DNA of 64,000 nt from Paenibacillus sp. cl123 (GTDB taxonomy: Bacteria > Bacillota > Bacilli > Paenibacillales > NBRC-103111), in assembly GCF_900101595.1 (NCBI RefSeq), contig NZ_FMYY01000001.1:566585-630584 (forward strand), in the 5' to 3' direction. Positions 1 to 64,000 of the stretch are shown here, one piece after another (the stretch's first letter is position 1; every line of letters starts with the position of its first letter). Position numbers and translations under genes: made by a program. The notes under the pieces were generated by a model that saw only the letters and a list, made by a program, of their open reading frames with translations, was not told the DNA's origin and made no database searches.

Positions 1-1
1 T

Positions 2-649
2 GAAACCGCTCAAGCCGAACGTATTTACTCGCTGATCAAGTCGGCGGACCAAGAGGCGCTGCACGCGGAGCTGGACGATGTGTTCACCTCGCTTGCCCGG
101 AACCGCATGATGGGGTTCGCCTATGGCCGCAACGTAAGCCTGCAGCTCATTGTACAGACGAACAGACTGCTGCAGGAGTTTAATATGCTGGGCGCGGAGA
201 TGGAGCATAAGGAGAGAGACTTATGGGAGCGTATGTTCAAGCAGGAACGGATTGCGGATTTAAGAGCGATTGTCGAAGAGCATCTGATGCAGGTGTGCAA
301 GCGCATTGAGGAGAAGCGGAGAGGGAAACCTAAAAACGTCATCGAGCGCATCCGCGCCCTTATCGAGCAGCGCTATGCGGACAATTTGCAAATAAACGAT
401 ATTGCCAAAGAGGTGTTTCTGTCCCCGACTTATATGTGCCTCCTGTACAAGCAGGAAACGGGCGAAACGATCAATGAGTTCATGACGAAGGTCCGCATCG
501 AGAAGGCGAAGGAATTGCTCAGCGATCCCCGGAATAAGTTCTATGAGGTTTGCTTCCAGGTCGGATACGCCGACCCCAGCTATTTTAGCAAGCTGTTCAA
601 GAAATATGTCGGACTTACGCCAAGCGCATACCGCGATCAGATGATATAA
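2..649 (+). CDS. AraC-type response regulator, YesN-like (5' end outside window)
   Basis: The reading frame is open from base 2 with no start codon, so this is the C-terminal part of a longer protein. The last ~100 residues form an AraC/XylS double helix-turn-helix (LQINDIAKEVFLSPTYMC in the first helix pair; VGYADPSYFSKLFKKYVGLT in the second). In the YesN/YtdP family this domain follows a CheY-like receiver, which here would lie upstream of the window. The gene sits 18 bases before a YesM-type kinase, so the two are probably co-transcribed as a pair. The likely target is the adjacent permease/binding-protein operon. A GTG at base 80 could look like a start, but the frame continues upstream without a break and has no ribosome site there. 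Confidence 0.9.
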   Translation, partial: ETAQAERIYSLIKSADQEALHAELDDVFTSLARNRMMGFAYGRNVSLQLIVQTNRLLQEFNMLGAEMEHKERDLWERMFKQERIADLRAIVEEHLMQVCKRIEEKRRGKPKNVIERIRALIEQRYADNLQINDIAKEVFLSPTYMCLLYKQETGETINEFMTKVRIEKAKELLSDPRNKFYEVCFQVGYADPSYFSKLFKKYVGLTPSAYRDQMI

Positions 650-667
650 AAGAAGGGGCCAACCTCC

Positions 668-2488
668 ATGAAACGGCTGCTAACGAATGGCTGGAATTAC
701 GTGCTGCTGCTTGCGAACGGAATGATGGCGGCCAAATACTGGCTGCTTGGCTACGTGCTGTTCATTCTTATTCCGGCAGCCGTGCTGCTGATCGCGCATA
801 CACAGAAATCTTCGCAGATTTTGGAAGACGAAGTCACGAACACGATGCTGCAAACGCTTAAGCAGGCGAGCATCAATTTGGATTTCCAGTTCGACTCGGT
901 TCGCGATACGTCCAATACGCTGTTCATGAATCCGAAGCTGGGCGAATATTTAAACCGACAAGCGACGCTCGAGCAGCAGCTGGAAGCTCTGAAAGAGCTG
1001 CGGTATCTGGTGGACAGCTCGGAAGCGAATACGAACGTACACCGGGTTCGGCTGTTTGTGAACGGAGACCGGATGTTTACAGGCGAGAAGGTCAACTTTT
1101 TTACACAGGAAAGCTTGAAAAATTGGCCGTGGTACGAGAAGGTGATGAATTCGGGCGGCGCCATCGTGTGGTCGGGCGCTTACTTGGAGTCGTATATCGA
1201 CCGGGGGCCGGCTTATATTTTCTCGGCAGCGAGAATGCTGAGGGACTTGCATGATTACGATCAAATTTCGGGCGTGCTGCTCATCGATGTGGCCGAGAAG
1301 ACCATTACTGATATTTTGAATAAAATTAAGTTAACCAAAGAAGGCACAATTTATTTGCTTGGCAGCGACGGTTCGGTTATTTCGCACAGGGATAAGTCGC
1401 TGCTCGGCAAGAAAATGATGACGGACGAGCAGCGGGAGACAATTGCCCGCCATGATGAAGGCGTGATCAGGATGGTGGATGAGAAAGATCAGCGGTTCGC
1501 GATCTATACGAAGGTGGCTTCGACGGGATGGAAGCTCGTGGCTGAGGTGCCGCAATTGGAGATCAGCTCCCGGGCTGTCGCCCTGAACCAGTTCTCGGGC
1601 ATCGCGACGATCTCGACCGTGACGATTCTGTTCCTGCTGCTCGTGTTTATTTTGCTCGCGATGATCGTGCGCATCATGAACCGGCGCATCCAAACCGTCA
1701 TCCGCACGATCAAACGGGGCGGGATCGAAAGTCTGGACGATCGTGCGCTGCACGCCGGCGGCGACTTCAAGCTGCTGGAGAATAGCGTCGACCATCTCAT
1801 TCACCGGGTTCACGGTTTGATGGAGGAAACGTATCAATCCAAGGTGCAGGAGCGCGAGGCCCAGCTGCGGGCTCTGCAAGCGCAAATCAATCCGCATTTC
1901 TTGTACAACACGCTGGATACGATCAATTGGATAGCCATCGGGCATAACGTGCCGGATATTTCGAACATGATCAACGGTTTGGCTAAATATTTCCGGCTCA
2001 GCTTAAACAAAGGCAGAGATTTGGTCAGTGTGACCGACGAGCTGAATCTGGCCAAGGTCTATTTGGAAATCCAGCTGAACCGTTTCCCCAAATCGTTTCA
2101 AGTCGTCTTCGATATCGAGGAGGGACTGGAAGAAGTGGAAATGCCCAAATTAACCCTTCAGCCCATCGTTGAGAATGCGCTCCTGCACGGCATCCGCAAA
2201 TCCAAAAGCAAGACAGGGACGATCTATATCGGAGCCCGCAAAGAAGAAGATGTGCTGATCCTCTCCGTTACGGACGATGGGATCGGCATAGAGGAGGAGC
2301 TGGTGCAAAGCCTGCTCACAGAACCGCGGCCCACGATGAAATCCGACGGATCCGGAAGCTCCTACGGACTGTACAATGTCAATGAGCGCATCAAGCTGTT
2401 CGCCGGGGATTTGTACGGCTTGCAGATTCAGTCCACGCCCGGCGAAGGAACGACGGTTACGGTCCGGATCGGCTATCCAGTCTCCTGA
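668..2488 (+). CDS. Sensor histidine kinase, YesM/LytS type
   Basis: 606 residues. It has an N-terminal membrane segment (about 24-43), a large extracytoplasmic sensor of Cache type, a second membrane segment (about 317-337), a HAMP-like linker and a His_kinase domain. The phospho-acceptor motif is QINPHFLYNTLD with His410, followed by an HATPase domain whose ATP-lid motifs include DDGIGIEE and GSGSSYGLYNV. This family senses sugars or binding proteins outside the cell and phosphorylates the partner AraC regulator. It starts 18 bases after the regulator behind AGAAGGGG. A rho-independent terminator follows, which separates the regulatory pair from the transporter genes. Confidence 0.93.
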   Translation: MKRLLTNGWNYVLLLANGMMAAKYWLLGYVLFILIPAAVLLIAHTQKSSQILEDEVTNTMLQTLKQASINLDFQFDSVRDTSNTLFMNPKLGEYLNRQATLEQQLEALKELRYLVDSSEANTNVHRVRLFVNGDRMFTGEKVNFFTQESLKNWPWYEKVMNSGGAIVWSGAYLESYIDRGPAYIFSAARMLRDLHDYDQISGVLLIDVAEKTITDILNKIKLTKEGTIYLLGSDGSVISHRDKSLLGKKMMTDEQRETIARHDEGVIRMVDEKDQRFAIYTKVASTGWKLVAEVPQLEISSRAVALNQFSGIATISTVTILFLLLVFILLAMIVRIMNRRIQTVIRTIKRGGIESLDDRALHAGGDFKLLENSVDHLIHRVHGLMEETYQSKVQEREAQLRALQAQINPHFLYNTLDTINWIAIGHNVPDISNMINGLAKYFRLSLNKGRDLVSVTDELNLAKVYLEIQLNRFPKSFQVVFDIEEGLEEVEMPKLTLQPIVENALLHGIRKSKSKTGTIYIGARKEEDVLILSVTDDGIGIEEELVQSLLTEPRPTMKSDGSGSSYGLYNVNERIKLFAGDLYGLQIQSTPGEGTTVTVRIGYPVS

Positions 2489-2492
2489 ATGC

Positions 2493-2543
2493 AAACACCG
2501 GCTTATCGCAGAAAGCGCTGCAGATGAGGCGGTGTTTTTTTTA
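2493..2543 (+). terminator. Rho-independent terminator after the kinase gene
   Basis: AAACACCG and CGGTGTTT form the outer stem around an imperfect inner hairpin, followed directly by a run of eight T. It lies 4 bases after the kinase stop codon. Confidence 0.75.
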
Positions 2544-2607
2544 GAACACGATAAGATTCCACCAGAAACAGAAATTTTACCACCTACATTTCATGTTGGC
2601 CACTCGA

Positions 2608-2613
2608 TATAAT
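2608..2613 (+). promoter_or_regulatory. Probable -10 element of the sugar-uptake operon
   Basis: A perfect TATAAT lies 32 bases upstream of the first permease start, just after the kinase terminator. No good -35 is visible 17 bases upstream (TACATT). This is what one expects of a promoter that needs an activator, here plausibly the neighbouring AraC-type regulator (inference). Confidence 0.45.
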
Positions 2614-2644
2614 TGTCCTACAAGAACACGGAGGTGAGCCATTC

Positions 2645-3610
2645 ATGAGTACACCGCGAGCGGAGCTGGAGCTGCAAAAAGCTCACGCCAAACCAGTGGC
2701 TAAAAGCAGGGGCAGGTGGAAGCTGGTCTTAAGCAACTATGATTTGTATTTGCTGCTGGTGCCCGGATTAATATTCCTGTTGTTATTCAAATATGCGCCG
2801 ATGTACGGCATTATTATCGCCTTCCAGGACTTCAATATCTTCGACGGAGTTATGGGAAGCCGATGGGTCGGACTGGACCAGTTCGAGAAGCTGATGCATT
2901 CGGAGCAGTTTTATCAAGTCTTCATCAACACGCTGCTGATCAGCTTATACAAGATCGTGCTGTTGTTTCCGATTCCAATCATCATTGCGTTATTCCTGAA
3001 CGAAGTGCGCAAAATATTTTTCAAGAAAGCGATCCAGACGATCATTTTCCTCCCGCATTTCTTATCCTGGGTCATTATTTCCGGGCTGTTCATCAATATT
3101 CTGTCCCCGTCGGGCGGACTGGTCAACAACGTGATTCAATGGTTCGGCGGTGAGCCGATTTCCTTTTTCCTGGACAACGAATTTTTCCGCAGCGTCGTCG
3201 TCTTCACGGCCGGCTGGAAGGAATCGGGCTGGAACGCCATTATTTTCATTGCCGCCATCGCCGGGATCGAGCAGGAGCAATATGAAGCCGCTTCCATCGA
3301 CGGTGCGGGACGCATTCGGCAAATGCTGTATATTACACTGCCGGGGATCGTGCCGACGATCATTCTCATTTTGATTCTGCGCCTCGGGTATTTGCTGGAG
3401 GCGGGTACGGAGCAAATTTTGACGATGTACAACTCGGTCGTTTATGAGACAGGGGATGTCATCGGGACCTTCGTCTATCGCCAAGGTCTTGGCCAGCAGG
3501 ACTACAGCTTCAGTACGGCTGTCGGCTTGTTCAACTCCGTTGTCGGGTTCATCCTGATCGTAGGCGGCAATGAATTGAGTAAAAAGCTGATCAAGCGCAG
3601 CATCTGGTAG
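2645..3610 (+). CDS. Sugar ABC transporter permease (LplB-like)
   Basis: 321 residues with six predicted membrane segments and the inner-membrane ABC permease signature EAASIDGAGRIRQMLYITLP (EAA loop) near residues 217-236. A charged cytoplasmic N-terminus precedes the first helix, as in LplB. The start follows a near-perfect GGAGGTGA with 6-base spacing. It is the first gene of a permease-permease-binding protein unit. No ATPase gene is present, so a shared MsmX-type ATPase elsewhere is expected (family knowledge). The substrate is probably an oligosaccharide, but this cannot be specified from sequence. Confidence 0.93.
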   Translation: MSTPRAELELQKAHAKPVAKSRGRWKLVLSNYDLYLLLVPGLIFLLLFKYAPMYGIIIAFQDFNIFDGVMGSRWVGLDQFEKLMHSEQFYQVFINTLLISLYKIVLLFPIPIIIALFLNEVRKIFFKKAIQTIIFLPHFLSWVIISGLFINILSPSGGLVNNVIQWFGGEPISFFLDNEFFRSVVVFTAGWKESGWNAIIFIAAIAGIEQEQYEAASIDGAGRIRQMLYITLPGIVPTIILILILRLGYLLEAGTEQILTMYNSVVYETGDVIGTFVYRQGLGQQDYSFSTAVGLFNSVVGFILIVGGNELSKKLIKRSIW

Positions 3611-3621
3611 GAGGCGAAACT

Positions 3622-4497
3622 ATGCATAAGAAAACCATTGGCGACAGGGTATTGGACTTCATTATTTACCTCTTTCTCATCGTTGCCGGTCTGGCTACCT
3701 TACTGCCGCTCGTCAATATTTTATCCAAAGCGGTTTCCGATGAATCCGCCGTTATCTCGGGGAAGGTAGGGATCATTCCCGTAGGCTTTCAACTGAATAC
3801 GATGAAATATGTTGTGTCTTCATCCCAGTTTCTGCACTCTATCGGCATTTCGCTGCTGATTACGGTTGTGGGAACGTTTCTGGCGATTCTCCTTACCGTG
3901 CTTACGGCCTATCCGTTGTCCAAAAGATATTTGCCGGGCATTTCGTTCATCATGATCCTGTTCATTTTCACGATGATGTTCAATGGCGGCATCATTCCGA
4001 ACTATCTGCTCATGAAGCAGCTGCATCTTATCAACAGCCTTTGGTCGCTTATGCTTCCTGCATTAATCAGCGTTTTCAATATGCTCGTGATCAAAAGCTA
4101 TTACGAATCTTTGCCGGAGGCGCTTGAGGAATCCGCCAAAATGGACGGAGCCCGCAACTTCACGATTTTGTTCAAAATCATTATCCCGTTAAGCGTGCCT
4201 GTAATCGCCACGATCGCCTTGTTCTATGCCGTATACTTCTGGAACGATTATTTCCATCCGATGCTCTATATTAACGATGCCGGGCTTAAGCCGCTGCAGC
4301 TGTACTTGCGCGACATTGTGATGGATGCGGACAGTTCCAATGCCGTGAACAAAAGCGTGGACGATATGATGAACATTTCACCGGAAGGGATCCGCGCAGC
4401 GACTGTCATCGCGTCGATCATACCCATGCTGCTCGTATATCCTTATTTGCAAAAACATTTTGTCAAAGGCGTTTTAATCGGTTCCGTCAAAGGGTGA
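3622..4497 (+). CDS. Sugar ABC transporter permease (YtcP-like)
   Basis: 291 residues with six membrane segments. The EAA loop reads LEESAKMDGARNFTILFKII, close to residues 168-187. This is the second half of the heterodimeric membrane channel and begins 11 bases after its partner behind TAGGAGGCG. The C-terminus LIGSVKG is typical of the YtcP/LplC group. Confidence 0.93.
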   Translation: MHKKTIGDRVLDFIIYLFLIVAGLATLLPLVNILSKAVSDESAVISGKVGIIPVGFQLNTMKYVVSSSQFLHSIGISLLITVVGTFLAILLTVLTAYPLSKRYLPGISFIMILFIFTMMFNGGIIPNYLLMKQLHLINSLWSLMLPALISVFNMLVIKSYYESLPEALEESAKMDGARNFTILFKIIIPLSVPVIATIALFYAVYFWNDYFHPMLYINDAGLKPLQLYLRDIVMDADSSNAVNKSVDDMMNISPEGIRAATVIASIIPMLLVYPYLQKHFVKGVLIGSVKG

Positions 4498-4576
4498 GTG
4501 TGCATTAACGCCCTTGCGATTAGCTGTCTCAGGGCTTAATGATATAGGATATACAATTAATCAGGGAGGTTTGCAC

Positions 4577-6127
4577 ATGTTAAAAAGACACAATAAAGCG
4601 GTGCTTTTAACGCTCACAGCAAGCTTATCGGTCACTTCTCTTGTCGCATGTTCTTCCAAAAATGAGACGCCTGCCGGCGGCGCAGCTCCGGCTAGTCCTG
4701 CACCGGCAGCGACGGCGAACGAACCGAAGCCTCAGTTGAAATCTTTGCAAATCTGGCAGAAAGACGATTACAACACCTATCCGGTCGCGAAATACCTCGA
4801 GCAGAAGACGGGTTATAAAGTGCAGTACGACATGCTGCCTCAAGACAAAGCGGCGGATAAACTGAACATCCTCATTGCTTCCGGTGAACCGTACGATGCG
4901 GTAACGACGGGCGGAGGAACTGATTTTAAAGCGTTGTTTGCAGATTATGCGAAAAAAGGCGCCTTGACGGACCTGGGACCTCTGATTGATAAATATGGAC
5001 CGAACATCAAAGCAGCCGTAGATCCAGCCGTCCTGGAAGCGGCCAAGGTAGACGGCAAGCTGTACGCCATCCCGACCAAAACGATTTCCTTCGCCAGTGA
5101 GAGCTTGTATATCAGGCAGGACTGGCTCGAGAAAGTGGGCATGAAAACTCCTACTACGCTGGATGAACTGGTGGCTGTTTTGAAAGCGTTTAAAGAAAAA
5201 GACCCGGGCGGCAACGGCGACAAAAATATTCCGCTTACGATTAGAGGCGACGCGATGTTCATCAGTAACATCGTCGGTGCATTCGGCATGACCACTTTCT
5301 GGAATGATGTGAATGGCAAGCTCACGCCACGCGTATTGGACCCTGCATACAAGGATTACGTGACTTTCGCCAATGACCTCTTCAAGCAAGGACTGCTGGA
5401 TAAAGAGTTCGCCGCGAACAAAGATGCAACGGCCAAAGAAAAGTTCTCCAGCGGGAGGGCCGGCATGATCATGCTGCACTGGGCTGACGTTCCGGCTGTG
5501 AACGATGCGCTGGTGAAAAACAATCCGAATGCCAAAGCGGGCTTCATCCCGGCCTTGAAAGGAAAAGACGGCAAAGCCGGCTTGAACGCAGCGGCAGGCT
5601 TCGACCGGATCACGTTTATTCCGAAAGCGTCCAAGCATCCGGAGGATGCGATCAAATGGATGAACGCCAAGCTGGAACCCGAAACTTTCAAAACGATGGC
5701 GATCGGTGAAGAAAACAAGCACTATACGCTAAAAGACGGCGCCTACTTGCCGATTCAGCCGATTTTCACCGACGAGCGAAATCAGGCGAACAACTTCTTA
5801 ATGGGTACGGATGATAAAAATTATCCGACATATTGGCAGGCTCGCGTTCGTAAAGACCCTCGTCTGTTTGAGGCTTGGAATTTCATGAATACGGTTGAAC
5901 CGGCTAGCACAAGAATTAAAGATCCGTTAGGCTTGGCGCCTTACTTGCCGGAATTCTCTAAAAACTTCCAACAATTGAATACGATGGTTGGAGATTATAC
6001 GACGAAGCTGATTTTCGGAGCGGAACCGATTAGCGGTATTGAAGCTTTCCAAGCGAAATTCAAAGCCGCCGGCGGAGATGCAAGCTATAAGGAAGTAAAC
6101 GACTGGTACGCCACAGTGAAAAAGTAA
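4577..6127 (+). CDS. Extracellular sugar-binding lipoprotein (family 1 SBP)
   Basis: 516 residues. The start is set at the ATG behind CAGGGAGG (6-base spacing); the frame extends further upstream but without a ribosome site. A lysine-rich signal peptide ends in the lipobox LVAC, so the mature protein would be a lipid-anchored receptor on the outer face of the membrane. The rest is an LplA/YtcQ-like binding fold. A low-complexity Ala/Pro linker follows the lipobox. It completes the importer with the two preceding permeases, and a terminator follows. Confidence 0.92.
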   Translation: MLKRHNKAVLLTLTASLSVTSLVACSSKNETPAGGAAPASPAPAATANEPKPQLKSLQIWQKDDYNTYPVAKYLEQKTGYKVQYDMLPQDKAADKLNILIASGEPYDAVTTGGGTDFKALFADYAKKGALTDLGPLIDKYGPNIKAAVDPAVLEAAKVDGKLYAIPTKTISFASESLYIRQDWLEKVGMKTPTTLDELVAVLKAFKEKDPGGNGDKNIPLTIRGDAMFISNIVGAFGMTTFWNDVNGKLTPRVLDPAYKDYVTFANDLFKQGLLDKEFAANKDATAKEKFSSGRAGMIMLHWADVPAVNDALVKNNPNAKAGFIPALKGKDGKAGLNAAAGFDRITFIPKASKHPEDAIKWMNAKLEPETFKTMAIGEENKHYTLKDGAYLPIQPIFTDERNQANNFLMGTDDKNYPTYWQARVRKDPRLFEAWNFMNTVEPASTRIKDPLGLAPYLPEFSKNFQQLNTMVGDYTTKLIFGAEPISGIEAFQAKFKAAGGDASYKEVNDWYATVKK

Positions 6128-6137
6128 GTTGGTTCCG

Positions 6138-6178
6138 AGGAGAACGTGCCTGCTAGGCAGCGCATGTTCTCTTTTTTT
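6138..6178 (+). terminator. Rho-independent terminator of the uptake operon
   Basis: GAGAACGTGCCTGC pairs with GCAGCGCATGTTCTC (one bulge, one G-T), followed by seven T. It begins about 10 bases after the binding-protein stop codon. Confidence 0.85.
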
Positions 6179-6270
6179 AAGAGTAAACTCGCCGGATGGA
6201 TGATTTGCCGATTGTGTTCAGGTTAGATAAAATATAGTCATGATGTATGGGTAGGGAAGGTGCAGCAAAG

Positions 6271-6888
6271 ATGACAGGTTCATTGAAATGGCAGGGAAAA
6301 AGCTGGTGTACGCTCGGAGACAGCATTTCGGCGGCGGGCGGCTATCAGCCCTTGGTCAGCGCGGCGCTTGGCTTCGCCACTGTGCTGAACGAGGGACGAG
6401 GCGGGTGTCCGCTCACGGCTGGCAGCGACCGCGATGAAGGGGCGACGGTCCACATCGGCCGGCAGCTGGAGCCCGTGTACGATTGTGTCACCGTTTTCGC
6501 GGGAACGAACGATTTCCGGCTGGGGATGCCGATCGGCCGAATGGGGGAACGGGATATTCATACGTTCTATGGGGCGTATGCAACACTGGTAGAGGATATT
6601 CTCACCAAAAATCCCGCATGCCGTCTCAACCTGTGGACGCCGCTTCAACGGGACAAAGACGGCTACGACATTCATTCCGTGAATGCGGAAGGTCACCGGC
6701 TGGCGGACTATGTGGAGGCGATTGGGGTCATTGGCACCGAATATGCGCTTCCGGTGCTGAATTTGTACGGGGAAAGCGGATTTAACCGCTTCACGCTTGA
6801 TTTTCTCAGCAGCGACCGGCTGCACCCGAACGAGGAGGGCTTTAAGCGGATTGCCGCGATGGCGATTCCTTTCCTGGAGCGTATATGA
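6271..6888 (+). CDS. SGNH/GDSL-family hydrolase
   Basis: 205 residues. Block I is TLGDSIS with the catalytic Ser, block III is AGTNDF (oxyanion Asn), and the C-terminal block is SDRLHPNEEG carrying the Asp-x-x-His pair. There is no signal peptide, so it is probably cytoplasmic. Family members remove acetyl or other acyl groups from sugars or lipids. The chosen ATG follows AGGGAAGG by 10 bases; an ATG 24 bases upstream lacks a ribosome site. It lies after the terminator of the sugar importer and may trim an imported acylated sugar (inference). Confidence 0.85.
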   Translation: MTGSLKWQGKSWCTLGDSISAAGGYQPLVSAALGFATVLNEGRGGCPLTAGSDRDEGATVHIGRQLEPVYDCVTVFAGTNDFRLGMPIGRMGERDIHTFYGAYATLVEDILTKNPACRLNLWTPLQRDKDGYDIHSVNAEGHRLADYVEAIGVIGTEYALPVLNLYGESGFNRFTLDFLSSDRLHPNEEGFKRIAAMAIPFLERI

Positions 6889-6948
6889 CGGAACCGCCAT
6901 AAGCGGAAGCTTGAAGATATGTCGTGCGTCATTTATGGAAGTAAGATC

Positions 6949-6989
6949 AAAGGTGTTCGTGTGAGAAGGCTCACACGAACACCTTTTCA
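6949..6989. terminator. Perfect 17-bp hairpin shared by convergent genes
   Basis: AAAGGTGTTCGTGTGAG (6949-6965) and its exact complement (6970-6986) enclose a 4-base loop, then TTTT. The stem lies between the SGNH gene (plus) and the erythromycin-esterase gene (minus). It includes the last codons and TGA stop of the latter, so it codes and terminates at once. Confidence 0.75.
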
Positions 6990-8266
6990 ATTGCATATGG
7001 ATGAAGCGCACGGCTTTCATCCACATGCACGAAGGCGTCGTACCGCTGCGCCATAACAGAGGGAACGTAGTTCCCGCGCTCATGCGCCGGGTGGTACACG
7101 ACCCCGATGGCACGATGCCCCAGCGCCTCGCGCCCGAGCAGCGGATCCTCTCTGTTCAGCATGAGGATCTGATCATACGCGCCGGCGCGATGCATGAGCT
7201 CCTCCCAGCTGCCCGGCTGGGCAGCCGGGATTTGCATCGTCGCCACCGGCGCGCCCCAAGCATTTGCGGCCAGAACCGTGCCGCGGTAGGTGCCGAAGCC
7301 GATGGCGAACACATCGGCTTCCCCGTGCGCTTCGCGCACAAGCTGGCCGACGTTGACCATGCCGTCTTCCAGCATATCTGTCGCACGCGCGTCGCCGATG
7401 TGCGTGTTATGCTCCCAGACGATGACCTTGGCGTCTGGGCCGTGGTATTCGGCGAGGCGGCGGAGCGCCTCGGTCATATGCCGGTCGCGGACATTCCACG
7501 ACTCCGCGTTGTGGCGCACCATAGTACGGTAGTAGTCCTCCGCGTTCACGGCCACCAGCGCATTGAGCTCCGCGCTAAGGGCCGCTTCGCTGTCTTCGTC
7601 GTACTGTACCCTTGCGGCATGAAGCTCTTTCAGCAGCTTCACGACTTCGTCTTGACAGCTTTCACCGTAGAAAGCGGCGGATACGCCGTAATTTTGCCCA
7701 TCCTTGTTGTAGGCGTCAAAACATGCGAAAGCTTTCCGCGCCAAGTCAAGCTGTTCAGGGGTGCCGCTCTCCTGCAAGTAGCGCTCGATTTCGGCCAGGG
7801 ACTCCCACAAGCTGTAGACGTCCAGGCCGTAAAAGCCGACCCGCTCACGGAGCGGCTTGCGGGCGTTATGCCCCTTGAGCCAGTCAGCCAGTTCTTCGAC
7901 TTCTTCATTGGCCCACATCCAGGTCGGCCAGCGGTTGAAACTTTCCAGCGCCGCGCGCGCGCTTAACTTGGCGCCTTTGTATTGCTTCACATAGCGGTTG
8001 ACCTCATAGCAGGAGGGCCAGTCGCCCTCAACGGCGATGAAAGCGAAGCCTTTGTCTTCGATAAGTTTGCGCGACAGCTCCGTACGCAGCTTATAAAATT
8101 CCGATGTTCCATGCGTCGCTTCACCGAGGAGCACGTATTTCTTATCGCCGATCGCTTCGATTAGCATATCCAAATCATCATTGGAGTTAAGCCGTACAGA
8201 TTGCTGCTTGATTTGTTCCACGACGGCTTCCTGCATATCGGTCTTCATATTCGTTTTTTTGTACAC
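6971..8266 (-). CDS. Erythromycin esterase family protein
   Basis: 431 residues. Family motifs are visible: LGEATHGTSEFY with the conserved Glu and His, AVEGDWP with Glu, and VIVWEHNTHIGDARAT with the two His that shape the metal-independent active site. The GTG start is chosen because AGGAG lies 8 bases upstream; an in-frame ATG upstream overlaps that site. Ere-type enzymes open macrolide lactones, but most Bacillales homologues of this length (for example B. subtilis YbfO relatives) have unproven substrates. Macrolide resistance should therefore not be assumed. Confidence 0.88.
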   Translation of the reverse strand: MYKKTNMKTDMQEAVVEQIKQQSVRLNSNDDLDMLIEAIGDKKYVLLGEATHGTSEFYKLRTELSRKLIEDKGFAFIAVEGDWPSCYEVNRYVKQYKGAKLSARAALESFNRWPTWMWANEEVEELADWLKGHNARKPLRERVGFYGLDVYSLWESLAEIERYLQESGTPEQLDLARKAFACFDAYNKDGQNYGVSAAFYGESCQDEVVKLLKELHAARVQYDEDSEAALSAELNALVAVNAEDYYRTMVRHNAESWNVRDRHMTEALRRLAEYHGPDAKVIVWEHNTHIGDARATDMLEDGMVNVGQLVREAHGEADVFAIGFGTYRGTVLAANAWGAPVATMQIPAAQPGSWEELMHRAGAYDQILMLNREDPLLGREALGHRAIGVVYHPAHERGNYVPSVMAQRYDAFVHVDESRALHPYAIEKVFV

Positions 8267-8462
8267 TTGGGCAGCTCCTATTATCAATTTTACTTTTGTA
8301 GTATGTACAATTGGCAGAAAAAAGTGTTTTGCTCAGCCCGGCGTGTCTGCGCTAATCTCGTATTTTGAGTTGGACGAAAAATGGTTATTAATTAAGGTAA
8401 GAAAATCTTAGAGAAGGCGCCCATTGCGCGGATGCCGAATTACTTATAGAAGGGGGATTGAC

Positions 8463-9050
8463 ATGGGTTTAAGCAGAAGAAAAGATTTTGTCAACGACTG
8501 TTTTGAGCTGGTGTTGTATGCTGCCACCGTTATCAGTCTCGTTTATTTCCTCTTACAAGGCAATTCGGCAAAGCTCATGCAGGCAGTTTTTATTGTAGGA
8601 ACATTGCTGCTGCTGAGGATCATTTTGAAATTGACACACACCGAGTTGTTTCCCGTACTGCGGTTTTCGGTCTTGACGTTTATTTTTATCACGATGATTT
8701 TCGCCAATTTTTGGGGATTTTATGGAGTCATCCCTTACTTGGATAAGATCGAGCATTTACTCTCCGGATTCATTCTTTGCTTTGTCGGGCTTGTGATCTT
8801 CAAGAAGCTGGCAAAGAGCGAACTGCCGTCACCTCTATACGCTTCATTAGCTTCTTGGTTCAGTCTATTCTTCGCGGTAGGCATGGCCGGCTGCTGGGAA
8901 ATTTTCGAGTTCACCGGGGACCGGCTGCTCGGATTTCATTCTCAAGGGGGGAGCCTCGTCGATACGATGGCCGATATCATTTGCTGCACCGTCACTGCCA
9001 TTCCTGCCGCACTCTATATCCGCCTACGAGGAGCCGTAAAGGAGCCGTAA
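8463..9050 (+). CDS. Integral membrane protein, YjdF/DUF2238-like
   Basis: 195 residues with about six hydrophobic segments and a central DKIEHLLSGF motif (His in a membrane helix). The start follows AGAAGGGGG by 6 bases; an in-frame GTG/ATG upstream lacks a site. The motif and layout resemble the DUF2238 (YjdF) group of unknown function. This assignment is tentative. It stands alone between an upstream divergent gene and a terminator. Confidence 0.75.
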   Translation: MGLSRRKDFVNDCFELVLYAATVISLVYFLLQGNSAKLMQAVFIVGTLLLLRIILKLTHTELFPVLRFSVLTFIFITMIFANFWGFYGVIPYLDKIEHLLSGFILCFVGLVIFKKLAKSELPSPLYASLASWFSLFFAVGMAGCWEIFEFTGDRLLGFHSQGGSLVDTMADIICCTVTAIPAALYIRLRGAVKEP

Positions 9051-9120
9051 TCACAATTTGTGGTAAGAGTCCATCTTGCTAGAAGAAGGGACAAATGGTT
9101 GATTAAGTGAGAAGAAGGAG

Positions 9121-9149
9121 AAAAGGCATTCCGTTGGGAATGCCTTTTT
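9121..9149. terminator. Bidirectional terminator
   Basis: AAAAGGCATTCC and GGAATGCCTTTTT flank a GTTG loop. The A-run and T-run on either side serve both the membrane-protein gene (plus) and the Rrf2 gene (minus), whose stop codon follows immediately. Confidence 0.9.
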
Positions 9150-9584
9150 CTAACAGATGTTTTCTTTATTGGCAATATCCCCCACGACATCTTCCATAGT
9201 AACATTTCTTAAAACGTTCTCCATGGCTAATTGCGCGGCTGTAAATATGGGCTCAATTGTATGTTGGATGTTCCTGCCAACGAAGCAATCCGGGTGCGGA
9301 CTTCCATGTATGCTAAACAACTCTTTCTCCTGCACGACATTCACTGCCTTATATACGTCGAACAGGGTGATCCGAGATAATTCCTTTGCGAGCTTAGCAC
9401 CTGCGATTCCCGGCTGTACCTCTATCAAACCGGCCTTTTTTAGCATCCCCATCAGTTTTCTTATAACGGCTGGGTTCGTGTTAACACTCGCAGCTAAAAA
9501 TTCAGAAGATGTTACCCCTTCATTATTTAATTCAATTAGAGCTAATATATGAATTCCCACTGAAAATCTGCTGCTGATGGACAT
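9150..9584 (-). CDS. Rrf2-family transcriptional regulator (YwnA-like)
   Basis: 144 residues with an N-terminal winged helix (SSEFLAASVNTNPAVIRKLM, recognition helix about 27-46). Only one Cys is in the region where Fe-S Rrf2 proteins carry three (HPDCFVGRN), plus a terminal Cys. This argues against a [2Fe-2S] IscR/NsrR-type sensor and for a YwnA-type redox or electrophile sensor. It is transcribed away from an NAD(P)-binding oxidoreductase gene, and palindromic sites fill the shared promoter region. It probably represses both genes (inference). Confidence 0.88.
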   Translation of the reverse strand: MSISSRFSVGIHILALIELNNEGVTSSEFLAASVNTNPAVIRKLMGMLKKAGLIEVQPGIAGAKLAKELSRITLFDVYKAVNVVQEKELFSIHGSPHPDCFVGRNIQHTIEPIFTAAQLAMENVLRNVTMEDVVGDIANKENIC

Positions 9585-9636
9585 GTTCCAACATCCCCTT
9601 ATTCACTGATCTTTGTATCATTTTATTTCTTTATCA

Positions 9637-9655
9637 TGTAATTGTTTTGATTACA
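9637..9655. promoter_or_regulatory. Inverted repeat, probable Rrf2 operator (regulator side)
   Basis: TGTAAT-N7-ATTACA, a perfect 6-bp inverted repeat 52 bases upstream of the Rrf2 start codon. The same TGTAATT core recurs twice in the promoter of the divergent gene. Confidence 0.6.
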
Positions 9656-9704
9656 AGTTTATTATACCAAAATGTGACCAAAATAATATATCATATTTAA
9701 CTTG

Positions 9705-9748
9705 TTGACAAAGTGGTTACATGTAATTAGAATGAATACATGTAATTG
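9705..9748 (+). promoter_or_regulatory. SigA promoter with two ATGTAATT operator repeats
   Basis: TTGACA (9705-9710) and TAGAAT (9728-9733) are 17 bases apart. The palindrome TTACATGTAA (9717-9726) lies between them, and a second TACATGTA (9737-9744) lies at the expected start point. Each is followed by TT, so two ATGTAATT direct repeats are spaced 20 bases apart, placing them on the same helix face. A repressor bound here would block RNA polymerase. Confidence 0.75.
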
Positions 9749-9786
9749 AAAATGTTACAGATGAAATTTAACTGGAGGGAACGTAA

Positions 9787-10659
9787 ATGAAAATTTTGGT
9801 AACCGGGGCAACAGGGAAATTAGGTTCAAAAATTGTAGAAACATTATTGAAATCAGTACCTGCGAGTAACTTGGTGGTGAGTGTCCGCAATCCAGAGAAA
9901 GCAGAAGGACTTCGTAATCGTGGGGTGGAAGTTCGTCAAAGTGATTATGACCGTCCAGAGACATTAGATCATGCTTATAAAGGGATTGACCGGATACTAC
10001 TTATTTCTGCCGACGGTGACAATGAAACAAGAATCCAACAACATACGAATGCTGTCCAAGCCGCTGAACGTGCAGGGGTAAAATTTATCGCTTATACAAG
10101 CTTAGCCAATGCAGCAGAAAGCAAAAATTTAATGGCGCCGCCTCATGTTGCCACAGAAGCAGCTATCATCAAAACCGGGATCCCTTATTCCCTTTTACGT
10201 AACAATTGGTATTTGGAAAACGAACTTGGAAGCATTCAGGGTGCTATTGCAGGAGCTCCATGGGTAACTTCTGCCGGAGATGGGAAAGTAGGCTGGGCCC
10301 TGCAGCAAGATTACGCAGACGCTGCAGCAGCAGTTCTGGCTGGAGAGGGTCACGAAAATACAGTGTATGAGCTTTCTGGTCCACTTCTAACTCAAGAGGA
10401 ATTGGCATCTGCTCTTGGCAAGGTATTGGGTAAAGAAATACCTGTACAGCAAGTTAGCGACGAAAAATATGCAGAGATCATGACAGGCTTAGGGCTGCCT
10501 GATTTTGTGATTCCGATAGTAGTAGGCATTCAAGAAAGCATTCGGAACGGTTCCCTGGAAGTCGAAAGCAATGATTTTGAGAAAATTCTTGGTCGCCCGG
10601 TTACGCCAATTAACGAAGCACTCCGCCAACTTGTTCATGTAATTTCACAAAATAAATAA
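9787..10659 (+). CDS. NmrA-like NAD(P)-binding oxidoreductase (QorB/YtfG-like)
   Basis: 290 residues. The N-terminal Rossmann motif VTGATGKLGSKIVE (G-x-x-G-x-x-G) is typical of atypical short-chain dehydrogenases, and the protein follows the pattern of the NAD(P)H:quinone oxidoreductase YtfG/QorB. The start follows TGGAGGGAACGTAA. Its base composition is more AT-rich than the surrounding genes, as is that of the divergent Rrf2 gene, so the pair may have moved together. A quinone- or electrophile-detoxifying role under Rrf2 control is likely but inferred. Confidence 0.88.
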   Translation: MKILVTGATGKLGSKIVETLLKSVPASNLVVSVRNPEKAEGLRNRGVEVRQSDYDRPETLDHAYKGIDRILLISADGDNETRIQQHTNAVQAAERAGVKFIAYTSLANAAESKNLMAPPHVATEAAIIKTGIPYSLLRNNWYLENELGSIQGAIAGAPWVTSAGDGKVGWALQQDYADAAAAVLAGEGHENTVYELSGPLLTQEELASALGKVLGKEIPVQQVSDEKYAEIMTGLGLPDFVIPIVVGIQESIRNGSLEVESNDFEKILGRPVTPINEALRQLVHVISQNK

Positions 10660-10674
10660 AATACACGAGAGCGT

Positions 10675-10890
10675 GTTGTAACAGACTAAGCAGAACGCCG
10701 TACTTGTAGATGCCCTGCTGAATAACACCGAGTATCCTTCTCGGCCTTCGGTGGGGCGGAACACGGCGGCCACGACCGCGTCCCATGTATAAGTGCACGA
10801 CCTCCTCCTTTGTTCTCATACTTCCGCTACAGTCGAACGACCTGCCGCTCCGTCAGCCCCAGCGCTGCTGCTCCTTCCTTGTTTGTCATG
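10675..10890 (-). pseudogene. Transposase N-terminal relic (helix-turn-helix, ISNCY/IS481-like)
   Basis: Reading leftward from the ATG at 10890 gives MTNKEGAAALGLTERQVVRL, then a stop codon, then RKYENKGGGRALIHGTRSW. This matches the N-terminal HTH pattern of Bacillales transposases (xLGLTxRQVxRLxxxYxxxG...LiHGnRGR). The in-frame TAG and later frame loss show decay, and no catalytic domain remains. Sequence between 10891 and 10985 (with a GTGACATTATCAC stretch) is probably the element's flank. The rest of this 615-base gap is the promoter and leader of the next operon. Confidence 0.7.
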
Positions 10891-11006
10891 TGTCCCCTCG
10901 AAGATCTTTCCCACCGCTCTTTTTCAGTTATGCTTTCGGCAATGTCAATGTCTCCGGTCCTATAGTGACATTATCACAGAACAACGACAAGAAATGGATA
11001 ATACGG

Positions 11007-11067
11007 TTGAAATATATCGAAACTTGTAGTAATATCGTATACTAAACCGATTTAGTAAACCGGTTTA
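11007..11067 (+). promoter_or_regulatory. SigA promoter with tandem LacI-type operators
   Basis: TTGAAA (11007-11012) and TAATAT (11030-11035) have a 17-base spacer. Two LacI-family palindromes follow immediately: CTAAACCGATTTAG (11042-11055) and TAAACCGGTTTA (11056-11067), both with the central CG typical of LacI/GalR sites. They cover the expected transcription start. The LacI gene at the far end of this operon is the obvious regulator. A leader of about 230 bases follows, with GCGCTTTC (11102) able to pair with GAAAGCGC (11155). Confidence 0.8.
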
Positions 11068-11274
11068 TTATACGAGGTCGCAAATAATGGGGTCCATGAG
11101 TGCGCTTTCTATCGTTCGCATTTCAATTTATTGACGGTTGAGATAACAAGACCCGAAAGCGCTCTTCCAAGTTGGCGAGTTGTTGGAGGTGGTTTCTGAA
11201 GCTTTAACATGTAGTTAGCGTTCTTGGTTGTTGAAATTATTTATCGTATTCATTAAAGGGAGGATATACAAAGA

Positions 11275-12594
11275 ATGAAAATGTCCAAATTGGCAAAACC
11301 GCTCGTCCTGATGACAGCGTTATCCATGTTTCTTGCCGCATGCGGCGGCGGAAATAGTTCAAGCGGCTCGGCGGGTCAAGCATCTGGCGGGAATGCCGAT
11401 GATTCGAGCAAGCCGGTTAAAATTACGTTTTTGAATTCAAAAGGGCAAATCCAAGCGGCAGCTGAGGAAGCTGCAAAAACGTTCACTGCGGCAAATCCTA
11501 ATATTACAGTGGAAGTATTAACGGTAGCAAGCGGTCAATCTCCCTTTGAGAGAGCGTCGGTGTTATATGCTTCAGGGAATCCTGCGACACTGAATATGCT
11601 TGATGCAGGAGACATTGTTAAATTCAAGGATAAGGCACTTGATTTGTCCTCTGAGGCATGGGTAAAAGACCTCGCGCAGCCTAATCAGCTTGACGGAAAA
11701 ACATTAGCTTTCCCGTTCGCAGTAGAAGGCTACGGACTTGTTTACAATAAAAAGATTCTTGATAAGGTAGCTGGCGGCACATTCGATCCGTCCACAATCA
11801 ATACTACCTCTGCACTGGAGGAGCTTTTTAAGAAGATTGAGGCAGACGGAACTGCGCCGTTAATCATCGGATCCATGCCATGGTCATTAGGCAATCATTT
11901 TCTGCCGATTGCATACGCTTCTCAACCGAAAGGCGACGTCAGCGCGTTTTTGAGCGGTTTAAAAACCGGCGAGGTAAAACTGGCAAGCAATGCTCCGTTC
12001 AATGGCCTGATTGACACTCTGGAAATGATGAAAAAATATAACAAAGGAAAAAATGATCCTCTTGTTGTAACGGCTGATGATATTGCAGCGGCAGTGGCGA
12101 AAGGCGAAGTCGCGGTCACCTTTAACGGGAACTGGATGATCAGCCAGCTGGATAGCGTTCAACCGAAAGGGGAATACGGTTTCATGCCGGTTCCAATTAG
12201 CAACACTGCAGACGATAAAAATAATGCTTCAATTCCGGTAGGAGCAACCAAACAAATATTTATAGACAAATCGGTAGCTACGGAAGCTCAACAGGAAGCA
12301 GCTAAGAAATTTTTGAATTGGATCGTTTATGAGGCGGCCGGGCAAGATTTCTTGGTAAATAAAGCAAGCATCCTTCCAGCATTCAAAAATATTAAACTGG
12401 AGCCGACAGATTCGCTCGCCAAATCAATCAAAACCTATATGAATGCGGACAAAACGCTTCCATTTGCCGCCAACTATATACCGGGTGATCATTCCAAAAT
12501 GATTGGTGCTTCTATGCAAAAGTATCTTGGAGGACAATCTGATCGAGCCGGGTTGGTAGCTGAAATTGAAGGGTACTGGAAGAATGTAAAGTAG
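11275..12594 (+). CDS. Sugar ABC transporter substrate-binding lipoprotein
   Basis: 439 residues. The signal peptide ends in the lipobox LAAC followed by GGG and a Ser/Gly-rich linker, so it is membrane-anchored. The remainder is a family 1 solute-binding fold (MalE/UgpB-like). The start follows AAAGGGAGG. It is the first gene of a LacI-controlled operon with two permeases, a sugar kinase and the HPS/PHI enzymes. Its ligand is therefore presumably the sugar that those enzymes consume. Confidence 0.92.
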   Translation: MKMSKLAKPLVLMTALSMFLAACGGGNSSSGSAGQASGGNADDSSKPVKITFLNSKGQIQAAAEEAAKTFTAANPNITVEVLTVASGQSPFERASVLYASGNPATLNMLDAGDIVKFKDKALDLSSEAWVKDLAQPNQLDGKTLAFPFAVEGYGLVYNKKILDKVAGGTFDPSTINTTSALEELFKKIEADGTAPLIIGSMPWSLGNHFLPIAYASQPKGDVSAFLSGLKTGEVKLASNAPFNGLIDTLEMMKKYNKGKNDPLVVTADDIAAAVAKGEVAVTFNGNWMISQLDSVQPKGEYGFMPVPISNTADDKNNASIPVGATKQIFIDKSVATEAQQEAAKKFLNWIVYEAAGQDFLVNKASILPAFKNIKLEPTDSLAKSIKTYMNADKTLPFAANYIPGDHSKMIGASMQKYLGGQSDRAGLVAEIEGYWKNVK

Positions 12595-12616
12595 TTGGCT
12601 TTTCAATTTTTAAAAC

Positions 12617-12656
12617 GATGGATGAGAGGCGGGTTGCTTCCATCCATCTGCTTTTT
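12617..12656 (+). terminator. Intra-operon hairpin after the binding-protein gene
   Basis: GATGGATG pairs with CATCCATC across a 16-base loop, then TGCTTTTT. This is a weak terminator or mRNA-stabilising hairpin, of the kind often seen between a binding-protein gene and its permeases. It would let the receptor be made in excess. Confidence 0.55.
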
Positions 12657-12687
12657 GCAGCTCATATAGAAGAGGAGTAGAGTCCAA

Positions 12688-13572
12688 TTGATCTCCGAAA
12701 AAAGCTTGGCTCGCAAAATAGGTAATCAACTTTTTTATACGGGACCTACGGTCTTGATCTTTTTCATGGTCATGATTGTCCCATTTTTGTATGGCATTTA
12801 TTTAACGTTTTTTAAATGGGACGGTATTTCTTCCGATATGCCGTTTGTCGGATTGGACAACTATCTCGGAGTTTTTCGTGACGCGAAATTTTGGAGCTCG
12901 ATGACAATTACGATAAAATATGTGATCGCGACCGTGTTTCTAATAAATGCAGTCGGCTTTTTACTGGCTTTTTTGGTAGTAACAGGAATCAAACGTCAAA
13001 ATTTCTTTCGTGCGGCATTTTTTACGCCCAGCTTGATTGGCGGTTTGGTTCTGGGATTTCTGTGGCAATTTCTATTCAATAACTTTTTCGTGAACATCGG
13101 TAATCAATACGGAATCGCCATGTTAAGCAAATCCTGGCTAGGTAATCCGGATAAAGCGTTTTGGGCCTTGGTCGTAGTAACCGTATGGCATTATGCAGGC
13201 TATATGATGGTCATTTTTATCGCAGGTCTCATGAATGTTCCCCAAGATATTTTGGAGGCGGCTACGATCGACGGTACAAGCAACTGGCAAAAGCTCATCC
13301 ACATGATACTGCCCCTGATGGTTCCTTCATTTATTATAACGATCTTCCTTTCTTTGCAGAGAGGCTTTATGGTTTATGATTTGAACTACTCCTTAACGGG
13401 AGGCGGGCCTTTTGAAAGCACCGTGTTTGTTTCTATGCATGTATTCGATAAAGCCTTCAGAAGCTATGATTACGGCATGGGACAGGCGGAGGCGATTGTG
13501 CTGTTTGTCATTGTTGCTTCTGTTACGATGCTGCAGGTGTATTTCAGCAAGAAGAAGGAGGTCGAAATTTAA
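12688..13572 (+). CDS. Sugar ABC transporter permease
   Basis: 294 residues, six membrane segments. The EAA loop is LEAATIDGTSNWQKLIHMIL. It uses a TTG start behind AGAGGAG (10-base spacing); no ATG is available nearby. It overlaps the next permease by one base (TAATG), so the two are translationally coupled. The pair forms the channel for the preceding receptor. No ATPase gene is in the operon. Confidence 0.92.
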   Translation: MISEKSLARKIGNQLFYTGPTVLIFFMVMIVPFLYGIYLTFFKWDGISSDMPFVGLDNYLGVFRDAKFWSSMTITIKYVIATVFLINAVGFLLAFLVVTGIKRQNFFRAAFFTPSLIGGLVLGFLWQFLFNNFFVNIGNQYGIAMLSKSWLGNPDKAFWALVVVTVWHYAGYMMVIFIAGLMNVPQDILEAATIDGTSNWQKLIHMILPLMVPSFIITIFLSLQRGFMVYDLNYSLTGGGPFESTVFVSMHVFDKAFRSYDYGMGQAEAIVLFVIVASVTMLQVYFSKKKEVEI

Positions 13573-14414
13573 TGGGGTTCCGTCTTTTTGTTCGGAAGAC
13601 ATCGGTTTACTTCATCATGATAGCGGCGCTGATTTTGAGCATGTTTCCTTTTGCTATGCTTCTAATCAACTCCTTCAAAACGAATGCGCAAATTTTGGCT
13701 TCGCCCTTTAGTCTGCCTGGAACTATAGATTTCACGAATTTTAAAGTGGCCATTCAACAAATGAATTATTTTAGAAGCTTTATCAACACAATCATCATTA
13801 CTTTCAGCAGTGTTGCCATCATTTTGCTGTTTTCGTCTATGACCGCCCATTATTTTGTAAGAAATAAATCCAAGCTGAATAACCTGTTATTCATGCTGAT
13901 GGTGTCGTCGATGATTATTCCATTTCAATCGATTATGATACCACTGGTCAGTGTTTATGGAAAAATGCTGGGCTGGATAAATGTAATGCCTCAACCCACT
14001 TTAATATTCATGTATATCGGATTTGGGAGTCCGCTGGCTGTATTCATTTATCATGGATTTATCAAAAGTCTCCCGTTTGAGCTGGAACAAGCCGCGTATA
14101 TAGACGGATGCAGTCGCCGTCAAACGTTTTTTAAGATCGTATTGCCTATCCTGAGTCCAACTTCAGTGACCATCGCAATCCTGCATATTTTATGGATCTG
14201 GAACGATTTTTTATTGCCGTTGATTGTTCTTCAAAATGCTGGAAAAGAGATGCTTACTTTGCCGCTGGCAATTCAAGTGTTTAAAGATATTTATTCTACC
14301 GATTACGCCAAATTTTTGCCTGGAATCTTATTAATTACACTGCCTGTGTTACTCATTTATGTATTTGCGCAAAGATATATCATTCAAGGAGTTACGCAGG
14401 GGGCCGTTAAGTAA
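13572..14414 (+). CDS. Sugar ABC transporter permease
   Basis: 280 residues, six membrane segments. The EAA loop is LEQAAYIDGCSRRQTFFKIV. Its ATG shares a base with the stop of the previous permease and sits behind AAGGAGG. It belongs to the MalG-like half of the channel. Confidence 0.92.
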   Translation: MGFRLFVRKTSVYFIMIAALILSMFPFAMLLINSFKTNAQILASPFSLPGTIDFTNFKVAIQQMNYFRSFINTIIITFSSVAIILLFSSMTAHYFVRNKSKLNNLLFMLMVSSMIIPFQSIMIPLVSVYGKMLGWINVMPQPTLIFMYIGFGSPLAVFIYHGFIKSLPFELEQAAYIDGCSRRQTFFKIVLPILSPTSVTIAILHILWIWNDFLLPLIVLQNAGKEMLTLPLAIQVFKDIYSTDYAKFLPGILLITLPVLLIYVFAQRYIIQGVTQGAVK

Positions 14415-14470
14415 AAGTAAAAATCAAGAAGCTACTGTACGACAATTTCGCATAGAAGAGAGAGATCATC

Positions 14471-15430
14471 TTGGATAAGAGCTTGGATGTCATAACAATA
14501 GGAGACGCCATGGTGACGATGAACCCTAAAAGTAAAGGGCCGTTGCGCTATGTTGCCGAATTCGAGCGCAGGGTTGGCGGAGCCGAATTGAATCTGGCAA
14601 TCGGTTGTGCTCGATTAGGGCTGAGAACGGCATGGATCAGCCGGCTTGGAGATGATGAGTTCGGCAGATTCGTGTACAATTTTGCAAGAGGCGAAGGTAT
14701 CGATGTATCCAATGTCAAGCTCATGGAGGGGTACGCGACATCCGTCAATTTCAAAGAGATACGGGAAGATGGTGCGGGACGAACGTTCTACTACAGGATG
14801 AATTCACCTACACTTACGTTAAATGCGGAGGATTTACCGGCGGATGATATTAAGAAATCCAGGATTCTTCATATAACCGGCGTATTCTCAGCAATCCGTC
14901 AAAACGATATGTCCGTCATTCACAAGGCGATAGAGATAGCGAAAGCAAACAATGTTTTAGTAGCATTCGATCCTAACATTCGGTTCAAATTATGGTCAAA
15001 AGAAGAAGCAAAGCACTGCCTTACGCATTTGCTGCCCTACGTCGACATTATGCTTACCGGGGAAGAGGAAGCGGAATTTTTGCTTGGCGTCCGTGATTTG
15101 GATAAAATGATATCGAAATTTACCGAATATGGTATAGGTTGCGTCGCAATTAAACAAGGATCTCAAGGCAGCGTAGGTTATTATGAAGGACGAAAAGTAA
15201 GCAAGCCTGCCATAAAAGTAAGTACGGTCGCAGATACGGTTGGTGCTGGTGACGGATTTGACGCAGGCTTCCTGCATGGAATTATTAATGGCTGGCCGCT
15301 TGAAAAAACGCTAACCTTTGCGAATCTGGTAGGCTCGATGGTTGTCAGCGTAGCGGGAGATAACGAAGGTCTTCCCTACTATGAAGAGGTTATGCAAAAG
15401 CTTGGGGTAAGCGAGTTTATCGAAAGATAA
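14471..15430 (+). CDS. PfkB-family sugar kinase
   Basis: 319 residues. The PfkB signature is DTVGAGDGFDAGF, holding the catalytic Asp and anion hole, near residues 257-269. The N-terminal half has the RVGGAELNLAIGCARLG substrate-lid pattern of 2-keto-3-deoxygluconate and fructokinase-like members. A TTG start follows a GA-rich site. In this operon it would phosphorylate the imported sugar and feed the isomerase/synthase pair encoded next. It could be a ketohexose or keto-deoxy sugar kinase; the sequence alone does not decide the substrate. Confidence 0.9.
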   Translation: MDKSLDVITIGDAMVTMNPKSKGPLRYVAEFERRVGGAELNLAIGCARLGLRTAWISRLGDDEFGRFVYNFARGEGIDVSNVKLMEGYATSVNFKEIREDGAGRTFYYRMNSPTLTLNAEDLPADDIKKSRILHITGVFSAIRQNDMSVIHKAIEIAKANNVLVAFDPNIRFKLWSKEEAKHCLTHLLPYVDIMLTGEEEAEFLLGVRDLDKMISKFTEYGIGCVAIKQGSQGSVGYYEGRKVSKPAIKVSTVADTVGAGDGFDAGFLHGIINGWPLEKTLTFANLVGSMVVSVAGDNEGLPYYEEVMQKLGVSEFIER

Positions 15431-15442
15431 GAGGGTGCTAAC

Positions 15443-16072
15443 ATGAAGCTGCAATTGGCATTGGACCGGTTGACGCGGCAGCAATGTGTGGAGATCGTCG
15501 AAGAGGTGAAGGATCTCATCGACATCATCGAGATTGGAACCGGAGTTATTAAGCAATACGGAGTAGGACTCATCTCGGATATGAAGGAAAGATACGGCGA
15601 TAAGTTAATTTTGGCTGATATGAAAACATGTGATGCCGGAAGACACGAGACGATACAAGCATTATCCGCGGGAGCCGACATTTCGACGGTTATGGCATTT
15701 TCAGATGCAAAGACGATCAAGGATGCATTGGAAGCAGCCGGTTCAATGGATAAACAAGTGATGGTCGATTTATTAGGGATCGAAGACACGAACGCCATCG
15801 CCCGGTTATACGATCTGGGAGCCCGTCTTTTCTCCGTACACATTGGAAAGGATATGCAAGAGCATCAAGGAGCAGGACTAAAGGCGGCAGAAATCATCTC
15901 GTTCCTGCATACGCTCCATGGCGTCGAGTTCGCATATGCGGGGGGAATAAATGCGGATTCGATAGGACAAGTCGTCGCCTATAAACCAGATATTGTCATT
16001 GTTGGGAGTGCGATCACGGGGGCCGTTCATCGAAGAGAAGCAGCTCATACTATCAGAGAGAAGATGATTTGA
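15443..16072 (+). CDS. hxlA: 3-hexulose-6-phosphate synthase
   Basis: 209 residues, a compact orotidine-decarboxylase-fold TIM barrel of the usual HPS length. The motif LQLALDR carries the first Asp, IEIGTGVI the Glu, and ADMKTCDAG matches the HPS form (ADLKTMDAG). The related 3-keto-L-gulonate-6-phosphate decarboxylases usually have ADAKIADAG. HPS reversibly joins formaldehyde and ribulose 5-phosphate to D-arabino-3-hexulose 6-phosphate. It is immediately followed by PHI, as in known hxlAB pairs. There is no HxlR-type activator here, and the link to a sugar importer and kinase is unusual. Confidence 0.87.
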   Translation: MKLQLALDRLTRQQCVEIVEEVKDLIDIIEIGTGVIKQYGVGLISDMKERYGDKLILADMKTCDAGRHETIQALSAGADISTVMAFSDAKTIKDALEAAGSMDKQVMVDLLGIEDTNAIARLYDLGARLFSVHIGKDMQEHQGAGLKAAEIISFLHTLHGVEFAYAGGINADSIGQVVAYKPDIVIVGSAITGAVHRREAAHTIREKMI

Positions 16073-16076
16073 TATC

Positions 16077-16631
16077 ATGAAAAATTTGTTTGTTCAAATG
16101 AATAACGAGGTTGCCGCTGTATTGAACCGGGTGAGTGAAATCGAATTTACGGCTTTTGGTGAAGCAATTAAAGGAGCTTCACGGATTTTCGTTGCAGGCG
16201 AAGGCCGGTCCGGGCTAATGGGAAAAGCTTTCGCCATGCGTCTTATGCATGCGGGTTACAGCGCATTTGTGGTCGGAGAAACGATAACGCCGAGTATTGG
16301 AGCTGACGATGTGCTGGTGGCGATTTCTGGTTCAGGAACTACTGAAATCGTTCATTTATACGCCAATCAAGCGAAAAAAGTCGGAGCATCCGTCGTGCTT
16401 ATCACCACCAATCGGAACTCGAAAATTGCGGAGTATAGCGACCTAACCCTAAGAATTCCCGCTGCAACCAAGCTTAGGCTGGAAGATGAGCCGCCAACGA
16501 TTCAGCCGCTTGGCAATCAATTCGATCAAAGCTTGCATATGCTGCTTGACGCCGTGATTATCGGCATTTTAAATGAAACGGACGAGGACTCTTTTCAAGA
16601 GATGACTCGACGTCATTCGAATTTGCAATGA
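16077..16631 (+). CDS. hxlB: 6-phospho-3-hexuloisomerase
   Basis: 184 residues, a single SIS domain. Typical PHI motifs are present: GEGRSGLMGKAFAMRLMH, VVGETITP, AISGSGTTE, and QPLGNQFDQS near the end. The enzyme interconverts D-arabino-3-hexulose 6-phosphate and fructose 6-phosphate. It starts 4 bases after hxlA. With HPS it could either assimilate formaldehyde or run in reverse to make ribulose 5-phosphate and formaldehyde from a hexose phosphate. Confidence 0.9.
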   Translation: MKNLFVQMNNEVAAVLNRVSEIEFTAFGEAIKGASRIFVAGEGRSGLMGKAFAMRLMHAGYSAFVVGETITPSIGADDVLVAISGSGTTEIVHLYANQAKKVGASVVLITTNRNSKIAEYSDLTLRIPAATKLRLEDEPPTIQPLGNQFDQSLHMLLDAVIIGILNETDEDSFQEMTRRHSNLQ

Positions 16632-16640
16632 GGTGAACAG

Positions 16641-18278
16641 ATGAAACTATATAATAATATAGAGTTACCGGAAGAGTGGCCGCCCAACTACAAAGAGACC
16701 ACGCTGGATAAACCGCTGCCTTCCGATTACAAGGCTTACTGGCCGGAGACTGTAAATATATCGATAGGAAGACAATTGTTCGTTGATGAGTTTGTCGTTG
16801 AGGACACCAATTTAACAACAAAATACCATCAGCCTGTTCTTATGGATCAACCCGTATTTGAACCGGAAACGCCGCTTGAACTGAACGATGGTTATTGCAC
16901 GTGCGCATGTCCTTTTAATGACGGCATTTTTTACGATGATACCGACAAGAAGTTTAAAATGTGGTATCAGGCAGGGTGGTTCGATGGGGTCGGATGTGCG
17001 GAAAGCGAGGATGGAATCCACTGGAAGCGGTTGTCAGAGCTTTTTCCGGACAGACAGGATGACAGGGTGATTCCCTATGAAGCCGGCGCGCTCCGCGACG
17101 GATCTGCCGTTTGGATCGATTACGAGGCTGCAGATATAAGCGAGAAATATAAAATGTTAGTATTTTTTCGAAAATACGATTTTGAAGTGAAATATTATCA
17201 CCGGATGCCGAAGCATTTTCATGACATTCCGGGATCTGTTCCGCCGCTTGAAACCATCAAATTGTATAAATCGGCAAACGGCATCGATTGGACCGAGATA
17301 GGGGAAACGACTCTCGCCGGAGACAACTCCACATTCTTCCACAACCCATTTACAAAAAAATGGGCTTTCAGCTTGCGAACATTCTCGACTTTAGATAGTC
17401 GGGTAAGGACAAGAGGTTATATTGAAACGGAAGACTTTTTCAAAGGTTCAAAGTGGAAGAGTGAGGATGTCCGCTTCTGGTCACGAACCGATATTTATGA
17501 TTCGCCGGATCCGAAGTTAGGTTTCTATACCCAGTTATATAATCTTGACGCAACCCCCTATGAAAGTATTATGTTAGGCGTATTCAGCGTATTTATGGGT
17601 CCGCCAAACCCCATTTGCGAGCTTACAAAAATGCCCAAAGTTAATGACTTGAAATTGGCTTACAGCAGAGACGGTTTTCATTGGGATCGACCGACTCATG
17701 ACAATTTTATTTCGTCATCCCGTGAAGCGGGGAGATGGGATTATGGATATGCGCACTCACCGAACGGCGTCTGCCTCGTTGTAGGAGATGAACTATTTTT
17801 TTACGTTTCCTTTTTCTCCGGTCAATCGCCTAATTTCGGGACCCATGAATATTCGGGAGGCAGCTTAGGGCTGGCCAAGCTAAGAAGAGACGGTTTTGCC
17901 TCATTGACCGATGAAGGGAAGGGCGGGTATGTTGTAACCAAAAAGCTTGAATTTAACGGTAACTATTTGTTCGTGAACGTTGATTCGAGTGAGGGTGCAA
18001 TCTATGCTGAAATCTTGGACGAAGAGTCCAACGTCATTCCTGGGTTTTCCAAATCGGAGTGCATCCCGGTTGCAGCTGACAGCACAAAAATACAAATCAG
18101 GTGGAACAATCGACAATTGGAAGAGTTGGACCTCAAGGTCATACGGATTCGTTTTCATTTGGAGAATTCGCACTTGTACTCTTTCTGGATTTCGGAGGAT
18201 CCGGAAGGGCACAGCAAAGGTTATATGGCTGCCGGCGGCCCCTTTTTTCATCATGGGATCGATAGAAAAGTAGATTAA
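16641..18278 (+). CDS. Putative glycosidase-like beta-propeller protein (GH32/43-like)
   Basis: 545 residues, no signal peptide, so cytoplasmic. The N-terminal part (about 36-60) has RQLFVDEFVVEDT followed by YHQP. This resembles a family of uncharacterised proteins often labelled glycosyl hydrolase family 32-like. Several blade-like repeats follow: FKMWYQAGW with SEDGIHWKR (about 110-130), YKSANGIDWTE (about 213) and LAYSRDGFHWDR (about 340). The last ~130 residues look like a separate beta-sandwich. It starts 9 bases after hxlB and closes the operon. It may release the monosaccharide that the kinase phosphorylates (inference). The catalytic residues cannot be named with confidence. Confidence 0.7.
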   Translation: MKLYNNIELPEEWPPNYKETTLDKPLPSDYKAYWPETVNISIGRQLFVDEFVVEDTNLTTKYHQPVLMDQPVFEPETPLELNDGYCTCACPFNDGIFYDDTDKKFKMWYQAGWFDGVGCAESEDGIHWKRLSELFPDRQDDRVIPYEAGALRDGSAVWIDYEAADISEKYKMLVFFRKYDFEVKYYHRMPKHFHDIPGSVPPLETIKLYKSANGIDWTEIGETTLAGDNSTFFHNPFTKKWAFSLRTFSTLDSRVRTRGYIETEDFFKGSKWKSEDVRFWSRTDIYDSPDPKLGFYTQLYNLDATPYESIMLGVFSVFMGPPNPICELTKMPKVNDLKLAYSRDGFHWDRPTHDNFISSSREAGRWDYGYAHSPNGVCLVVGDELFFYVSFFSGQSPNFGTHEYSGGSLGLAKLRRDGFASLTDEGKGGYVVTKKLEFNGNYLFVNVDSSEGAIYAEILDEESNVIPGFSKSECIPVAADSTKIQIRWNNRQLEELDLKVIRIRFHLENSHLYSFWISEDPEGHSKGYMAAGGPFFHHGIDRKVD

Positions 18279-18349
18279 GAAAATGAATTATTGTAAGATT
18301 GGATTAAAAATTTGAATCAGGAATCTATCCGGAAAATGGATTTCAGGGG

Positions 18350-19375
18350 GTGACTGCCATTACTAAAAGCAAGAAAGCTACACTCCAAGATGTTGCGAAT
18401 ACCGCCAAAGTATCGAAAAGCACCGTGTCGCAGTATCTCAATCAAAGATACGAATATATGTCGACAGAGACAAAAATGAGAATTGAGCAGACGATAGAAG
18501 CACTCGAGTACCAGCCCAATATTATAGCAAGAAGTTTAAAACAAAAAACAACAGCAACGATCGGAGTTATTGTAGCCAATTTGCTGCATCGATTTTCGAC
18601 AGAGATAACCAGGGCGATAGAAGACTACTGTCATGCGCATGATTATCATGTCATTGTTTGTAATACGGATGAAGACCCGTCCAAGGAAAAGAAATATATC
18701 GACATGTTAAAAGCTAAGCAAGTAGACGGATTGATTATTATACCTACCTGCCAGAACGATGAGGTTTACCGCCAGCTCGTGGACGAACAGTACCCTGTAG
18801 TTTTTTTAGACCGAAAAGTGGATGGTCTGCCGATCAACATGGTTGTGATGGATAACGTTCATTCCGCATACACATGCACTTCTCATCTTATAAGTCAAGG
18901 CCATAAAGAAATTGCCATCATCACGCCACCTCTTAATATAAGCACGCGTTCCGAACGAATTCAAGGATACAAAGCCGCTCTTCTGGACCACGGAATTAAG
19001 TTTTCCGACCAGTATGTAAGAAGCGTGAATCTAAGTGAAGTTGCTCGTCAGATGAATGAGCTGTTTCAAATGAAAAAACCTCCAACGGCTTTGTTAGCCG
19101 GGAACGACTTGGTTCTGATGGAGGTTTTGCCCTATCTGTTAAAAAACAACATTCGTATTCCGGATGAATTGGCGGTAGCTGTGATCGATGATGTCAGCTT
19201 TGCCGATTTTGTCAGCCCTCCTCTGACCACTTTCAAGCATCCGGCAGTAGAAATGGCCAATAAAGCCGCCGAATTAATGCTTGGCCAAATCAAATCGAGA
19301 GAACTGCCGGAAATAGGCTCGAATATCATTTCCTTTAATGGGAGATTACAAGTAAGAAAGTCGAGCGGGGGTTAG
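18350..19375 (+). CDS. LacI-family transcriptional regulator
   Basis: About 340 residues. The DNA-binding helix-turn-helix and hinge are at the N-terminus (ATLQDVANTAKVSKSTVSQY; later YQPNIIARSL). A periplasmic-binding-protein-like effector domain follows (IGVIVANL; VAVIDDVSFADF). The GTG used here overlaps an excellent ribosome site AGGGGGTGA. That site is better placed for an ATT codon at 18359 (5-base spacing), so the true start may be the rare AUU. It lies 71 bases after the operon it probably represses through the two TAAACCGRTTTA-type palindromes near 11042-11067. Confidence 0.9.
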   Translation: MTAITKSKKATLQDVANTAKVSKSTVSQYLNQRYEYMSTETKMRIEQTIEALEYQPNIIARSLKQKTTATIGVIVANLLHRFSTEITRAIEDYCHAHDYHVIVCNTDEDPSKEKKYIDMLKAKQVDGLIIIPTCQNDEVYRQLVDEQYPVVFLDRKVDGLPINMVVMDNVHSAYTCTSHLISQGHKEIAIITPPLNISTRSERIQGYKAALLDHGIKFSDQYVRSVNLSEVARQMNELFQMKKPPTALLAGNDLVLMEVLPYLLKNNIRIPDELAVAVIDDVSFADFVSPPLTTFKHPAVEMANKAAELMLGQIKSRELPEIGSNIISFNGRLQVRKSSGG

Positions 19376-19395
19376 CTACGATAAGATAAACAAGT

Positions 19396-19442
19396 GAGCC
19401 GCAGTTTCCTTCTATTGAAGGAGGCCGCGGCTTTATGTTTTG
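19396..19442 (+). terminator. Probable terminator after the LacI gene
   Basis: AGCCGC pairs with GCGGCT, with an inner stem TCCTTC-TATT-GAAGGA, followed by TTTATGTTTT. The stem is long but the T-run is interrupted. Confidence 0.6.
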
Positions 19443-19508
19443 TCTAAGAAAGTATATGAGATCCGCATATTCGTGCATGGACAGAAGCGGAAAGTTTAAA
19501 GTATCATT

Positions 19509-19530
19509 TAAGAATGATAATCATTATTAA
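19509..19530 (+). promoter_or_regulatory. Fur box
   Basis: GAATGATAATCATTATTAA closely matches the Fur consensus GATAATGATAATCATTATC, with the TGATAATCATTA core intact. It lies about 40 bases upstream of an iron-uptake lipoprotein gene. Repression under iron-replete conditions is expected. Confidence 0.85.
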
Positions 19531-19569
19531 TTGTAATAAATCAACTAGATTCGAGGGGGACGATTTTCA

Positions 19570-20550
19570 ATGTGTGTTGAAAGAAAGAGGCTGAGCGGTA
19601 GATCATGGTTGTATGTGGCGATGGCCGCCGTTATGCTGATGATACTCGCCGGTTGCGGCGGCAAGTCGGCAGAACCAGCTTCCGCCGGCAGCAAGCAGGA
19701 TAACAAGATTGCATCTGCAGCGGATGCGGATACCCGTACGATCACAGACGCTTACGGTGAAGTTCAGATTCCGGCGCAGGCAAGCCGAATTGTTGTTCTG
19801 GACATCGGTGCCCTGGATAATCTGCTGGAGTTGGGTATCAAGCCCATCGGAGCGCCGTCTATCCTAACGGCGGGCGATCCGTTCCCGGCCTATTTGAAGG
19901 GAACGGAAGGAATCAAGAACATCGGTTCCGTCAATGAGCCTAATTTGGAAGCAATTGATGCGCTGAAGCCGGATCTGATTATCGGGAACAAAGATACGCA
20001 TGACGCCATACATAAACAGTTAAAACAAATGGCTCCGACCGTCTTCGTAAATACGTTGGGGACTACATGGAAAGAAAACCTGCAGCTTCATGCCGAGGCT
20101 GTCAACAAACATGAAGCTGGCAAAAAGCTCCTGGAAACCTATCAAAAGCGTACCGATGAGCTGAGGTCCAAATACGCTGGCTCGGCTTCCAAAGAAATTT
20201 CCCTATTTCGTCCTCGGAAAGATAAACTCCAAATTTATTTGAAGAAAAACTTTTCCGGTATCATTATGGAGGATGCGGGTATCGTTCGTCCGGCAGCCCA
20301 GCGGGGGACGGACTTCTCCAAAGATATAACGGAGGAGCAAATCGCTGATTTGGATGGGGATATCATCCTTTGGTTCAACCGTGAGCCGGATGCTTTCGCC
20401 AAGCTGGAGAAAGGTTCGTTGTGGGGAACGTTGAAAGGCGTGCAGAAGAAAGCGGTTTACCCTGTAGATTGGGAATACTGGCTTAGCGGTCTTGGTATTC
20501 AAGCTGCGAATAAGGTTGTGGATGATCTGAACACGTTTGCGGCTAAGTAA
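19570..20550 (+). CDS. Iron-siderophore ABC transporter binding lipoprotein (FecB/FhuD-like)
   Basis: 326 residues. The signal peptide ends in a LAGC lipobox, followed by GGKSAEPAS. The mature part is a class III binding protein: ITDAYGEVQIPAQASRIVVL at the start, then LKPDLIIGN and a long linking helix. The start follows GAGGGGG by 10 bases and is preceded by a Fur box. It delivers a ferric siderophore to the two FecCD permeases encoded next. The siderophore type is not evident. Confidence 0.92.
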   Translation: MCVERKRLSGRSWLYVAMAAVMLMILAGCGGKSAEPASAGSKQDNKIASAADADTRTITDAYGEVQIPAQASRIVVLDIGALDNLLELGIKPIGAPSILTAGDPFPAYLKGTEGIKNIGSVNEPNLEAIDALKPDLIIGNKDTHDAIHKQLKQMAPTVFVNTLGTTWKENLQLHAEAVNKHEAGKKLLETYQKRTDELRSKYAGSASKEISLFRPRKDKLQIYLKKNFSGIIMEDAGIVRPAAQRGTDFSKDITEEQIADLDGDIILWFNREPDAFAKLEKGSLWGTLKGVQKKAVYPVDWEYWLSGLGIQAANKVVDDLNTFAAK

Positions 20551-20662
20551 GGCGGGGAGCAAGCATCCTTGCTTCATTATTAAGGATAGGGCTGATGGAG
20601 AGATCGGATCGTCACTTGTGGCGATCCCATTTGCCTGTAAAAGAGCAATGGAGGGTTAACTT

Positions 20663-21658
20663 TTGAGCCTAAGCACCAATGGTAAATTCGCCGGACTTAT
20701 CCTAACAGGCTTGTTAGTTTTGGCTGCATTTGCAGGCAGTATCATGTTCGGCGTCGTACCTGTTTCCTTTCAATCTGTCCTCAAAGCCTTCTATGTATTT
20801 GAGGAGTCACGCGAGTATCTGATTATTCGCGACGTTCGGCTGCCCAGAGCGGTTATTGCAGCGGCAGTCGGAAGCTCGCTCGCCGTGGCAGGCTGCCTTA
20901 TGCAGGCGCTGAGCCGCAATGCCCTGGCAGGACCGGAATTGTTCGGAATTAATTACGGAGCTGCGCTTACGGCTGTAGTCGCTTCGTATTGGTTCGGAAC
21001 CGCGTCACTGCCATTATACGCTTGGTCCTCGCTCGTCGGGGCTGCGGCTGCAGGGGTTTTTGTATTTCTGCTCAGTTCCCGAGGCGGTGGGCCTCTATCT
21101 TCCGTCAAGTTTGTACTGGCCGGTTCTACGCTGAACCTGTTGTTTGCCTCGATGACTCAAGGTATTCTCATCGTCAACGAGCAGTCGCTTGATACGATGC
21201 GTTTTTGGCTTGCCGGTTCGCTTACGGGCAGAGATCTAAATTTATTCTTTCAGGTTCTGCCTTATTTAGTAATAGGATGGACCGGTTCGCTAGCGCTCAG
21301 CAGTCACCTGAACATTTTCGGCCTGGGGGATGAGCTTGCGCAAGGTCTGGGTCAGCGCATTCGGATGATTAAAATTCTATGCGTGGTTTTCACGGTCCTG
21401 CTAGCGGGCAGCGCAGTCGCTCTTGCCGGTCCTATCGGGTTTCTAGGGATGGCCGTTCCCCACATAGCAAGGCTTGTGACAGGCAGCAATTATCGTTGGA
21501 TCGTACCGTACTCCGCCTTGCTGGGGGCGTTATTGCTGCTTGCGGCAGATATAGGAGCACGATTTATACTGATTCGTCAAGAGATGCCAGTGGGCGTTGT
21601 CACCGCCTTTTTTGGCGCGCCGTTTCTTATCTATCTGGCCCAGAGAAAGGAGAGATAA
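20663..21658 (+). CDS. FecCD-family siderophore permease
   Basis: 331 residues, about nine to ten membrane segments. Family landmarks are RLPRAVIAAAVGSSLAVAG, QALSRNALAGPELFGINYGA and GPIGFLGMAVPHIARL. It uses a TTG start behind TGGAGGG. It forms a heterodimer with the next gene, with which it is translationally coupled. No FecE-type ATPase gene follows, so a shared ATPase such as a YusV relative is expected. Confidence 0.93.
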   Translation: MSLSTNGKFAGLILTGLLVLAAFAGSIMFGVVPVSFQSVLKAFYVFEESREYLIIRDVRLPRAVIAAAVGSSLAVAGCLMQALSRNALAGPELFGINYGAALTAVVASYWFGTASLPLYAWSSLVGAAAAGVFVFLLSSRGGGPLSSVKFVLAGSTLNLLFASMTQGILIVNEQSLDTMRFWLAGSLTGRDLNLFFQVLPYLVIGWTGSLALSSHLNIFGLGDELAQGLGQRIRMIKILCVVFTVLLAGSAVALAGPIGFLGMAVPHIARLVTGSNYRWIVPYSALLGALLLLAADIGARFILIRQEMPVGVVTAFFGAPFLIYLAQRKER

Positions 21659-21660
21659 CC

Positions 21661-22671
21661 ATCGTCTCCGCTCGTAAATACAGTCGTTCGATCGCAATTA
21701 TGGTGATCCTGCTTATTCTGAATACATGTATGCTTGTTCTGAACGTCATGCTTGGAGAGCGGACGATCCCCTCTGCGGAGGTTTTCCGGAGCTTGGCGGG
21801 AGTAGGAGATGAGGCATACCGGTTTACGATTCATCAACTGCGGCTTCCTCGCGTATTAACCGGGTTCCTGGTCGGATGCGGTCTGGCGCTGTCCGGCACG
21901 ATTTTGCAGGTCATCACACGGAACCCGCTTGCATCTCCCGGCGTAATCGGTCTAAATTCGGGGGCCGCCGCCGCAGTAGTTGCTGTTATGGTACTGGTTC
22001 CTTCTTTTCCTATAAGTCAGTTCCCCTGGGTTGCTTTCGGCGGAGCGCTCATCGCTACAGCGGTCGTGTATACGCTCTCCTGGAGAAAAGGAGGGGGAAG
22101 CTCTGTTGTGCGCCTGCTGCTTATTGGAGCAGGTATATCGGCTATGGCCGGTGCGCTCATTACTTATTTGTTAACCCTCGGGGAGATATTTCGCGTATCT
22201 CAGGCCACCGTATGGATGGCGGGAAGTTTATATGGCAGGACGTGGGAGCATTTTTGGCCATTGCTGCCCTGGCTGCTTATTTTATTTACTTGCTTGATCG
22301 GATTGGCCCGATATTTGGATATATTCCTGCTGGATATGGAATCGGCTGCCGGCCTTGGGCTTCGTGTGGAGCTGATGCGAGTTCTGTTTATTCTGATGAG
22401 CGCGGGTCTGGCCGGATCGGCTGTTGCCATGGCGGGAACGATTGCTTTTGTCGGTTTGATGGCTCCGCACATGGCTAAGCATCTGGTCGGCAGCCGAAGC
22501 CTTGTCCGTTTGCCTGTGGCCGCATTGCTAGGAGGCTTGATCGTGATGGGCGCAGATCTTACAGGACGGAATGTGTTCTCCCCTTTTGAAATTCCGGCCG
22601 GCTTGATTACTGCTTTTATCGGCGCGCCTTATATGGTTTATTTGTTGTTGCGCCGCCGAGCGATATACTAG
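21661..22671 (+). CDS. FecCD-family siderophore permease
   Basis: 336 residues if it begins just after the previous stop. Landmarks are RLPRVLTGFLVGCGLALSG, RNPLASPGVIGLNSGA and GTIAFVGLMAPHMAKHL. No ATG, GTG or TTG sits at a suitable place: AAAGGAGAG is followed 6 bases later by an in-frame ATC at 21661. The first canonical start (ATG at 21700) would cut into the first membrane helix. A non-canonical AUC start or re-initiation from the overlapping upstream gene is the simplest reading. Confidence 0.88.
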   Translation: MVSARKYSRSIAIMVILLILNTCMLVLNVMLGERTIPSAEVFRSLAGVGDEAYRFTIHQLRLPRVLTGFLVGCGLALSGTILQVITRNPLASPGVIGLNSGAAAAVVAVMVLVPSFPISQFPWVAFGGALIATAVVYTLSWRKGGGSSVVRLLLIGAGISAMAGALITYLLTLGEIFRVSQATVWMAGSLYGRTWEHFWPLLPWLLILFTCLIGLARYLDIFLLDMESAAGLGLRVELMRVLFILMSAGLAGSAVAMAGTIAFVGLMAPHMAKHLVGSRSLVRLPVAALLGGLIVMGADLTGRNVFSPFEIPAGLITAFIGAPYMVYLLLRRRAIY

Positions 22672-22715
22672 TAGAAGATGCTCGTTGTTTCCGGAAAGGC
22701 TGGTGGAACTTTTTC

Positions 22716-24311
22716 ATGTCGTCTCAAGAAAACATAACCTATCTTCTATCATCAGTCCGCAAAAGGACGTTTTCCAAGCGCGGAGTCAGGCATATCCGTA
22801 TTCCTGCTTACATCCTCTGCTTTATTACAGAGGGGGAGGGGGTTATCGTACTCGATGGCGAATTGCATAAAGTTCGCCCTTTTCAGCTTTATTTGCTCGC
22901 TCCTGGCATGCATATGGAGGTTCCTGAGCAATATGGGGAATTTGACTATTATGCCGTTTTTTTCGAGTCAATCCGGCTTAAGAAAGTAAGAGGGAGCTAT
23001 GAGGCCATGCCCGCAATGTCTTTGTCCGGTCTGCTACCCACAGGGTTGATTATGGTGCATCATCCGCAGCAGCTGCTGCAGCGGATGATCAGGCTCTACG
23101 AACATAGCCAACAACCGCACAGTAAGGGAGCCTTGGCGCTGCGGCTTCAGTTCGAAGAGCTTCTTCATGATATTTCCAGCAATGAACCTAAACCGCCTCT
23201 TATGCGGGATGAACGTGTAGAGAAAAGTATCACATATATCGAACAACATTATACGGAAAAAGTAAGCATTGAGAAGCTGTCGGAAGTGGCCGGCGGCATG
23301 CCGGCAGTCGCTTTTTCGCGTTTGTTCCGCGATGAAACGGGCATGCCGCCTTTGGAATATGTGGCGAATGTCCGTGTGAACCAGGCGAAATTGCAGCTCG
23401 ACCGGAAGAACAGCCGGGTGAAAGAAGTCGCAGCCGCGGTCGGCTTTCGCAGCGAGTTTTATTTTAGCCGCATATTCCAGCGGCTGGTAGGCGTCTCTCC
23501 GACCTTATACATGAAGCGTGGCACATTAAAGGTTGCGGTGGCTTCCTCTCTTGGTTTTGAGGATCATTTGAAGTCAATAGGACTAGAGCCCGTGTGTGTG
23601 GTCGATTTATTCCATTATCCCGGACAGAGCAAGGAGCAACACAGACAGCGTCTTCACAGCCAGCTCCTGGAACTGAAGCGATCACGACCTGATCTGATCA
23701 TAGCGGATGAATATCATTCCGAATTTAGGGATCCGTTCAAGGGGATCGCAGCGTCAGTATTTTTAGATTTCTCCGTATGGGACTGGAAACGCAATTATGA
23801 GAAGATTGCCGAGCTGGTTAACCGGGAACATGAGGCAGCCGAGATGCTGACACGTCTCGAACTTCAAACCGAAACAACCGGCCAGAGGCTGCGCCGGGTG
23901 CTGGGTCAAGAGCGGGTTGCCGTTATGCAAGTCAGCCACCGGGCGATTGGCCTACAGGGGATAGCTAATCATCCGCTGAATGAACTGCTTTACAAAGAAC
24001 TTGCTTTAAGGCCGTGCGAGCAAGCTCCGGCAGAGCAATGGCGAATGGAGGTGCAGCCGGAGTCACTGCCCGTGCTGGAGACCGAGCATCTGTTCATCCA
24101 CCAGCATCATATTCAAGCAGGCAGCGAGCGGCTTTATCGTGAAATGACCACTCAGAGCGTTTGGCGGCAAATTCCTGCCGTAAGAGACGGCAGGTACAGG
24201 TTAATTAACAACTGGTGCGCCATGAGCTGGACGCCTCTAGGCCGATTGCTTATTATGAACGAGCTGCTGGCTGCAACCGGTGATTCGCAGGCTGTTAGCA
24301 GGCAGTATTAA
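22716..24311 (+). CDS. AraC regulator fused to a siderophore-binding domain (Btr-like)
   Basis: 531 residues in three parts. An N-terminal cupin-like domain (about 1-150) carries the FQLYLLAPGMHMEVPEQYG turn. An AraC double helix-turn-helix (about 170-270) includes VSIEKLSEVAGGMPAVAFSR and VAAAVGFRSEFYFSRIFQRL. A C-terminal FecB-like binding domain (about 275-520) starts TLKVAVASSLGFEDHL. There is no signal peptide, so the binding domain is cytoplasmic. This is the architecture of B. subtilis Btr, which senses the imported ferric siderophore and activates its transporter. It follows the second permease by 44 bases and probably activates the Fur-box promoter. Confidence 0.9.
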   Translation: MSSQENITYLLSSVRKRTFSKRGVRHIRIPAYILCFITEGEGVIVLDGELHKVRPFQLYLLAPGMHMEVPEQYGEFDYYAVFFESIRLKKVRGSYEAMPAMSLSGLLPTGLIMVHHPQQLLQRMIRLYEHSQQPHSKGALALRLQFEELLHDISSNEPKPPLMRDERVEKSITYIEQHYTEKVSIEKLSEVAGGMPAVAFSRLFRDETGMPPLEYVANVRVNQAKLQLDRKNSRVKEVAAAVGFRSEFYFSRIFQRLVGVSPTLYMKRGTLKVAVASSLGFEDHLKSIGLEPVCVVDLFHYPGQSKEQHRQRLHSQLLELKRSRPDLIIADEYHSEFRDPFKGIAASVFLDFSVWDWKRNYEKIAELVNREHEAAEMLTRLELQTETTGQRLRRVLGQERVAVMQVSHRAIGLQGIANHPLNELLYKELALRPCEQAPAEQWRMEVQPESLPVLETEHLFIHQHHIQAGSERLYREMTTQSVWRQIPAVRDGRYRLINNWCAMSWTPLGRLLIMNELLAATGDSQAVSRQY

Positions 24312-24390
24312 GGTTTATTCCGAATAAATAGGTTATCTTTCAAAATTTTCCATAATACAATGTAACAAACACCAATATATTCCTTTTAAA

Positions 24391-24560
24391 GGCAATGATG
24401 AGAAAGAGTAATTGGACTGCACCCGTTAAAGTGCTAGGGGATAAGCCACAAACATAATTTTGTTGCCGTGCCTGAAATGAGACCGATAGGCAGTCATTGG
24501 CGAACTTGGGTGGTAACACGGAGTATTAACTCTCGTCCCTTTACGGGCGGGAGTTTTATC
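24391..24560 (+). ncRNA. T-box leader (tRNA-sensing riboswitch)
   Basis: The conserved T-box AACTTGGGTGGTAACACGG (about 24503-24521) is followed by the classic terminator CTCTCGTCCC-TTTAC-GGGCGGGAG and TTTTATCTTTT. A stem I-like start ATGATGAGAAAGAGTA lies at about 24395-24410, and TACAAT at 24356-24361 could be the -10. The UGGU in the T-box pairs with an acceptor ending in ACCA. The specifier codon was not found with confidence. The leader looks short (about 115 bases before the T-box), so stem I may be partly deleted. Only a decayed gene follows. Confidence 0.8.
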
Positions 24561-24582
24561 TTTTATTAAACCATATAGGGAG

Positions 24583-25061
24583 GATATTTTAAATTTCACG
24601 GCTGGCGAAACATATAAAGATAAGCCAACTGTCAAAATAATTAATTCGGCGTTTGAAACATGGCAAAGTGAGAGGAGAGATTTCGATTTAGCAATATCAG
24701 GAACAGCCTTTCATTTCATTCAGACGCAAGAAAACGGCTATCTCAATTTTTGACATATGCTCCACAGCTGGATGACTCAAAAAATCCTTCTATTGAACAA
24801 ATTATTACCGAACGGTCACATCTAACTTTAAAGGATGGCTTGTTTAAAGAATTAGAGGTAAAGCAATACAAATGGGGGGATACTTACAAAGCCGATGAAT
24901 ATATCTCTTTGTTAAACACTAATTCCAGACATAGACTGATTCCCGAAGAAGTACGTTGTAAATTATTTGGGGAAATCAAAGAAACAATAGAACAACATGG
25001 TGGAGCGGTTATTAAGCCTCAAGCTGTCATATTGTACCTTGCCAGAAAAAATAAAAAGTAA
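24583..25061 (+). pseudogene. SAM-dependent methyltransferase remnant
   Basis: Frame 1 (24583-24747) reads NFTAGETYKDKPTVKIINSA, then FDLAISGTAFHFIQ, resembling the middle of a class I methyltransferase (post-motif II to motif IV). It ends in a stop codon. The C-terminal part continues in another frame from 24750 (YAPQLDDSKNPSIEQ, YKADEYISLLNTNSRHRL). The SAM-binding N-terminus and about 30 central residues are missing. It is a 5'-truncated and internally deleted gene lying directly behind the T-box terminator. The 103-residue downstream ORF might be annotated as a gene but is only the tail. Confidence 0.7.
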
Positions 25062-25067
25062 CTATTT

Positions 25068-25173
25068 TTTCGTTGAAGGAGGGTTGGCCGCGTATACACT
25101 GCTGTCTTATTCATATGAAAAATCCGACTATGTATCCTATTTACTCGAACAAGCTAAGGACAGTATGGCATAG
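25068..25173 (+). pseudogene. Short C-terminal protein relic
   Basis: An in-frame stretch reads VEGGLAAYTLLSYSYEKSDY followed by a helix-like end and a TAG stop. It has protein-like composition but no start codon or parent gene, so it looks like the tail of a lost gene. The family was not recognised. The following bases to 25474 hold only fragmentary frames with stops and no supported gene. Confidence 0.35.
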
Positions 25174-25474
25174 GGGGCGGACAGAATAACAGTAGTATTA
25201 AACTATAAATTTCAGCCATGTGCCATCGCGCCGGGTACGAGGTGCGAGATGGCCGCGTCTATCGCGTTGGCATCAGCCGGCAGTGACGATCGCCGCGGCA
25301 GCGACAAGCCCGGAGGCGACGCCATAGGCGGCGATCGACTTTGCGAAGGAAAAGTTGAAGGGACTGATCGCCGGGGCAGCATACGCGGTGGATGGAGTCG
25401 GCAAGTCGGCCATCCGACTATTCCTGTCAACCAAATACGGCTTCCTGCTGGAACGCTCGTCATCGTAATCGTTT

Positions 25475-25669
25475 TTAGAACAGTCGCAGCGGCAACAATG
25501 GGAATCGCTGAACTGCCGGAAGTATTCGGTTTTCTGATACCTGAAACTGTTGAAAAATACCAGTGGCCCCGGTAGGTCCGGTGGCTCCGGTCGCTCCGGT
25601 TGCCCCAGTTGCTTCATGGCAATGACAACAAGAAAAATGCGAATCGGCGACATATATTTTCCTCGTCAT
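25475..25669 (-). CDS. Short collagen-like spore-surface-type protein, possibly frameshifted
   Basis: 64 residues. The start has a very good ribosome site (AAAGGTGGTGAT, 5-6 bases from ATG). The N-terminus has a Cys/His cluster (SCCHCHEA), then Gly-x-Thr repeats (GATGATGATGPTGATG) like exosporium BclA-type collagen regions. After the repeats the frame loses its pattern. A one-base shift opens a second cysteine-rich stretch (SHCCRCDCSK) that runs on to about 25273. Either the gene is decayed or a frameshift shortened a longer collagen-like protein. Confidence 0.5.
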   Translation of the reverse strand: MTRKIYVADSHFSCCHCHEATGATGATGATGPTGATGIFQQFQVSENRILPAVQRFPLLPLRLF

Positions 25670-25951
25670 AAAAGATCACCACCTTTAAGTGGTTTATTTA
25701 TTATTAGATGCCGAAACTATTAGTTTGGGACACGCACTAGTACCAAGAAATTAGCATATTTTTATCGGTCGGTTATCCGATGCAAGTGATAAGGCAATAA
25801 CCGTCAGCAATATTAATCGGCGAGAGCAAACTAGACGAGAGGGAAAGCTAATCGATGAACGATACTTCATCCCGTTAAGCTGTTGAGCAGGCTTCTATAA
25901 ACATCGTGCGGAATATATTTACTTTAATCGAATATCGGTAAGGAGGCTGTT

Positions 25952-26482
25952 ATGAAAGTTAGGCTAAGTGAGTTCAATGAGGATTGGATTAGGCTTTTTC
26001 ACGAGGAAGCTAATTTCCTGAAAACTATATTTAACGACGAGATTATGCGATTTGAGCATTTTGGAAGTACCTCGGTTCCTGGAATGAAAGCTAAACCTGT
26101 AATTGATATGATGTGTATGGTAACAAACATCAGTAAGATTGATTTGTTTAACGACAAATTGCGTTCCCTTGGTTACGATGTTGCCGGAGAATGGGGGATC
26201 CCGGGTAGAAGGTTATTCCGCAAGGGCGGAGAGAACAGAACTCACCACATCCATTTCTATGAAATGACTCATCCCCAAATCGAACGGCATCTCGTATTCA
26301 GAGATTATTTAAAAGCTCATCCCCAGGAGGTTGTAAGATACAGCAGCTTTAAGGAAGAATTAGCTCATCACTTTGAAAATACAAGCGAATATAGCCCAGC
26401 CAAGAAAGCGTTTGTGAAGGAGATGGAGCAGCTTGCTCTTGCATGGTTTACAGATGTTCAACAAAAAGGTCATGCGCCCTAA
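25952..26482 (+). CDS. GrpB-family protein (nucleotidyltransferase fold, UPF0157)
   Basis: 176 residues. The family motif HFGSTSVPGMKAKPVIDMM is at about 30-48, with the G-S motif of the nucleotidyltransferase superfamily and the first Asp. HHIHFYEMTHPQIERHLVFR follows. The start follows GTAAGGAGG. The molecular role of GrpB/UPF0157 proteins is not established, though some are fused to dephospho-CoA kinase. It appears intact among decayed neighbours. Confidence 0.9.
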   Translation: MKVRLSEFNEDWIRLFHEEANFLKTIFNDEIMRFEHFGSTSVPGMKAKPVIDMMCMVTNISKIDLFNDKLRSLGYDVAGEWGIPGRRLFRKGGENRTHHIHFYEMTHPQIERHLVFRDYLKAHPQEVVRYSSFKEELAHHFENTSEYSPAKKAFVKEMEQLALAWFTDVQQKGHAP

Positions 26483-26540
26483 TTCATGCAGCAAAATAGA
26501 TTGACAACGTTTATGTCCTTTTCATAAAGCAGAAGAATTT

Positions 26541-26940
26541 ATGAAGATAGAAGGTGCTGCCTCTTGCAAGTGCCTACCGATAATACTGTTAGGGTGTGAG
26601 GATATCTCGGAAGAACGTATGATCGAAGATTGCCAGGCCATGCACATTCATGACTTTATCGCAGGACTGTCGGAAGGATATGAAGTGCTCATTGGCGAAC
26701 GGAGTTTTACGCTGACAAGCGGGCAGAGGCAACGGTTGGACCTTGCGAGAGCCTCTGAACGAGGGGATCTCCTCGCTTGACCTGGAGACGGAGCGCCAAG
26801 TGCGAGAGAGTCCGGATCAGCTTCAAAGAAACCGAAAGTACTTGTACAGCCACGAGGATCTGATTAAGGCATCCCTGGCCATCATCCAGGCGGACCTTCA
26901 AGTAAAGGTGCTGGACCGGACGAAGCGTTTGGAGAGGTGA
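26541..26940 (+). pseudogene. ABC transporter ATP-binding domain remnant
   Basis: The first frame gives IHDFIAGLSEGYEVLIGERS then LTSGQRQRLDLARA, the ABC signature region of an exporter-type ATPase with SGQ in place of SGGQ. The frame breaks after ARA. From 26743 another frame gives EGISSLDLETERQVRESPDQ, the D-loop region that normally follows Walker B. Walker A is absent and Walker B is destroyed (LNEGISSLD where LLDEATSSLD is usual). It is a truncated, frameshifted relic. Confidence 0.75.
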
Positions 26941-27203
26941 TGGAGTACAGTTGAGTATACTAAAGTGAATACATGTCTGACCCGGTATTCACGTCGTTCT
27001 CGGCGAATATGGGGTCTTTTGGGTGCGTAACGAGCATTGTGCTGCTCCCTTGTTCGTCGCAGTACATCTTGGGATTCAGTTGTGTTAAACTCATAGATAC
27101 AAATAGCGCTACCCGTGTGGGAGGGTGGATTTAAACACAGCGCGGGCACGTTATTTCTGGAATATTATCCATGGTGGATTGGATGGAGGAGGGAACATTG
27201 CGT

Positions 27204-28892
27204 ATGAAACGAAAGCTGCCCATTGGTCTCAGTGATTTTAGGGAGGTCATTGAAGACGGATATTATTATATCGATAAAAGTTTGTTTATTCGCGAGCTTA
27301 TAGATATCGGAAGCAAATCCATTCTCCTGCCTCGTCCCCGACGTTTCGGAAAGACGTTAAACCTTTCCATGCTGCGTTATTTCTATGAACGAACCACTGA
27401 GGATACTAGCAAACTCTTTCAACATTTGAGCATTTGGCGTGAAGGCGAGGCTTATACGGCTAAGCAAGGCAGGCATCCCGTTATCTTCCTGACCTTTAAG
27501 GATGTGAAGTGGGAAACCTGGCAGGCATGTGCGAATGAAATGAATCGAGTGATTGGGGAAGAGTACCGGAGGCATCGTGCCATACTTCAAACAGACATGC
27601 TTGACTCGGATGAGAGGGAAAGATATCTCGCCATTATTGAGCAGAGAGCGGATATGTCCTCTTATAGCAACAGTCTCAAGCAATTGTCACTATGGCTGAA
27701 CCGGTTTTATGGCGAGAAAACCGTCATCTTGATTGACGAATACGATACGCCTATCCAACAGGGCTTTCTGCACGGCTACTATGACGAGGTAATTACCTTT
27801 ATGCGCAATTTGCTGAGCGGAGCGCTTAAAGACAACGTCAGTCTGGAAAAGGGCGTTCTCACGGGGATTCTTCGGGTTGCCAAGGAAAGCATCTTCTCTG
27901 GGCTGAATAATCTGGAGGTATGTACGCTTATTCAGAAGCCCTTCAGCACCAGGTTTGGGCTAATGGAGGGCGAGGTTGAACAGCTATTGGCCGATTGCGA
28001 TGTGGAGACAGAAGCCGATGAAGTGAAAAGCTGGTACAATGGCTATCGTTTTGGCGGGACTACCATATACAATCCGTGGTCGATCATTAATTTTTGCTCT
28101 AAGTGGAGAGAGGGCCTGCAGCCTTATTGGATCAATACGAGCAGCAATGATTTAGTTCGTCAGCTCATCACAGAAAGCAACGGAGAGTTGAAGGAAGAGT
28201 TGGAGCAAATGCTTGGCGGAGTACCGATCCGGAAACCGATTGACGATAATATGGTATTTCGGGACATTCATCTCCGTTCACACTCTGTTTGGAGCTTTCT
28301 GTTATTTAGCGGATATTTGAAGGTTGAGCGGCAGGACTTGATTGAAGGCATTCACTATGGGGAGTTGATGATCCCTAACAAAGAAGTTGAGGTGCTGTAC
28401 AAGCAAATTATCTCAGGCTGGTTTGAGACGGGCTTGACGGAACGCAGCCATCAACAGATGCTGAATGCTCTGGTGGGCGGCGATATGATGACATTTGAAA
28501 GTATTTTCCGCGACTTCGTTACTCATGCCTTTAGTTTGTTCGACACCGGCGGTGGAGAGCCTGAGAAGGTTTACCATGCTTTCGTGCTGGGCCTGTTGGT
28601 CAGTCTTCGGGATTCGTATGAAGTGAAATCGAACCGAGAGAGCGGATACGGACGGTATGTTGTGATGTTGATTCCCAGATCACCGCGGCGGCAAGACCGG
28701 GTTCAGAATGGGGTTATTATTGAGTTCAAGAAAGCCCGCGGTGGAGAAACGCTGGAGCAAGCTGTAGCTGCAGCCTTGAAGCAAATTGAGGACAAGGACT
28801 ACGCAAGCGAATTGCGTGAAAGAGGCGTCCAGCATGTGATCAAGCTGGGGATTGCGTTTGAGGGGAAACGGTTGTTTATGAAGGCGGAGTAG
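27204..28892 (+). CDS. AAA-ATPase-like / PD-(D/E)XK nuclease-like protein (DUF1703 type)
   Basis: 562 residues. The N-terminal PF09820-type domain begins LPIGLSDFREVIEDGYYYID. Walker A-like RPRRFGKTLNLSM is near residues 46-58 and Walker B-like VILIDEYDTPI near residue 180. The C-terminal domain ends in GVIIEFKKARGGE, the E-x-K of a PD-(D/E)XK fold. The usual Asp of the GRYD motif is Val here (GRYVVML, Val486), so nuclease activity may be lost. The ATG is preferred over upstream TTG and ATG codons because GGAGGAGGG lies about 10 bases upstream. The family often occurs in multiple copies; its biological role is unknown. Confidence 0.85.
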   Translation: MKRKLPIGLSDFREVIEDGYYYIDKSLFIRELIDIGSKSILLPRPRRFGKTLNLSMLRYFYERTTEDTSKLFQHLSIWREGEAYTAKQGRHPVIFLTFKDVKWETWQACANEMNRVIGEEYRRHRAILQTDMLDSDERERYLAIIEQRADMSSYSNSLKQLSLWLNRFYGEKTVILIDEYDTPIQQGFLHGYYDEVITFMRNLLSGALKDNVSLEKGVLTGILRVAKESIFSGLNNLEVCTLIQKPFSTRFGLMEGEVEQLLADCDVETEADEVKSWYNGYRFGGTTIYNPWSIINFCSKWREGLQPYWINTSSNDLVRQLITESNGELKEELEQMLGGVPIRKPIDDNMVFRDIHLRSHSVWSFLLFSGYLKVERQDLIEGIHYGELMIPNKEVEVLYKQIISGWFETGLTERSHQQMLNALVGGDMMTFESIFRDFVTHAFSLFDTGGGEPEKVYHAFVLGLLVSLRDSYEVKSNRESGYGRYVVMLIPRSPRRQDRVQNGVIIEFKKARGGETLEQAVAAALKQIEDKDYASELRERGVQHVIKLGIAFEGKRLFMKAE

Positions 28893-29072
28893 GGCGTGTT
28901 GTGCTCCGCTGGCTTAGTTGATGTGGGAGAGTAAGATTTATGAACAATAGACACAGCCTGTATCACTTAGCACATCGGTTAGTTCGATGGTTCGATTATG
29001 GCTTGGATAGGATAAGTATATAGATGAATGGGAAACAACGAAACGTCTCCCGACCCGAAAGGAGTGATTCAT

Positions 29073-29543
29073 TTGACACCAATATCGAAAAAACTCATTC
29101 AGTTCCTAGCTGTGATCTTTTTATTTGTGCTTATTTATGTAAGTGTACATATTTGGGGATTTTTCGCTATTCAAAAGAAAACGGAAAGCTTTCTGGCTGC
29201 TGTGCAGGCATTGGAGTTTGAACGAGCGGCACAGTTGTATAGCGGGACAGAGGATAAGCAGGCATGGGTTCGCGGAATGGAGCAGCTGCATGAAGAGGGA
29301 CAGTTTCGTCTGATATCTTACGCAAAGGTGAAGCCTTATTATAATGACGGAGGTTTTCATACCGGACATGCGGAGCTAAGCTTTGATATGGAAGGAGAGC
29401 AATTGAACGTAAACGCGGTCCTCACCTTCGGTGAGAATGATCAGCCCGGGCAGGTGTGCGCCATTCACCCACCCGAGGTTCCGAGAGGCTCGATTCCGGG
29501 GCTTGTTTCCTGGAACCGGCTAACCTGCGGCGGCTCCTTCTAA
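29073..29543 (+). CDS. Membrane-anchored hypothetical protein
   Basis: 156 residues from a TTG start behind AAAGGAGTGA. One membrane helix near the N-terminus (IQFLAVIFLFVLIYVSVHIW) is followed by an extracytoplasmic domain of about 120 residues (FLAAVQALEFERAAQLYSG; SFDMEGEQLNVNAVLTFGE). The domain resembles small NTF2-like or DUF4878-type folds in layout, but I do not recognise a family. It stops 2 bases before the end of the convergent GtrA-like gene, with no terminator visible between them. Confidence 0.7.
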   Translation: MTPISKKLIQFLAVIFLFVLIYVSVHIWGFFAIQKKTESFLAAVQALEFERAAQLYSGTEDKQAWVRGMEQLHEEGQFRLISYAKVKPYYNDGGFHTGHAELSFDMEGEQLNVNAVLTFGENDQPGQVCAIHPPEVPRGSIPGLVSWNRLTCGGSF

Positions 29544-29545
29544 GC

Positions 29546-29983
29546 TCAATTCTCCCCCTGACGCCCCGCAAATACAATATACCTCTGCCCCGCATAATTC
29601 AGCAGCGTATACAACCCGTTCCCCAGCACGACAGCGAGCGTATGGCCCAGCTCCGCGGACAGCGCGGGGAAGAAGCCGCCCAGCAGCTTCGCTGCCAAGC
29701 CGCTCGCAGCATAGGCCAGCATATAGCAGCAGGCGAGCACGGCGACAAATTTCAGTACGGCGGTTCCGTGGGAGCTGCTGCTGCGGAATGTAAAGGTCCG
29801 GTTAAGCAGGTAGCTGACGCAAGCCCCGATCACCGTCCCGGCTGCTGTGGAGAGCCAGTAATTCAGCCCGGCCGCGTGGAGCAAGAGCAGCATGATCGAC
29901 AGACCGATCAAGGTGTTTAATACGCCGACCAGCAAAAAACGGGCCAGGCTGGACCGGGCCCAATTCCGCATAACTTCGATCAT
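29546..29983 (-). CDS. GtrA-family membrane protein
   Basis: 145 residues with four membrane helices and the GtrA pattern FLLVGVLNTLIGLSIMLLLL near the start and YLLNRTFTFRS in the middle. GtrA proteins are proposed flippases for undecaprenyl-phosphate-linked sugars. It lies 15 bases after a GtrB-like glycosyltransferase with its own GGAGG site, and the two act as a pair that decorates cell-envelope polymers. Confidence 0.9.
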   Translation of the reverse strand: MIEVMRNWARSSLARFLLVGVLNTLIGLSIMLLLLHAAGLNYWLSTAAGTVIGACVSYLLNRTFTFRSSSSHGTAVLKFVAVLACCYMLAYAASGLAAKLLGGFFPALSAELGHTLAVVLGNGLYTLLNYAGQRYIVFAGRQGEN

Positions 29984-29998
29984 TCCAACTCCAGCCTC

Positions 29999-31012
29999 CT
30001 ATAAGGAAGAAATCTTCCGGCTATGTCCCGCATGCTCTGCCCGTTCGTCGAGCAATTGGTTGACCTCAATGGTGTACAAGGGCCTGCCCTTGACTTCCAA
30101 ATATATTTTGCCGATGTATTCGCCGAGCAAGCCAATGCTCATCAATTGCACGCCCCCGATAAACCAGATGGACAAAATAAGCGAGGTCCAGCCGGATTCG
30201 GTATGGCCCGACAGATGAACGACCAGGGAGTAAATCGCGGCTACTATGCTTAGAATAAAGATAATAAACCCTGAGGCGGTAACCATGCGAATCGGAGTTA
30301 CGCTGAACGAGGTTATACCTTCCAGGGCAAATAAAAGCATTTTGCGCAGATTATATTTCGAATCTCCGGCATACCGTTCATGACGGTCATAACGGACGAT
30401 TGCCGATCTGAAGCCGACCAGCGGCATGATGCCCCGCAAAAACAGATTGACTTCCTTGTAATCCGCGAGGGCAACGAGCGCCCGGTGACTGAGCAGCCGA
30501 TAGTCCGCATGGTTGTAGACGATATTGACGCCCAGCAGCTTCATCATCCGATAGAAAGCGACGGCGGTATTTCTTTTGAAGAACGTATCCGAGCGCCGGT
30601 TCTCCCTGACCCCGTATACCACATCATATCCTTCGTGAAACTTATATATAAAGGAGCGTATCGCCGTTACATCGTCCTGAAGATCGGCATCGATGGAGAT
30701 CACGCAGTCGGAGCAGGCACGCGCAGCATGCAGTCCCGCCAGCAAAGCGTTCTGATGGCCCGCATTGCGGGAAAGCTTCAAGCCGCGAACGAACGGATGA
30801 GCGCGGCTCAACTCGTCGATGACCGTCCATGTGCCGTCCTTGCTTCCATCGTCCACATACAAAATGATGCTGGATGGCGCAATCCGTTGTTCCTGAACCA
30901 GCCGGTCGAAGACAGCGGCCAGCCTTGCGGTCGTTTCGTGAAGTACGCTCTCCTCATTATAGCAGGGCACGACTACCGTCAAAAAAGGCGCTTCTCCTCC
31001 GAATGTATACAT
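29999..31012 (-). CDS. Family 2 glycosyltransferase, GtrB/YkcC-like
   Basis: 338 residues. The GT-A domain has VVVPCYNEES, LYVDDGSKDGTW and SIDADLQDD (DxD). Two C-terminal membrane helices (about 235-255 and 270-290) follow. Members attach a sugar to undecaprenyl phosphate at the inner membrane face. The ATG behind AGGAGG is preferred; the frame extends nine codons further upstream. With GtrA it would flip and transfer a sugar to wall polymer or exopolysaccharide. Confidence 0.92.
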   Translation of the reverse strand: MYTFGGEAPFLTVVVPCYNEESVLHETTARLAAVFDRLVQEQRIAPSSIILYVDDGSKDGTWTVIDELSRAHPFVRGLKLSRNAGHQNALLAGLHAARACSDCVISIDADLQDDVTAIRSFIYKFHEGYDVVYGVRENRRSDTFFKRNTAVAFYRMMKLLGVNIVYNHADYRLLSHRALVALADYKEVNLFLRGIMPLVGFRSAIVRYDRHERYAGDSKYNLRKMLLFALEGITSFSVTPIRMVTASGFIIFILSIVAAIYSLVVHLSGHTESGWTSLILSIWFIGGVQLMSIGLLGEYIGKIYLEVKGRPLYTIEVNQLLDERAEHAGHSRKISSL

Positions 31013-31086
31013 AAATAACCTCCTGAGAGAATGAACCATTATGGTAAACTAGCATTATAATCTACGATAACATAGCTTTTGCAAGA

Positions 31087-31104
31087 TGTCGATTAAAATC
31101 GACA
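31087..31104. promoter_or_regulatory. Perfect inverted repeat in the divergent promoter region
   Basis: TGTCGATT-AA-AATCGACA, 8-bp arms around 2 bases, between the GtrB-like gene (minus) and the exopolysaccharide operon (plus). A TTGACA follows at 31113-31118 and a TATAAA at 31150-31155, though not with standard spacing. It looks like an operator for a dimeric regulator. No candidate regulator gene is adjacent. Confidence 0.55.
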
Positions 31105-31218
31105 AGATTCTCTTGACATAATCTTAACTTGTAGTCCTTCTGGATTGGGTATAAAGTACTATTACATTCATCTTTCCTTGTTCAATCTGCAGCATTACAT
31201 TCAGGGGGATGTGCATGA

Positions 31219-32352
31219 ATGCCAACGACCAAAAGCTATCTTCTTCTATTAAACCATTTCATCCTGGCTGCCGCGCTGACGGCCTGCGGAGCTAAGGAGA
31301 TGCCGAAGTCCTTTGACGGCATCGCTCTCCTTTCCCAGCACGATTATGGTGATGAAGCTCAGACGACGGATCGCCGCAGCTCTTTGCTGCAATTTATCGA
31401 GACACGGTTGACCGGAACGAGCGGCGTTTATACCAATCTGCGGGATACGGCTCAAGCTGCTGCCGAGGCTACCGGGCATGAGATTCTGAGCGAATCGGCG
31501 GGACTGCTGATGCGCTACTATGCGCTCACCGGGCAAAAGCAGAGATTTGACGAGGAGTGGAGGCGAACAAAGCAAATTTTTGAGTTGTCGACCGGCTTCA
31601 GCTACCGGTACAGTCCCAAGCATAACCGGAAGTATTCGGTGAACGCGGCGGTCGACGATCTTCGCATCATACGCGGCTTGTACGAGGCGGGCAAAGCCTT
31701 TGACGAGCCAACTTATACCGAGGAGGCGAATTTATACGGACGGCGGTTTTACGAGCATAATGTCAAGGATGGATTTTTGTATGATTTTCACGACGCAGAG
31801 TACCGGACAACCAATGACTTCATCACGCTGTGCTACATCGATCTGAAGACGCTGGCCCTGCTGCCGCTGGAACGGAAGCAGAGAGATGCTTTCCTGGAGG
31901 GAATGCTGGGTATTAGTAAGAAGGGGTATTTGTCGGATGAATTCCCTTTCTATGAAACCCGGTATGAGTATAAAACGGCTTCCTACCGCTCGGATAAGAT
32001 CAATACGGTGGAGTCGCTGCTGACGATTCTGGCGCTTGCGGAGGTGCGGCAGCATGAAGCGTCCAGTATCCGGTATGTGAAGGAACAGGTGTCGGCAGGC
32101 ACCTTGTATGGCCAATATACGAAGGAAGGGAAGCCTGCAACCGACATCCGGTCGACGGCCATCTATGCGATAGCGGCCATGATCGGCTCGGAGCTTGGGG
32201 ACAAGGGGCTGTATGAGGACAGCATCCGCAGGATGAATGAGCTTCAGGTTCTGAACGGCTCCAGCGAGCTGAACGGAGGCTTCGGGGACCCGGGTTCCGG
32301 GCAGGCGTATTCCTTTGACAATCTGATGGCCTTGCTGGCGTACGCCTACTAA
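31219..32352 (+). CDS. GH8-like lipoprotein of the exopolysaccharide locus (YdaJ-like)
   Basis: 377 residues. The signal peptide ends in lipobox LTAC. The rest resembles an (alpha/alpha)6 glycosidase of the GH8 class: FELSTGFSYRY, AAVDDLRIIRGLYEAG near residues 137-152, DGFLYDFHDAEY, and a terminal SFDNLMALLAYAY. The position at the head of a GT2-BcsB-GGDEF gene set matches YdaJ in Bacillus ydaJKLMN. An anchored hydrolase would trim or release the polymer outside the cell. Its GGGGG site is 10 bases from the ATG. Confidence 0.8.
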   Translation: MPTTKSYLLLLNHFILAAALTACGAKEMPKSFDGIALLSQHDYGDEAQTTDRRSSLLQFIETRLTGTSGVYTNLRDTAQAAAEATGHEILSESAGLLMRYYALTGQKQRFDEEWRRTKQIFELSTGFSYRYSPKHNRKYSVNAAVDDLRIIRGLYEAGKAFDEPTYTEEANLYGRRFYEHNVKDGFLYDFHDAEYRTTNDFITLCYIDLKTLALLPLERKQRDAFLEGMLGISKKGYLSDEFPFYETRYEYKTASYRSDKINTVESLLTILALAEVRQHEASSIRYVKEQVSAGTLYGQYTKEGKPATDIRSTAIYAIAAMIGSELGDKGLYEDSIRRMNELQVLNGSSELNGGFGDPGSGQAYSFDNLMALLAYAY

Positions 32353-32374
32353 CTTCGGAAAGAGGGCTTTGATC

Positions 32375-33868
32375 ATGCTTGAGCCAGGCGGTAAAGCTCT
32401 GTCTGCTATCGCCCGATGGGTGTCGCCCGCATGGGCGGCCGCCGCCGGGGTGTTCTTAATAACGGTCTTGGCGCTGTTCGTTCCTCCTTTTATCGGTATG
32501 GCGGATAACGGAGACTATTTTCGGATACTGTACGGAAACGGGCTGTATTTCAGTGAACCGGACTATAACAGCCAGTACCTCGGCTACTTCGTAAAGCAGT
32601 ACGGAATCTTGCAGTATTACAATGAAAACGCCGCCGCGCTGTTTTCGTCGCAGTCCTTGTTTATTCGTCTGGCGCTGCTGCTGAATGTTTGGCTGTATGA
32701 CCACCAGGTGTTCGATCTGCGGGTTCAGGCCGTTATTTACACCTTGATGTACACGGCGGCCGTCTACTTGCTGGTCGAAGCGGTGACGTGGAAGCTCTCC
32801 GCGAAGCTTGGGTATCCGATTGCGGCAGCAGCGGTGTTTATGTTCGGCGACACGGGGTATACGGCGTACTTCAACTCGTTTTACAGCGAGGCGCTTGTGC
32901 TGGTTATGGCGATGCTTTTATTTGCTTCGGGCTTGCTGCTGTACCGGCGAAGGTACAATGATTATGCGCTGCTGGCTTTGTTTGCGGCAAGCGCCCTGCT
33001 TCTGACCGCCAGCAAGCAGCAGAACGCGCCTGTCGGAGCTATTGTCGCTGTGGCGGGAGCCGTCCTTGTCTTCATACGGACGGGCAGGGCATACCGGATT
33101 CTCGTAACCGGCGTGCTGGCGGGCCTGCTGGCCGCAGGCGTCGGCATCTATGCGCTGATCCCGAAGGAGTTTGTCAATATCAATAAATATCATGCGATGA
33201 CGCGCGGCGTCCTGATGGAATCCCGTGATCCCGAAGCTGCGCTTAGATCCTTCGGCATCGACGAGCAGTTCGCCGCGCTTAACCGCAGCATTTACTATAA
33301 GCCGTACTCGACGGTGGATGTCGACTCCGAGCTGCTGGAGCAAGCGTTCTATAGCAAGTACGGCTTCGGCTCCATTCTTGGGTATTATGTTACGCATCCC
33401 GATCAGGCCGGCCAGATGCTGAATCTGGCTGCGCGCAGCGGATTTACGATACGGCCTCCGGCGATGGGCAATTACGAGCGGACAGAAGGCAAGCCGTTCG
33501 GGGCCCAGACGACCTTCTTCTCGGGCTACAGCCTGCTGAAGGATGCGCTCGCTCCGAAAACTTTCGGCTTCGTCATCATCTGGATGACGGTTGTTCTGGG
33601 AATTTATATGCCGTCCTTTATAGCGGCTGTGCGAGCCAGGCGGGCGAGATCGATATGGCGGCTTCCGCTGGTCGCGATGATGATGATGATCGGGCTGTCC
33701 GGCATATTCGTTTCGATTATCGGGGCGGGCGACGCGGATTTGTCCAAGCATGAATTTCTGTTTACAGCAAGCTTCGATCTCGTTACTTTCGTGATGGCGG
33801 CTGATTTGTGGGGACGCCGGCTATGGGGGGAGAGGACGGTCGAAGGCGCCGACGAGCCGGCCGAATAA
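32375..33868 (+). CDS. Polytopic membrane protein, WsfD-like glycosyltransferase
   Basis: 497 residues with about ten membrane helices and a conserved extracytoplasmic loop after helix 1 (GMADNGDYFRILYGN). Such Asp-containing first loops are typical of GT-C lipid-sugar-dependent transferases. It fits the WsfD-type family found in Gram-positive glycan loci. The ATG is preferred since GAAAGAGGG lies 8 bases upstream, while the TTG two codons earlier is too close. It would transfer a lipid-linked sugar onto the polymer outside the membrane (inference). B. subtilis ydaJKLMN has no such gene. Confidence 0.7.
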   Translation: MLEPGGKALSAIARWVSPAWAAAAGVFLITVLALFVPPFIGMADNGDYFRILYGNGLYFSEPDYNSQYLGYFVKQYGILQYYNENAAALFSSQSLFIRLALLLNVWLYDHQVFDLRVQAVIYTLMYTAAVYLLVEAVTWKLSAKLGYPIAAAAVFMFGDTGYTAYFNSFYSEALVLVMAMLLFASGLLLYRRRYNDYALLALFAASALLLTASKQQNAPVGAIVAVAGAVLVFIRTGRAYRILVTGVLAGLLAAGVGIYALIPKEFVNINKYHAMTRGVLMESRDPEAALRSFGIDEQFAALNRSIYYKPYSTVDVDSELLEQAFYSKYGFGSILGYYVTHPDQAGQMLNLAARSGFTIRPPAMGNYERTEGKPFGAQTTFFSGYSLLKDALAPKTFGFVIIWMTVVLGIYMPSFIAAVRARRARSIWRLPLVAMMMMIGLSGIFVSIIGAGDADLSKHEFLFTASFDLVTFVMAADLWGRRLWGERTVEGADEPAE

Positions 33869-33884
33869 CTAGGGGGGATGGGCG

Positions 33885-35459
33885 ATGGACGTCAAGAAAT
33901 GTTGGCCGATTCTGATCATAGCCGGTGTGCTGGCTGTATTTCCGCTGTCCGCGGTCACGACTGCGCGCAGCGTCCCGGCGACTGCCGGTGCATCGCCCAG
34001 CGTGCTTCTGATCTATGACAGCCTGGGGCGGGGCACGCCGAAGGAAGGCAATATGGAAGCGCTGCAGCGTCTTCTCGCCGCATTCGGAGCCGAGGTGACG
34101 GTCACGACCTTCGAACGTTATGCGCCTGGGACATTAAGCCGGTACGAGTATGCGGTAGCGGTACGAAACGCCCGTGATCTTCCAAGCTCGTATCCCGAGT
34201 TTGAGCACGACTTCACCTCATATGCTGGCCGGTATATGCATGTAGGGATGCATCTGCCGGAGCGGGTGGTCGAAGCGTTGGAGCTTAGAGAGGAGCAAGC
34301 GAGCGGCGGTTCGTTGACGCTGACGGTCGGGCAGCTCTCCGAGGCATCTATCCGGGTGGAAAACATCGGATGGATCAGGCAGGCGGCAGGAGAGTCTTAC
34401 GGCAGCTGGAGCTCATCCGCAAGCGAACGGCCGGCGCCGTTCGGCGTAATGAACGGGGGGTACGCTTACATCCCCTATGTGGTCCCCGGCAACCTGACCG
34501 AGCTGGGAAGCTCGTATGTGCTGAAGGACTGGCTGTCTGTGCAAGGGCAAAGCCGATATTACGCCGCATTTCGCGAAATATATCCTTTCTCCGATCTGGA
34601 TCGTTTGAAGCGGCTGTCGGACCGGCTGTACGAAGCGGGAATTCCGTTCATTGCCAGCGTCCAGCCTGTGCTCAGCAATCTCGACTATCCGGCGGTGCAA
34701 AGATATTTGGAGGCTCTGAAGCATATCCAGTCCAGGAACGGCAGCATCGTCGTCAATGCGCCTGTCGTCGCCTCGACGATCAGCCAGGATATTACGACGC
34801 TGAAGGATGAGCTGAGCGCGTTCGTGGACGCCTTGGCCGATTATGGCATCGCGCCGCTCGGGATCGGGGCCGAGATGTACTGGACTTACGACCGCCATTA
34901 TAAGGAGAACGCGCTGTCCTCCTTCGACTCGATCCTGATGTTCCCCAACAAGCGGATTATGCACCGGGAGCGGACGGACACGTCTCAGCCCTTCGCTTCT
35001 TCCTTGTACACGCTGTCTCTCGAAGACTTGCAGAGCTTTCGGGTAAATGGGAAGGTGCCGGAGCCGCTGCCCATGGATACGGCGCTGCTGCTCGAGCTGC
35101 CGGGCAGCGAGAAGCAGATGGAGGAGACCGTGCAGGCGCTGCGCAGCGACTGGAGGGCGTTTGCCGACTACAAGACCGACGCCCATACGGTGCGTACGGC
35201 TGCGAACGAGATCCGCTCCAGAGGCGGACTGCTGCAGGTGAACGGCCGGACGCTGGCGCTTGGCAGCGCGGCCGCGAGCATTGAAGAGCAGCATACGTAC
35301 ATACAAGAGGGACCGAAGAGCTTCGCTTCCTTGTTCACGGTACAGAATAATATTTTCATCGTGCTGATCGCGCTCACACTCTTGATATTCGGCGGGTTCC
35401 TGATCCTCGGATACCGGCTGTACAAGCGCAAATATATGCATCAGGAGAAACGCCCATGA
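33885..35459 (+). CDS. DUF2334 protein (YdaL-like), membrane-anchored
   Basis: 524 residues. It has an N-terminal signal or anchor (IIAGVLAVFPLSAV), then an extracellular domain starting SVLLIYDSLGRGTPKEG, and the DUF2334 polysaccharide-deacetylase-like region (YYAAFREIYPFSDLDRL; GIPFIASVQPVL). A C-terminal membrane helix (about 488-510) and a basic tail follow. Its fold predicts carbohydrate deacetylase activity, but the metal-binding residues cannot be assigned safely. Its stop overlaps the next start (ATGA). Confidence 0.8.
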   Translation: MDVKKCWPILIIAGVLAVFPLSAVTTARSVPATAGASPSVLLIYDSLGRGTPKEGNMEALQRLLAAFGAEVTVTTFERYAPGTLSRYEYAVAVRNARDLPSSYPEFEHDFTSYAGRYMHVGMHLPERVVEALELREEQASGGSLTLTVGQLSEASIRVENIGWIRQAAGESYGSWSSSASERPAPFGVMNGGYAYIPYVVPGNLTELGSSYVLKDWLSVQGQSRYYAAFREIYPFSDLDRLKRLSDRLYEAGIPFIASVQPVLSNLDYPAVQRYLEALKHIQSRNGSIVVNAPVVASTISQDITTLKDELSAFVDALADYGIAPLGIGAEMYWTYDRHYKENALSSFDSILMFPNKRIMHRERTDTSQPFASSLYTLSLEDLQSFRVNGKVPEPLPMDTALLLELPGSEKQMEETVQALRSDWRAFADYKTDAHTVRTAANEIRSRGGLLQVNGRTLALGSAAASIEEQHTYIQEGPKSFASLFTVQNNIFIVLIALTLLIFGGFLILGYRLYKRKYMHQEKRP

Positions 35460-36706
35460 CCGCCGCCGATATTCTGATGCTCGTATCCGTCATCTGCATC
35501 TGGTCCTTGCTGCTGGTCAATGTGGTGCTCATTATCGCCGGCTATCTGTATTATATCCAGGTGGAGAATCAGCCGGCTCCGGAGCTCCGGGGGGAAGCGC
35601 CCTTCGTATCGATTCTGGTGCCTGCGCATAACGAGGGGAAAGTGATTGTCAAGACGGTCGAGTCGCTGCTGGCGCTGCAGTATCCCCGGGACCGGTATGA
35701 AATTATCGTCATTAATGACAATTCGTCGGATAACAGCAGCAGCCTGCTGGGCAAACTCCAGCTAAAGCATCCGGAGCGCAACCTGATCGTGCTGAATACG
35801 GACGCCGTGACCGGAGGCAAAGGCAAATCCAATGCGCTGAATCTCGGCTTTGCCAAAAGCAAGGGCGAACTGATCGCCATCTACGATGCGGATAACACGC
35901 CGGAGAAAAAGGCGCTGCTGTACCTCGTATCGGAGATTGCTCAAGACCCGAAGCTGGGGGCCGTGATCGGCAAATTCCGGACGCGCAACCGGGATACGAA
36001 CTTGCTCACGCGGTTCATCAATATCGAGACCTTGTCCTTCCAGTGGATGGCCCAGGCGGGCCGGTGGAAGCTGTTCAAGCTATGCACCATCCCCGGTACG
36101 AATTTTATCATGAGACGCGAGATAATCGAGCGGATCGGGGGCTGGGATGTGAAGGCGATCGCGGAGGATACCGAGATCAGCTTCCGCATTTATAGGATGG
36201 GTTACAGGATCAAGTTTCAGCCGAAAGCCGTCACCTGGGAACAGGAGCCTCAGACCGTCAAGGTCTGGTTCAAGCAGCGGACCCGCTGGGCCAAAGGAAA
36301 CATCTATGTCATCGTGAAAAATCTGAAGCTGGTGGCGGACCCCGCGGCGAAGCTTATCCGTTTCGATATTTTGTATTTTCTGTCGATCTACTTCCTGCTG
36401 CTCACCTCGCTGATTATGTCCGATATGCTCCTGATCCTCAATGCGCTGGGGTATGTGACGACGACGATCGCGGGCTTCAGCTCCTTTCTGTGGCTGCTGG
36501 CGATCACGCTTTTTGTAGTGGGCACCTTCGTAACCCTGGTTACGGAGAAGGGAGAAATGCGCTTATCGAATTTATGGCTGATTCTGCTGATGTATATCTC
36601 GTATTGCCAGTTGTGGATGGTGGTGGCGGCTTACGGGCTGTATACTTATTTGAAAGACCTGGTGTTTCGAAGGGAAGCCAAGTGGTACAAAACCGAACGT
36701 TTTTGA
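35456..36706 (+). CDS. Processive family 2 glycosyltransferase (YdaM/BcsA-like)
   Basis: 416 residues. An N-terminal membrane helix is followed by a GT-A domain: VPAHNEGK, NDNSSDNSS, AIYDADNTPEKK (DxD), AIAEDTEISFR (ED) and KQRTRWAKGN (QxxRW). Three to four C-terminal membrane helices form the polymer channel. This is the synthase core of a cellulose- or PNAG-like polysaccharide. It has no PilZ domain, so c-di-GMP control must come from another subunit, here probably the degenerate GGDEF protein two genes downstream. Confidence 0.9.
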   Translation: MTAADILMLVSVICIWSLLLVNVVLIIAGYLYYIQVENQPAPELRGEAPFVSILVPAHNEGKVIVKTVESLLALQYPRDRYEIIVINDNSSDNSSSLLGKLQLKHPERNLIVLNTDAVTGGKGKSNALNLGFAKSKGELIAIYDADNTPEKKALLYLVSEIAQDPKLGAVIGKFRTRNRDTNLLTRFINIETLSFQWMAQAGRWKLFKLCTIPGTNFIMRREIIERIGGWDVKAIAEDTEISFRIYRMGYRIKFQPKAVTWEQEPQTVKVWFKQRTRWAKGNIYVIVKNLKLVADPAAKLIRFDILYFLSIYFLLLTSLIMSDMLLILNALGYVTTTIAGFSSFLWLLAITLFVVGTFVTLVTEKGEMRLSNLWLILLMYISYCQLWMVVAAYGLYTYLKDLVFRREAKWYKTERF

Positions 36707-36722
36707 GGCGGGTGAGGAGCTT

Positions 36723-38831
36723 ATGAACAATCGAATGCTGATGATGGTGGGCGTCATCTGCGTTTGCCTGCTGCTGCCTTGGCCGATTCCTGCCTGGGCG
36801 GAGGAAGGAGGGGCAGCCGGCAGCAGCTACGGTACGCCGCTCGGAGAAGCTTCGGTGCAGGGGAGATACGGCGCAAGTCAGCAGTATTTCCGGATCGAGG
36901 ACTATTGGAAGGTGGAGAAGGTCGATATTGTTCTCGACTACAAAGCTTCTCCGCTCACTCAAAGCGAGCTGTCCAGCATGACGCTGCTGCTAAACGGCAC
37001 CCCTTTCCATTCCTTTCGCCCTGCCGCCGGCAACGGGGACAAGCAGCAGGTGAGAACAGCCGCGCCGGTTCCGCTGCTGACTGCGGGCGTCAACACATTG
37101 ACGATTCAAAGCAATCTGGAAACGTCCGATCCGAAGCTGAATCTGCAATTGGCCTGCTTGCCGACAGACAGCCGGGACAGCTGGTTTCAGGTGCTTGGAA
37201 GCTCTGAAGTGACCGTGAGCTACAGCCAGGAGGCCATGAAAAACAGCATCCGCGACTTTAACCGGCATTTTACCGGGATTGATACGGTCAGCAAGGGGCA
37301 AAATGCCGTGGCCGTCCCGGCATCAGCCGAAGCGGAGGAGCTGGAAGCGGCCGTCTATGCATTGTCCGGGTTTGCGAAGCGCAATGAATTAAAGGAACGG
37401 ATGATTCCGCTCGTCGAATACGGAGCGGACCAACTGAAGGACAAACGGGCCGTGGTGCTCGTTTCCTTGTTCGATCGTTTGCCTGCTGAGCTGAAGGCAC
37501 AGCTGGAGACGGACGCGCTGCAGGAGAAGGCGCTGCTCCAACTGGTGAATATGAACGCCCAGCCTACGCTGGTCGTGACCTCGCGCAATGCGGAGCTCCT
37601 GATTCAGGCAGGGCGGCTTGCTGCCAATCAGATGCTGCTCGATCAGATTGAGGCGGGCTCCAAAGTCGTGGATGCCGCAACAGCGGTGCAGACGCCTGCC
37701 GTCAGCATCAGCCGCAACATCAGCCTGACCGAGACCGGAGACAAGCTTACGGGTCCGCAGCACCGCGAGAAGTCTTATTTTATTTCACTGCCGGGGAATC
37801 GGTCTATTGCGGACGCCAGCAAGCTCAGCTTGGACTTCCGCTACGCGAAAAATCTGGATATGAGCCGTTCCATGGTGACGGTATATGCGGATAAAACGCC
37901 GATCGGCAGCAAGCGGTTGTCCTCCGAGCTGGCGGATGGGGATCATCTCACGCTGCCGGTTCCGAAAAACCTGCAAATATCGGGCAACTTCACGATAACG
38001 GTCGCCTTCGAGCTGGAGCTGGACGGCTATACGGGATGTATGGAGAATCAGGATCAGATGCCATGGGCGTTCATCGATAAACAATCCTTGCTGCAGCTCA
38101 ATACGAAGGACAGGGCCGAGCTGCTGCTGAACAACTACCCGTATCCGTTTCTCCGGGACGGGAGCTACAACCAGGTGGCCGTCGTCCTGCCGGACAAGCG
38201 CGATCCTTATTTATATGCATCGTTAACGAATTTGTTCAACCTGCTCGGCCAATACGCTCAGACCAATACGGGGGAGGTACGGTTTTTCCCGGGGAACGTG
38301 AGCGCGGCAGAGCTGAAGGGACGGCAGATCATCGCCATCGGCGGCTACATGGACAACCAGGTGATCCGCGACAGCAATGACAAGCTGTATTTCCGCTACG
38401 ACACGGCCGGAGGAGGATTTGTATCCAATGAAAAGCTGAGCATCGAAGCGGAATACGGTAAGCGGATCGGCGCGCTGCAGCTGATCGAATCTCCTTACGA
38501 TCCGGGCAACGGGCTGCTGGCGGTAACGGGGGCCGGACCGCAGTACGCCTACTTGGCCTCCAAGCTGGTGGCTGCGGAAGCCATGCTCTGGAAAGTATAC
38601 GGCGACGGCGTGGTGGCGGATGCGGACGGGAAGGTGCAGGCATTCCGCTTCAAGAAGCTGGCGGAGCCCGAAGCCCCCTCGGTCGTCGGCGAAGTGCTGG
38701 GACGCAAGGATGTGCTGAGCTTTACGGTAGCTTCGCTGCTGGTGGCTCTGCTGGTGCTGGTCTCATTGATCATGATGCTGCGCAAGCATACCACGAAGAA
38801 GTCAAGCCGCGGACGGAGGCGGGGACGATGA
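36723..38831 (+). CDS. BcsB-like exopolysaccharide synthase subunit (YdaN-like)
   Basis: 702 residues with a signal peptide, a long extracytoplasmic part and a C-terminal membrane helix (VASLLVALLVLVSLIMML) with a Lys/Arg-rich tail. Carbohydrate-binding and ferredoxin-like domains of BcsB are suggested by VDIVLDYKASPLTQSE and FTGCMENQ-type motifs (here YTGCMENQDQMPWAFID). It should cap the GT2 channel outside the membrane. It overlaps the next gene by ATGA. Confidence 0.85.
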   Translation: MNNRMLMMVGVICVCLLLPWPIPAWAEEGGAAGSSYGTPLGEASVQGRYGASQQYFRIEDYWKVEKVDIVLDYKASPLTQSELSSMTLLLNGTPFHSFRPAAGNGDKQQVRTAAPVPLLTAGVNTLTIQSNLETSDPKLNLQLACLPTDSRDSWFQVLGSSEVTVSYSQEAMKNSIRDFNRHFTGIDTVSKGQNAVAVPASAEAEELEAAVYALSGFAKRNELKERMIPLVEYGADQLKDKRAVVLVSLFDRLPAELKAQLETDALQEKALLQLVNMNAQPTLVVTSRNAELLIQAGRLAANQMLLDQIEAGSKVVDAATAVQTPAVSISRNISLTETGDKLTGPQHREKSYFISLPGNRSIADASKLSLDFRYAKNLDMSRSMVTVYADKTPIGSKRLSSELADGDHLTLPVPKNLQISGNFTITVAFELELDGYTGCMENQDQMPWAFIDKQSLLQLNTKDRAELLLNNYPYPFLRDGSYNQVAVVLPDKRDPYLYASLTNLFNLLGQYAQTNTGEVRFFPGNVSAAELKGRQIIAIGGYMDNQVIRDSNDKLYFRYDTAGGGFVSNEKLSIEAEYGKRIGALQLIESPYDPGNGLLAVTGAGPQYAYLASKLVAAEAMLWKVYGDGVVADADGKVQAFRFKKLAEPEAPSVVGEVLGRKDVLSFTVASLLVALLVLVSLIMMLRKHTTKKSSRGRRRGR

Positions 38832-39682
38832 GAAGGCTGCAGAGCGGTACGATATCGGACGGCGCGTTTTTGCTGCTGTTTATCGCTTGCTTTATCAGCA
38901 TCGTATTTACTGCGGCCGATCCGAATCTGTATGTCCAGAATATCATTTTCTTGAATCTGGCTTTCCTGATCGCGGTGATTACCTATTTTACGACCGTGAC
39001 GACAGGCTTGATCCTGAACGTCGTATTCGTATTCGGCTACGGTACCTTCACCTTGTTCCAGACCGTGGTGGCGGGAGGGGTCGTCGGGACGCAAAATTAC
39101 TTCTGGCTGATCATGACTCCGGTGTTCACGATCGCGACCTGGCTGTTCACGCTTGCCAGCAAGGAGCTGCAGCGGGAGAACGAGCAGCTGCGCAAGGTGA
39201 ATGACTCCTTGGCCACGATGGACGAGAAAACCAGCTTGAAAAACAGTCTCTCCTTCCAGAACGATGCGACCGTATTCATGGCTTTGTCGGTACGTTATAA
39301 GATGCCGCTCACTCTGCTGGTGCTTAGCGTGAAATATTGGGATGAGATCAGACGCATGATCGGCGAGGAGAAGCTGATGGAGGCCGTGCATGATTTATCC
39401 AAGCTCAGCCAGACCAGCATCCGGACCAATGATTCCCTGTATTTGCTGAACCGGGACAACCCGACCTGGGGTATGCTTCTGTTCACCGACCGGGATGGAG
39501 CCAGCTTCGTCATCGACCGGCTGAAAAATAAAGTGGACGTGTTGAACGATACGGAGTATGCACAGAAATACAAGGTCGAGCTGGTTCTGAAAATCGGAGC
39601 CCTGGAGTATGACCAGGAGACGATTCCCACGCCGCTGGAGTTTATCGCGCAGGCTAAGAAGCAACTGGAATATGATGTGTGA
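38828..39682 (+). CDS. Degenerate GGDEF c-di-GMP receptor, YdaK-like
   Basis: 284 residues: four membrane helices (about 10-110), a short coiled coil (ELQRENEQLRKVNDSL) and a GGDEF-fold domain. The active-site GGDEF is replaced by NRDNP (208-212), so it cannot make c-di-GMP. The inhibitory I-site RxxD is kept as RTND (199-202) at the exact 5-residue distance. This is the signature of a c-di-GMP receptor, as shown for YdaK in B. subtilis. It would switch on the GT2/BcsB synthase encoded just upstream. Confidence 0.87.
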   Translation: MRRLQSGTISDGAFLLLFIACFISIVFTAADPNLYVQNIIFLNLAFLIAVITYFTTVTTGLILNVVFVFGYGTFTLFQTVVAGGVVGTQNYFWLIMTPVFTIATWLFTLASKELQRENEQLRKVNDSLATMDEKTSLKNSLSFQNDATVFMALSVRYKMPLTLLVLSVKYWDEIRRMIGEEKLMEAVHDLSKLSQTSIRTNDSLYLLNRDNPTWGMLLFTDRDGASFVIDRLKNKVDVLNDTEYAQKYKVELVLKIGALEYDQETIPTPLEFIAQAKKQLEYDV

Positions 39683-39798
39683 GCGGGAGGAACTGGCCAT
39701 GCAGCCCGTGAAGGCAGCCGGTCCGGCCATGCAGCCGGGCTGTCAGGAACGGCCGCGGCCCGGCCTGAATAGGATGGTCCCATAGAGGAGGGACGCCT

Positions 39799-40842
39799 AT
39801 GTCGGCCATTGTCCAAATTGCCGCAGTCGGAGATATTCTAATCCCCGAGTCCATCATCCGTTCGTCGCGCCGCGGAGCATCGGAGTACAGCTTTGCCCCG
39901 GTCTTCCGCTACGTCGCTCCGCTGCTGCGGCAAGCGGATCTGACGATTGGAAATTTGGAAGTGCCGCTTGTTGACGCTGGCGGCCACGAACGTTTTACTT
40001 ACCGTCACCCGAAAACGGGCTTCTACTCCTTTCACGCGCCTGGGCAGCTCGCCCGGGATCTGCAGGAAGCGGGCTTCGATGTGCTCGTTACCGGGAACAA
40101 TCACTGCCTGGACCGGGGAACGGAGGGTCTCATCCAGACCCTGGATACGCTCGATCACGCGGGCATCGCCCATACGGGCACCTTCCGGACCAAGGCCGAA
40201 GCGGGCAAGCCGCTGCTGATGGAGGTGCAGGGCATACGCATCGCGGTGCTGTCCTACTCCAAGAGCACGAATAAGCTTCCGCTGCCTGCAGACCGGGCCT
40301 GGATGGTTAATCTGCTGGATGAGGAGCAGATGCTGCGGGAGCTGGCGGAGGCCCGTCAGCAAGCGGATTATACGATCGTCTGCCCGCATTTCGGGCGAGA
40401 ATATACGCATGTGCCGGTCGCGGTGCAGAGGCGTCTGGTCAGGAAGCTGCTTCAGGGCGGGGCCGATCTGGTGCTGGGCTCGCATCCGCATGTCGTGCAG
40501 CCGGTAGTCCGGACGCCGGGCGGGCAAGCCGCTGCTTACTCACTGGGCAATTTCGTCTCCACGACGCTGATGGGGCATGCGGCGACAAGGCACGGGCTGA
40601 TGCTGCTCGCCACCATCAAGAAGGATGACAGCGGGGTCCGGCTGCAGCGGATCGACTACGTGCCGACCTGGGTCCGCCGTATCCGGTCTGCCGGACGGAT
40701 TTCCTATCAGGTGCTGCCCGTTCCGGAAATCGCCGTTTCCAGCCATTTGCTGCCCGCGAAGCTGAAGGCAGGAGAGAGAAGAGCTATGCGGCTCGCCGCC
40801 AAGCGAACGCTGGAGATCGTGCGGCGTCCTGTCCAATCATGA
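39799..40842 (+). CDS. CapA-family protein (poly-gamma-glutamate synthesis-like phosphatase fold)
   Basis: 347 residues, no signal peptide or membrane helix. The CapA/PgsA metallophosphatase pattern is clear: AAVGDILI at the start, IGNLEVPL, VTGNNHCLDRG (NNH), CPHFGREY and LGSHPHVVQPV. CapA proteins assist export or anchoring of capsule polymers. Here it lies 116 bases after the YdaK-like gene, with a strong AGAGGAGGG site. A role in the same exopolysaccharide pathway is plausible. Cytoplasmic location is unusual, since many CapA proteins are membrane-bound. Confidence 0.87.
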   Translation: MSAIVQIAAVGDILIPESIIRSSRRGASEYSFAPVFRYVAPLLRQADLTIGNLEVPLVDAGGHERFTYRHPKTGFYSFHAPGQLARDLQEAGFDVLVTGNNHCLDRGTEGLIQTLDTLDHAGIAHTGTFRTKAEAGKPLLMEVQGIRIAVLSYSKSTNKLPLPADRAWMVNLLDEEQMLRELAEARQQADYTIVCPHFGREYTHVPVAVQRRLVRKLLQGGADLVLGSHPHVVQPVVRTPGGQAAAYSLGNFVSTTLMGHAATRHGLMLLATIKKDDSGVRLQRIDYVPTWVRRIRSAGRISYQVLPVPEIAVSSHLLPAKLKAGERRAMRLAAKRTLEIVRRPVQS

Positions 40843-40852
40843 CTCCATTGCC

Positions 40853-40881
40853 TTGCTTGATATACCTATAGGGGGTATGTT
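40853..40881 (+). promoter_or_regulatory. Promoter with CsoR operator
   Basis: TTGCTT (40853-40858) and TATGTT (40876-40881) are 17 bases apart. The interrupted palindrome ATACCTATAGGGGGTAT (40862-40878) fills the spacer and matches the classical CsoR copper operator. The csoR gene begins 36 bases later, so it represses itself. Confidence 0.85.
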
Positions 40882-40916
40882 ATATTGGATATATAACCTA
40901 CAAGGAGGTTTTTCCT

Positions 40917-41261
40917 GTGGATACCCCTACGAACAGCAACGAAACCTGCACAGCGGAAGCGGCAGGATGCGCACATGAAGATGCAAGGAAAAGCCATCAT
41001 TCGAATAAAACGAAGGCAACGCTTACGGCGCGCCTGAACCGTATCGAGGGACAGATTCGCGGTGTCAAAGGCATGATCGAGAAGGATGTTTATTGCGATG
41101 ATGTATTGAACCAGATCTCCGCCATTCAATCGGCTCTCAATGGCGTAGGCAAACTGCTCCTGGAGGGACATATGAAATCCTGTGTCATCGACCGCATCCA
41201 GTCCGGAGATCATGAAGTGATCGACGAGCTGCTGGTGACGGTCAACAAGCTGATGAAATAA
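40917..41261 (+). CDS. csoR: Copper-sensing repressor CsoR
   Basis: 114 residues. The Cu(I) ligands are Cys60 (in YCDDVLNQI), His85 and Cys89 (HMKSC), with spacing 25 and 4 exactly as in M. tuberculosis CsoR (36/61/65). A Cys/His-rich N-terminal tail (TCTAEAAGCAHEDARKSHH) may add metal binding. A GTG start follows AAGGAGG by 8 bases. Its operator is in its own promoter. No copZ or copA gene follows; the next gene is a TVP38-like membrane protein. Confidence 0.92.
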   Translation: MDTPTNSNETCTAEAAGCAHEDARKSHHSNKTKATLTARLNRIEGQIRGVKGMIEKDVYCDDVLNQISAIQSALNGVGKLLLEGHMKSCVIDRIQSGDHEVIDELLVTVNKLMK

Positions 41262-41296
41262 CAGGCAGCCAAGCCGGATAAGAGAGGGAGTCGACT

Positions 41297-41962
41297 GTGA
41301 AAATTGGCTTGGTCGTTTTGACGTATGCCGCCATGTTAGGAGCGGCATACGTTTATAAGGGGGAGCTCCTTGGCTGGCTGGAGAGGGATGGCGGCGGCGC
41401 GGAAATCCCCCTTATGCTGCTGTTGTCCCTCTTGTTCGCTTTGGTGCCGGTCATTCCCTTCGGGGTGATCGGAGGCGTTCTGGGCGCCAAATACGGCATT
41501 CTCGTCGGCAGCCTGCTGAATGTGGCAGGCTCTTCGCTTGCCGCTGTCATAATGCTGCTGACGGTACGCTATTTATTCAGCCAGCAGGGAAGGCGATACT
41601 TGGCCCGCTTCCGCAGGGTGGAGGCGTTCACGGAGCTGTATGAGCGCCGCCCCTTCCTCAGCGTGCTCGCCGCGCGGCTGATTCCGGTCATGCCTGCCCC
41701 GGCTGTCAACGTATACTCCGCTCTGACCCGCATCTCCTTGCCGGCATTCGCTGCGGCTACTCTTCTGGGGAAAATACCCGTCATGCTGGTTTTTGCCGTG
41801 GTCGGCGACACGGTTCTGTCCGATCCGGCGCTGACGGCAAAGGCCCTGCTCATCTATGCGGCATTTCTGGCCGCTGTATTCATCGGGTACAAGCTTCTGC
41901 TGAAACAATCGGCTTCGCGTCCGGCCTCCAGGGAGGCGGCGGGTGCGCGGGAGCTCGAATAA
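41297..41962 (+). CDS. TVP38/TMEM64 (VTT-domain) membrane protein
   Basis: 221 residues with six membrane segments. The VTT motif region is FGVIGGVLGAKYGILVGSLL with RLIPVMPAPAVNVYSA. The family (DedA relatives) is linked to lipid scrambling or transport across membranes. It lies 35 bases after csoR behind AGAGAGGGAG, so it is probably co-expressed under copper control. That link is not usual for copper operons. Confidence 0.88.
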   Translation: MKIGLVVLTYAAMLGAAYVYKGELLGWLERDGGGAEIPLMLLLSLLFALVPVIPFGVIGGVLGAKYGILVGSLLNVAGSSLAAVIMLLTVRYLFSQQGRRYLARFRRVEAFTELYERRPFLSVLAARLIPVMPAPAVNVYSALTRISLPAFAAATLLGKIPVMLVFAVVGDTVLSDPALTAKALLIYAAFLAAVFIGYKLLLKQSASRPASREAAGARELE

Positions 41963-42023
41963 ACGTCCGTCCACTTCCGCTTGCTTTCTTGATAGTGGCT
42001 GCTTATTGCGCGCGGCAAGTTAA

Positions 42024-42986
42024 TTAGAAATCGAAAGCTAATTGCACCGGACGCTGTTCGGTGCTGTTGGCGTTGCAGGCGGCTGGATTCTCGCGGCTCG
42101 ACTGCTCCCCGGGCTGGTACCGGTAGGAGGCGAGGCCATGCTGGCGTAGCAGTGCATCCAGTCTGGCCGCCAGCTCGGCGCGGAACGGCTTCGGAACGGA
42201 AGGGCCGGCGGCATACAAGCTGGCGTACCGCCCGACAAGCGAAGGATAATGCTGGCGGAGGGATGAGAAAAACCAGGACTTCACGGCAGCCGAATTCAGC
42301 CGCAGCGCCGAACCCATCACGAAGGAAGCTCCCGCATCGGCAACCGCCTGAACGAGCGGACCGAGCTGTTCGTCGCTGTCGGTTATAAACGGCAGGATCG
42401 GGGCGAGGAACACCCCCGCTTCGATGCCTTGCCCGCGCAGCGCTTCAACCGTGCTGAGCCGCTGCGCCGGAGCCGGAGACATCGGCTCGAAGCTGCGCCA
42501 AATGGAGGGGCTCAGCGTGTTCAGGCTGATATGAACCGTACACGCCGGCAGCCGCTTCAGCAGCTCCGCGTCCTGAAGAATAAGCGGAGAGCGGGTCGTG
42601 ATGCTCACCGGAATCCGGTAAGCTGCGAGCACCTCCAGGCATTGGCGGGTGATGCGCTCCTTGGCCTCGACCTGCTGATACGGGTCGGTGGCCGTACCGA
42701 GCGCGACCTGGCCGATTCGCTCGCGGCCGTTTTTCGCCTTCAGCATGCGCTGGAGCTGGGCCTCCAGAGCCTCTGCGGCGTTATGCTTGACGAGGATGCG
42801 GCGCTGGAACGTATCGTCCGTGTCCAGCCCCAGAAATGTATGAGTTGATCTCGCATAGCAGAAACTACATCCATGCTGGCATCCCCGGTAAGGGTTAATC
42901 GACCAGTCGAACGGCATGGAGGGACTTTTCACCGCATTCAGCACTTGCTTGGCGCGGATCGGTTCATAGGTTGTTGGCGTGGACAT
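42024..42986 (-). CDS. SPL-family radical SAM protein
   Basis: 320 residues. The radical SAM cluster motif is C36-x3-C40-x2-C43 in YRGCQHGCSFCYA. The context fits the Rv2578c/PA0069-type group related to spore photoproduct lyase (CYARSTHTFLGLD; AVKSPSMPFDWSINP). The ATG behind GAGGTG is used; the upstream GTG lies inside that site. A LexA box lies 29 bases upstream. DNA-repair function is inferred from the family and regulation. Confidence 0.88.
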   Translation of the reverse strand: MSTPTTYEPIRAKQVLNAVKSPSMPFDWSINPYRGCQHGCSFCYARSTHTFLGLDTDDTFQRRILVKHNAAEALEAQLQRMLKAKNGRERIGQVALGTATDPYQQVEAKERITRQCLEVLAAYRIPVSITTRSPLILQDAELLKRLPACTVHISLNTLSPSIWRSFEPMSPAPAQRLSTVEALRGQGIEAGVFLAPILPFITDSDEQLGPLVQAVADAGASFVMGSALRLNSAAVKSWFFSSLRQHYPSLVGRYASLYAAGPSVPKPFRAELAARLDALLRQHGLASYRYQPGEQSSRENPAACNANSTEQRPVQLAFDF

Positions 42987-43014
42987 ACCGGACACCTCGA
43001 TTGGTCATAAATTT

Positions 43015-43065
43015 AAGAACAAATGTTCTTATTTTATCTTACATGACCTTCGAGAATTTAGCAAC
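43015..43065 (-). promoter_or_regulatory. SOS (LexA/DinR) box and promoter of the radical SAM gene
   Basis: AAGAACAAATGTTCTT (43015-43030) is a perfect palindrome of the Bacillus LexA type GAAC-N4-GTTC. On the minus strand TTGCTA and TAAGAT lie just upstream with a 17-base spacer, so the box covers the expected start point. Confidence 0.8.
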
Positions 43066-43135
43066 CGAACGATCAAGCCGCCGCGGCTGGACCGGACTCT
43101 CCGTTCCACGATAAACAAGCAAAGGAGCTGCTGGC

Positions 43136-43423
43136 ATGGCCAGAAGAAGAAACAGGCATCCTCTCGTTCCCGGAGCCGGTCAAGCGCTTGATGCTTTTAA
43201 AGCTGACGTTATGCGGCGCGCCGGCTATACTTCGGCAGCCGGTCAGCCGGAGCAGGTCAAATATGAAGTTGCCAGCTCCCTCGGCATCCCGCTTCAACCC
43301 CGAGGCAACGGCGCATTATCGACCGAGCAGGCCGGAAAAATCGGCGGCCGGATCGGCGGCACGATGGTCCGCGAGATGATCCGGATGGCGCAGGAACAGC
43401 TGTCGCGACAGCCGCGTCCGTAG
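43136..43423 (+). CDS. Alpha/beta-type small acid-soluble spore protein
   Basis: 95 residues. The SASP core is complete: KYEVASSLGIPLQP (GPR protease site E-V-A-S), then GNGALSTEQAGKIGGRIGG and MVREMIRMAQEQL. It coats and protects DNA in the dormant spore and shows that the host sporulates. The N-terminal ~25 residues are an Arg-rich extension. The start follows AAAGGAGC by 7 bases. Confidence 0.93.
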   Translation: MARRRNRHPLVPGAGQALDAFKADVMRRAGYTSAAGQPEQVKYEVASSLGIPLQPRGNGALSTEQAGKIGGRIGGTMVREMIRMAQEQLSRQPRP

Positions 43424-43428
43424 TCGGC

Positions 43429-43469
43429 ACGAGAGCAAGGCCAGCGGCTGTCGCCCGGCTTGCTCTCGT
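43429..43469 (+). repeat. Perfect 11-bp hairpin after the SASP gene
   Basis: ACGAGAGCAAG and CTTGCTCTCGT enclose a 19-base loop. No T-run follows, so it is not a typical terminator. It may stabilise the SASP transcript. Confidence 0.5.
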
Positions 43470-43528
43470 ACGGCGACTGCTCGCGCAGCGGCCGAAACTT
43501 CCGGCAGGCAAAAATATTCGGCAAGCAG

Positions 43529-43554
43529 CCGCAGGCCTTGGTTTGCGGTTTTTT
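43529..43554 (+). terminator. Rho-independent terminator
   Basis: CCGCA and TGCGG (with G-T pairs extending the stem) are followed by six T. It ends the SASP transcript. The remaining gap to 43776 holds only the FNR-type promoter. Confidence 0.65.
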
Positions 43555-43701
43555 GGCGTTTCAAAAGGGGAGCTTCCTTTACATAACTAAAGCAGCAGGC
43601 GTATTTTCAAGCGAATAGCGCGGATGACCATGCAGGAAGGAAAAGGGTGTGCGCAGCGGCGAGCAGAGCACTATTTGCGGGGGTGTGGCGAATTTGCGTC
43701 G

Positions 43702-43744
43702 AGTGATTTAGCTCACAGTGAAAGTTGTCGCGGGGGGTTACAAT
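43702..43744 (+). promoter_or_regulatory. FNR/CRP-type site and -10 of the fermentation cluster
   Basis: AGTGA-N6-TCACA (43702-43717) is a near-perfect FNR/CRP palindrome (TGTGA-N6-TCACA). TACAAT (43739-43744) serves as -10. With a start at about 43751 the site centre is at -41.5, the class II activator position, and no -35 is needed. The genes downstream are fermentative. Confidence 0.8.
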
Positions 43745-43776
43745 AAGGATAATTCCAAATCAAGGAGGACCCCCGC

Positions 43777-44313
43777 ATGCAACAATCTACGGTTGAAATA
43801 TTCGAGCAGAGCGCCCGGCCGACTCAATTCATGGAGGCCATCGAGAGGTTGAAGGAAGAACATAACGAACTTCGCGCGCGGCTATCGGACATTCGTGGCC
43901 AGGGCGAGCGAGTAAGCAGGCTGCGGTCAAGTCGCGAGGCTGAAGTCAAGCTCAAGGAGCTGCGCGACTCGGTTGGTCTGCTGATGGAGTCGCTGGACGC
44001 GCATGCAAGCTGGGAGGAGCGGGAGCTGTTCCCTATGCTGACCCGGTATTTCAACAAGATGCAGGGCCCTTCGATTATGCCTTCCATCTGGGTGATGGAG
44101 AAGGATCATGAGCTCGCTCACATGTTTGTTCAGTCTTTCTATGAAGCGGTGGATGGTTGTGTCGAAGAAAGTGAAAACATTCACGTGAAAACGGCCGCTT
44201 CGCATCTGATTCAAGCTTGCATGATCTTATCCGAGCATCTGAATCTGGAGGAAGAGGTCGTCTACCCGATGGCGGATCAGATTTTGACGGATATCGACAG
44301 CTTGTTCTCATAA
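43777..44313 (+). CDS. Hemerythrin-domain protein
   Basis: 178 residues, helical. The di-iron His/Glu pattern is visible: LKEEHNELR, LDAHASWEERELF, VMEKDHELAHMF and LSEHLNLEEEVVYPM. Such proteins bind oxygen or nitric oxide or repair iron centres. It is the first gene after an FNR-type site and precedes the oxygen-sensitive PFL system, so a role in removing O2 or NO is plausible. The start follows CAAGGAGGA. Confidence 0.88.
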   Translation: MQQSTVEIFEQSARPTQFMEAIERLKEEHNELRARLSDIRGQGERVSRLRSSREAEVKLKELRDSVGLLMESLDAHASWEERELFPMLTRYFNKMQGPSIMPSIWVMEKDHELAHMFVQSFYEAVDGCVEESENIHVKTAASHLIQACMILSEHLNLEEEVVYPMADQILTDIDSLFS

Positions 44314-44375
44314 ACAGCTTGCCCGGTTCAGGCATCCCGCCTGTCCGGATCTATTCTGACAAGGAGGAGAATCCA

Positions 44376-44513
44376 GTGACTCAGCATAAAGCCATTAATT
44401 GCAATAACTGCGGCAAGGTCCAGGGCCATGGCGAATACGGCAGCGAGTGGATCTGCGAGGACTGCCGCGTCTCGCCGGCGACCGAGGAGAAGCGCGCGGA
44501 GCAGGCCGACTGA
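44376..44513 (+). CDS. Zinc-ribbon miniprotein
   Basis: 45 residues from a GTG start behind a strong AAGGAGGAG site. Two CxxC pairs (CNNC and CEDC) are 19 residues apart, as in rubredoxin-like or zinc-ribbon folds, with an acidic C-terminus. The function is unknown. Its place between the hemerythrin gene and adhE suggests a role in the same anaerobic response, for example as a metal or redox adaptor (inference). Confidence 0.75.
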   Translation: MTQHKAINCNNCGKVQGHGEYGSEWICEDCRVSPATEEKRAEQAD

Positions 44514-44648
44514 AGGCGCTCGCCGGCTGAAGGGGTCTGCTTTCCGTCCCGGCGTCGCGCCTGAGCTGCCCTAAGGCAGGACGGCGAAATCAGAGCGCTC
44601 CGGCTTCGCCTAGAGCAAGTCAAACCGTCTATATAGGAGGAGAAAACC

Positions 44649-47258
44649 ATGGCTGTGAAGGAAACGAAAGTACAGGCGCAACAGGTATCGGCACAAGAGG
44701 AAGTCAATCGATTGGTGACTCAAGCTCAGCAGGCCCAGCAAGCTTATATGCTGCTCGATCAGGAGCAGGTCGACCGGATCGTCCAGCAGATGGCGCTGGC
44801 CGGTCTTGACCGTCATATGGAGCTGGCGAAGCTGGCGTTCGAGGAAACGGGCCGAGGCGTGTATGAGGATAAGATCACGAAAAACATCTTCGCCACCGAG
44901 TACATCTATCACAGCATCAAATCCGCCAAGACGGTCGGTACGATCGAGGTAAACCGGTATGAGAACTACCGGCTTGTCGCAGAGCCGGTCGGCATCATCG
45001 CAGGCGTCACGCCCGTTACGAACCCGACGTCTACGACGATGTTCAAATCGCTGATCGCGGCCAAAACCCGCAACCCGATTATTTTCGCCTTCCATCCGTC
45101 GGCACAGAAGTCGAGCGTCGCGGCGGCTTGGACTCTCCGCGATGCGGCCGTATTGGCAGGCGCTCCCGCTTCGTGCATTCAGTGGATCGAGCATCCTTCG
45201 GTGGAGGCGACGCAGCTGCTCATGAATCACCCGGATGTGGCGCTCGTGCTGGCGACGGGCGGCTCCTCCATGGTCAAGTCGGCATACAGCACCGGCAAGC
45301 CTGCGCTTGGCGTAGGTCCGGGGAACGTGCCCTGCTTTATCGAGAAGACGGCGGATCTGCAGCAGGCGGTCACCGACCTTATCTTGTCCAAAACCTTCGA
45401 TAACGGAATGATCTGCGCATCGGAGCAGGCGGTCATTCTCGAAGAGCCGATCTACGAGCGCGCCAAAAAGCTGATGACGGAATACGGCTGCTACTTTCTG
45501 AACAAGGAGGAAACGGAGGCGGTCTCCAAGCTGGTCATCAATCCGGAGAAATGCGCGGTCAATGCCGTCATTGTCGGACAGCCGGCGCATACGATCGCCA
45601 AAATGGCGGGACTCAGCGTGCCGGAGCAGACGAAAATTTTGGTCGCCGAGCTGGAGGGCGTAGGCGAAGCCTATCCGCTCTCAGCCGAGAAGCTCAGCCC
45701 TGTGCTGGCCTGCTATAAGGTGCCGAATGCCGAGCAGGGCATCGCGCGTGCGGCAGAGGTCGTCGCCTTCGGCGGGATGGGCCATTCCTCGGTCATCCAT
45801 TCGAAGAACGATGAGGTGGTGCATGCATTTGCTTCCAGGCTGCAGACGGGCCGCGTCATCGTGAACTCGCCTTCGACGCATGGGGCGATCGGCGATATTT
45901 ACAATACGAACCTGCCTTCGCTGACGCTTGGCTGCGGCTCTTACGGACATAATTCCACGACGGCGAACGTGACGGCGGTCAATCTTCTGAATCTGAAGCG
46001 GGTCGCTGAGCGAACGGTTAATATGCAGTGGTTCAAGATGCCGCCGAAAGTTTATTTCGAGAAGGGAGCGACGCAATATCTGGAGAAAATGCCCGACATT
46101 TCGCGCGTCATGATCGTGACGGACCCGATGATGGTCAAGCTGGGCTATGTCGAGCGGGTCGAATATTACCTGCGCAAGCGCCGGACGCCGGTTCATATCG
46201 AGGTGTTCAGCGATGTGGAGCCCGATCCGTCCGTCGATACGGTCGACCGCGGGACGGCGCAGATGAGATCGTTCCAGCCGGACTGCATCATCGCGCTCGG
46301 AGGCGGCTCGCCGATGGACGCGGCGAAGGCCATGTGGCTGTTCTACGAATATCCGGATACCGACTTCCAGGCGCTGAAGCAGAAGTTCATGGATATCCGC
46401 AAGCGTGTCTACAAATATCCGCGTCTGGGCCAGAAGGCGAAATTCGTGGCGATCCCGACGACCTCGGGGACAGGCTCGGAGGTAACGAGCTTTGCCGTTA
46501 TCACGGATAAGAATAAAGGGAATACGAAATATCCGCTCGCCGATTACGAGCTGACGCCGGATGTGGCGATCATCGATCCGGAATACGTCTACACACTGCC
46601 GAAGACGGCTGTCGCCGATACCGGCATGGACGTATTGACTCATGCGATCGAGGCTTATGTATCGGTGATGGCCAATGACTATACCGACGGTTTGGCGATG
46701 AAAGCGATCCAGCTCGTATTCCAATACCTGGAGGAATCGTACCGGACCGGAGACCCCGTAGCGAGGGAGAAGATGCATAATGCTTCCACCATCGCAGGCA
46801 TGGCCTTCGCCAATGCGTTCCTGGGCATCAATCATAGTCTGGCGCATAAATGGGGCGGTCAATACCATACGGCGCATGGCCGGACCAACGCCATCCTGAT
46901 GCCGCATGTCATCCGGTACAACGCCCAGAAGCCGACCAAGTTCGCTTCATTCCCGAAATACGATCACTTTATCGCGGATCTCCGCTATGCCGAGATCGCT
47001 CGTGTGCTCGGTCTGCCGGCGCGCACGACGGAGGAGGGCGTGAACAGCCTGATCGACGCCATCCGCAAGCTGAACAAGGCGCTGGGCATTCCCGAAAGCT
47101 TCCGGGCGCTCGGCTTCGATGCCGCGGACTTCGAAGCGCGGGTCAACTACCTCGCCGACCGTGCGTTCGAGGATCAATGTACGACGGCGAATCCGCGAAT
47201 GCCGCTGGTCAAAGAGCTGGCCGACGTGTACCGCAATGCCTTTTACGGTAAATTTTAA
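44649..47258 (+). CDS. adhE: Bifunctional acetaldehyde-CoA / alcohol dehydrogenase
   Basis: 869 residues. The N-terminal aldehyde dehydrogenase half (1 to about 440) has the catalytic Cys in [12 protein letters not shown]. The C-terminal iron-dependent alcohol dehydrogenase half (about 455-869) has [10 protein letters not shown] for NAD and the iron ligands in [10 protein letters not shown] and [15 protein letters not shown]. It reduces acetyl-CoA to ethanol and regenerates NAD+. The start follows TAGGAGGAG by 8 bases. It lies directly before pflB and pflA, forming a mixed-acid fermentation unit. Confidence 0.97.
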
Positions 47259-47283
47259 CAGAACCAGGCAGGAGGGTTTTACC

Positions 47284-49560
47284 ATGGCAAATGGACAAAC
47301 AGCCGTTACGACGGACGGTAAGGCCGGGACGGCCGAATGGCGCGGCTTCAAGGCAGGCAAGTGGCAGTCACGCATCGATGTGAAGGACTTTCTGGACCGC
47401 AATCTGACGCCGTATACCGGGAATGAATCGTTTCTCGCCGGGCCTACGGAAGCTACGGAAAAGCTGTGGCAGCATATTATGGAACTGACGCGCAAGGAAC
47501 GGGAGAACGGAGGGGTGCTCGACGTCGACGTCGGCACCGTCTCCACGATCGTCTCGCACGGCCCCGGTTATATCGAGAAGGAGCTGGAGCAGATCGTCGG
47601 TCTCCAGACCGACGAGCCGTTCAAGCGGTCCGTACAACCGTTCGGCGGCATCCGCATGGTGGTGGATGCGTGCAAGGCGTATGGCTTCGAGGTGCCGGAG
47701 GAGCTCGTCAAGCTGTTCACCGATATCCGCAAAACGCATAACCAGGGCGTATTCGACGCTTATACGACGGAGATGAAGCTGGCGCGCAAGGCAGGCATCA
47801 TCACGGGGCTGCCGGATGCTTACGGCCGCGGCCGGATTATCGGCGACTATCGCCGCGTGGCGCTGTACGGCGTGGACCGGCTGATCGAGGACAAGAAGGC
47901 CGACCTGGTACAGCTCGAAGTCGATGCGATGACCGAGGAGGTCATCCGCGACCGGGAGGAGCTGTCCGAGCAGCTCCGCAGCTTGGCCGAGCTGAAGGCC
48001 ATGGCTTTGTCCTACGGCTACAATATCGCCGCTCCGGCGAGCAGCGCGAAGGAAGCGATCCAGTGGGTGTATTTCGCTTATTTGGCCGCGATCAAGGAGC
48101 AGAACGGAGCGGCGATGAGTCTGGGCCGCGTCTCGAGCTTCCTGGATGTTTACATCGAGCGCGATCTGCGCGAAGGCGCGCTGACCGAGCAGCAGGCGCA
48201 GGAGCTTATCGACCATTTTGTCATGAAGCTGCGTATCGTGAAGTTTCTGCGCACGCCGGACTACAATGAACTGTTCAGCGGCGACCCGACCTGGGTGACG
48301 GAGTCCATCGGCGGTATGGCGCTGAACGGGACGACGCGGGTGACGAAATCGTCGTTCCGCTTCCTGCATACCTTGTACAACCTAGGGCCGGCTCCCGAGC
48401 CTAACCTGACGGTGCTCTGGTCGACCAAGCTGCCGGACGGCTTCAAGAAATACTGCGCCAAGGTATCCATCGAGACCAGCTCGATTCAATACGAGTCCGA
48501 CGATCTGATGCTGCCGCAATACGGCGATGATTACGGAATCGCCTGCTGCGTATCCGCGATGCGGATCGGCAAGCAGATGCAGTTTTTCGGAGCGCGGGCC
48601 AACCTGGCCAAGGCGCTGCTCTATGCGATCAACGGAGGCGTGGACGAGAAGCTGGGCGTTCAGGTCGGTCCGCAGACGCTGCCGGTCGAAGGGGATACGC
48701 TTAGCTATGATGAGGTGTACGCCAAGTTCGATCAAGTGATGGAATGGCTCGCAAGACTGTATATGAACACCTTGAACGTCATCCATTTCATGCATGACAA
48801 ATACAGCTATGAGCGCATCGAAATGGCGCTGCACGACCGCGAGATTTTGCGGACGATGGCTTGCGGCATCGCGGGTCTATCCGTCGTCGCCGATTCGCTG
48901 AGCGCGATCCGCTACGCCAAGGTCCGCCCGATTCGCAATGAGAAGGGGATCGCCGTCGATTTCGAGATTGAAGGCGATTATCCGAAGTACGGCAACAATG
49001 ACGACCGCGTCGACCAGATCGCCGTAGGACTCGCCGAGACGTTCATGAACAAGCTGCGGAAGCACCGGACTTATCGGAACGCGCTGCCGACCATGTCGGT
49101 GCTGACAATAACTTCGAATGTCGTGTACGGCAAGAAGACGGGCACGACGCCTGACGGCCGCAAAGCGGGCGAGCCGTTTGCGCCGGGGGCGAACCCGATG
49201 CACGGACGCGATACGAAGGGCGCGCTTGCTTCGTTGAACTCGGTGGCCAAGCTGCCGTATGAAGATTGCCTGGACGGCATCTCGAACACCTTCTCGATCA
49301 TTCCGAGGGCGCTGGGACGCGAAGAAGATGTGCGGGCGCAAAACCTGGTGGCGATGCTGGACGGATACGCGGAGAGCGGCGGCCATCATCTGAACGTCAA
49401 CGTGTTCAACCGCGAGCAGTTGCTTGACGCGATGGAGCATCCGGAGCAATACCCTCAGCTGACCGTCCGCGTGTCGGGGTATGCCGTCAACTTCATCAAG
49501 CTGACCCGGGAGCAGCAGCTTGATGTCGTGAACCGGACTTTCCACGGAACGATCGGATGA
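47284..49560 (+). CDS. pflB: Formate C-acetyltransferase (pyruvate formate-lyase)
   Basis: 758 residues, full length. The active-site Cys pair is Cys421-Cys422 ([10 protein letters not shown]) and the glycyl radical site is Gly732 in [10 protein letters not shown] (E. coli 418/419/734). It cleaves pyruvate with CoA to formate and acetyl-CoA without oxygen. The start follows GCAGGAGGG; the frame is open upstream into adhE but has no site there. It overlaps pflA by ATGA. Confidence 0.97.
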
Positions 49561-50312
49561 ACGGGCGGATTCACTCCCTCGATACGTTCGGAACCGTAGA
49601 CGGTCCCGGTATCCGGTTCGTGCTTTTCATGCAGGGCTGCGCCCTGCAGTGCGCATTTTGCCACAACCCGGATACCTGGGACAACAGCGGCGGCCGCGTG
49701 ACGGATGTCGACGCGGTCCTCAAGGAGATCGAGTCGTTCCTGCCTTATTACCGCAGCTCCGGCGGCGGACTTACCGTCACTGGCGGTGAACCGACCTTGC
49801 AGGCTCCCTTTGTCGCCGAGCTGTTCCGCGAAGTGAAGCGCCGCTGGAATCTGCACACGGCGCTCGATTCATCCGGCTTCTGCGAGCCTGAGCATGCCGA
49901 GGCGCTGCTGGCTCAGACCGATCTGGTGCTGCTCGACCTGAAGCAGATCGACGGCAGCAAGCATCAGGAGTTGACGAGCCAGCCCAATGACCGGGTACTG
50001 CGCTTCGCCCGCCGGCTGTCCGAGATTAAGAAGCCGATGTGGATTCGCCACGTTCTCATCCCGGGCATTACCGATGAGGCGCGCGATCTGATGGAGCTGG
50101 GTCGGTTCATCGGGACACTGAGCAGCGTGGAGAAGGTCGAGGTGCTTCCGTATCACCGGATGGGTGTATACAAGTGGCATCAGCTCGGCAGGAAATACCC
50201 GCTGGAGCATGTGCGAACGCCGGAGGAACGGGAGGTGGCGCGGGCTCGCCAGCTGATCGATCAAGGCCGCGCGGAGAGCGAGTCCCGGCTTAGCCCGCAG
50301 CCTGGCAGGTAA
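49557..50312 (+). CDS. pflA: Pyruvate formate-lyase activating enzyme
   Basis: 251 residues. The radical SAM cluster is C28-x3-C32-x2-C35 in [15 protein letters not shown], typical of PflA (CxxxCxxC with following HNPD). [14 protein letters not shown] is the SAM-binding GGE motif. It installs the glycyl radical on PFL and is translationally coupled to pflB. Confidence 0.96.
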
Positions 50313-50395
50313 GAGGCTGGGCAGCGCTCGCTCCCGTACAGTGCGCGTGGCTGTATGCCGACGTGCCGCTGTGCCGGCAGACAGCCCGATATGAC

Positions 50396-50427
50396 AAAAC
50401 CCCGCCCGTGGGGACGGCGGGGTCTTT
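50396..50427. terminator. Terminator between pflA and the small minus-strand gene
   Basis: CCCCGCC and GGCGGGG enclose a 9-base loop, with an A-run before and TCTTTT after. It can serve both directions. Confidence 0.8.
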
Positions 50428-50435
50428 TGCTGCAT

Positions 50436-50564
50436 TCACTTGTTCGGATGCTGGGCATCATATTCGTCCGAATATTCGGCAAGCGACTTGATCTTGCCAT
50501 GAGGGTGCGGGGACTGCTTGCGGATTTTCCACTCGTTTTCCTGACGGCGTTTGGATTGGCTCAT
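50436..50564 (-). CDS. Small protein of DUF6254 type
   Basis: 42 residues, highly charged, no membrane segment: MSQSKRRQENEWKIRKQ at the start, then HPHGKIKSLAEYSDEYD. A GAAGGGACGTGA site precedes the ATG. The pattern (MSQSK..., PHGK(I/V)KS) resembles the DUF6254 miniproteins of Bacillales, whose role is unknown. Too short to be found by a length cut-off of 60 codons. Confidence 0.75.
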   Translation of the reverse strand: MSQSKRRQENEWKIRKQSPHPHGKIKSLAEYSDEYDAQHPNK

Positions 50565-50809
50565 CGGGGTTCACGTCCCTTCTCGGATATAGATTGCAGA
50601 TCGGATACAAGATAATGCTCCTATAGCTTGCGTGGGAGCGGCCCCTCTTATGACAGCGGCAAGCCCGGGGCGGCTGGCATATTCAGGAACACTTCAGGCT
50701 GCTCCGCCGACGGTTGCAATCTGCGGGCCTTTCCAGTAAAGTGGACTCCAGATCAATCGCCTGTTTCGCCGTACAGGAAGGAACAGTGGGAAGAAGACGG
50801 AGGCCGGAT

Positions 50810-52024
50810 GTGAGAAATTTTTTATGGACGGGTTGTTTATCCTATTTACTGATCGGTCTGGCGCATGTGATTGTCGGCGCGGTTCTGCCTGAGCTGCTGG
50901 CTCATTACGGCAAAGACTACAGTGCGGGAGGCCAGCTCGTTTCTTTGCAATTTTTCGGATTTCTTATTGGTGTACTTGCTGGCCCTTGGCTATCGGCCAA
51001 GCTGGGCAAGCGGGGGGCGCTGATGCTCTGCCTGTTTTGTCTGGCCGCCGCCGAGCTGGTATTTTTTACGCTCCCGGCCTGGTCGATCGTGCTGCTGACG
51101 GCTCCGTTCGCCGGCTTTGGCTTCGGGATGGTGGAGACGATTATCGGCGGCGTAATCATCGGCTATTTGGAAGAGCCGAAAAAAACGTCTTCCATGGCGC
51201 GTCTTGAAGTGTTTTTCGGAGTCGGAGCACTGGTTATGCCGCTGATCGTGGCCGCATTCATCGCCGGCGGGTGGTGGAGGGGCGCCTTTCTGACGCTTGC
51301 TCTGATGTCAGCTGCCGTATTGGCGTTGTGGATGCTGCTGCCTATGGGCAAAATGGTTGAAGTAATGAGCAAGGCTGCCTCAGCCCAGGTGAAAGAGGCG
51401 GTGTCCGTTCAGGCGGCTAAGGCTCCCCGGACGGGTCGCTCCTTGATGTGGCTGGCTTTGTTTATCGCCATGTTTACCTTATACGTCGGAGCGGAGATGA
51501 GCATTGCCAATTTCCTGCCTTCCATTCTGCTGGAAAATGCAGGCGTCAGGCCGGAGCTGGGCGCCTTGTCCGTCACCTGCTTCTGGGGCGCTATGGCAGT
51601 GGGCCGGCTGTTCGCCGCCCAACTGGCCGGGCGGTGGGGGCATGCGCGTTATATGATCATCAGCTGTGCCGGCGGCACGCTGGCCTTGCTGGCATTTGCT
51701 TCGATAGAAGGCATCGGGGCAAGCTTCGCTATCATTCTGCTGCTGGGCCTTTTGATGTCGGGGATGTTTGCCGTAGCTCTTGTCTTCGCCAACTCGTTTT
51801 TTCCAGGCAAAGAAGAGCGTGTCACCAGTATTCTTATAGCTTCGGGCGGCATAGGCGGCGCGTTGATCCCTCTCTTGACCGGCTGGTGCATGGACCATCT
51901 GTCGTTGAAGGTTACTTTGGGCGTGCTGGTGTCGTTCTACGCGCTGCTGCTGGTTCTCGTGCTGGCCGCATCGAGGCTGCGCCGGCATTCCGTGCCGGGA
52001 CACTCGGGACAGGCCCATTACTGA
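50810..52024 (+). CDS. Major facilitator superfamily transporter
   Basis: 404 residues with twelve membrane helices in two halves separated by a cytoplasmic loop near residue 190. It has an MFS motif-like GPWLSAKLGKRGAL after helix 2. The GTG start follows GGAGG by 6 bases; the frame is open upstream but without a site. The layout resembles FucP/YfkF-like sugar or drug carriers. The substrate cannot be told. Confidence 0.88.
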   Translation: MRNFLWTGCLSYLLIGLAHVIVGAVLPELLAHYGKDYSAGGQLVSLQFFGFLIGVLAGPWLSAKLGKRGALMLCLFCLAAAELVFFTLPAWSIVLLTAPFAGFGFGMVETIIGGVIIGYLEEPKKTSSMARLEVFFGVGALVMPLIVAAFIAGGWWRGAFLTLALMSAAVLALWMLLPMGKMVEVMSKAASAQVKEAVSVQAAKAPRTGRSLMWLALFIAMFTLYVGAEMSIANFLPSILLENAGVRPELGALSVTCFWGAMAVGRLFAAQLAGRWGHARYMIISCAGGTLALLAFASIEGIGASFAIILLLGLLMSGMFAVALVFANSFFPGKEERVTSILIASGGIGGALIPLLTGWCMDHLSLKVTLGVLVSFYALLLVLVLAASRLRRHSVPGHSGQAHY

Positions 52025-52072
52025 TGCCGGTCCCGAGGACGGATTGGGCGGACGGAGTCCTGGCTTGGCTAG

Positions 52073-52252
52073 CTAGTCTCGCCCCAGATCCAGATGCAGT
52101 TCTTGTAATGTGTATGAATGGTTCCATAGATGCTCCATGTCGTATTGCACTGTATCTGCGGAGACAAAGTCCAGAAGCAGAATCATAAAGGCCAGCGTTA
52201 TGGAGGCGAACAAGAAAAGCCACATGAACAGCTCGATCCATTCGGCGTTCAT
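52073..52252 (-). CDS. Small single-pass membrane protein
   Basis: 59 residues: one strong membrane helix (FMWLFLFASITLAFMILLL, about 9-28), then a charged, helical C-terminus (YDMEHLWNHSYTLQELHLD). AAAGGAGC lies 8 bases before the ATG. No family was recognised. It is convergent with the MFS gene. Confidence 0.6.
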   Translation of the reverse strand: MNAEWIELFMWLFLFASITLAFMILLLDFVSADTVQYDMEHLWNHSYTLQELHLDLGRD

Positions 52253-52438
52253 CGCAACCCGCTCCTTTCTTCCTGGGCTACTAGTATGCTATGAACGCAT
52301 CGCTAGAAAGATGACAGGCGAGAGGGAAAACAGGCGGCTTGGGTAAAGGAGCAGGGTCAACCTGAAGGCCGCATCGCACGCGAGTCGGCCTGGGGAGAGG
52401 GCTGGGGGAGCTGACCAGTCGGTTGCGGTGCAGCTCGC

Positions 52439-52580
52439 GGACTCCGGCAGGCCTCACGGGAAGATAGCGAGGACCGCGAGTTGCCCGGCCCGGCCTACCT
52501 CACGAAGCGACGATCGACATCATCGAGCGCTCACGGACTCAGGAGGGCCTCACGGAGAGCTCGCGAGGACCGGAAATCGC
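52439..52580. repeat. Two-copy imperfect GC-rich direct repeat
   Basis: Copies at about 52439-52490 and 52535-52586 are offset by exactly 96 bases. They share GGACTC, GCCTCACGG and GCGAGGACCG at matching positions. In one frame both would read DSGxPHGxxART, but no ribosome site or full gene supports coding. This fills most of the 334-base gap between the two small minus-strand genes. Confidence 0.6.
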
Positions 52581-52586
52581 CAGGCT

Positions 52587-52829
52587 TTAGCCCGGAGGAG
52601 CTTCGCTGCTCCTGACGATGCGTACATATTCCCGCGGCTGAAATGAAAGCGGCTGCTGTGCCGAGGAGGCCCGATTGGCGGTGAGGCGCGGGGCAGACGG
52701 ATCATCCGATGAAGAGGAGGCTTTCCCCGATCTCCAGCGATCCGACTGTACATAGGAATTCAGCAGCCCTCCTCCGAGGAGCAGCAGGCTGAACAGAACG
52801 AGACAGACAAGCGATTTGTACAACGGCAC
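52587..52829 (-). CDS. Small secreted or membrane-anchored protein
   Basis: 80 residues from a GTG start behind AAGGAGTGA (6-base spacing). An N-terminal hydrophobic helix (SLVCLVLFSLLLLGGGLLNS) is followed by a polar Ser/Arg-rich tail (RSGKASSSSDDPSAPRL). No family was recognised. The end overlaps the start of the direct-repeat region. Confidence 0.55.
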   Translation of the reverse strand: MPLYKSLVCLVLFSLLLLGGGLLNSYVQSDRWRSGKASSSSDDPSAPRLTANRASSAQQPLSFQPREYVRIVRSSEAPPG

Positions 52830-52987
52830 GCGGTATCACTCCTTGTACTAGAGTCATTCCCTGCGAGCGGACATTTCATTCGTTCTATCTCTCTGTTCCA
52901 GCACCGGGTATGACGAAGAATGTTACCCATGTCAGCTGAGATCGCTACTAAGTCATGCGGACGGCTGTTTTGTACTGGTGATAAGCT

Positions 52988-53016
52988 TTGACAATCCTGC
53001 GGCGGCGCGATATACT
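52988..53016 (+). promoter_or_regulatory. Strong SigA promoter of the mrp operon
   Basis: TTGACA (52988-52993), a 17-base spacer and TATACT (53011-53016). It would give a leader of about 150 bases before the first mrp gene. Confidence 0.8.
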
Positions 53017-53019
53017 TAT

Positions 53020-53140
53020 TCAGTCGCACTAGTCTCTTGACGCCTCTGGCGCGCCTAGTCGCACTCTGACAACAAAATACGCAAGTTAACGGAGGAGCCT
53101 GCCAAACGCGGGCTCTTTTTGCGTTTTTTTGGAAAAGATA
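53020..53140 (+). promoter_or_regulatory. mrp leader with terminator-like hairpin
   Basis: Between promoter and mrpA lie a GTCGCACTAG / CTAGTCGCACT repeat pair (about 53033 and 53054) and a GAGCCTGC-CAAAC-GCGGGCTC hairpin (about 53095-53115) followed by TTTTT and, after GCG, TTTTTTT. This arrangement resembles transcription attenuation. No known riboswitch class was recognised. Confidence 0.5.
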
Positions 53141-53174
53141 GTGCAAGAACCGACTTATAGAGAGGGTGAACCCG

Positions 53175-56099
53175 TTGTCTTTGCTGCATCTTGCTATTAT
53201 GCTTCCATTTTTGTATGCGGCGATCAGTCCGGTTTTGCTGAGGCCGCTGCGCCGCGTCCATGCCGGCTGGCTCGTCCTGCCTGTGCCCGCGCTGCTCTTC
53301 GCTTATTTCTTGACCGAGCTTCCGCTGATCAGCGGCGGGGGAGCCAGAGAGCATGCGGTTCCATGGATTCCTTCGATCGGGATACAATTCACCGTATACT
53401 TGGATGGCCTCAGCCTGCTGTTCGCTCTGCTGATCTGCGGGATCGGATCGCTGGTCGTGCTGTATTCGATCTTTTATCTGGATAAAGAGAGAGAGCCTCT
53501 GCACACCTTTTATCTGTACCTGCTGTTGTTTATGGGGGCGATGCTGGGGGTAGTGCTCTCGGACAATATGATCGTGCTGTACGGGTTCTGGGAGCTGACA
53601 AGTCTCTCCTCCTTCCTGCTGATCGCCTTCTGGCATTATCGGGAGAGATCCCGGTACGGTGCGCTGAAGTCGATGCTGATCACCGTGCTTGGCGGACTGG
53701 CGATGCTGGCCGGGTTCGTCATGCTGTATGTCATGAGCGGAACATTCAGCATAAGGGAAATTGTCCATAACGCCGATCAGCTGGCGGCTCACAATTTGTT
53801 TCTTCCGGCACTGGCGCTGATCCTGCTGGGAGCCTTCACCAAGTCGGCCCAATTTCCGTTTCACATCTGGCTGCCGGATGCGATGGAAGCTCCGACTCCG
53901 GTAAGCGCCTACCTGCATTCGGCTACGATGGTCAAGGCGGGCTTGTACCTGGTGGCCCGGCTCAGCCCGGTATTCGAGGGCCAGCCGCTCTGGTTCTGGG
54001 CCGTCTCGCTGACCGGACTGCTGACGCTGGTCTACGGATCTTTCCGGGCGCTGAAGCAAACCGATCTGAAGGCGATGCTGGCTTACTCCACGATCAGCCA
54101 GCTCGGACTTATTATGAGCCTGCTGGGTCTCGGCTCGGCCTCGGCTTTCTTCACGGGAGCGCCGGCTTCCTTGCTGTATGCCAAAGCCACGATGGCCGCG
54201 CTTTTCCATCTTATGAATCATGCAGTGTTCAAAGGAGCCTTGTTCATGGTCGTCGGCATCGTGGACCATGAGACGGGCACCCGCGATATCCGCAAGCTCG
54301 GCGGGCTTCTGACCGTCATGCCCGTCACCTTCTCGGCGGCGGTTATCGGAGCTTGCTCCATGGCCGGTTTGCCGCCTTTCGGGGGCTTTCTGTCGAAGGA
54401 GATGTTTTTTACGGCGATGCTGCAAATCTCGCAGCTGGATGTCCTGAACATAGGAGCATTAACCGTTCTGTTTCCCGTTGTCGCATGGCTGGCAAGCATT
54501 CTGACCTTCGGTTACAGCATGATCCTGCTGCTGCGAACCTTCACCGGCCGGTATAAGCCGGAGCAGCTGGCGAAGGCCCCGCACGAGGCTCCGCTCGGGA
54601 TGCTGATTTCTCCCGTCGTGCTTGCCTCGCTCGCCGTTGTATTCGGGTTATTCCCCAATCTGCTGTCCCAAACCTTGATCGGGCCGGGGATGGCTGCGAT
54701 TCATCCGGGGCTGCTGCTGCCGGGGGACAGGTTCGCCGTGTCGATCCAGATGTGGCACGGGTGGACGACGGAGCTGTATATGACGATCGGCGTCGTGATT
54801 ATCGGCAGCATCGTCTACAAGCTCCATCCCCGCTTCGGGATGCTGAACAGCCCGCTGTTTCGCAAGCCTTCCCTGAACCTGGCTTATGATCAGGGACTGA
54901 AGCTGCTGCATCGGGGCTCACGGCGTCTGACCGGCACCTACATGACCGGTTCGGTCCGGCATTATGCGATTTATGTATTCCTGTTTTTAATTCTTTCGCT
55001 GAGCTGGTCGCTGCTTCGCTCAGGCGCCTTGTCGTTTGACATGTCGGGCTTCGCGCCGGTTTCGGTATACGAAGCGCTGATCAATGGGGCGCTGATCGTA
55101 TCGGTTCTGGCGGTCCCTTTCGCGCGAACGCGGCTGACGGCTATTATATGGACGGGAACGGCCGGCTATATGGTAACGTTGTTCTTCGTTATCTTCCGCG
55201 CGCCTGACCTGGCTCTGACGCAGATGATTGTCGAGACCGTCTCTGTGGCGCTGTTCCTGCTCTGCTTCTACCATCTGCCGAAGCTGAAAAAAGAAGTCGT
55301 CAAGCTTCCGTTCAAGCTGACCAATGCGCTGATCTCAGTGGGCGTGGGCGTACTCGTGACGCTTATTGCCTTGAGCGCAAGCGGCAGCAGGCCGTTCGCG
55401 TCCATCTCGGATTATTTCCTGAAGTCGAGTTACGAGCTGGCGGGGGGCAAAAACGTCGTAAACGTCATTCTTGTAGACTTCCGGGGCTTCGATACGATGC
55501 TGGAGATTGTCGTGCTGGGCATCGCTTCCTACGGGATCTATGCATTGATCCGGCTGAAGCCTGCTGAGGAGGAAGAGCCGCTGTCCGCCGCCGTCCGGCA
55601 GACTTCTATTACGCTGCCCCAGGTACGGAAGGCGGAGCCCAAACCGGACGACAGCCGTCCCGCGGCGCAGCATCCGCGCAGCAATGACGTCATCTTGAGA
55701 ACGATCTCCAGAGTGGCTGTTTTCATCATTTTGACCTTCTCGCTCTATTTGTTCTTCGCAGGTCATAATCAGCCGGGAGGCGGGTTTATCGGAGCGCTGA
55801 TGACGGCCGCCGCGCTCATTTTGCTCGCCATCAGCCATGGCGCTGCGGCGATCCGCAGCATCATCCCTCTCGATTTCCGTCGGATGACGGCCATCGGCCT
55901 GCTGATCGCCGTGCTGACCGGAGCAGGCTCCTTCTTGTTCCGGGAGCCGTTCCTGACGCATGCTTTCGGGTATTTCGAGCTGCCGCTGCTCGGCAAAACG
56001 GAGCTGGCCACGGCCGTGCTGTTCGATCTCGGCGTCTACCTGACCGTCATAGGGATTACGATGACCATTATCTTCACCATCGGGAGTGATAAAGACTAA
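53175..56099 (+). CDS. mrpA: Na+/H+ antiporter subunit A fused to subunit B (MrpAB)
   Basis: 974 residues. The first ~800 match MrpA: complex I ND5-like antiporter helices with KSAQFPFHIWLPDAMEAPTP and a C-terminal MrpA domain. The last ~140 residues (from about ISRVAVFIILTFSLYLFFAG, HNQPGGGFIGAL) are a complete MrpB domain. B. subtilis has these as separate genes (801 and 143 residues). A TTG start behind GAGGGTGA is preferred over the GTG inside that site. It is the largest subunit of the Mrp complex, which exchanges Na+ for H+ at the membrane. Confidence 0.92.
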   Translation: MSLLHLAIMLPFLYAAISPVLLRPLRRVHAGWLVLPVPALLFAYFLTELPLISGGGAREHAVPWIPSIGIQFTVYLDGLSLLFALLICGIGSLVVLYSIFYLDKEREPLHTFYLYLLLFMGAMLGVVLSDNMIVLYGFWELTSLSSFLLIAFWHYRERSRYGALKSMLITVLGGLAMLAGFVMLYVMSGTFSIREIVHNADQLAAHNLFLPALALILLGAFTKSAQFPFHIWLPDAMEAPTPVSAYLHSATMVKAGLYLVARLSPVFEGQPLWFWAVSLTGLLTLVYGSFRALKQTDLKAMLAYSTISQLGLIMSLLGLGSASAFFTGAPASLLYAKATMAALFHLMNHAVFKGALFMVVGIVDHETGTRDIRKLGGLLTVMPVTFSAAVIGACSMAGLPPFGGFLSKEMFFTAMLQISQLDVLNIGALTVLFPVVAWLASILTFGYSMILLLRTFTGRYKPEQLAKAPHEAPLGMLISPVVLASLAVVFGLFPNLLSQTLIGPGMAAIHPGLLLPGDRFAVSIQMWHGWTTELYMTIGVVIIGSIVYKLHPRFGMLNSPLFRKPSLNLAYDQGLKLLHRGSRRLTGTYMTGSVRHYAIYVFLFLILSLSWSLLRSGALSFDMSGFAPVSVYEALINGALIVSVLAVPFARTRLTAIIWTGTAGYMVTLFFVIFRAPDLALTQMIVETVSVALFLLCFYHLPKLKKEVVKLPFKLTNALISVGVGVLVTLIALSASGSRPFASISDYFLKSSYELAGGKNVVNVILVDFRGFDTMLEIVVLGIASYGIYALIRLKPAEEEEPLSAAVRQTSITLPQVRKAEPKPDDSRPAAQHPRSNDVILRTISRVAVFIILTFSLYLFFAGHNQPGGGFIGALMTAAALILLAISHGAAAIRSIIPLDFRRMTAIGLLIAVLTGAGSFLFREPFLTHAFGYFELPLLGKTELATAVLFDLGVYLTVIGITMTIIFTIGSDKD

Positions 56100-56437
56100 T
56101 GGAGCTCTACATGTCCATATCCATCGGAGTGCTGTTTACGGTCGGGGTATACCTGATTCTCTCCAGAAGCCTGCTCCGCATCATCTTGGGAACCTCCCTG
56201 CTGACCCATGGCGTCCACCTGCTGCTGCTGACGATGTCCCGCCTGAAGACAGGAGCGCCTCCGCTCCTGGGAGAGCAGGCGCAGGCATACGTCGACCCGC
56301 TGCCGCAGGCGTTAATTTTAACCTCCATCGTCATCAGCTTCGGCGTTACGTCCTTTTTCTTCGTGCTGGCTTATAAGGCGTACCAGCGGCTGGGGACGGA
56401 CGATATGGAGCAGTTAAGGGGGCGGGAGGATGAATAA
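56099..56437 (+). CDS. mrpC: Na+/H+ antiporter subunit C
   Basis: 112 residues, three membrane helices, NuoK-like. The motif QAYVDPLPQALILTSIVISF is diagnostic of MrpC. It starts on the last base of the mrpA stop (TAATG) and overlaps mrpD by 8 bases. Confidence 0.95.
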   Translation: MELYMSISIGVLFTVGVYLILSRSLLRIILGTSLLTHGVHLLLLTMSRLKTGAPPLLGEQAQAYVDPLPQALILTSIVISFGVTSFFFVLAYKAYQRLGTDDMEQLRGREDE

Positions 56438-57920
56438 TCTGCTGGTGCTTCCGCTGCTGATTCCTCTGGGGACGGCTATTTTGCTCTTATTCCTGAACCG
56501 ACGTGTCTCCGCTCAGCGCTGGGTGAGCATGACCGGCCTGCTCGGGACCGCCGCGTCCTCCTGCCTGATCGTGTCCCAAGTGCACAGCCAAGGGATTCAA
56601 GTGCTGCGCATGGGCGGCTGGCTTCCTCCGTACGGCATCGTGTTTGTCGCCGATATGCTCGGCGCGCTGCTTGTGCTTACGACCTCTGTCGTAGGAGCCG
56701 CCTGCTTATGGTATGCGTTCGGCACGATCGGGAGCGAGCGGGAGAAGCATTATTTTTACCCGCTCACCCAATTCCTGCTGGCGGGCATCAACGGTTCCTT
56801 TCTCACCGGCGACCTGTTTAATCTGTTCGTCTGCTTCGAGGTGCTGCTGATCGCTTCTTACGCCCTGATCGTGCTGGGAGGAACGAGAAGACAGCTGCGC
56901 GAGACGTTGAAATACATGCTGATCAATATATTGTCCTCCACATTGTTTGTAGCGGCTGTGGCCTATCTGTACGGAGTCGTAGGCACGCTGAACATGGCGG
57001 ATCTGTCTCATAAGGTGGCGGAGGTAGGCCAATACGGGATTCTTCAGGTGATCGCGGTATTGTTCCTGATCGTATTCTCCTTAAAATCGGGATTGTTCCT
57101 GTTCTTCTGGCTGCCCGGCTCGTACGCCGCCCCTCCGCCGGCTGTAGCCGCTTTATTCGCCGCACTTCTGACGAAGGTCGGCGTCTATGCGCTGCTTCGT
57201 ACCTCCACGCTGCTGTTTGTGGCGGAGCCGGTCGCCATCCAGGGCTGGATTCATGGCCTGGCAGCCGTCACTATGGTTCTGGGCTCCCTGGGGGCGGTCG
57301 CTTATCGGGATATCCGGCTTATTCTGAACTACAATGTAGTCGTCAGCGTGGGGTTCATAGCGCTGGGGCTTGCCGTCTCTTCGCGGGAAGCGCTGGACGG
57401 GGCGGTATTTTACTTGATTCACGACATGGTGGCGAAGGCGCTGCTCTTTATATTGGGCGGCTGGATTGCCGGGACGGCAGGGACTTATGACATTAAGGAG
57501 ATGGGCGGACTGATGAAGCGGTATCCGCTGCAGGGCTGGCTGTTCTTCGCGGCTGTGCTCGCTATCGCAGGCATCCCGCCGTTCAGCGGCTTCGCCGGCA
57601 AGCTTCTGCTGATCCAGGGCGGTCTGCGCGAAGGATATTACGGCCTCACAGCCGTTGCGCTTGCCAGCAGTTTAATCGTGCTCTATTCCCTGATCCGGGT
57701 ATTTATGCATGCGTTCTGGGGAGAAAGAAAGCCTCTGCCGCCGATGCCGAATACTCGGCCGGTGAGCCGTATGACTGTGGTGCTGCCGGCAGCCGGACTT
57801 GGACTTCTTGTCATAGGGATGGGGCTCGGTTCGGAGTTTGTATACCGGCTGGTCGCCGAAGCAGGTCAGACGCTGGCAGATTCTGCAGCTTATATCGATG
57901 CCGTATTACGGAAGGAGTAG
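56430..57920 (+). CDS. mrpD: Na+/H+ antiporter subunit D
   Basis: 496 residues, about fourteen helices, NuoM/N-like. NLFVCFEVLLIASYALIVLG holds the membrane Glu, and KSGLFLFFWLPGSYAAPPPA the channel Lys. GIPPFSGFAGKLLLIQGG lies in the C-terminal half. It is a second proton-channel subunit of the complex. Confidence 0.95.
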   Translation: MNNLLVLPLLIPLGTAILLLFLNRRVSAQRWVSMTGLLGTAASSCLIVSQVHSQGIQVLRMGGWLPPYGIVFVADMLGALLVLTTSVVGAACLWYAFGTIGSEREKHYFYPLTQFLLAGINGSFLTGDLFNLFVCFEVLLIASYALIVLGGTRRQLRETLKYMLINILSSTLFVAAVAYLYGVVGTLNMADLSHKVAEVGQYGILQVIAVLFLIVFSLKSGLFLFFWLPGSYAAPPPAVAALFAALLTKVGVYALLRTSTLLFVAEPVAIQGWIHGLAAVTMVLGSLGAVAYRDIRLILNYNVVVSVGFIALGLAVSSREALDGAVFYLIHDMVAKALLFILGGWIAGTAGTYDIKEMGGLMKRYPLQGWLFFAAVLAIAGIPPFSGFAGKLLLIQGGLREGYYGLTAVALASSLIVLYSLIRVFMHAFWGERKPLPPMPNTRPVSRMTVVLPAAGLGLLVIGMGLGSEFVYRLVAEAGQTLADSAAYIDAVLRKE

Positions 57921-57925
57921 CTGAG

Positions 57926-58405
57926 ATGGCCTTGCAACTATTGCTGAATCTGATGATCGCCGCCGTCTGGATGTTTCTCCAGAATGAATGGTCCGCCGCG
58001 CAGTTCATAGTCGGCTTTCTTGTCGGAGCCGGCTGCATCGGCTTGCTTCGCCGGTTCTGGCCTCATGATTTTTACCTGAGAAGGCTGTGGGCGGTCTTAA
58101 AGCTGCTTGCGCTGTTCGCCAAGGAGCTGATCGCCTCAAGCATCGCCGTCAGCCTGCAGCTGCTGCGTCCGAAGCTTGCCATCCGGCCGGGAATTTTCGC
58201 CTATAAGACGGAGCTCAAATCCGACTGGGAGATCACTGTGCTTTCCTGCCTCATCTGTCTGACACCGGGCACGCTGACTTTGGACGTCTCTCCGGACGGC
58301 CAAACCTTGTATATTCATGCGCTGGATATCGAAGATTCGGAGCAGCTGTCCGGGCAAATTAAAGAAACGTTCGAACAAGCCATCATGGAGGTGACCCGGT
58401 CATGA
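57926..58405 (+). CDS. mrpE: Na+/H+ antiporter subunit E
   Basis: 159 residues, two to three N-terminal membrane helices and a cytoplasmic C-terminus with LTPGTLTLDVSPDGQTLYIH, the MrpE hallmark. It overlaps mrpF by ATGA. Confidence 0.95.
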   Translation: MALQLLLNLMIAAVWMFLQNEWSAAQFIVGFLVGAGCIGLLRRFWPHDFYLRRLWAVLKLLALFAKELIASSIAVSLQLLRPKLAIRPGIFAYKTELKSDWEITVLSCLICLTPGTLTLDVSPDGQTLYIHALDIEDSEQLSGQIKETFEQAIMEVTRS

Positions 58406-58671
58406 TTTCTTATTTTATTATCCTGGCGCTGGGTATTCTGGCGCTCTCGATTCTGGGCTGTATGTACCGGCTGCTCAAAGGCCCAACGATTCCCGATCGC
58501 ATTATCGCCCTCGATACAATCGGGGTCATGCTGCTCGCTATGATGACGCTGCTTTGCGTTTTGTTCAGGACGACCGCTTATTTTGACATCGTGCTGCTGA
58601 TCGGCATTTTAACCTTTATCGGGACTACGGCATTCGCCCGTTATATCGAGAGGGGGGACATTCTTGAATAA
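58402..58671 (+). CDS. mrpF: Na+/H+ antiporter subunit F
   Basis: 89 residues, three membrane helices. The MrpF motif GPTIPDRIIALDTIGVMLLA is intact. It overlaps mrpE and mrpG. Confidence 0.95.
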   Translation: MISYFIILALGILALSILGCMYRLLKGPTIPDRIIALDTIGVMLLAMMTLLCVLFRTTAYFDIVLLIGILTFIGTTAFARYIERGDILE

Positions 58672-59041
58672 GGAATGGCTTGAACTGGCGGGAGAGGTGC
58701 TGATCGGTACTCTGATCGTGGCTGGAGCGTTGATCAGCGCTCTCAGCGCATGGGGATTAATCCGGCTGCCCGACGTTTATACAAGATCGCATGCCGCGGC
58801 CAAAAGCGCAACTCTTGGCGTTCTGCTCGTACTGGCCGGCGCTTTCTTCTACTTCATGCTGGTGCTGGAGCATGTCAGCGCCAAGCTGCTGCTTGGCATC
58901 GTCTTCGTCTTCCTGACGTCGCCGGTGGCCGGCCATTTAACCGGCAGAGCCGCTTACCGCTCGGGCGTCCCGCTTTGGAAGCGGAGCGTGCAGGATGATC
59001 TTAATCCTTCGGCCAAGCGGGAGAAATCAGGCGGCTCCTGA
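58664..59041 (+). CDS. mrpG: Na+/H+ antiporter subunit G
   Basis: 125 residues, three membrane helices. The motif LIRLPDVYTRSHAAAKSATL is diagnostic of MrpG. A TTG start is used, overlapping mrpF by 8 bases behind GAGGGGG. It completes the Mrp set (AB, C, D, E, F, G). Confidence 0.95.
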   Translation: MNKEWLELAGEVLIGTLIVAGALISALSAWGLIRLPDVYTRSHAAAKSATLGVLLVLAGAFFYFMLVLEHVSAKLLLGIVFVFLTSPVAGHLTGRAAYRSGVPLWKRSVQDDLNPSAKREKSGGS

Positions 59042-59066
59042 GGGCCGGGGAGAGGAGGGCGGAGGC

Positions 59067-59372
59067 ATGCAGGAAAGCCGACTTATCGCTGAGCATCCGT
59101 ATTACAAGGCGGTCAGAACGATATCTTCAACTTGCCAGACGACAGAGAGGGAGCTTCGCGTGCTGCGCCTGTTTGCGACGAGGATTACGACCCGCTTCCG
59201 TGAATTCCCGCTCGGGCATGTGTATGATATGTCCTATCGCCGATTGGGAGGCGAAGAGGGGATTTTGTACCTCCATACCCGGCAGGGGGTATATCCGTTC
59301 AACGTGAGCGCCGATCCCGGCGCGTTTATCGCCGCCTTCAAGCGGCTGCGGAGCGAGCGGGGGAGTGAGTAA
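59067..59372 (+). CDS. Hypothetical protein after mrpG
   Basis: 101 residues, soluble. The start ATG follows GAGGAGGG by 7 bases; the frame is open upstream into mrpG. The second half looks like a small beta-rich PH-like module (GHVYDMSYRRLGGEEGILYL, QGVYPFNVSADPGAFI). No family was recognised. Its 25-base distance from mrpG suggests co-transcription. Confidence 0.7.
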   Translation: MQESRLIAEHPYYKAVRTISSTCQTTERELRVLRLFATRITTRFREFPLGHVYDMSYRRLGGEEGILYLHTRQGVYPFNVSADPGAFIAAFKRLRSERGSE

Positions 59373-59557
59373 ACAAGGCAAGGGCTCTCGTATTAACTAA
59401 TTCAACTCTTTTATTTGAACATATGGTATAAATAGTTTTAATATTTATTTTTGATGGTGTCGATCCGAGAATTTATCTGGTTAGAATTAGGATCGATTAG
59501 TGGAGCAGGTAGAAGAGGCGTTAAACGAGAATTAAGCTGGAGAGGAGCTTTCCCAAC

Positions 59558-61153
59558 ATGACGGAAGACAATTCAGGCATTCGGCTGCGATCGATTGCGA
59601 TTTCAACGAAGAAAACCACCCTACGTCTGGACGAAGCCGCATGGATTTTTGTCAGCGGCACGATGAGCGACGGCACGGAAGCGAATTTTACCGATACGGT
59701 TATCACCTATGCGTGCAGCGATCCGGATGTGTTGTCTACGGTAGCGAGGATGGGGGCGGGCGCCTATGTGCGAGCCGGCACACGGACGGACGGCACGGCG
59801 ACTGTCACGGTGAAAGCTGTGACAGCCGATGGAAGCACTGTTACGGATTCGGTTGTTTTCACCGTTATCCCTGCTCCTGCGGTGCCCTTTATTCACCCGT
59901 ACCACCAAACCTTGACAATGAAGATCACCTCCTGCGAATCGGACGGCACGGTACGGAGCACCTTCGAGCAAAGCCTGGAGGTGATCAAGAAGCTGGATCA
60001 CTTGACCAGGGGCATGCCCAAAATCATCTATTTGGTAGGCTGGCAATACGATGGCCATGACACAGGTTTTCCCGCCTGGGACATCGTGAATCCGAAGCTG
60101 AAGCGGGCGCAGGACGCGACTGCGGCGGACAGTTTGCGATGGCTGATGAACGAAGCGTTCCGGTATCATACGGTCGTCAGCCTCCATATCAACATGCTGG
60201 ATATTAAGCCGTCGAGTCCGATGTGGAGCGCCTACCTGGAGCATGATCTGATCGCCAAAAATGTAGACGGCACGCCGAAAACGTATCTGTGGGGTACCCC
60301 GATCAGCTATACCCGGGAGTGGAATAAAGGCTTCACCCAGCTGCGGATCGACCAGCTTCTTGAGCTGCTGCCGCTGCAGAGGGCCGGCACGGTCCATATC
60401 GATGCTTTCCATCAGCTCATCCCCCGGCTGGAGCAGGAGACAATCAGCCCTTATCATGGGATCACTCTGGAAGAAGAAGCCGAAACGCAGAAAAAAATAT
60501 TCCGCTATTGGAGGGAGCGGGGAGTGGACGTTACTTCGGAATTCGACAGCAAATTCCGTATCGATCCTTTCCTTGGCCTGCAGCCGCTGGCCTGGCATTT
60601 CGGGCAGCTGGACCCTATGAAGGTGCCGGCCTCCTTATATGTCGGCGGCGAAGGCGGGGATCAGCGCTTCGGCGTGTCCATGCTTGGCCAGAAGCTCATT
60701 CAGGCGGACCCGATTGAGCTGCGTGGGTTTCTGGACGAGTTTTGCCGCAAGACCCTGCTCTGGTATTACCTTAACCGCCTGGAACGGTTATCCGATGCAG
60801 ACGGCATCGTGACGTTCTCCGAAGGCGTTATCAGCTACCTGGACCAAGGCAAGCCGGTCGTTAAGCAGGGGGAGCGGGTGCTGAGGGACGGAGGCGATCT
60901 GTTCGTCCCGGCGCAGTGGCTGGAGCAGGAGCATGCGGAAATCATCGCTTACAGCCGGCAGGGCTATGAGGATCGCGTGTGGAAGATGCCCGAGACGTGG
61001 CGGGATGTGGAAGCGGCGGACGTTTATACGATCACGCCAAGCGGCTTGACTGCCTATGCGCAGGCGCTGCCCGTGCAGAACGGGGAGATTGCCTTGCGTT
61101 TGCAGGCGGGCCAGGCGGTGTCCGTTGTTCCGGCGGGTACGACAGTTCGGTAA
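59558..61153 (+). CDS. GH101-like glycoside hydrolase with N-terminal Ig-like domain
   Basis: 531 residues, no signal peptide. Residues about 8-108 form a Big_2/Ig-like sandwich (TMSDGTEANFTDTVITY; RTDGTATVTVKA). The rest is a barrel with IIYLVGWQYDGHDTGFPAWD near residue 155 and TVHIDAFHQLI near residue 282. This is like endo-alpha-N-acetylgalactosaminidases (GH101), where an Asp in such a motif is the nucleophile. The domain is much shorter than secreted GH101 enzymes. An intracellular glycosidase with an Ig-like domain is odd. An AGGAG site lies 9 bases before the ATG. Confidence 0.72.
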   Translation: MTEDNSGIRLRSIAISTKKTTLRLDEAAWIFVSGTMSDGTEANFTDTVITYACSDPDVLSTVARMGAGAYVRAGTRTDGTATVTVKAVTADGSTVTDSVVFTVIPAPAVPFIHPYHQTLTMKITSCESDGTVRSTFEQSLEVIKKLDHLTRGMPKIIYLVGWQYDGHDTGFPAWDIVNPKLKRAQDATAADSLRWLMNEAFRYHTVVSLHINMLDIKPSSPMWSAYLEHDLIAKNVDGTPKTYLWGTPISYTREWNKGFTQLRIDQLLELLPLQRAGTVHIDAFHQLIPRLEQETISPYHGITLEEEAETQKKIFRYWRERGVDVTSEFDSKFRIDPFLGLQPLAWHFGQLDPMKVPASLYVGGEGGDQRFGVSMLGQKLIQADPIELRGFLDEFCRKTLLWYYLNRLERLSDADGIVTFSEGVISYLDQGKPVVKQGERVLRDGGDLFVPAQWLEQEHAEIIAYSRQGYEDRVWKMPETWRDVEAADVYTITPSGLTAYAQALPVQNGEIALRLQAGQAVSVVPAGTTVR

Positions 61154-61209
61154 CACAGAGGGACATGCTTGCAGGGGATACCCGTCTCATGAAAACAAAT
61201 CATAAGCTG

Positions 61210-61244
61210 CCACAATGCGGTCACCGTCGTATTGTGGTTTTTTT
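61210..61244 (+). terminator. Rho-independent terminator after the GH101-like gene
   Basis: CCACAAT and ATTGTGG (61210-61216 / 61231-61237) followed by seven T. Confidence 0.85.
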
Positions 61245-61335
61245 GCGGGGAACCGGGCTTGCCATGGAATTTCTTGCCCGCTTATAATAGGGACGATACC
61301 AGCAAGCTACTTACGATAGAAGGGTGAATTCCGGC

Positions 61336-62310
61336 ATGCAAACTATTGAATTAACCGAAGCTTGGCTTCGGGGGGCCGTCTCCGTAGAAGCGAATGAGGC
61401 GGGACTTCGTCCTTGGCGTCTGCCTCATCATCAGCTTGACTTGTTTTTTCCTGAGTTGGTTGATAAGGCGGGAGAAGCGGCAGGCGTTCGAGTTGCTTTT
61501 GCAAGCGATTCCGCTACCGTAGAGCTGCAGGTCACCGCAGCGGATCAAGACCGGCAGTTTGATCTTGTGATTGACGATGAGTTCGTCAGTACCGGCACGC
61601 TGGCAGCGGGGGAAGAGCGCTGTTTATTTACAGGCTTGCCTGCCCGTATGAAGCGGGTTGAGCTGTATTTGTCGCAGCAAGCCGCCGTCACGGTGAAAGC
61701 GCTGAAGATCGACGATGGGGCATCGGCCTCTCCCTTGCCGAACGACCGGCCGCGATGGGTCACGTACGGCAGCTCCATCACCCAATGCGTCGCAGCCGAA
61801 AGCCCGGCTCAAACCTGGCCGGCGATCGTAGCCCGCAGCAAAGGCTGGGATTTGACATGCATGGGCTACGGGGGACAATGTCATCTGGAGCCGATGGTTG
61901 CCCGCGTCATCCGCGACCTTCCTGCCGACCTCATCTCTATGTGTCTCGGCATTAATGTCATGGGCCGAGGCAGCTTGAATATCCGGACGTTCCGTTCGGC
62001 CGTCATCGGGATGGTGTCGATCATTCGGGAGAAGCATCCGAACACGCCGCTGTTCTTGATCTCTCCGATCTATTGTCCACACAGGGAAACGGATGAAAAT
62101 ACGGCAGGGATGAATTTGGTTACGATGAGGGACGAAATCCGGGAAGCGGTCCGGGTTCTGACTTCGTACGGGGACGAGCATCTTACCTATGTAGACGGCT
62201 TGGAAGTCTTCGGACAAGCCTTCGCGGATAAGCTGCCGGACAACCTGCATCCGAACGCCGAAGGCTATAAAATAATGGCTGATCGCATGCTGAACCAAAT
62301 AACGTTATAG
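61336..62310 (+). CDS. SGNH-family hydrolase with N-terminal beta domain
   Basis: 324 residues. An N-terminal beta-sandwich of about 130 residues precedes the SGNH domain: TYGSSITQC (block I Ser), GYGGQCHLEP (block II), LGINVMGRG (block III Asn) and DNLHPNAEGYKIM (Asp-x-x-His). This matches the GDSL-like esterases that pair a GxDLY-type domain with SGNH. The ATG follows AGAAGGGTGA by 8 bases. No signal peptide. It may deacylate a sugar imported by the neighbouring transporter (inference). Confidence 0.85.
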   Translation: MQTIELTEAWLRGAVSVEANEAGLRPWRLPHHQLDLFFPELVDKAGEAAGVRVAFASDSATVELQVTAADQDRQFDLVIDDEFVSTGTLAAGEERCLFTGLPARMKRVELYLSQQAAVTVKALKIDDGASASPLPNDRPRWVTYGSSITQCVAAESPAQTWPAIVARSKGWDLTCMGYGGQCHLEPMVARVIRDLPADLISMCLGINVMGRGSLNIRTFRSAVIGMVSIIREKHPNTPLFLISPIYCPHRETDENTAGMNLVTMRDEIREAVRVLTSYGDEHLTYVDGLEVFGQAFADKLPDNLHPNAEGYKIMADRMLNQITL

Positions 62311-62318
62311 CTTGCAGG

Positions 62319-62366
62319 AGCCCTTGCTCCCCGGATGGTTGAATCCAGGGGGTGAGGGCTTTTTTC
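62319..62366 (+). terminator. Rho-independent terminator
   Basis: AGCCCT...CCC pairs with GGG...AGGGCT, followed by six T, 9 bases after the SGNH stop. Confidence 0.75.
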
Positions 62367-62505
62367 TTAAACAGAAAAAGTCATGTCGGCGCAAATCAGC
62401 ATAATGCCTGCACTAACGTATTGCGCTATGCTTAAGGAGGTTTAGAAGACAAACTGTTCAAGGAACAGATTCGTTTAGTAAAAAGAGATACGGGGAGGTT
62501 AGCGC

Positions 62506-64000
62506 ATGAAAAAACGTTTTATGGCTGCAGTGGCGCTCACAACATCTTTGGCGCTTCTGAGCGCTTGCGGCGCAGACACGGAAGCGGACCGGAAGGAAGC
62601 CGCCAGCAAGGCCGAAGCGAGCAGCGACGATCAAGTTACGGGCCCGGGCGAATTCCCGATCACGAAGGAAAAGACGACGTTAAAGGTGATGGTCAAAGGC
62701 TCAAGCGTCGTCGAAAACTTCGCCACCAACGAGTTTACCAAATGGCTGGAGGAAAAAACGAACATTCATATCGAATGGGAAGTCGCGCCCGAGAAAACAT
62801 TTGCGGAAAAGCTCAACGTATCTCTGGCAAGCGGCGATTACCCGGATGTCTTGCTGAGCATGAGCGTTTCCCCGATTCAGCAATCAATTTACGGCAAGGA
62901 CGGCGTGTTTATTCCGCTGAACTCGTACATCGATAAATACGGTGTGGAAATGAAAAAGATGTTCGGTCAAATTTCTTATGTGAAAGACCTGATCACACTG
63001 CCCGATGGCAAAATCTATTCCGTTCCGCAAGTAAATGATTGCTATCACTGTTCGCTCGGCCAAAAAATGTGGATTTATCAGCCATGGCTGGATAAACTGG
63101 GATTGAAGATGCCGACCACGACCGAAGAGTTCTACCAGGTGCTTAAGGCATTTAAGGAAAAGGACCCGAACGGAAACGGCAAAGCGGATGAGATTGCGCT
63201 TGTCGGCGCGACTAACGGTCCGTCCTCCACCCTGGATCTTTTCTTGACCAGCGCCTTTATCGAGAAGGACTTCAACTTGAAATACGTAAAAGACGGCAAA
63301 GTTCAAGTGGCCTATAACCAACCGGAGTGGAAGGAAGCATTAAAGTATATCAGCAAGCTGTATGCCGAGGGCTTGGTTTCTCCGCAAACGTTTACACAGG
63401 ACCGGGCCAAGCTGAAGCAGATGGGCCTCAATCCGGAAATTCCGATTGTCGGAGCAATCGCTTCGCAAAACCAGACGGTGTTCAGCGATGTCGACAACCC
63501 GAGATTTAAAGATTTCGTCGCTGTCCCTCCGCTCCAAGGACCTGGCGGCGTGCGTTCTACGGCGTATAATCCGTATGCAGTCTCCACGGGTCAATTCGTC
63601 ATCACCAACAAGGCTAAAAATCCGGCTGCCGCGTTTCGTCTCGCCGATCTGCTGCTTTCGCAAGAAGCGACACTGCGCAGCACGCAGGGCCGACCCGGTC
63701 AAGAATGGGACTGGGCGGCGCCGGGAGAGATTGGCGTCAACGGGAAGCCGGCGGTATGGAAAACAATCGCCCCGAACGGCAAGCTGCAAAACGTACACTG
63801 GGCGCAGGCGGGTCCGTCGCTGCGGACCAATGATCTGCGGTTAAGCGTGGCAGCCGATCCCAAAAATTCGCTGGAGCTCATCTTATTTAATGAAACCAAG
63901 AAGTACGAGCCTTACAAGCTGGCTATGGATAAAATTGTTCCGCCCGTGTTTTTCACCAACGAACAGGCCGAGGAGCTGTCTAACCTGGAGAAGTCGCTTA
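62506..64000 (+). CDS. Extracellular sugar-binding lipoprotein (3' end outside window)
   Basis: At least 498 residues; the frame is open to the window end. The signal peptide ends in LSAC, followed by GADTEADRKEA. The mature part is a family 1 LplA-like binding protein: GDYPDVLLSM near residue 108, LGLKMPTTTEEFYQVLKAFK, and KDPNGNGKADEIAL with a calcium-loop-like DPNGNGKADE. It shares the DPxGNGDK-type loop with the binding protein at 4577. The start follows GGGGAGG by 6 bases. Permease genes probably lie beyond the window. Confidence 0.93.
   Translation, partial: MKKRFMAAVALTTSLALLSACGADTEADRKEAASKAEASSDDQVTGPGEFPITKEKTTLKVMVKGSSVVENFATNEFTKWLEEKTNIHIEWEVAPEKTFAEKLNVSLASGDYPDVLLSMSVSPIQQSIYGKDGVFIPLNSYIDKYGVEMKKMFGQISYVKDLITLPDGKIYSVPQVNDCYHCSLGQKMWIYQPWLDKLGLKMPTTTEEFYQVLKAFKEKDPNGNGKADEIALVGATNGPSSTLDLFLTSAFIEKDFNLKYVKDGKVQVAYNQPEWKEALKYISKLYAEGLVSPQTFTQDRAKLKQMGLNPEIPIVGAIASQNQTVFSDVDNPRFKDFVAVPPLQGPGGVRSTAYNPYAVSTGQFVITNKAKNPAAAFRLADLLLSQEATLRSTQGRPGQEWDWAAPGEIGVNGKPAVWKTIAPNGKLQNVHWAQAGPSLRTNDLRLSVAADPKNSLELILFNETKKYEPYKLAMDKIVPPVFFTNEQAEELSNLEKSL

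Follow-up and report, generated by a model that had tools for sequence, protein, structure and literature searches.

The window analysed here, a 64,000-nucleotide stretch of Paenibacillus sp. cl123 (NZ_FMYY01000001.1), contains an operon (region 11007–19375) in which genes named after formaldehyde-fixing enzymes, HPS (HxlA) and PHI (HxlB), stand behind those of a sugar importer, which raises the question of what the pair does there. In canonical loci, the usual role of hxlAB is the detoxification or assimilation of formaldehyde. The initial annotation proposed that the pair runs in reverse here, a phosphorylated imported hexose or glycoside being turned into ribulose 5-phosphate and formaldehyde. 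The relatives of the two enzymes, their regulatory switch and the neighbouring genes suggest instead that the pair strips CO2 from an oxidised sugar acid.

Operon layout and tandem operators

The operon consists of eight tightly spaced genes, all on the forward strand (Table 1). The annotated elements, i.e. tandem LacI palindromes, sugar-binding protein (SBP), two permeases, PfkB kinase, HPS, PHI, a propeller-like protein (GHx) and LacI, were all found where they had been placed. The importer genes encode the SBP and both permeases, without an ATPase.

Table 1. Features of the operon region, in window coordinates.
Feature	Position	Strand	Basis or remark
Promoter-like hexamers TTGAAA-17-TAATAT, just 5' of the operators	11007–11035	+	weak, 9 of 12 matches
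Tandem predicted LacI operators TAAACCGATTTA and TAAACCGGTTTA, 13 bp from start to start	11043–11067	+	
ABC sugar-binding lipoprotein (SBP)	11275–12594	+	SBP_bac_1/8
ABC permease A	12688–13572	+	profile match
ABC permease B	13572–14414	+	profile match
PfkB kinase, 2-keto(-3-deoxy)aldonate kinase group	14471–15430	+	profile match, identity comparison
HPS-like protein, proposed 3-keto-6-phosphogluconate decarboxylase	15443–16072	+	TIGR03128; R9, M84, K136
PHI-like SIS isomerase, proposed 2-keto/3-keto-6-phosphogluconate isomerase	16077–16631	+	TIGR03127; L145, D150, H154
GHx, five-blade-propeller protein, proposed sugar-acid-freeing glycosidase	16641–18278	+	fold search
LacI-family regulator	18350–19375	+	profile match, identity comparison

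A promoter scan returned 20 sites against a shuffled mean of 17.3 (s.d. 5.4), i.e. no excess. The first operator (11043–11054) is an imperfect palindrome and the second (11056–11067) a perfect one, with a AAACCGGTTT core matching that of the PtxS site. The PtxS site is TGAAACCGGTTTCA, which contains the AAACCGGTTT core, and the effector of PtxS is 2-ketogluconate (PMC11678583). Shuffling gave 0.00 expected occurrences of the 25-base operator pattern in the window, and no second place with three or fewer mismatches was found in the 7.27-Mb genome.

Tandem operators with the 13-bp spacing are present upstream of 26 of the 27 module operons (the HPS-containing operons described below) that have a window-type LacI, and upstream of none of the 16 with other LacI types. 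The shared operators, with their PtxS-type core, support a sugar-acid pathway. The other regulator types, without tandem operators, are found at the kgu-type loci L067, L104, L107 and L109, at Lactobacillales-type loci and at L129–L131; this counts against it. The window LacI is 49–55% identical to three of the four Paenibacillaceae kgu-type regulators and 38% identical to the fourth.

The HPS-like and PHI-like proteins

Both proteins pass the cut-offs of the families from which they take their names, HPS with 238.9 bits for TIGR03128 (HxlA, cut-off 200) and PHI with 218.3 bits for TIGR03127 (HxlB, cut-off 160), while HPS stays below those of 3-keto-L-gulonate-6-phosphate decarboxylase, KGPDC (PRK13306, 101.4 against 250; PRK13305, 79.0 against 294). 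These scores count against the sugar-acid pathway. In a midpoint-rooted tree, the bootstrap of which is not fully settled, the window HPS is located inside a divergent group of 42 rows (support 96/87) that includes neither the canonical Paenibacillaceae HPS nor that of M. gastri. The genes of this module group belong to operons of three kinds, namely kgu-type (2-ketogluconate), TRAP and GHx operons, and that the HPS of kgu, TRAP and window operons form one group argues for the sugar-acid pathway.

Position 9 of HPS is an arginine in all 42 module rows and in none of the 22 others. Lysine 136 is missing from eight of the 42 module proteins, which weighs against the pathway; it was therefore abandoned as the sole signature, and R9 and M84 were chosen. 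Canonical proteins have L and Y in place of R9 and K136. In the window protein, K136 aligns with an arginine of 1xby and a valine of 1xbx, placing a basic residue at the position of Arg139 in KGPDC. In PHI, positions 145, 150 and 154 (window numbering) are L, D and H in 37 of 37 module rows, the window included, a count that leaves out the PHI of L133–L137 and L140. The same positions are M, E and L in 36 of 36 canonical rows, a set without Salmonella and Gluconobacter rows in which at least one gene is counted twice, L035 and L076 being a single locus. An HPS-like group scoring 155–172 bits (L070–L074; L078 reaches 112 bits) forms a different branch, and no PHI match was found in the stretches around these genes; these six rows entered the residue table and the tree, and the 16-row comparison was made without them. 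The copy in genome G466, broken across two reading frames, entered none of the counts.

The pair resembles HPS and PHI of the RuMP pathway in being homologous and adjacent, and the proposed reactions involve the same bond and the same carbonyl positions. Unlike that pair, it belongs to a distinct group with its own residues (R9, M84 and mostly K136 in HPS; L145, D150 and H154 in PHI) and is found in sugar-acid operons under a LacI, not an HxlR-type, regulator. KGPDC (UlaD/SgbH) acts in the ula/sgb (yia) pathway, and sgbH has genes for a TRAP importer and an Ldh_2 dehydrogenase as neighbours, which several TRAP operons here contain as well. Like KGPDC, the window HPS belongs to the OMPDC superfamily, and its proposed reaction is likewise the decarboxylation of a 3-keto hexonate 6-phosphate to a pentulose 5-phosphate. 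The module HPS differs in forming a separate tree group, in that a SIS isomerase would supply its 3-keto acid and in that D-ribulose 5-phosphate is expected, not L-xylulose 5-phosphate.

Related operons and the proposed pathway

The kgu operon of Pseudomonas and Klebsiella (PtxS, KguE, KguK, KguT, KguD) is similar to the window operon in its LacI-family regulator, its AAACCGGTTT operator core and its dedicated importer, with PfkB 2-ketoaldonate kinases in the sister operons. It differs in having KguD where HPS-like and PHI-like genes stand here, while the window operon has an ABC importer and GHx and no KguE. Pfam and NCBIfam profiles revealed no KguD reductase among its eight genes, and kguE gave no match in the host genome at E ≤ 1e-15, or with a second query at E ≤ 1e-12.

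In stretches of 9.4–13.5 kb, 16 of the 17 Bacilli KguE-KguK loci have HPS and PHI without a KguD match; the remaining one (L106) has a KguD-like gene and neither HPS nor PHI. This count excludes the KguE-like loci L108 and L111, which have no KguK beside them. The search for KguD relied on BLAST similarity to its K. pneumoniae counterpart (E ≤ 1e-8) and might have overlooked a strongly diverged reductase. All four Paenibacillaceae KguE loci follow the majority. Among six of the 16 KguE-matching plasmid records, three from Lactobacillales carry an HPS-family gene and hxlB, two from Klebsiella have KguD and lack HPS/PHI, and one from L. salivarius (24% identity) has neither. The replacement of KguD by HPS and PHI supports the pathway. 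The acid-type transporters of the relatives also support it (KguT-type MFS, a symporter recorded as gluconate:proton, DctPQM TRAP), as do rpiA, which adjoins HPS in L126, L127 and L140, and the transaldolase and transketolase of the L104 operon.

In this pathway, the ABC importer would take up a 2-keto sugar acid in glycosidic form, and hydrolysis by GHx in the cytoplasm would free the acid, in all likelihood 2-keto-D-gluconate, whose C6 would be phosphorylated by PfkB. The PHI-like enzyme would shift the carbonyl from C2 to C3, yielding 3-keto-6-phosphogluconate, and the HPS-like enzyme would cut the C1–C2 bond via the same 1,2-enediolate, producing D-ribulose 5-phosphate; CO2 would leave rather than formaldehyde, because C1 of the proposed substrate is a carboxylate. 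The net route would be redox-neutral and equal the sum of KguD and 6-phosphogluconate dehydrogenase. LacI would bind the tandem operators and be released by the acid. From computed gene content, protein grouping, shared operators, KguD exchange and signature residues we infer all activities, the effector and the identity of acid and glycoside. We give import and degradation of a 2-keto sugar-acid glycoside in this way, with 2-keto-D-gluconate as the likeliest acid, a probability of roughly 0.58.

Somewhat short of even odds is the wider proposal of a redox-neutral shortcut in Firmicutes (2-keto-6-phosphogluconate to 3-keto-6-phosphogluconate to ribulose 5-phosphate and CO2), catalysed by an HPS-like decarboxylase and a PHI-like isomerase to which databases give formaldehyde-enzyme names; the window operon would be its glycoside version with an undescribed propeller glycosidase, the 2-ketogluconate glycoside possibly being sucrose-like. 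No natural 2-ketogluconate glycoside was identified, which counts against the pathway, and the literature searched contained no description of such a shortcut. Should the proposal be right, the name of a formaldehyde-fixing HPS/PHI would be wrong for many Bacilli genes and the one-carbon pathways deduced from them likewise wrong, the intermediate of 6-phosphogluconate dehydrogenase would be reached without a redox cofactor, and the module would be a clean case of an aldolase group that has become a decarboxylase by way of the enediolate common to both reactions.

The same isomerase-decarboxylase chemistry might act on a different hexulosonate (e.g. from an aldonate or uronate, or of isoascorbate type), with 2-ketogluconate the substrate only in KguE/KguK operons; we regard this as unlikely. 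The window kinase is 49–62% identical to the window-type kinases of ten TRAP-type operons and 38% identical to K. pneumoniae KguK; with kguE lacking, the acid may therefore differ from 2-ketogluconate. The window HPS also groups with TRAP HPS and not with kgu HPS, which counts against the proposed pathway as well, and six of 13 TRAP-type operons contain uxuA, uxuB, an Ldh_2 dehydrogenase and KDPG aldolase together. Since KDPG aldolase is found in many of these operons, 2-keto-3-deoxy acids may be co-substrates. On the other side, many kgu-type operons share the window-type LacI and 13-bp operators, and the rpiA genes adjoining HPS suggest D-ribulose 5-phosphate as product and thereby the D-gluco series. 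In a cousin operon (L022), a 70%-identical GHx and a sucrose-type PTS accompany a kinase that shares 54% identity with KguK, which supports the 2-ketogluconate pathway. C. necator KguK phosphorylated four keto acids but did not act on any of 11 sugars (PMC6651773). TRAP loci L118, L120, L121, L124 and L125 all have PHI, LacI and a kinase in extended stretches. At L126, L127 and L140, from one genus, no kinase was seen in the stretches read, which tells against the pathway; both flanks in one of these genomes (G235; L138, L139) are without a module gene.

True HPS and PHI working in reverse, on an imported and then phosphorylated hexose or 3-hexulose, would agree with the family cut-offs passed and with the importer-linked operon, and yet are quite improbable. 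Sister modules have acid-type transporters and 2-ketoaldonate kinases, KguD is exchanged for the pair, the signature residues are unlike the canonical ones, and the host has a second, separate canonical-type HPS-PHI locus; residues and second pair in turn support the decarboxylation pathway, and formaldehyde release was dropped as the leading idea on such grounds. A catabolic operon for an imported, probably glycosidic compound that is then phosphorylated is supported by comparison, as is ribulose 5-phosphate as a likely product (rpiA operons, L104 operon), CO2 being expected in place of formaldehyde. The hexose, 3-keto or branched sugar envisaged as substrate is not supported, related operons having acid-type importers, 2-ketoaldonate kinases and KguE. 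Nor is the combination of HPS/PHI with sugar transporters unique to this genome, as it recurs in many Bacilli and, in another clade, on Salmonella plasmids. Readings with hamamelose, a 3-hexulose or a methyl glycoside became unnecessary through the kgu/TRAP link; a search for hamamelose returned nothing on such an operon among the entries listed. Detoxification or assimilation of formaldehyde or methanol set free from a methylated or hydroxymethylated glycoside, which the names HxlA/HxlB would favour, is very improbable, given that none of the eight genes was recognised by profiles as an oxidase, methanol dehydrogenase or monooxygenase, that the LacI regulator has the operators of sugar-acid operons and that a further HPS-PHI pair exists.

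The propeller protein GHx

Neither Pfam nor NCBIfam gave a match for GHx (545 amino acids) at E ≤ 0.001, and no PDB sequence matched it at E ≤ 1. Among the families listed by the fold search, its fold resembles the five-blade propellers of GH43, GH32 and GH130; it differs from these glycosidases and phosphorylases in its extra strands beyond the propeller and in lacking a profile match, and would, if the pathway holds, be a candidate new glycosidase family. It is probably cytoplasmic, no signal peptide being seen by eye. GHx proteins of about 40–47% identity (L032, L033) and 37–38% identity (L023–L025) are found in stretches without HPS/PHI, so GHx is not bound to the module, which counts against the pathway. 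At E ≤ 1e-60, GHx is present in five of 104 family genomes, including the host, and beyond the host in none of 398 class and none of 398 phylum genomes; a search of viral contigs revealed no relative. Relatives of 66–79% identity exist in other sources. The association of GHx with module HPS requires two changes on the HPS tree.

The operon and its regulator

The gene cluster of the initial annotation is real: all eight plus-strand genes were confirmed, and the tandem operator-like sites have no second place in the 7.27-Mb genome when up to 3 mismatches are allowed. The reversed pattern, used as a control in the genome search, gave 0 matches, and the chance expectation of the pair within the window is 0.00. 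The site at 11056 is a perfect palindrome. The first gene encodes a sugar-binding lipoprotein, and GHx, a propeller-like protein and proposed glycosidase, has 545 amino acids. None of the eight genes encodes an ATPase for the ABC importer; a shared ATPase is usual for ABC sugar importers of Firmicutes. A cre-like sequence, CGAAAGCGCTCT, recognised by eye downstream of the operators and upstream of the first gene, may possibly serve catabolite repression.

Features of the window and of compared loci (positions without a locus number are those of the window)
Feature	Position	Strand
Eight-gene operon: lipoprotein, two ABC permeases, PfkB, HPS-like, PHI-like, GHx, LacI	11275-19375	+
Two 12-bp operator-like sites upstream of the operon, starts 13 bp apart	starts 11043 and 11056	
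cre-like sequence	11150-11170	
Two ORFs upstream of the BcsB-type gene	32369-33868 and 33885-35459	
BcsB-type gene	36723-38831	
Single ORFs joining KguE and KguK (567-659 aa)	L102:6302-8236; L112:6353-8056; L113:6364-8274; L114:6234-8213	
Bacteroides stretch with GHx relatives	L025:700-17010	
HPS-like gene of the third score group	L070:8508-9206	
Salmonella plasmid PTS-hxlBA genes	L079:5048-8636; L080:4901-8636	

Tandem sites, each with at most 2 mismatches from TAAACCGGTTTA and with starts 13 bp apart, are present in 26 of the 27 module loci (HPS and PHI operons of the proposed sugar-acid type) that have a window-type LacI, the exception being L103. They were found in none of the 16 module loci with other LacI types (L067, L090-L092, L096-L101, L104, L107, L109, L129-L131) and were likewise absent from all 19 control loci, which together cover 312,163 bases. 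Compared with regulators of kgu-type operons, the window LacI shares 49-55% identity with those of L065, L068 and L069 and 38% with that of L067; its identity with K. pneumoniae PtxS is 29%. PMC11678583 gives TGAAACCGGTTTCA as the PtxS operator and 2-ketogluconate as the effector of PtxS. A Bifidobacterium regulon table (PMC4746261) pairs an 'HxlR' regulator with 'Hexulose'.

The entire gene order was found again in P. ginsengihumi (L021, GHx 79% identical), where PfkB was seen in a stop-to-stop scan, and in genome G460 (L031, GHx 91% identical), whose HPS protein carries the name Paenibacillus hamazuiensis. A variant operon in P. senegalimassiliensis (L022) contains PfkB, a sucrose-type PTS IIBC (TIGR01996, 556.1 bits, slightly below the cut-off of 559.3), GHx, LacI, HPS and PHI, with identities to the window of 70% for GHx, 52% for LacI, 39% for HPS and 49% for PHI. 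HPS, PHI, LacI and PfkB thus accompany GHx in all four readable loci at 70% identity or more, the window included; no HPS or PHI was found in the stretches around GHx relatives of lower identity (L032, 45%; L033, 40%; three Bacteroidales, 37-38%). One Bacteroides stretch contains three GHx relatives (33-38%), SusC/SusD-like genes, an MFS transporter, a DapA/NanA-like aldolase and an AGE-like epimerase, all named by eye, which hints at ulosonic-acid glycosides as possible substrates of GHx relatives.

HPS and PHI in proposed sugar-acid operons

The divergent HPS group was traced to operons with the order LacI, TIM protein, PfkB, MFS or ABC transporter, HPS and PHI. The only PDB sequence match of the TIM protein is PA2260, which is KguE, and the Klebsiella homologue of the TIM protein is named 'Epimerase KguE' in a plasmid record. 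The gene order of Klebsiella kgu operons is PtxS-KguE-KguK-transporter-reductase. KguE matches occur in 16 plasmid records, of which six were examined. In three Lactobacillales plasmids an HPS-family gene and hxlB come after KguE, a transporter and a kinase, and KguD is missing; two Klebsiella plasmids contain KguD; an L. salivarius record (KguE match of 24% identity) has neither HPS/hxlB nor KguD. In 398 Bacilli genomes, 19 KguE loci occur in 18 genomes, 17 of them adjoining KguK. HPS and PHI without a KguD match are present at 16 of these 17; the other, L106, lacks HPS and PHI and carries a KguD-like gene (34%) together with an IlvD/Edd-family dehydratase. Among Paenibacillaceae, KguE is found in 4 of 104 genomes, all four with HPS and PHI and no KguD match. 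In these operons HPS and PHI thus stand in for KguD. In four Bacilli genomes KguE and KguK share a single ORF, suggesting that the two proteins work together directly.

The window PfkB has KDG kinase and IolC as its best models, scoring below either cut-off, and its best PDB match is 1v19, a 2-keto-3-deoxygluconate kinase from T. thermophilus. The L022 kinase and K. pneumoniae KguK share 54% identity. In PMC6651773, C. necator KguK was active on four of five keto acids and on no sugar of the 11 tested, and 2-ketogluconate is described there as a substrate of KDG kinases as well.

A search of 398 Bacilli genomes with a close homologue of the window HPS as query gave matches in 17, the host of the window counted, and all 16 non-window loci were read. 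Three (L129-L131) have HPS and PHI of the kgu type, with a KguT-type transporter in L129 and L130, a KguK-type kinase in L130 and L131 and no KguE match in any. The other 13 are operons with LacI, HPS and PHI; all except L128 contain DctP/DctM-type TRAP genes, ten have a window-type kinase (49-62% identical), and six (L118, L120, L121, L124, L125, L128) jointly carry UxuA, UxuB, an Ldh_2 dehydrogenase and KDPG aldolase. The importers of these operons are again of an acid type.

Relationships and proposed chemistry

In a 64-row tree (midpoint root, bootstrap short of full convergence), the HPS proteins encoded in GHx, kgu-type, TRAP and Lactobacillales operons fall into a single 42-row group (support 96/87), separate from canonical HPS, M. 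gastri HPS, Salmonella PTS-linked HPS and KGPDC. The window, L021 and L031 are placed with TRAP HPS and L022 with kgu HPS; the GHx association therefore needs two changes on the tree. Arg9 occurs in every one of the 42 module rows and in none of the 22 others, Met84 in all 42 and Lys136 in 34 of 42, the latter two in none of 16 compared rows. At the position that aligns with Lys136, KGPDC 1xby has Arg and 1xbx has Val. Among the nearest 120 HPS relatives listed, out of 1768, a regular expression found lysine there in 115; two have other residues and three were unmatched, two of these with lysine on reading. In PHI, Leu145, Asp150 and His154 are conserved in 37 of 37 module rows, where canonical rows have Met, Glu and Leu (36 of 36).

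PHI moves the carbonyl between C3 and C2 of hexulose 6-phosphate, and the 1,2-enediolate of pentulose 5-phosphate is an intermediate common to HPS and KGPDC. By extension of established reactions, a PHI-type step would convert 2-keto-6-phosphogluconate into 3-keto-6-phosphogluconate, whose C1, a carboxylate, would leave as CO2 in an HPS-type step. The net result would be that of KguD plus 6-phosphogluconate dehydrogenase, without a redox cofactor. Ribulose 5-phosphate as the product would be consistent with rpiA beside HPS in L126, L127 and L140, and with transaldolase and transketolase in the L104 operon. On comparative evidence, the operon is best explained by such a putative sugar-acid isomerase-decarboxylase module, which is well supported and is preferred to the formaldehyde-releasing sugar pathway first proposed, which is unlikely. 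No published account of this pathway was among the matches listed in the open-licence PMC literature.

Other HPS groups and a neighbouring cluster

A further HPS-PHI pair, of the canonical type, lies on another contig (C15) of the host genome and is followed by a small regulator, HxlR-like by eye; the HPS of this pair is 38% identical to that of the window. Among the matches listed, family HPS scores form groups: the canonical pair lies at about 286-303 bits, and the divergent group, which includes the window HPS, at about 210-239 bits. A third HPS-like group (L070-L074), at about 155-172 bits to TIGR03128, is accompanied in several loci by LacI, SDR, a 300-residue TIM protein and ABC genes, with no PHI match in these loci. 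Two Salmonella plasmids contain in a row a glucose-type PTS IIBC, a protein annotated as glucose-6-phosphate isomerase family (L080) or cytoplasmic protein (L079), hxlB and hxlA, L079 also with an SgrR-type regulator; this is another importer-linked HPS/PHI pair, from a different clade. Elsewhere in the window, a gene for a cellulose synthase subunit BcsB-type protein (Pfam BcsB) and two upstream ORFs, for which no Pfam match was found, form a possible exopolysaccharide cluster.
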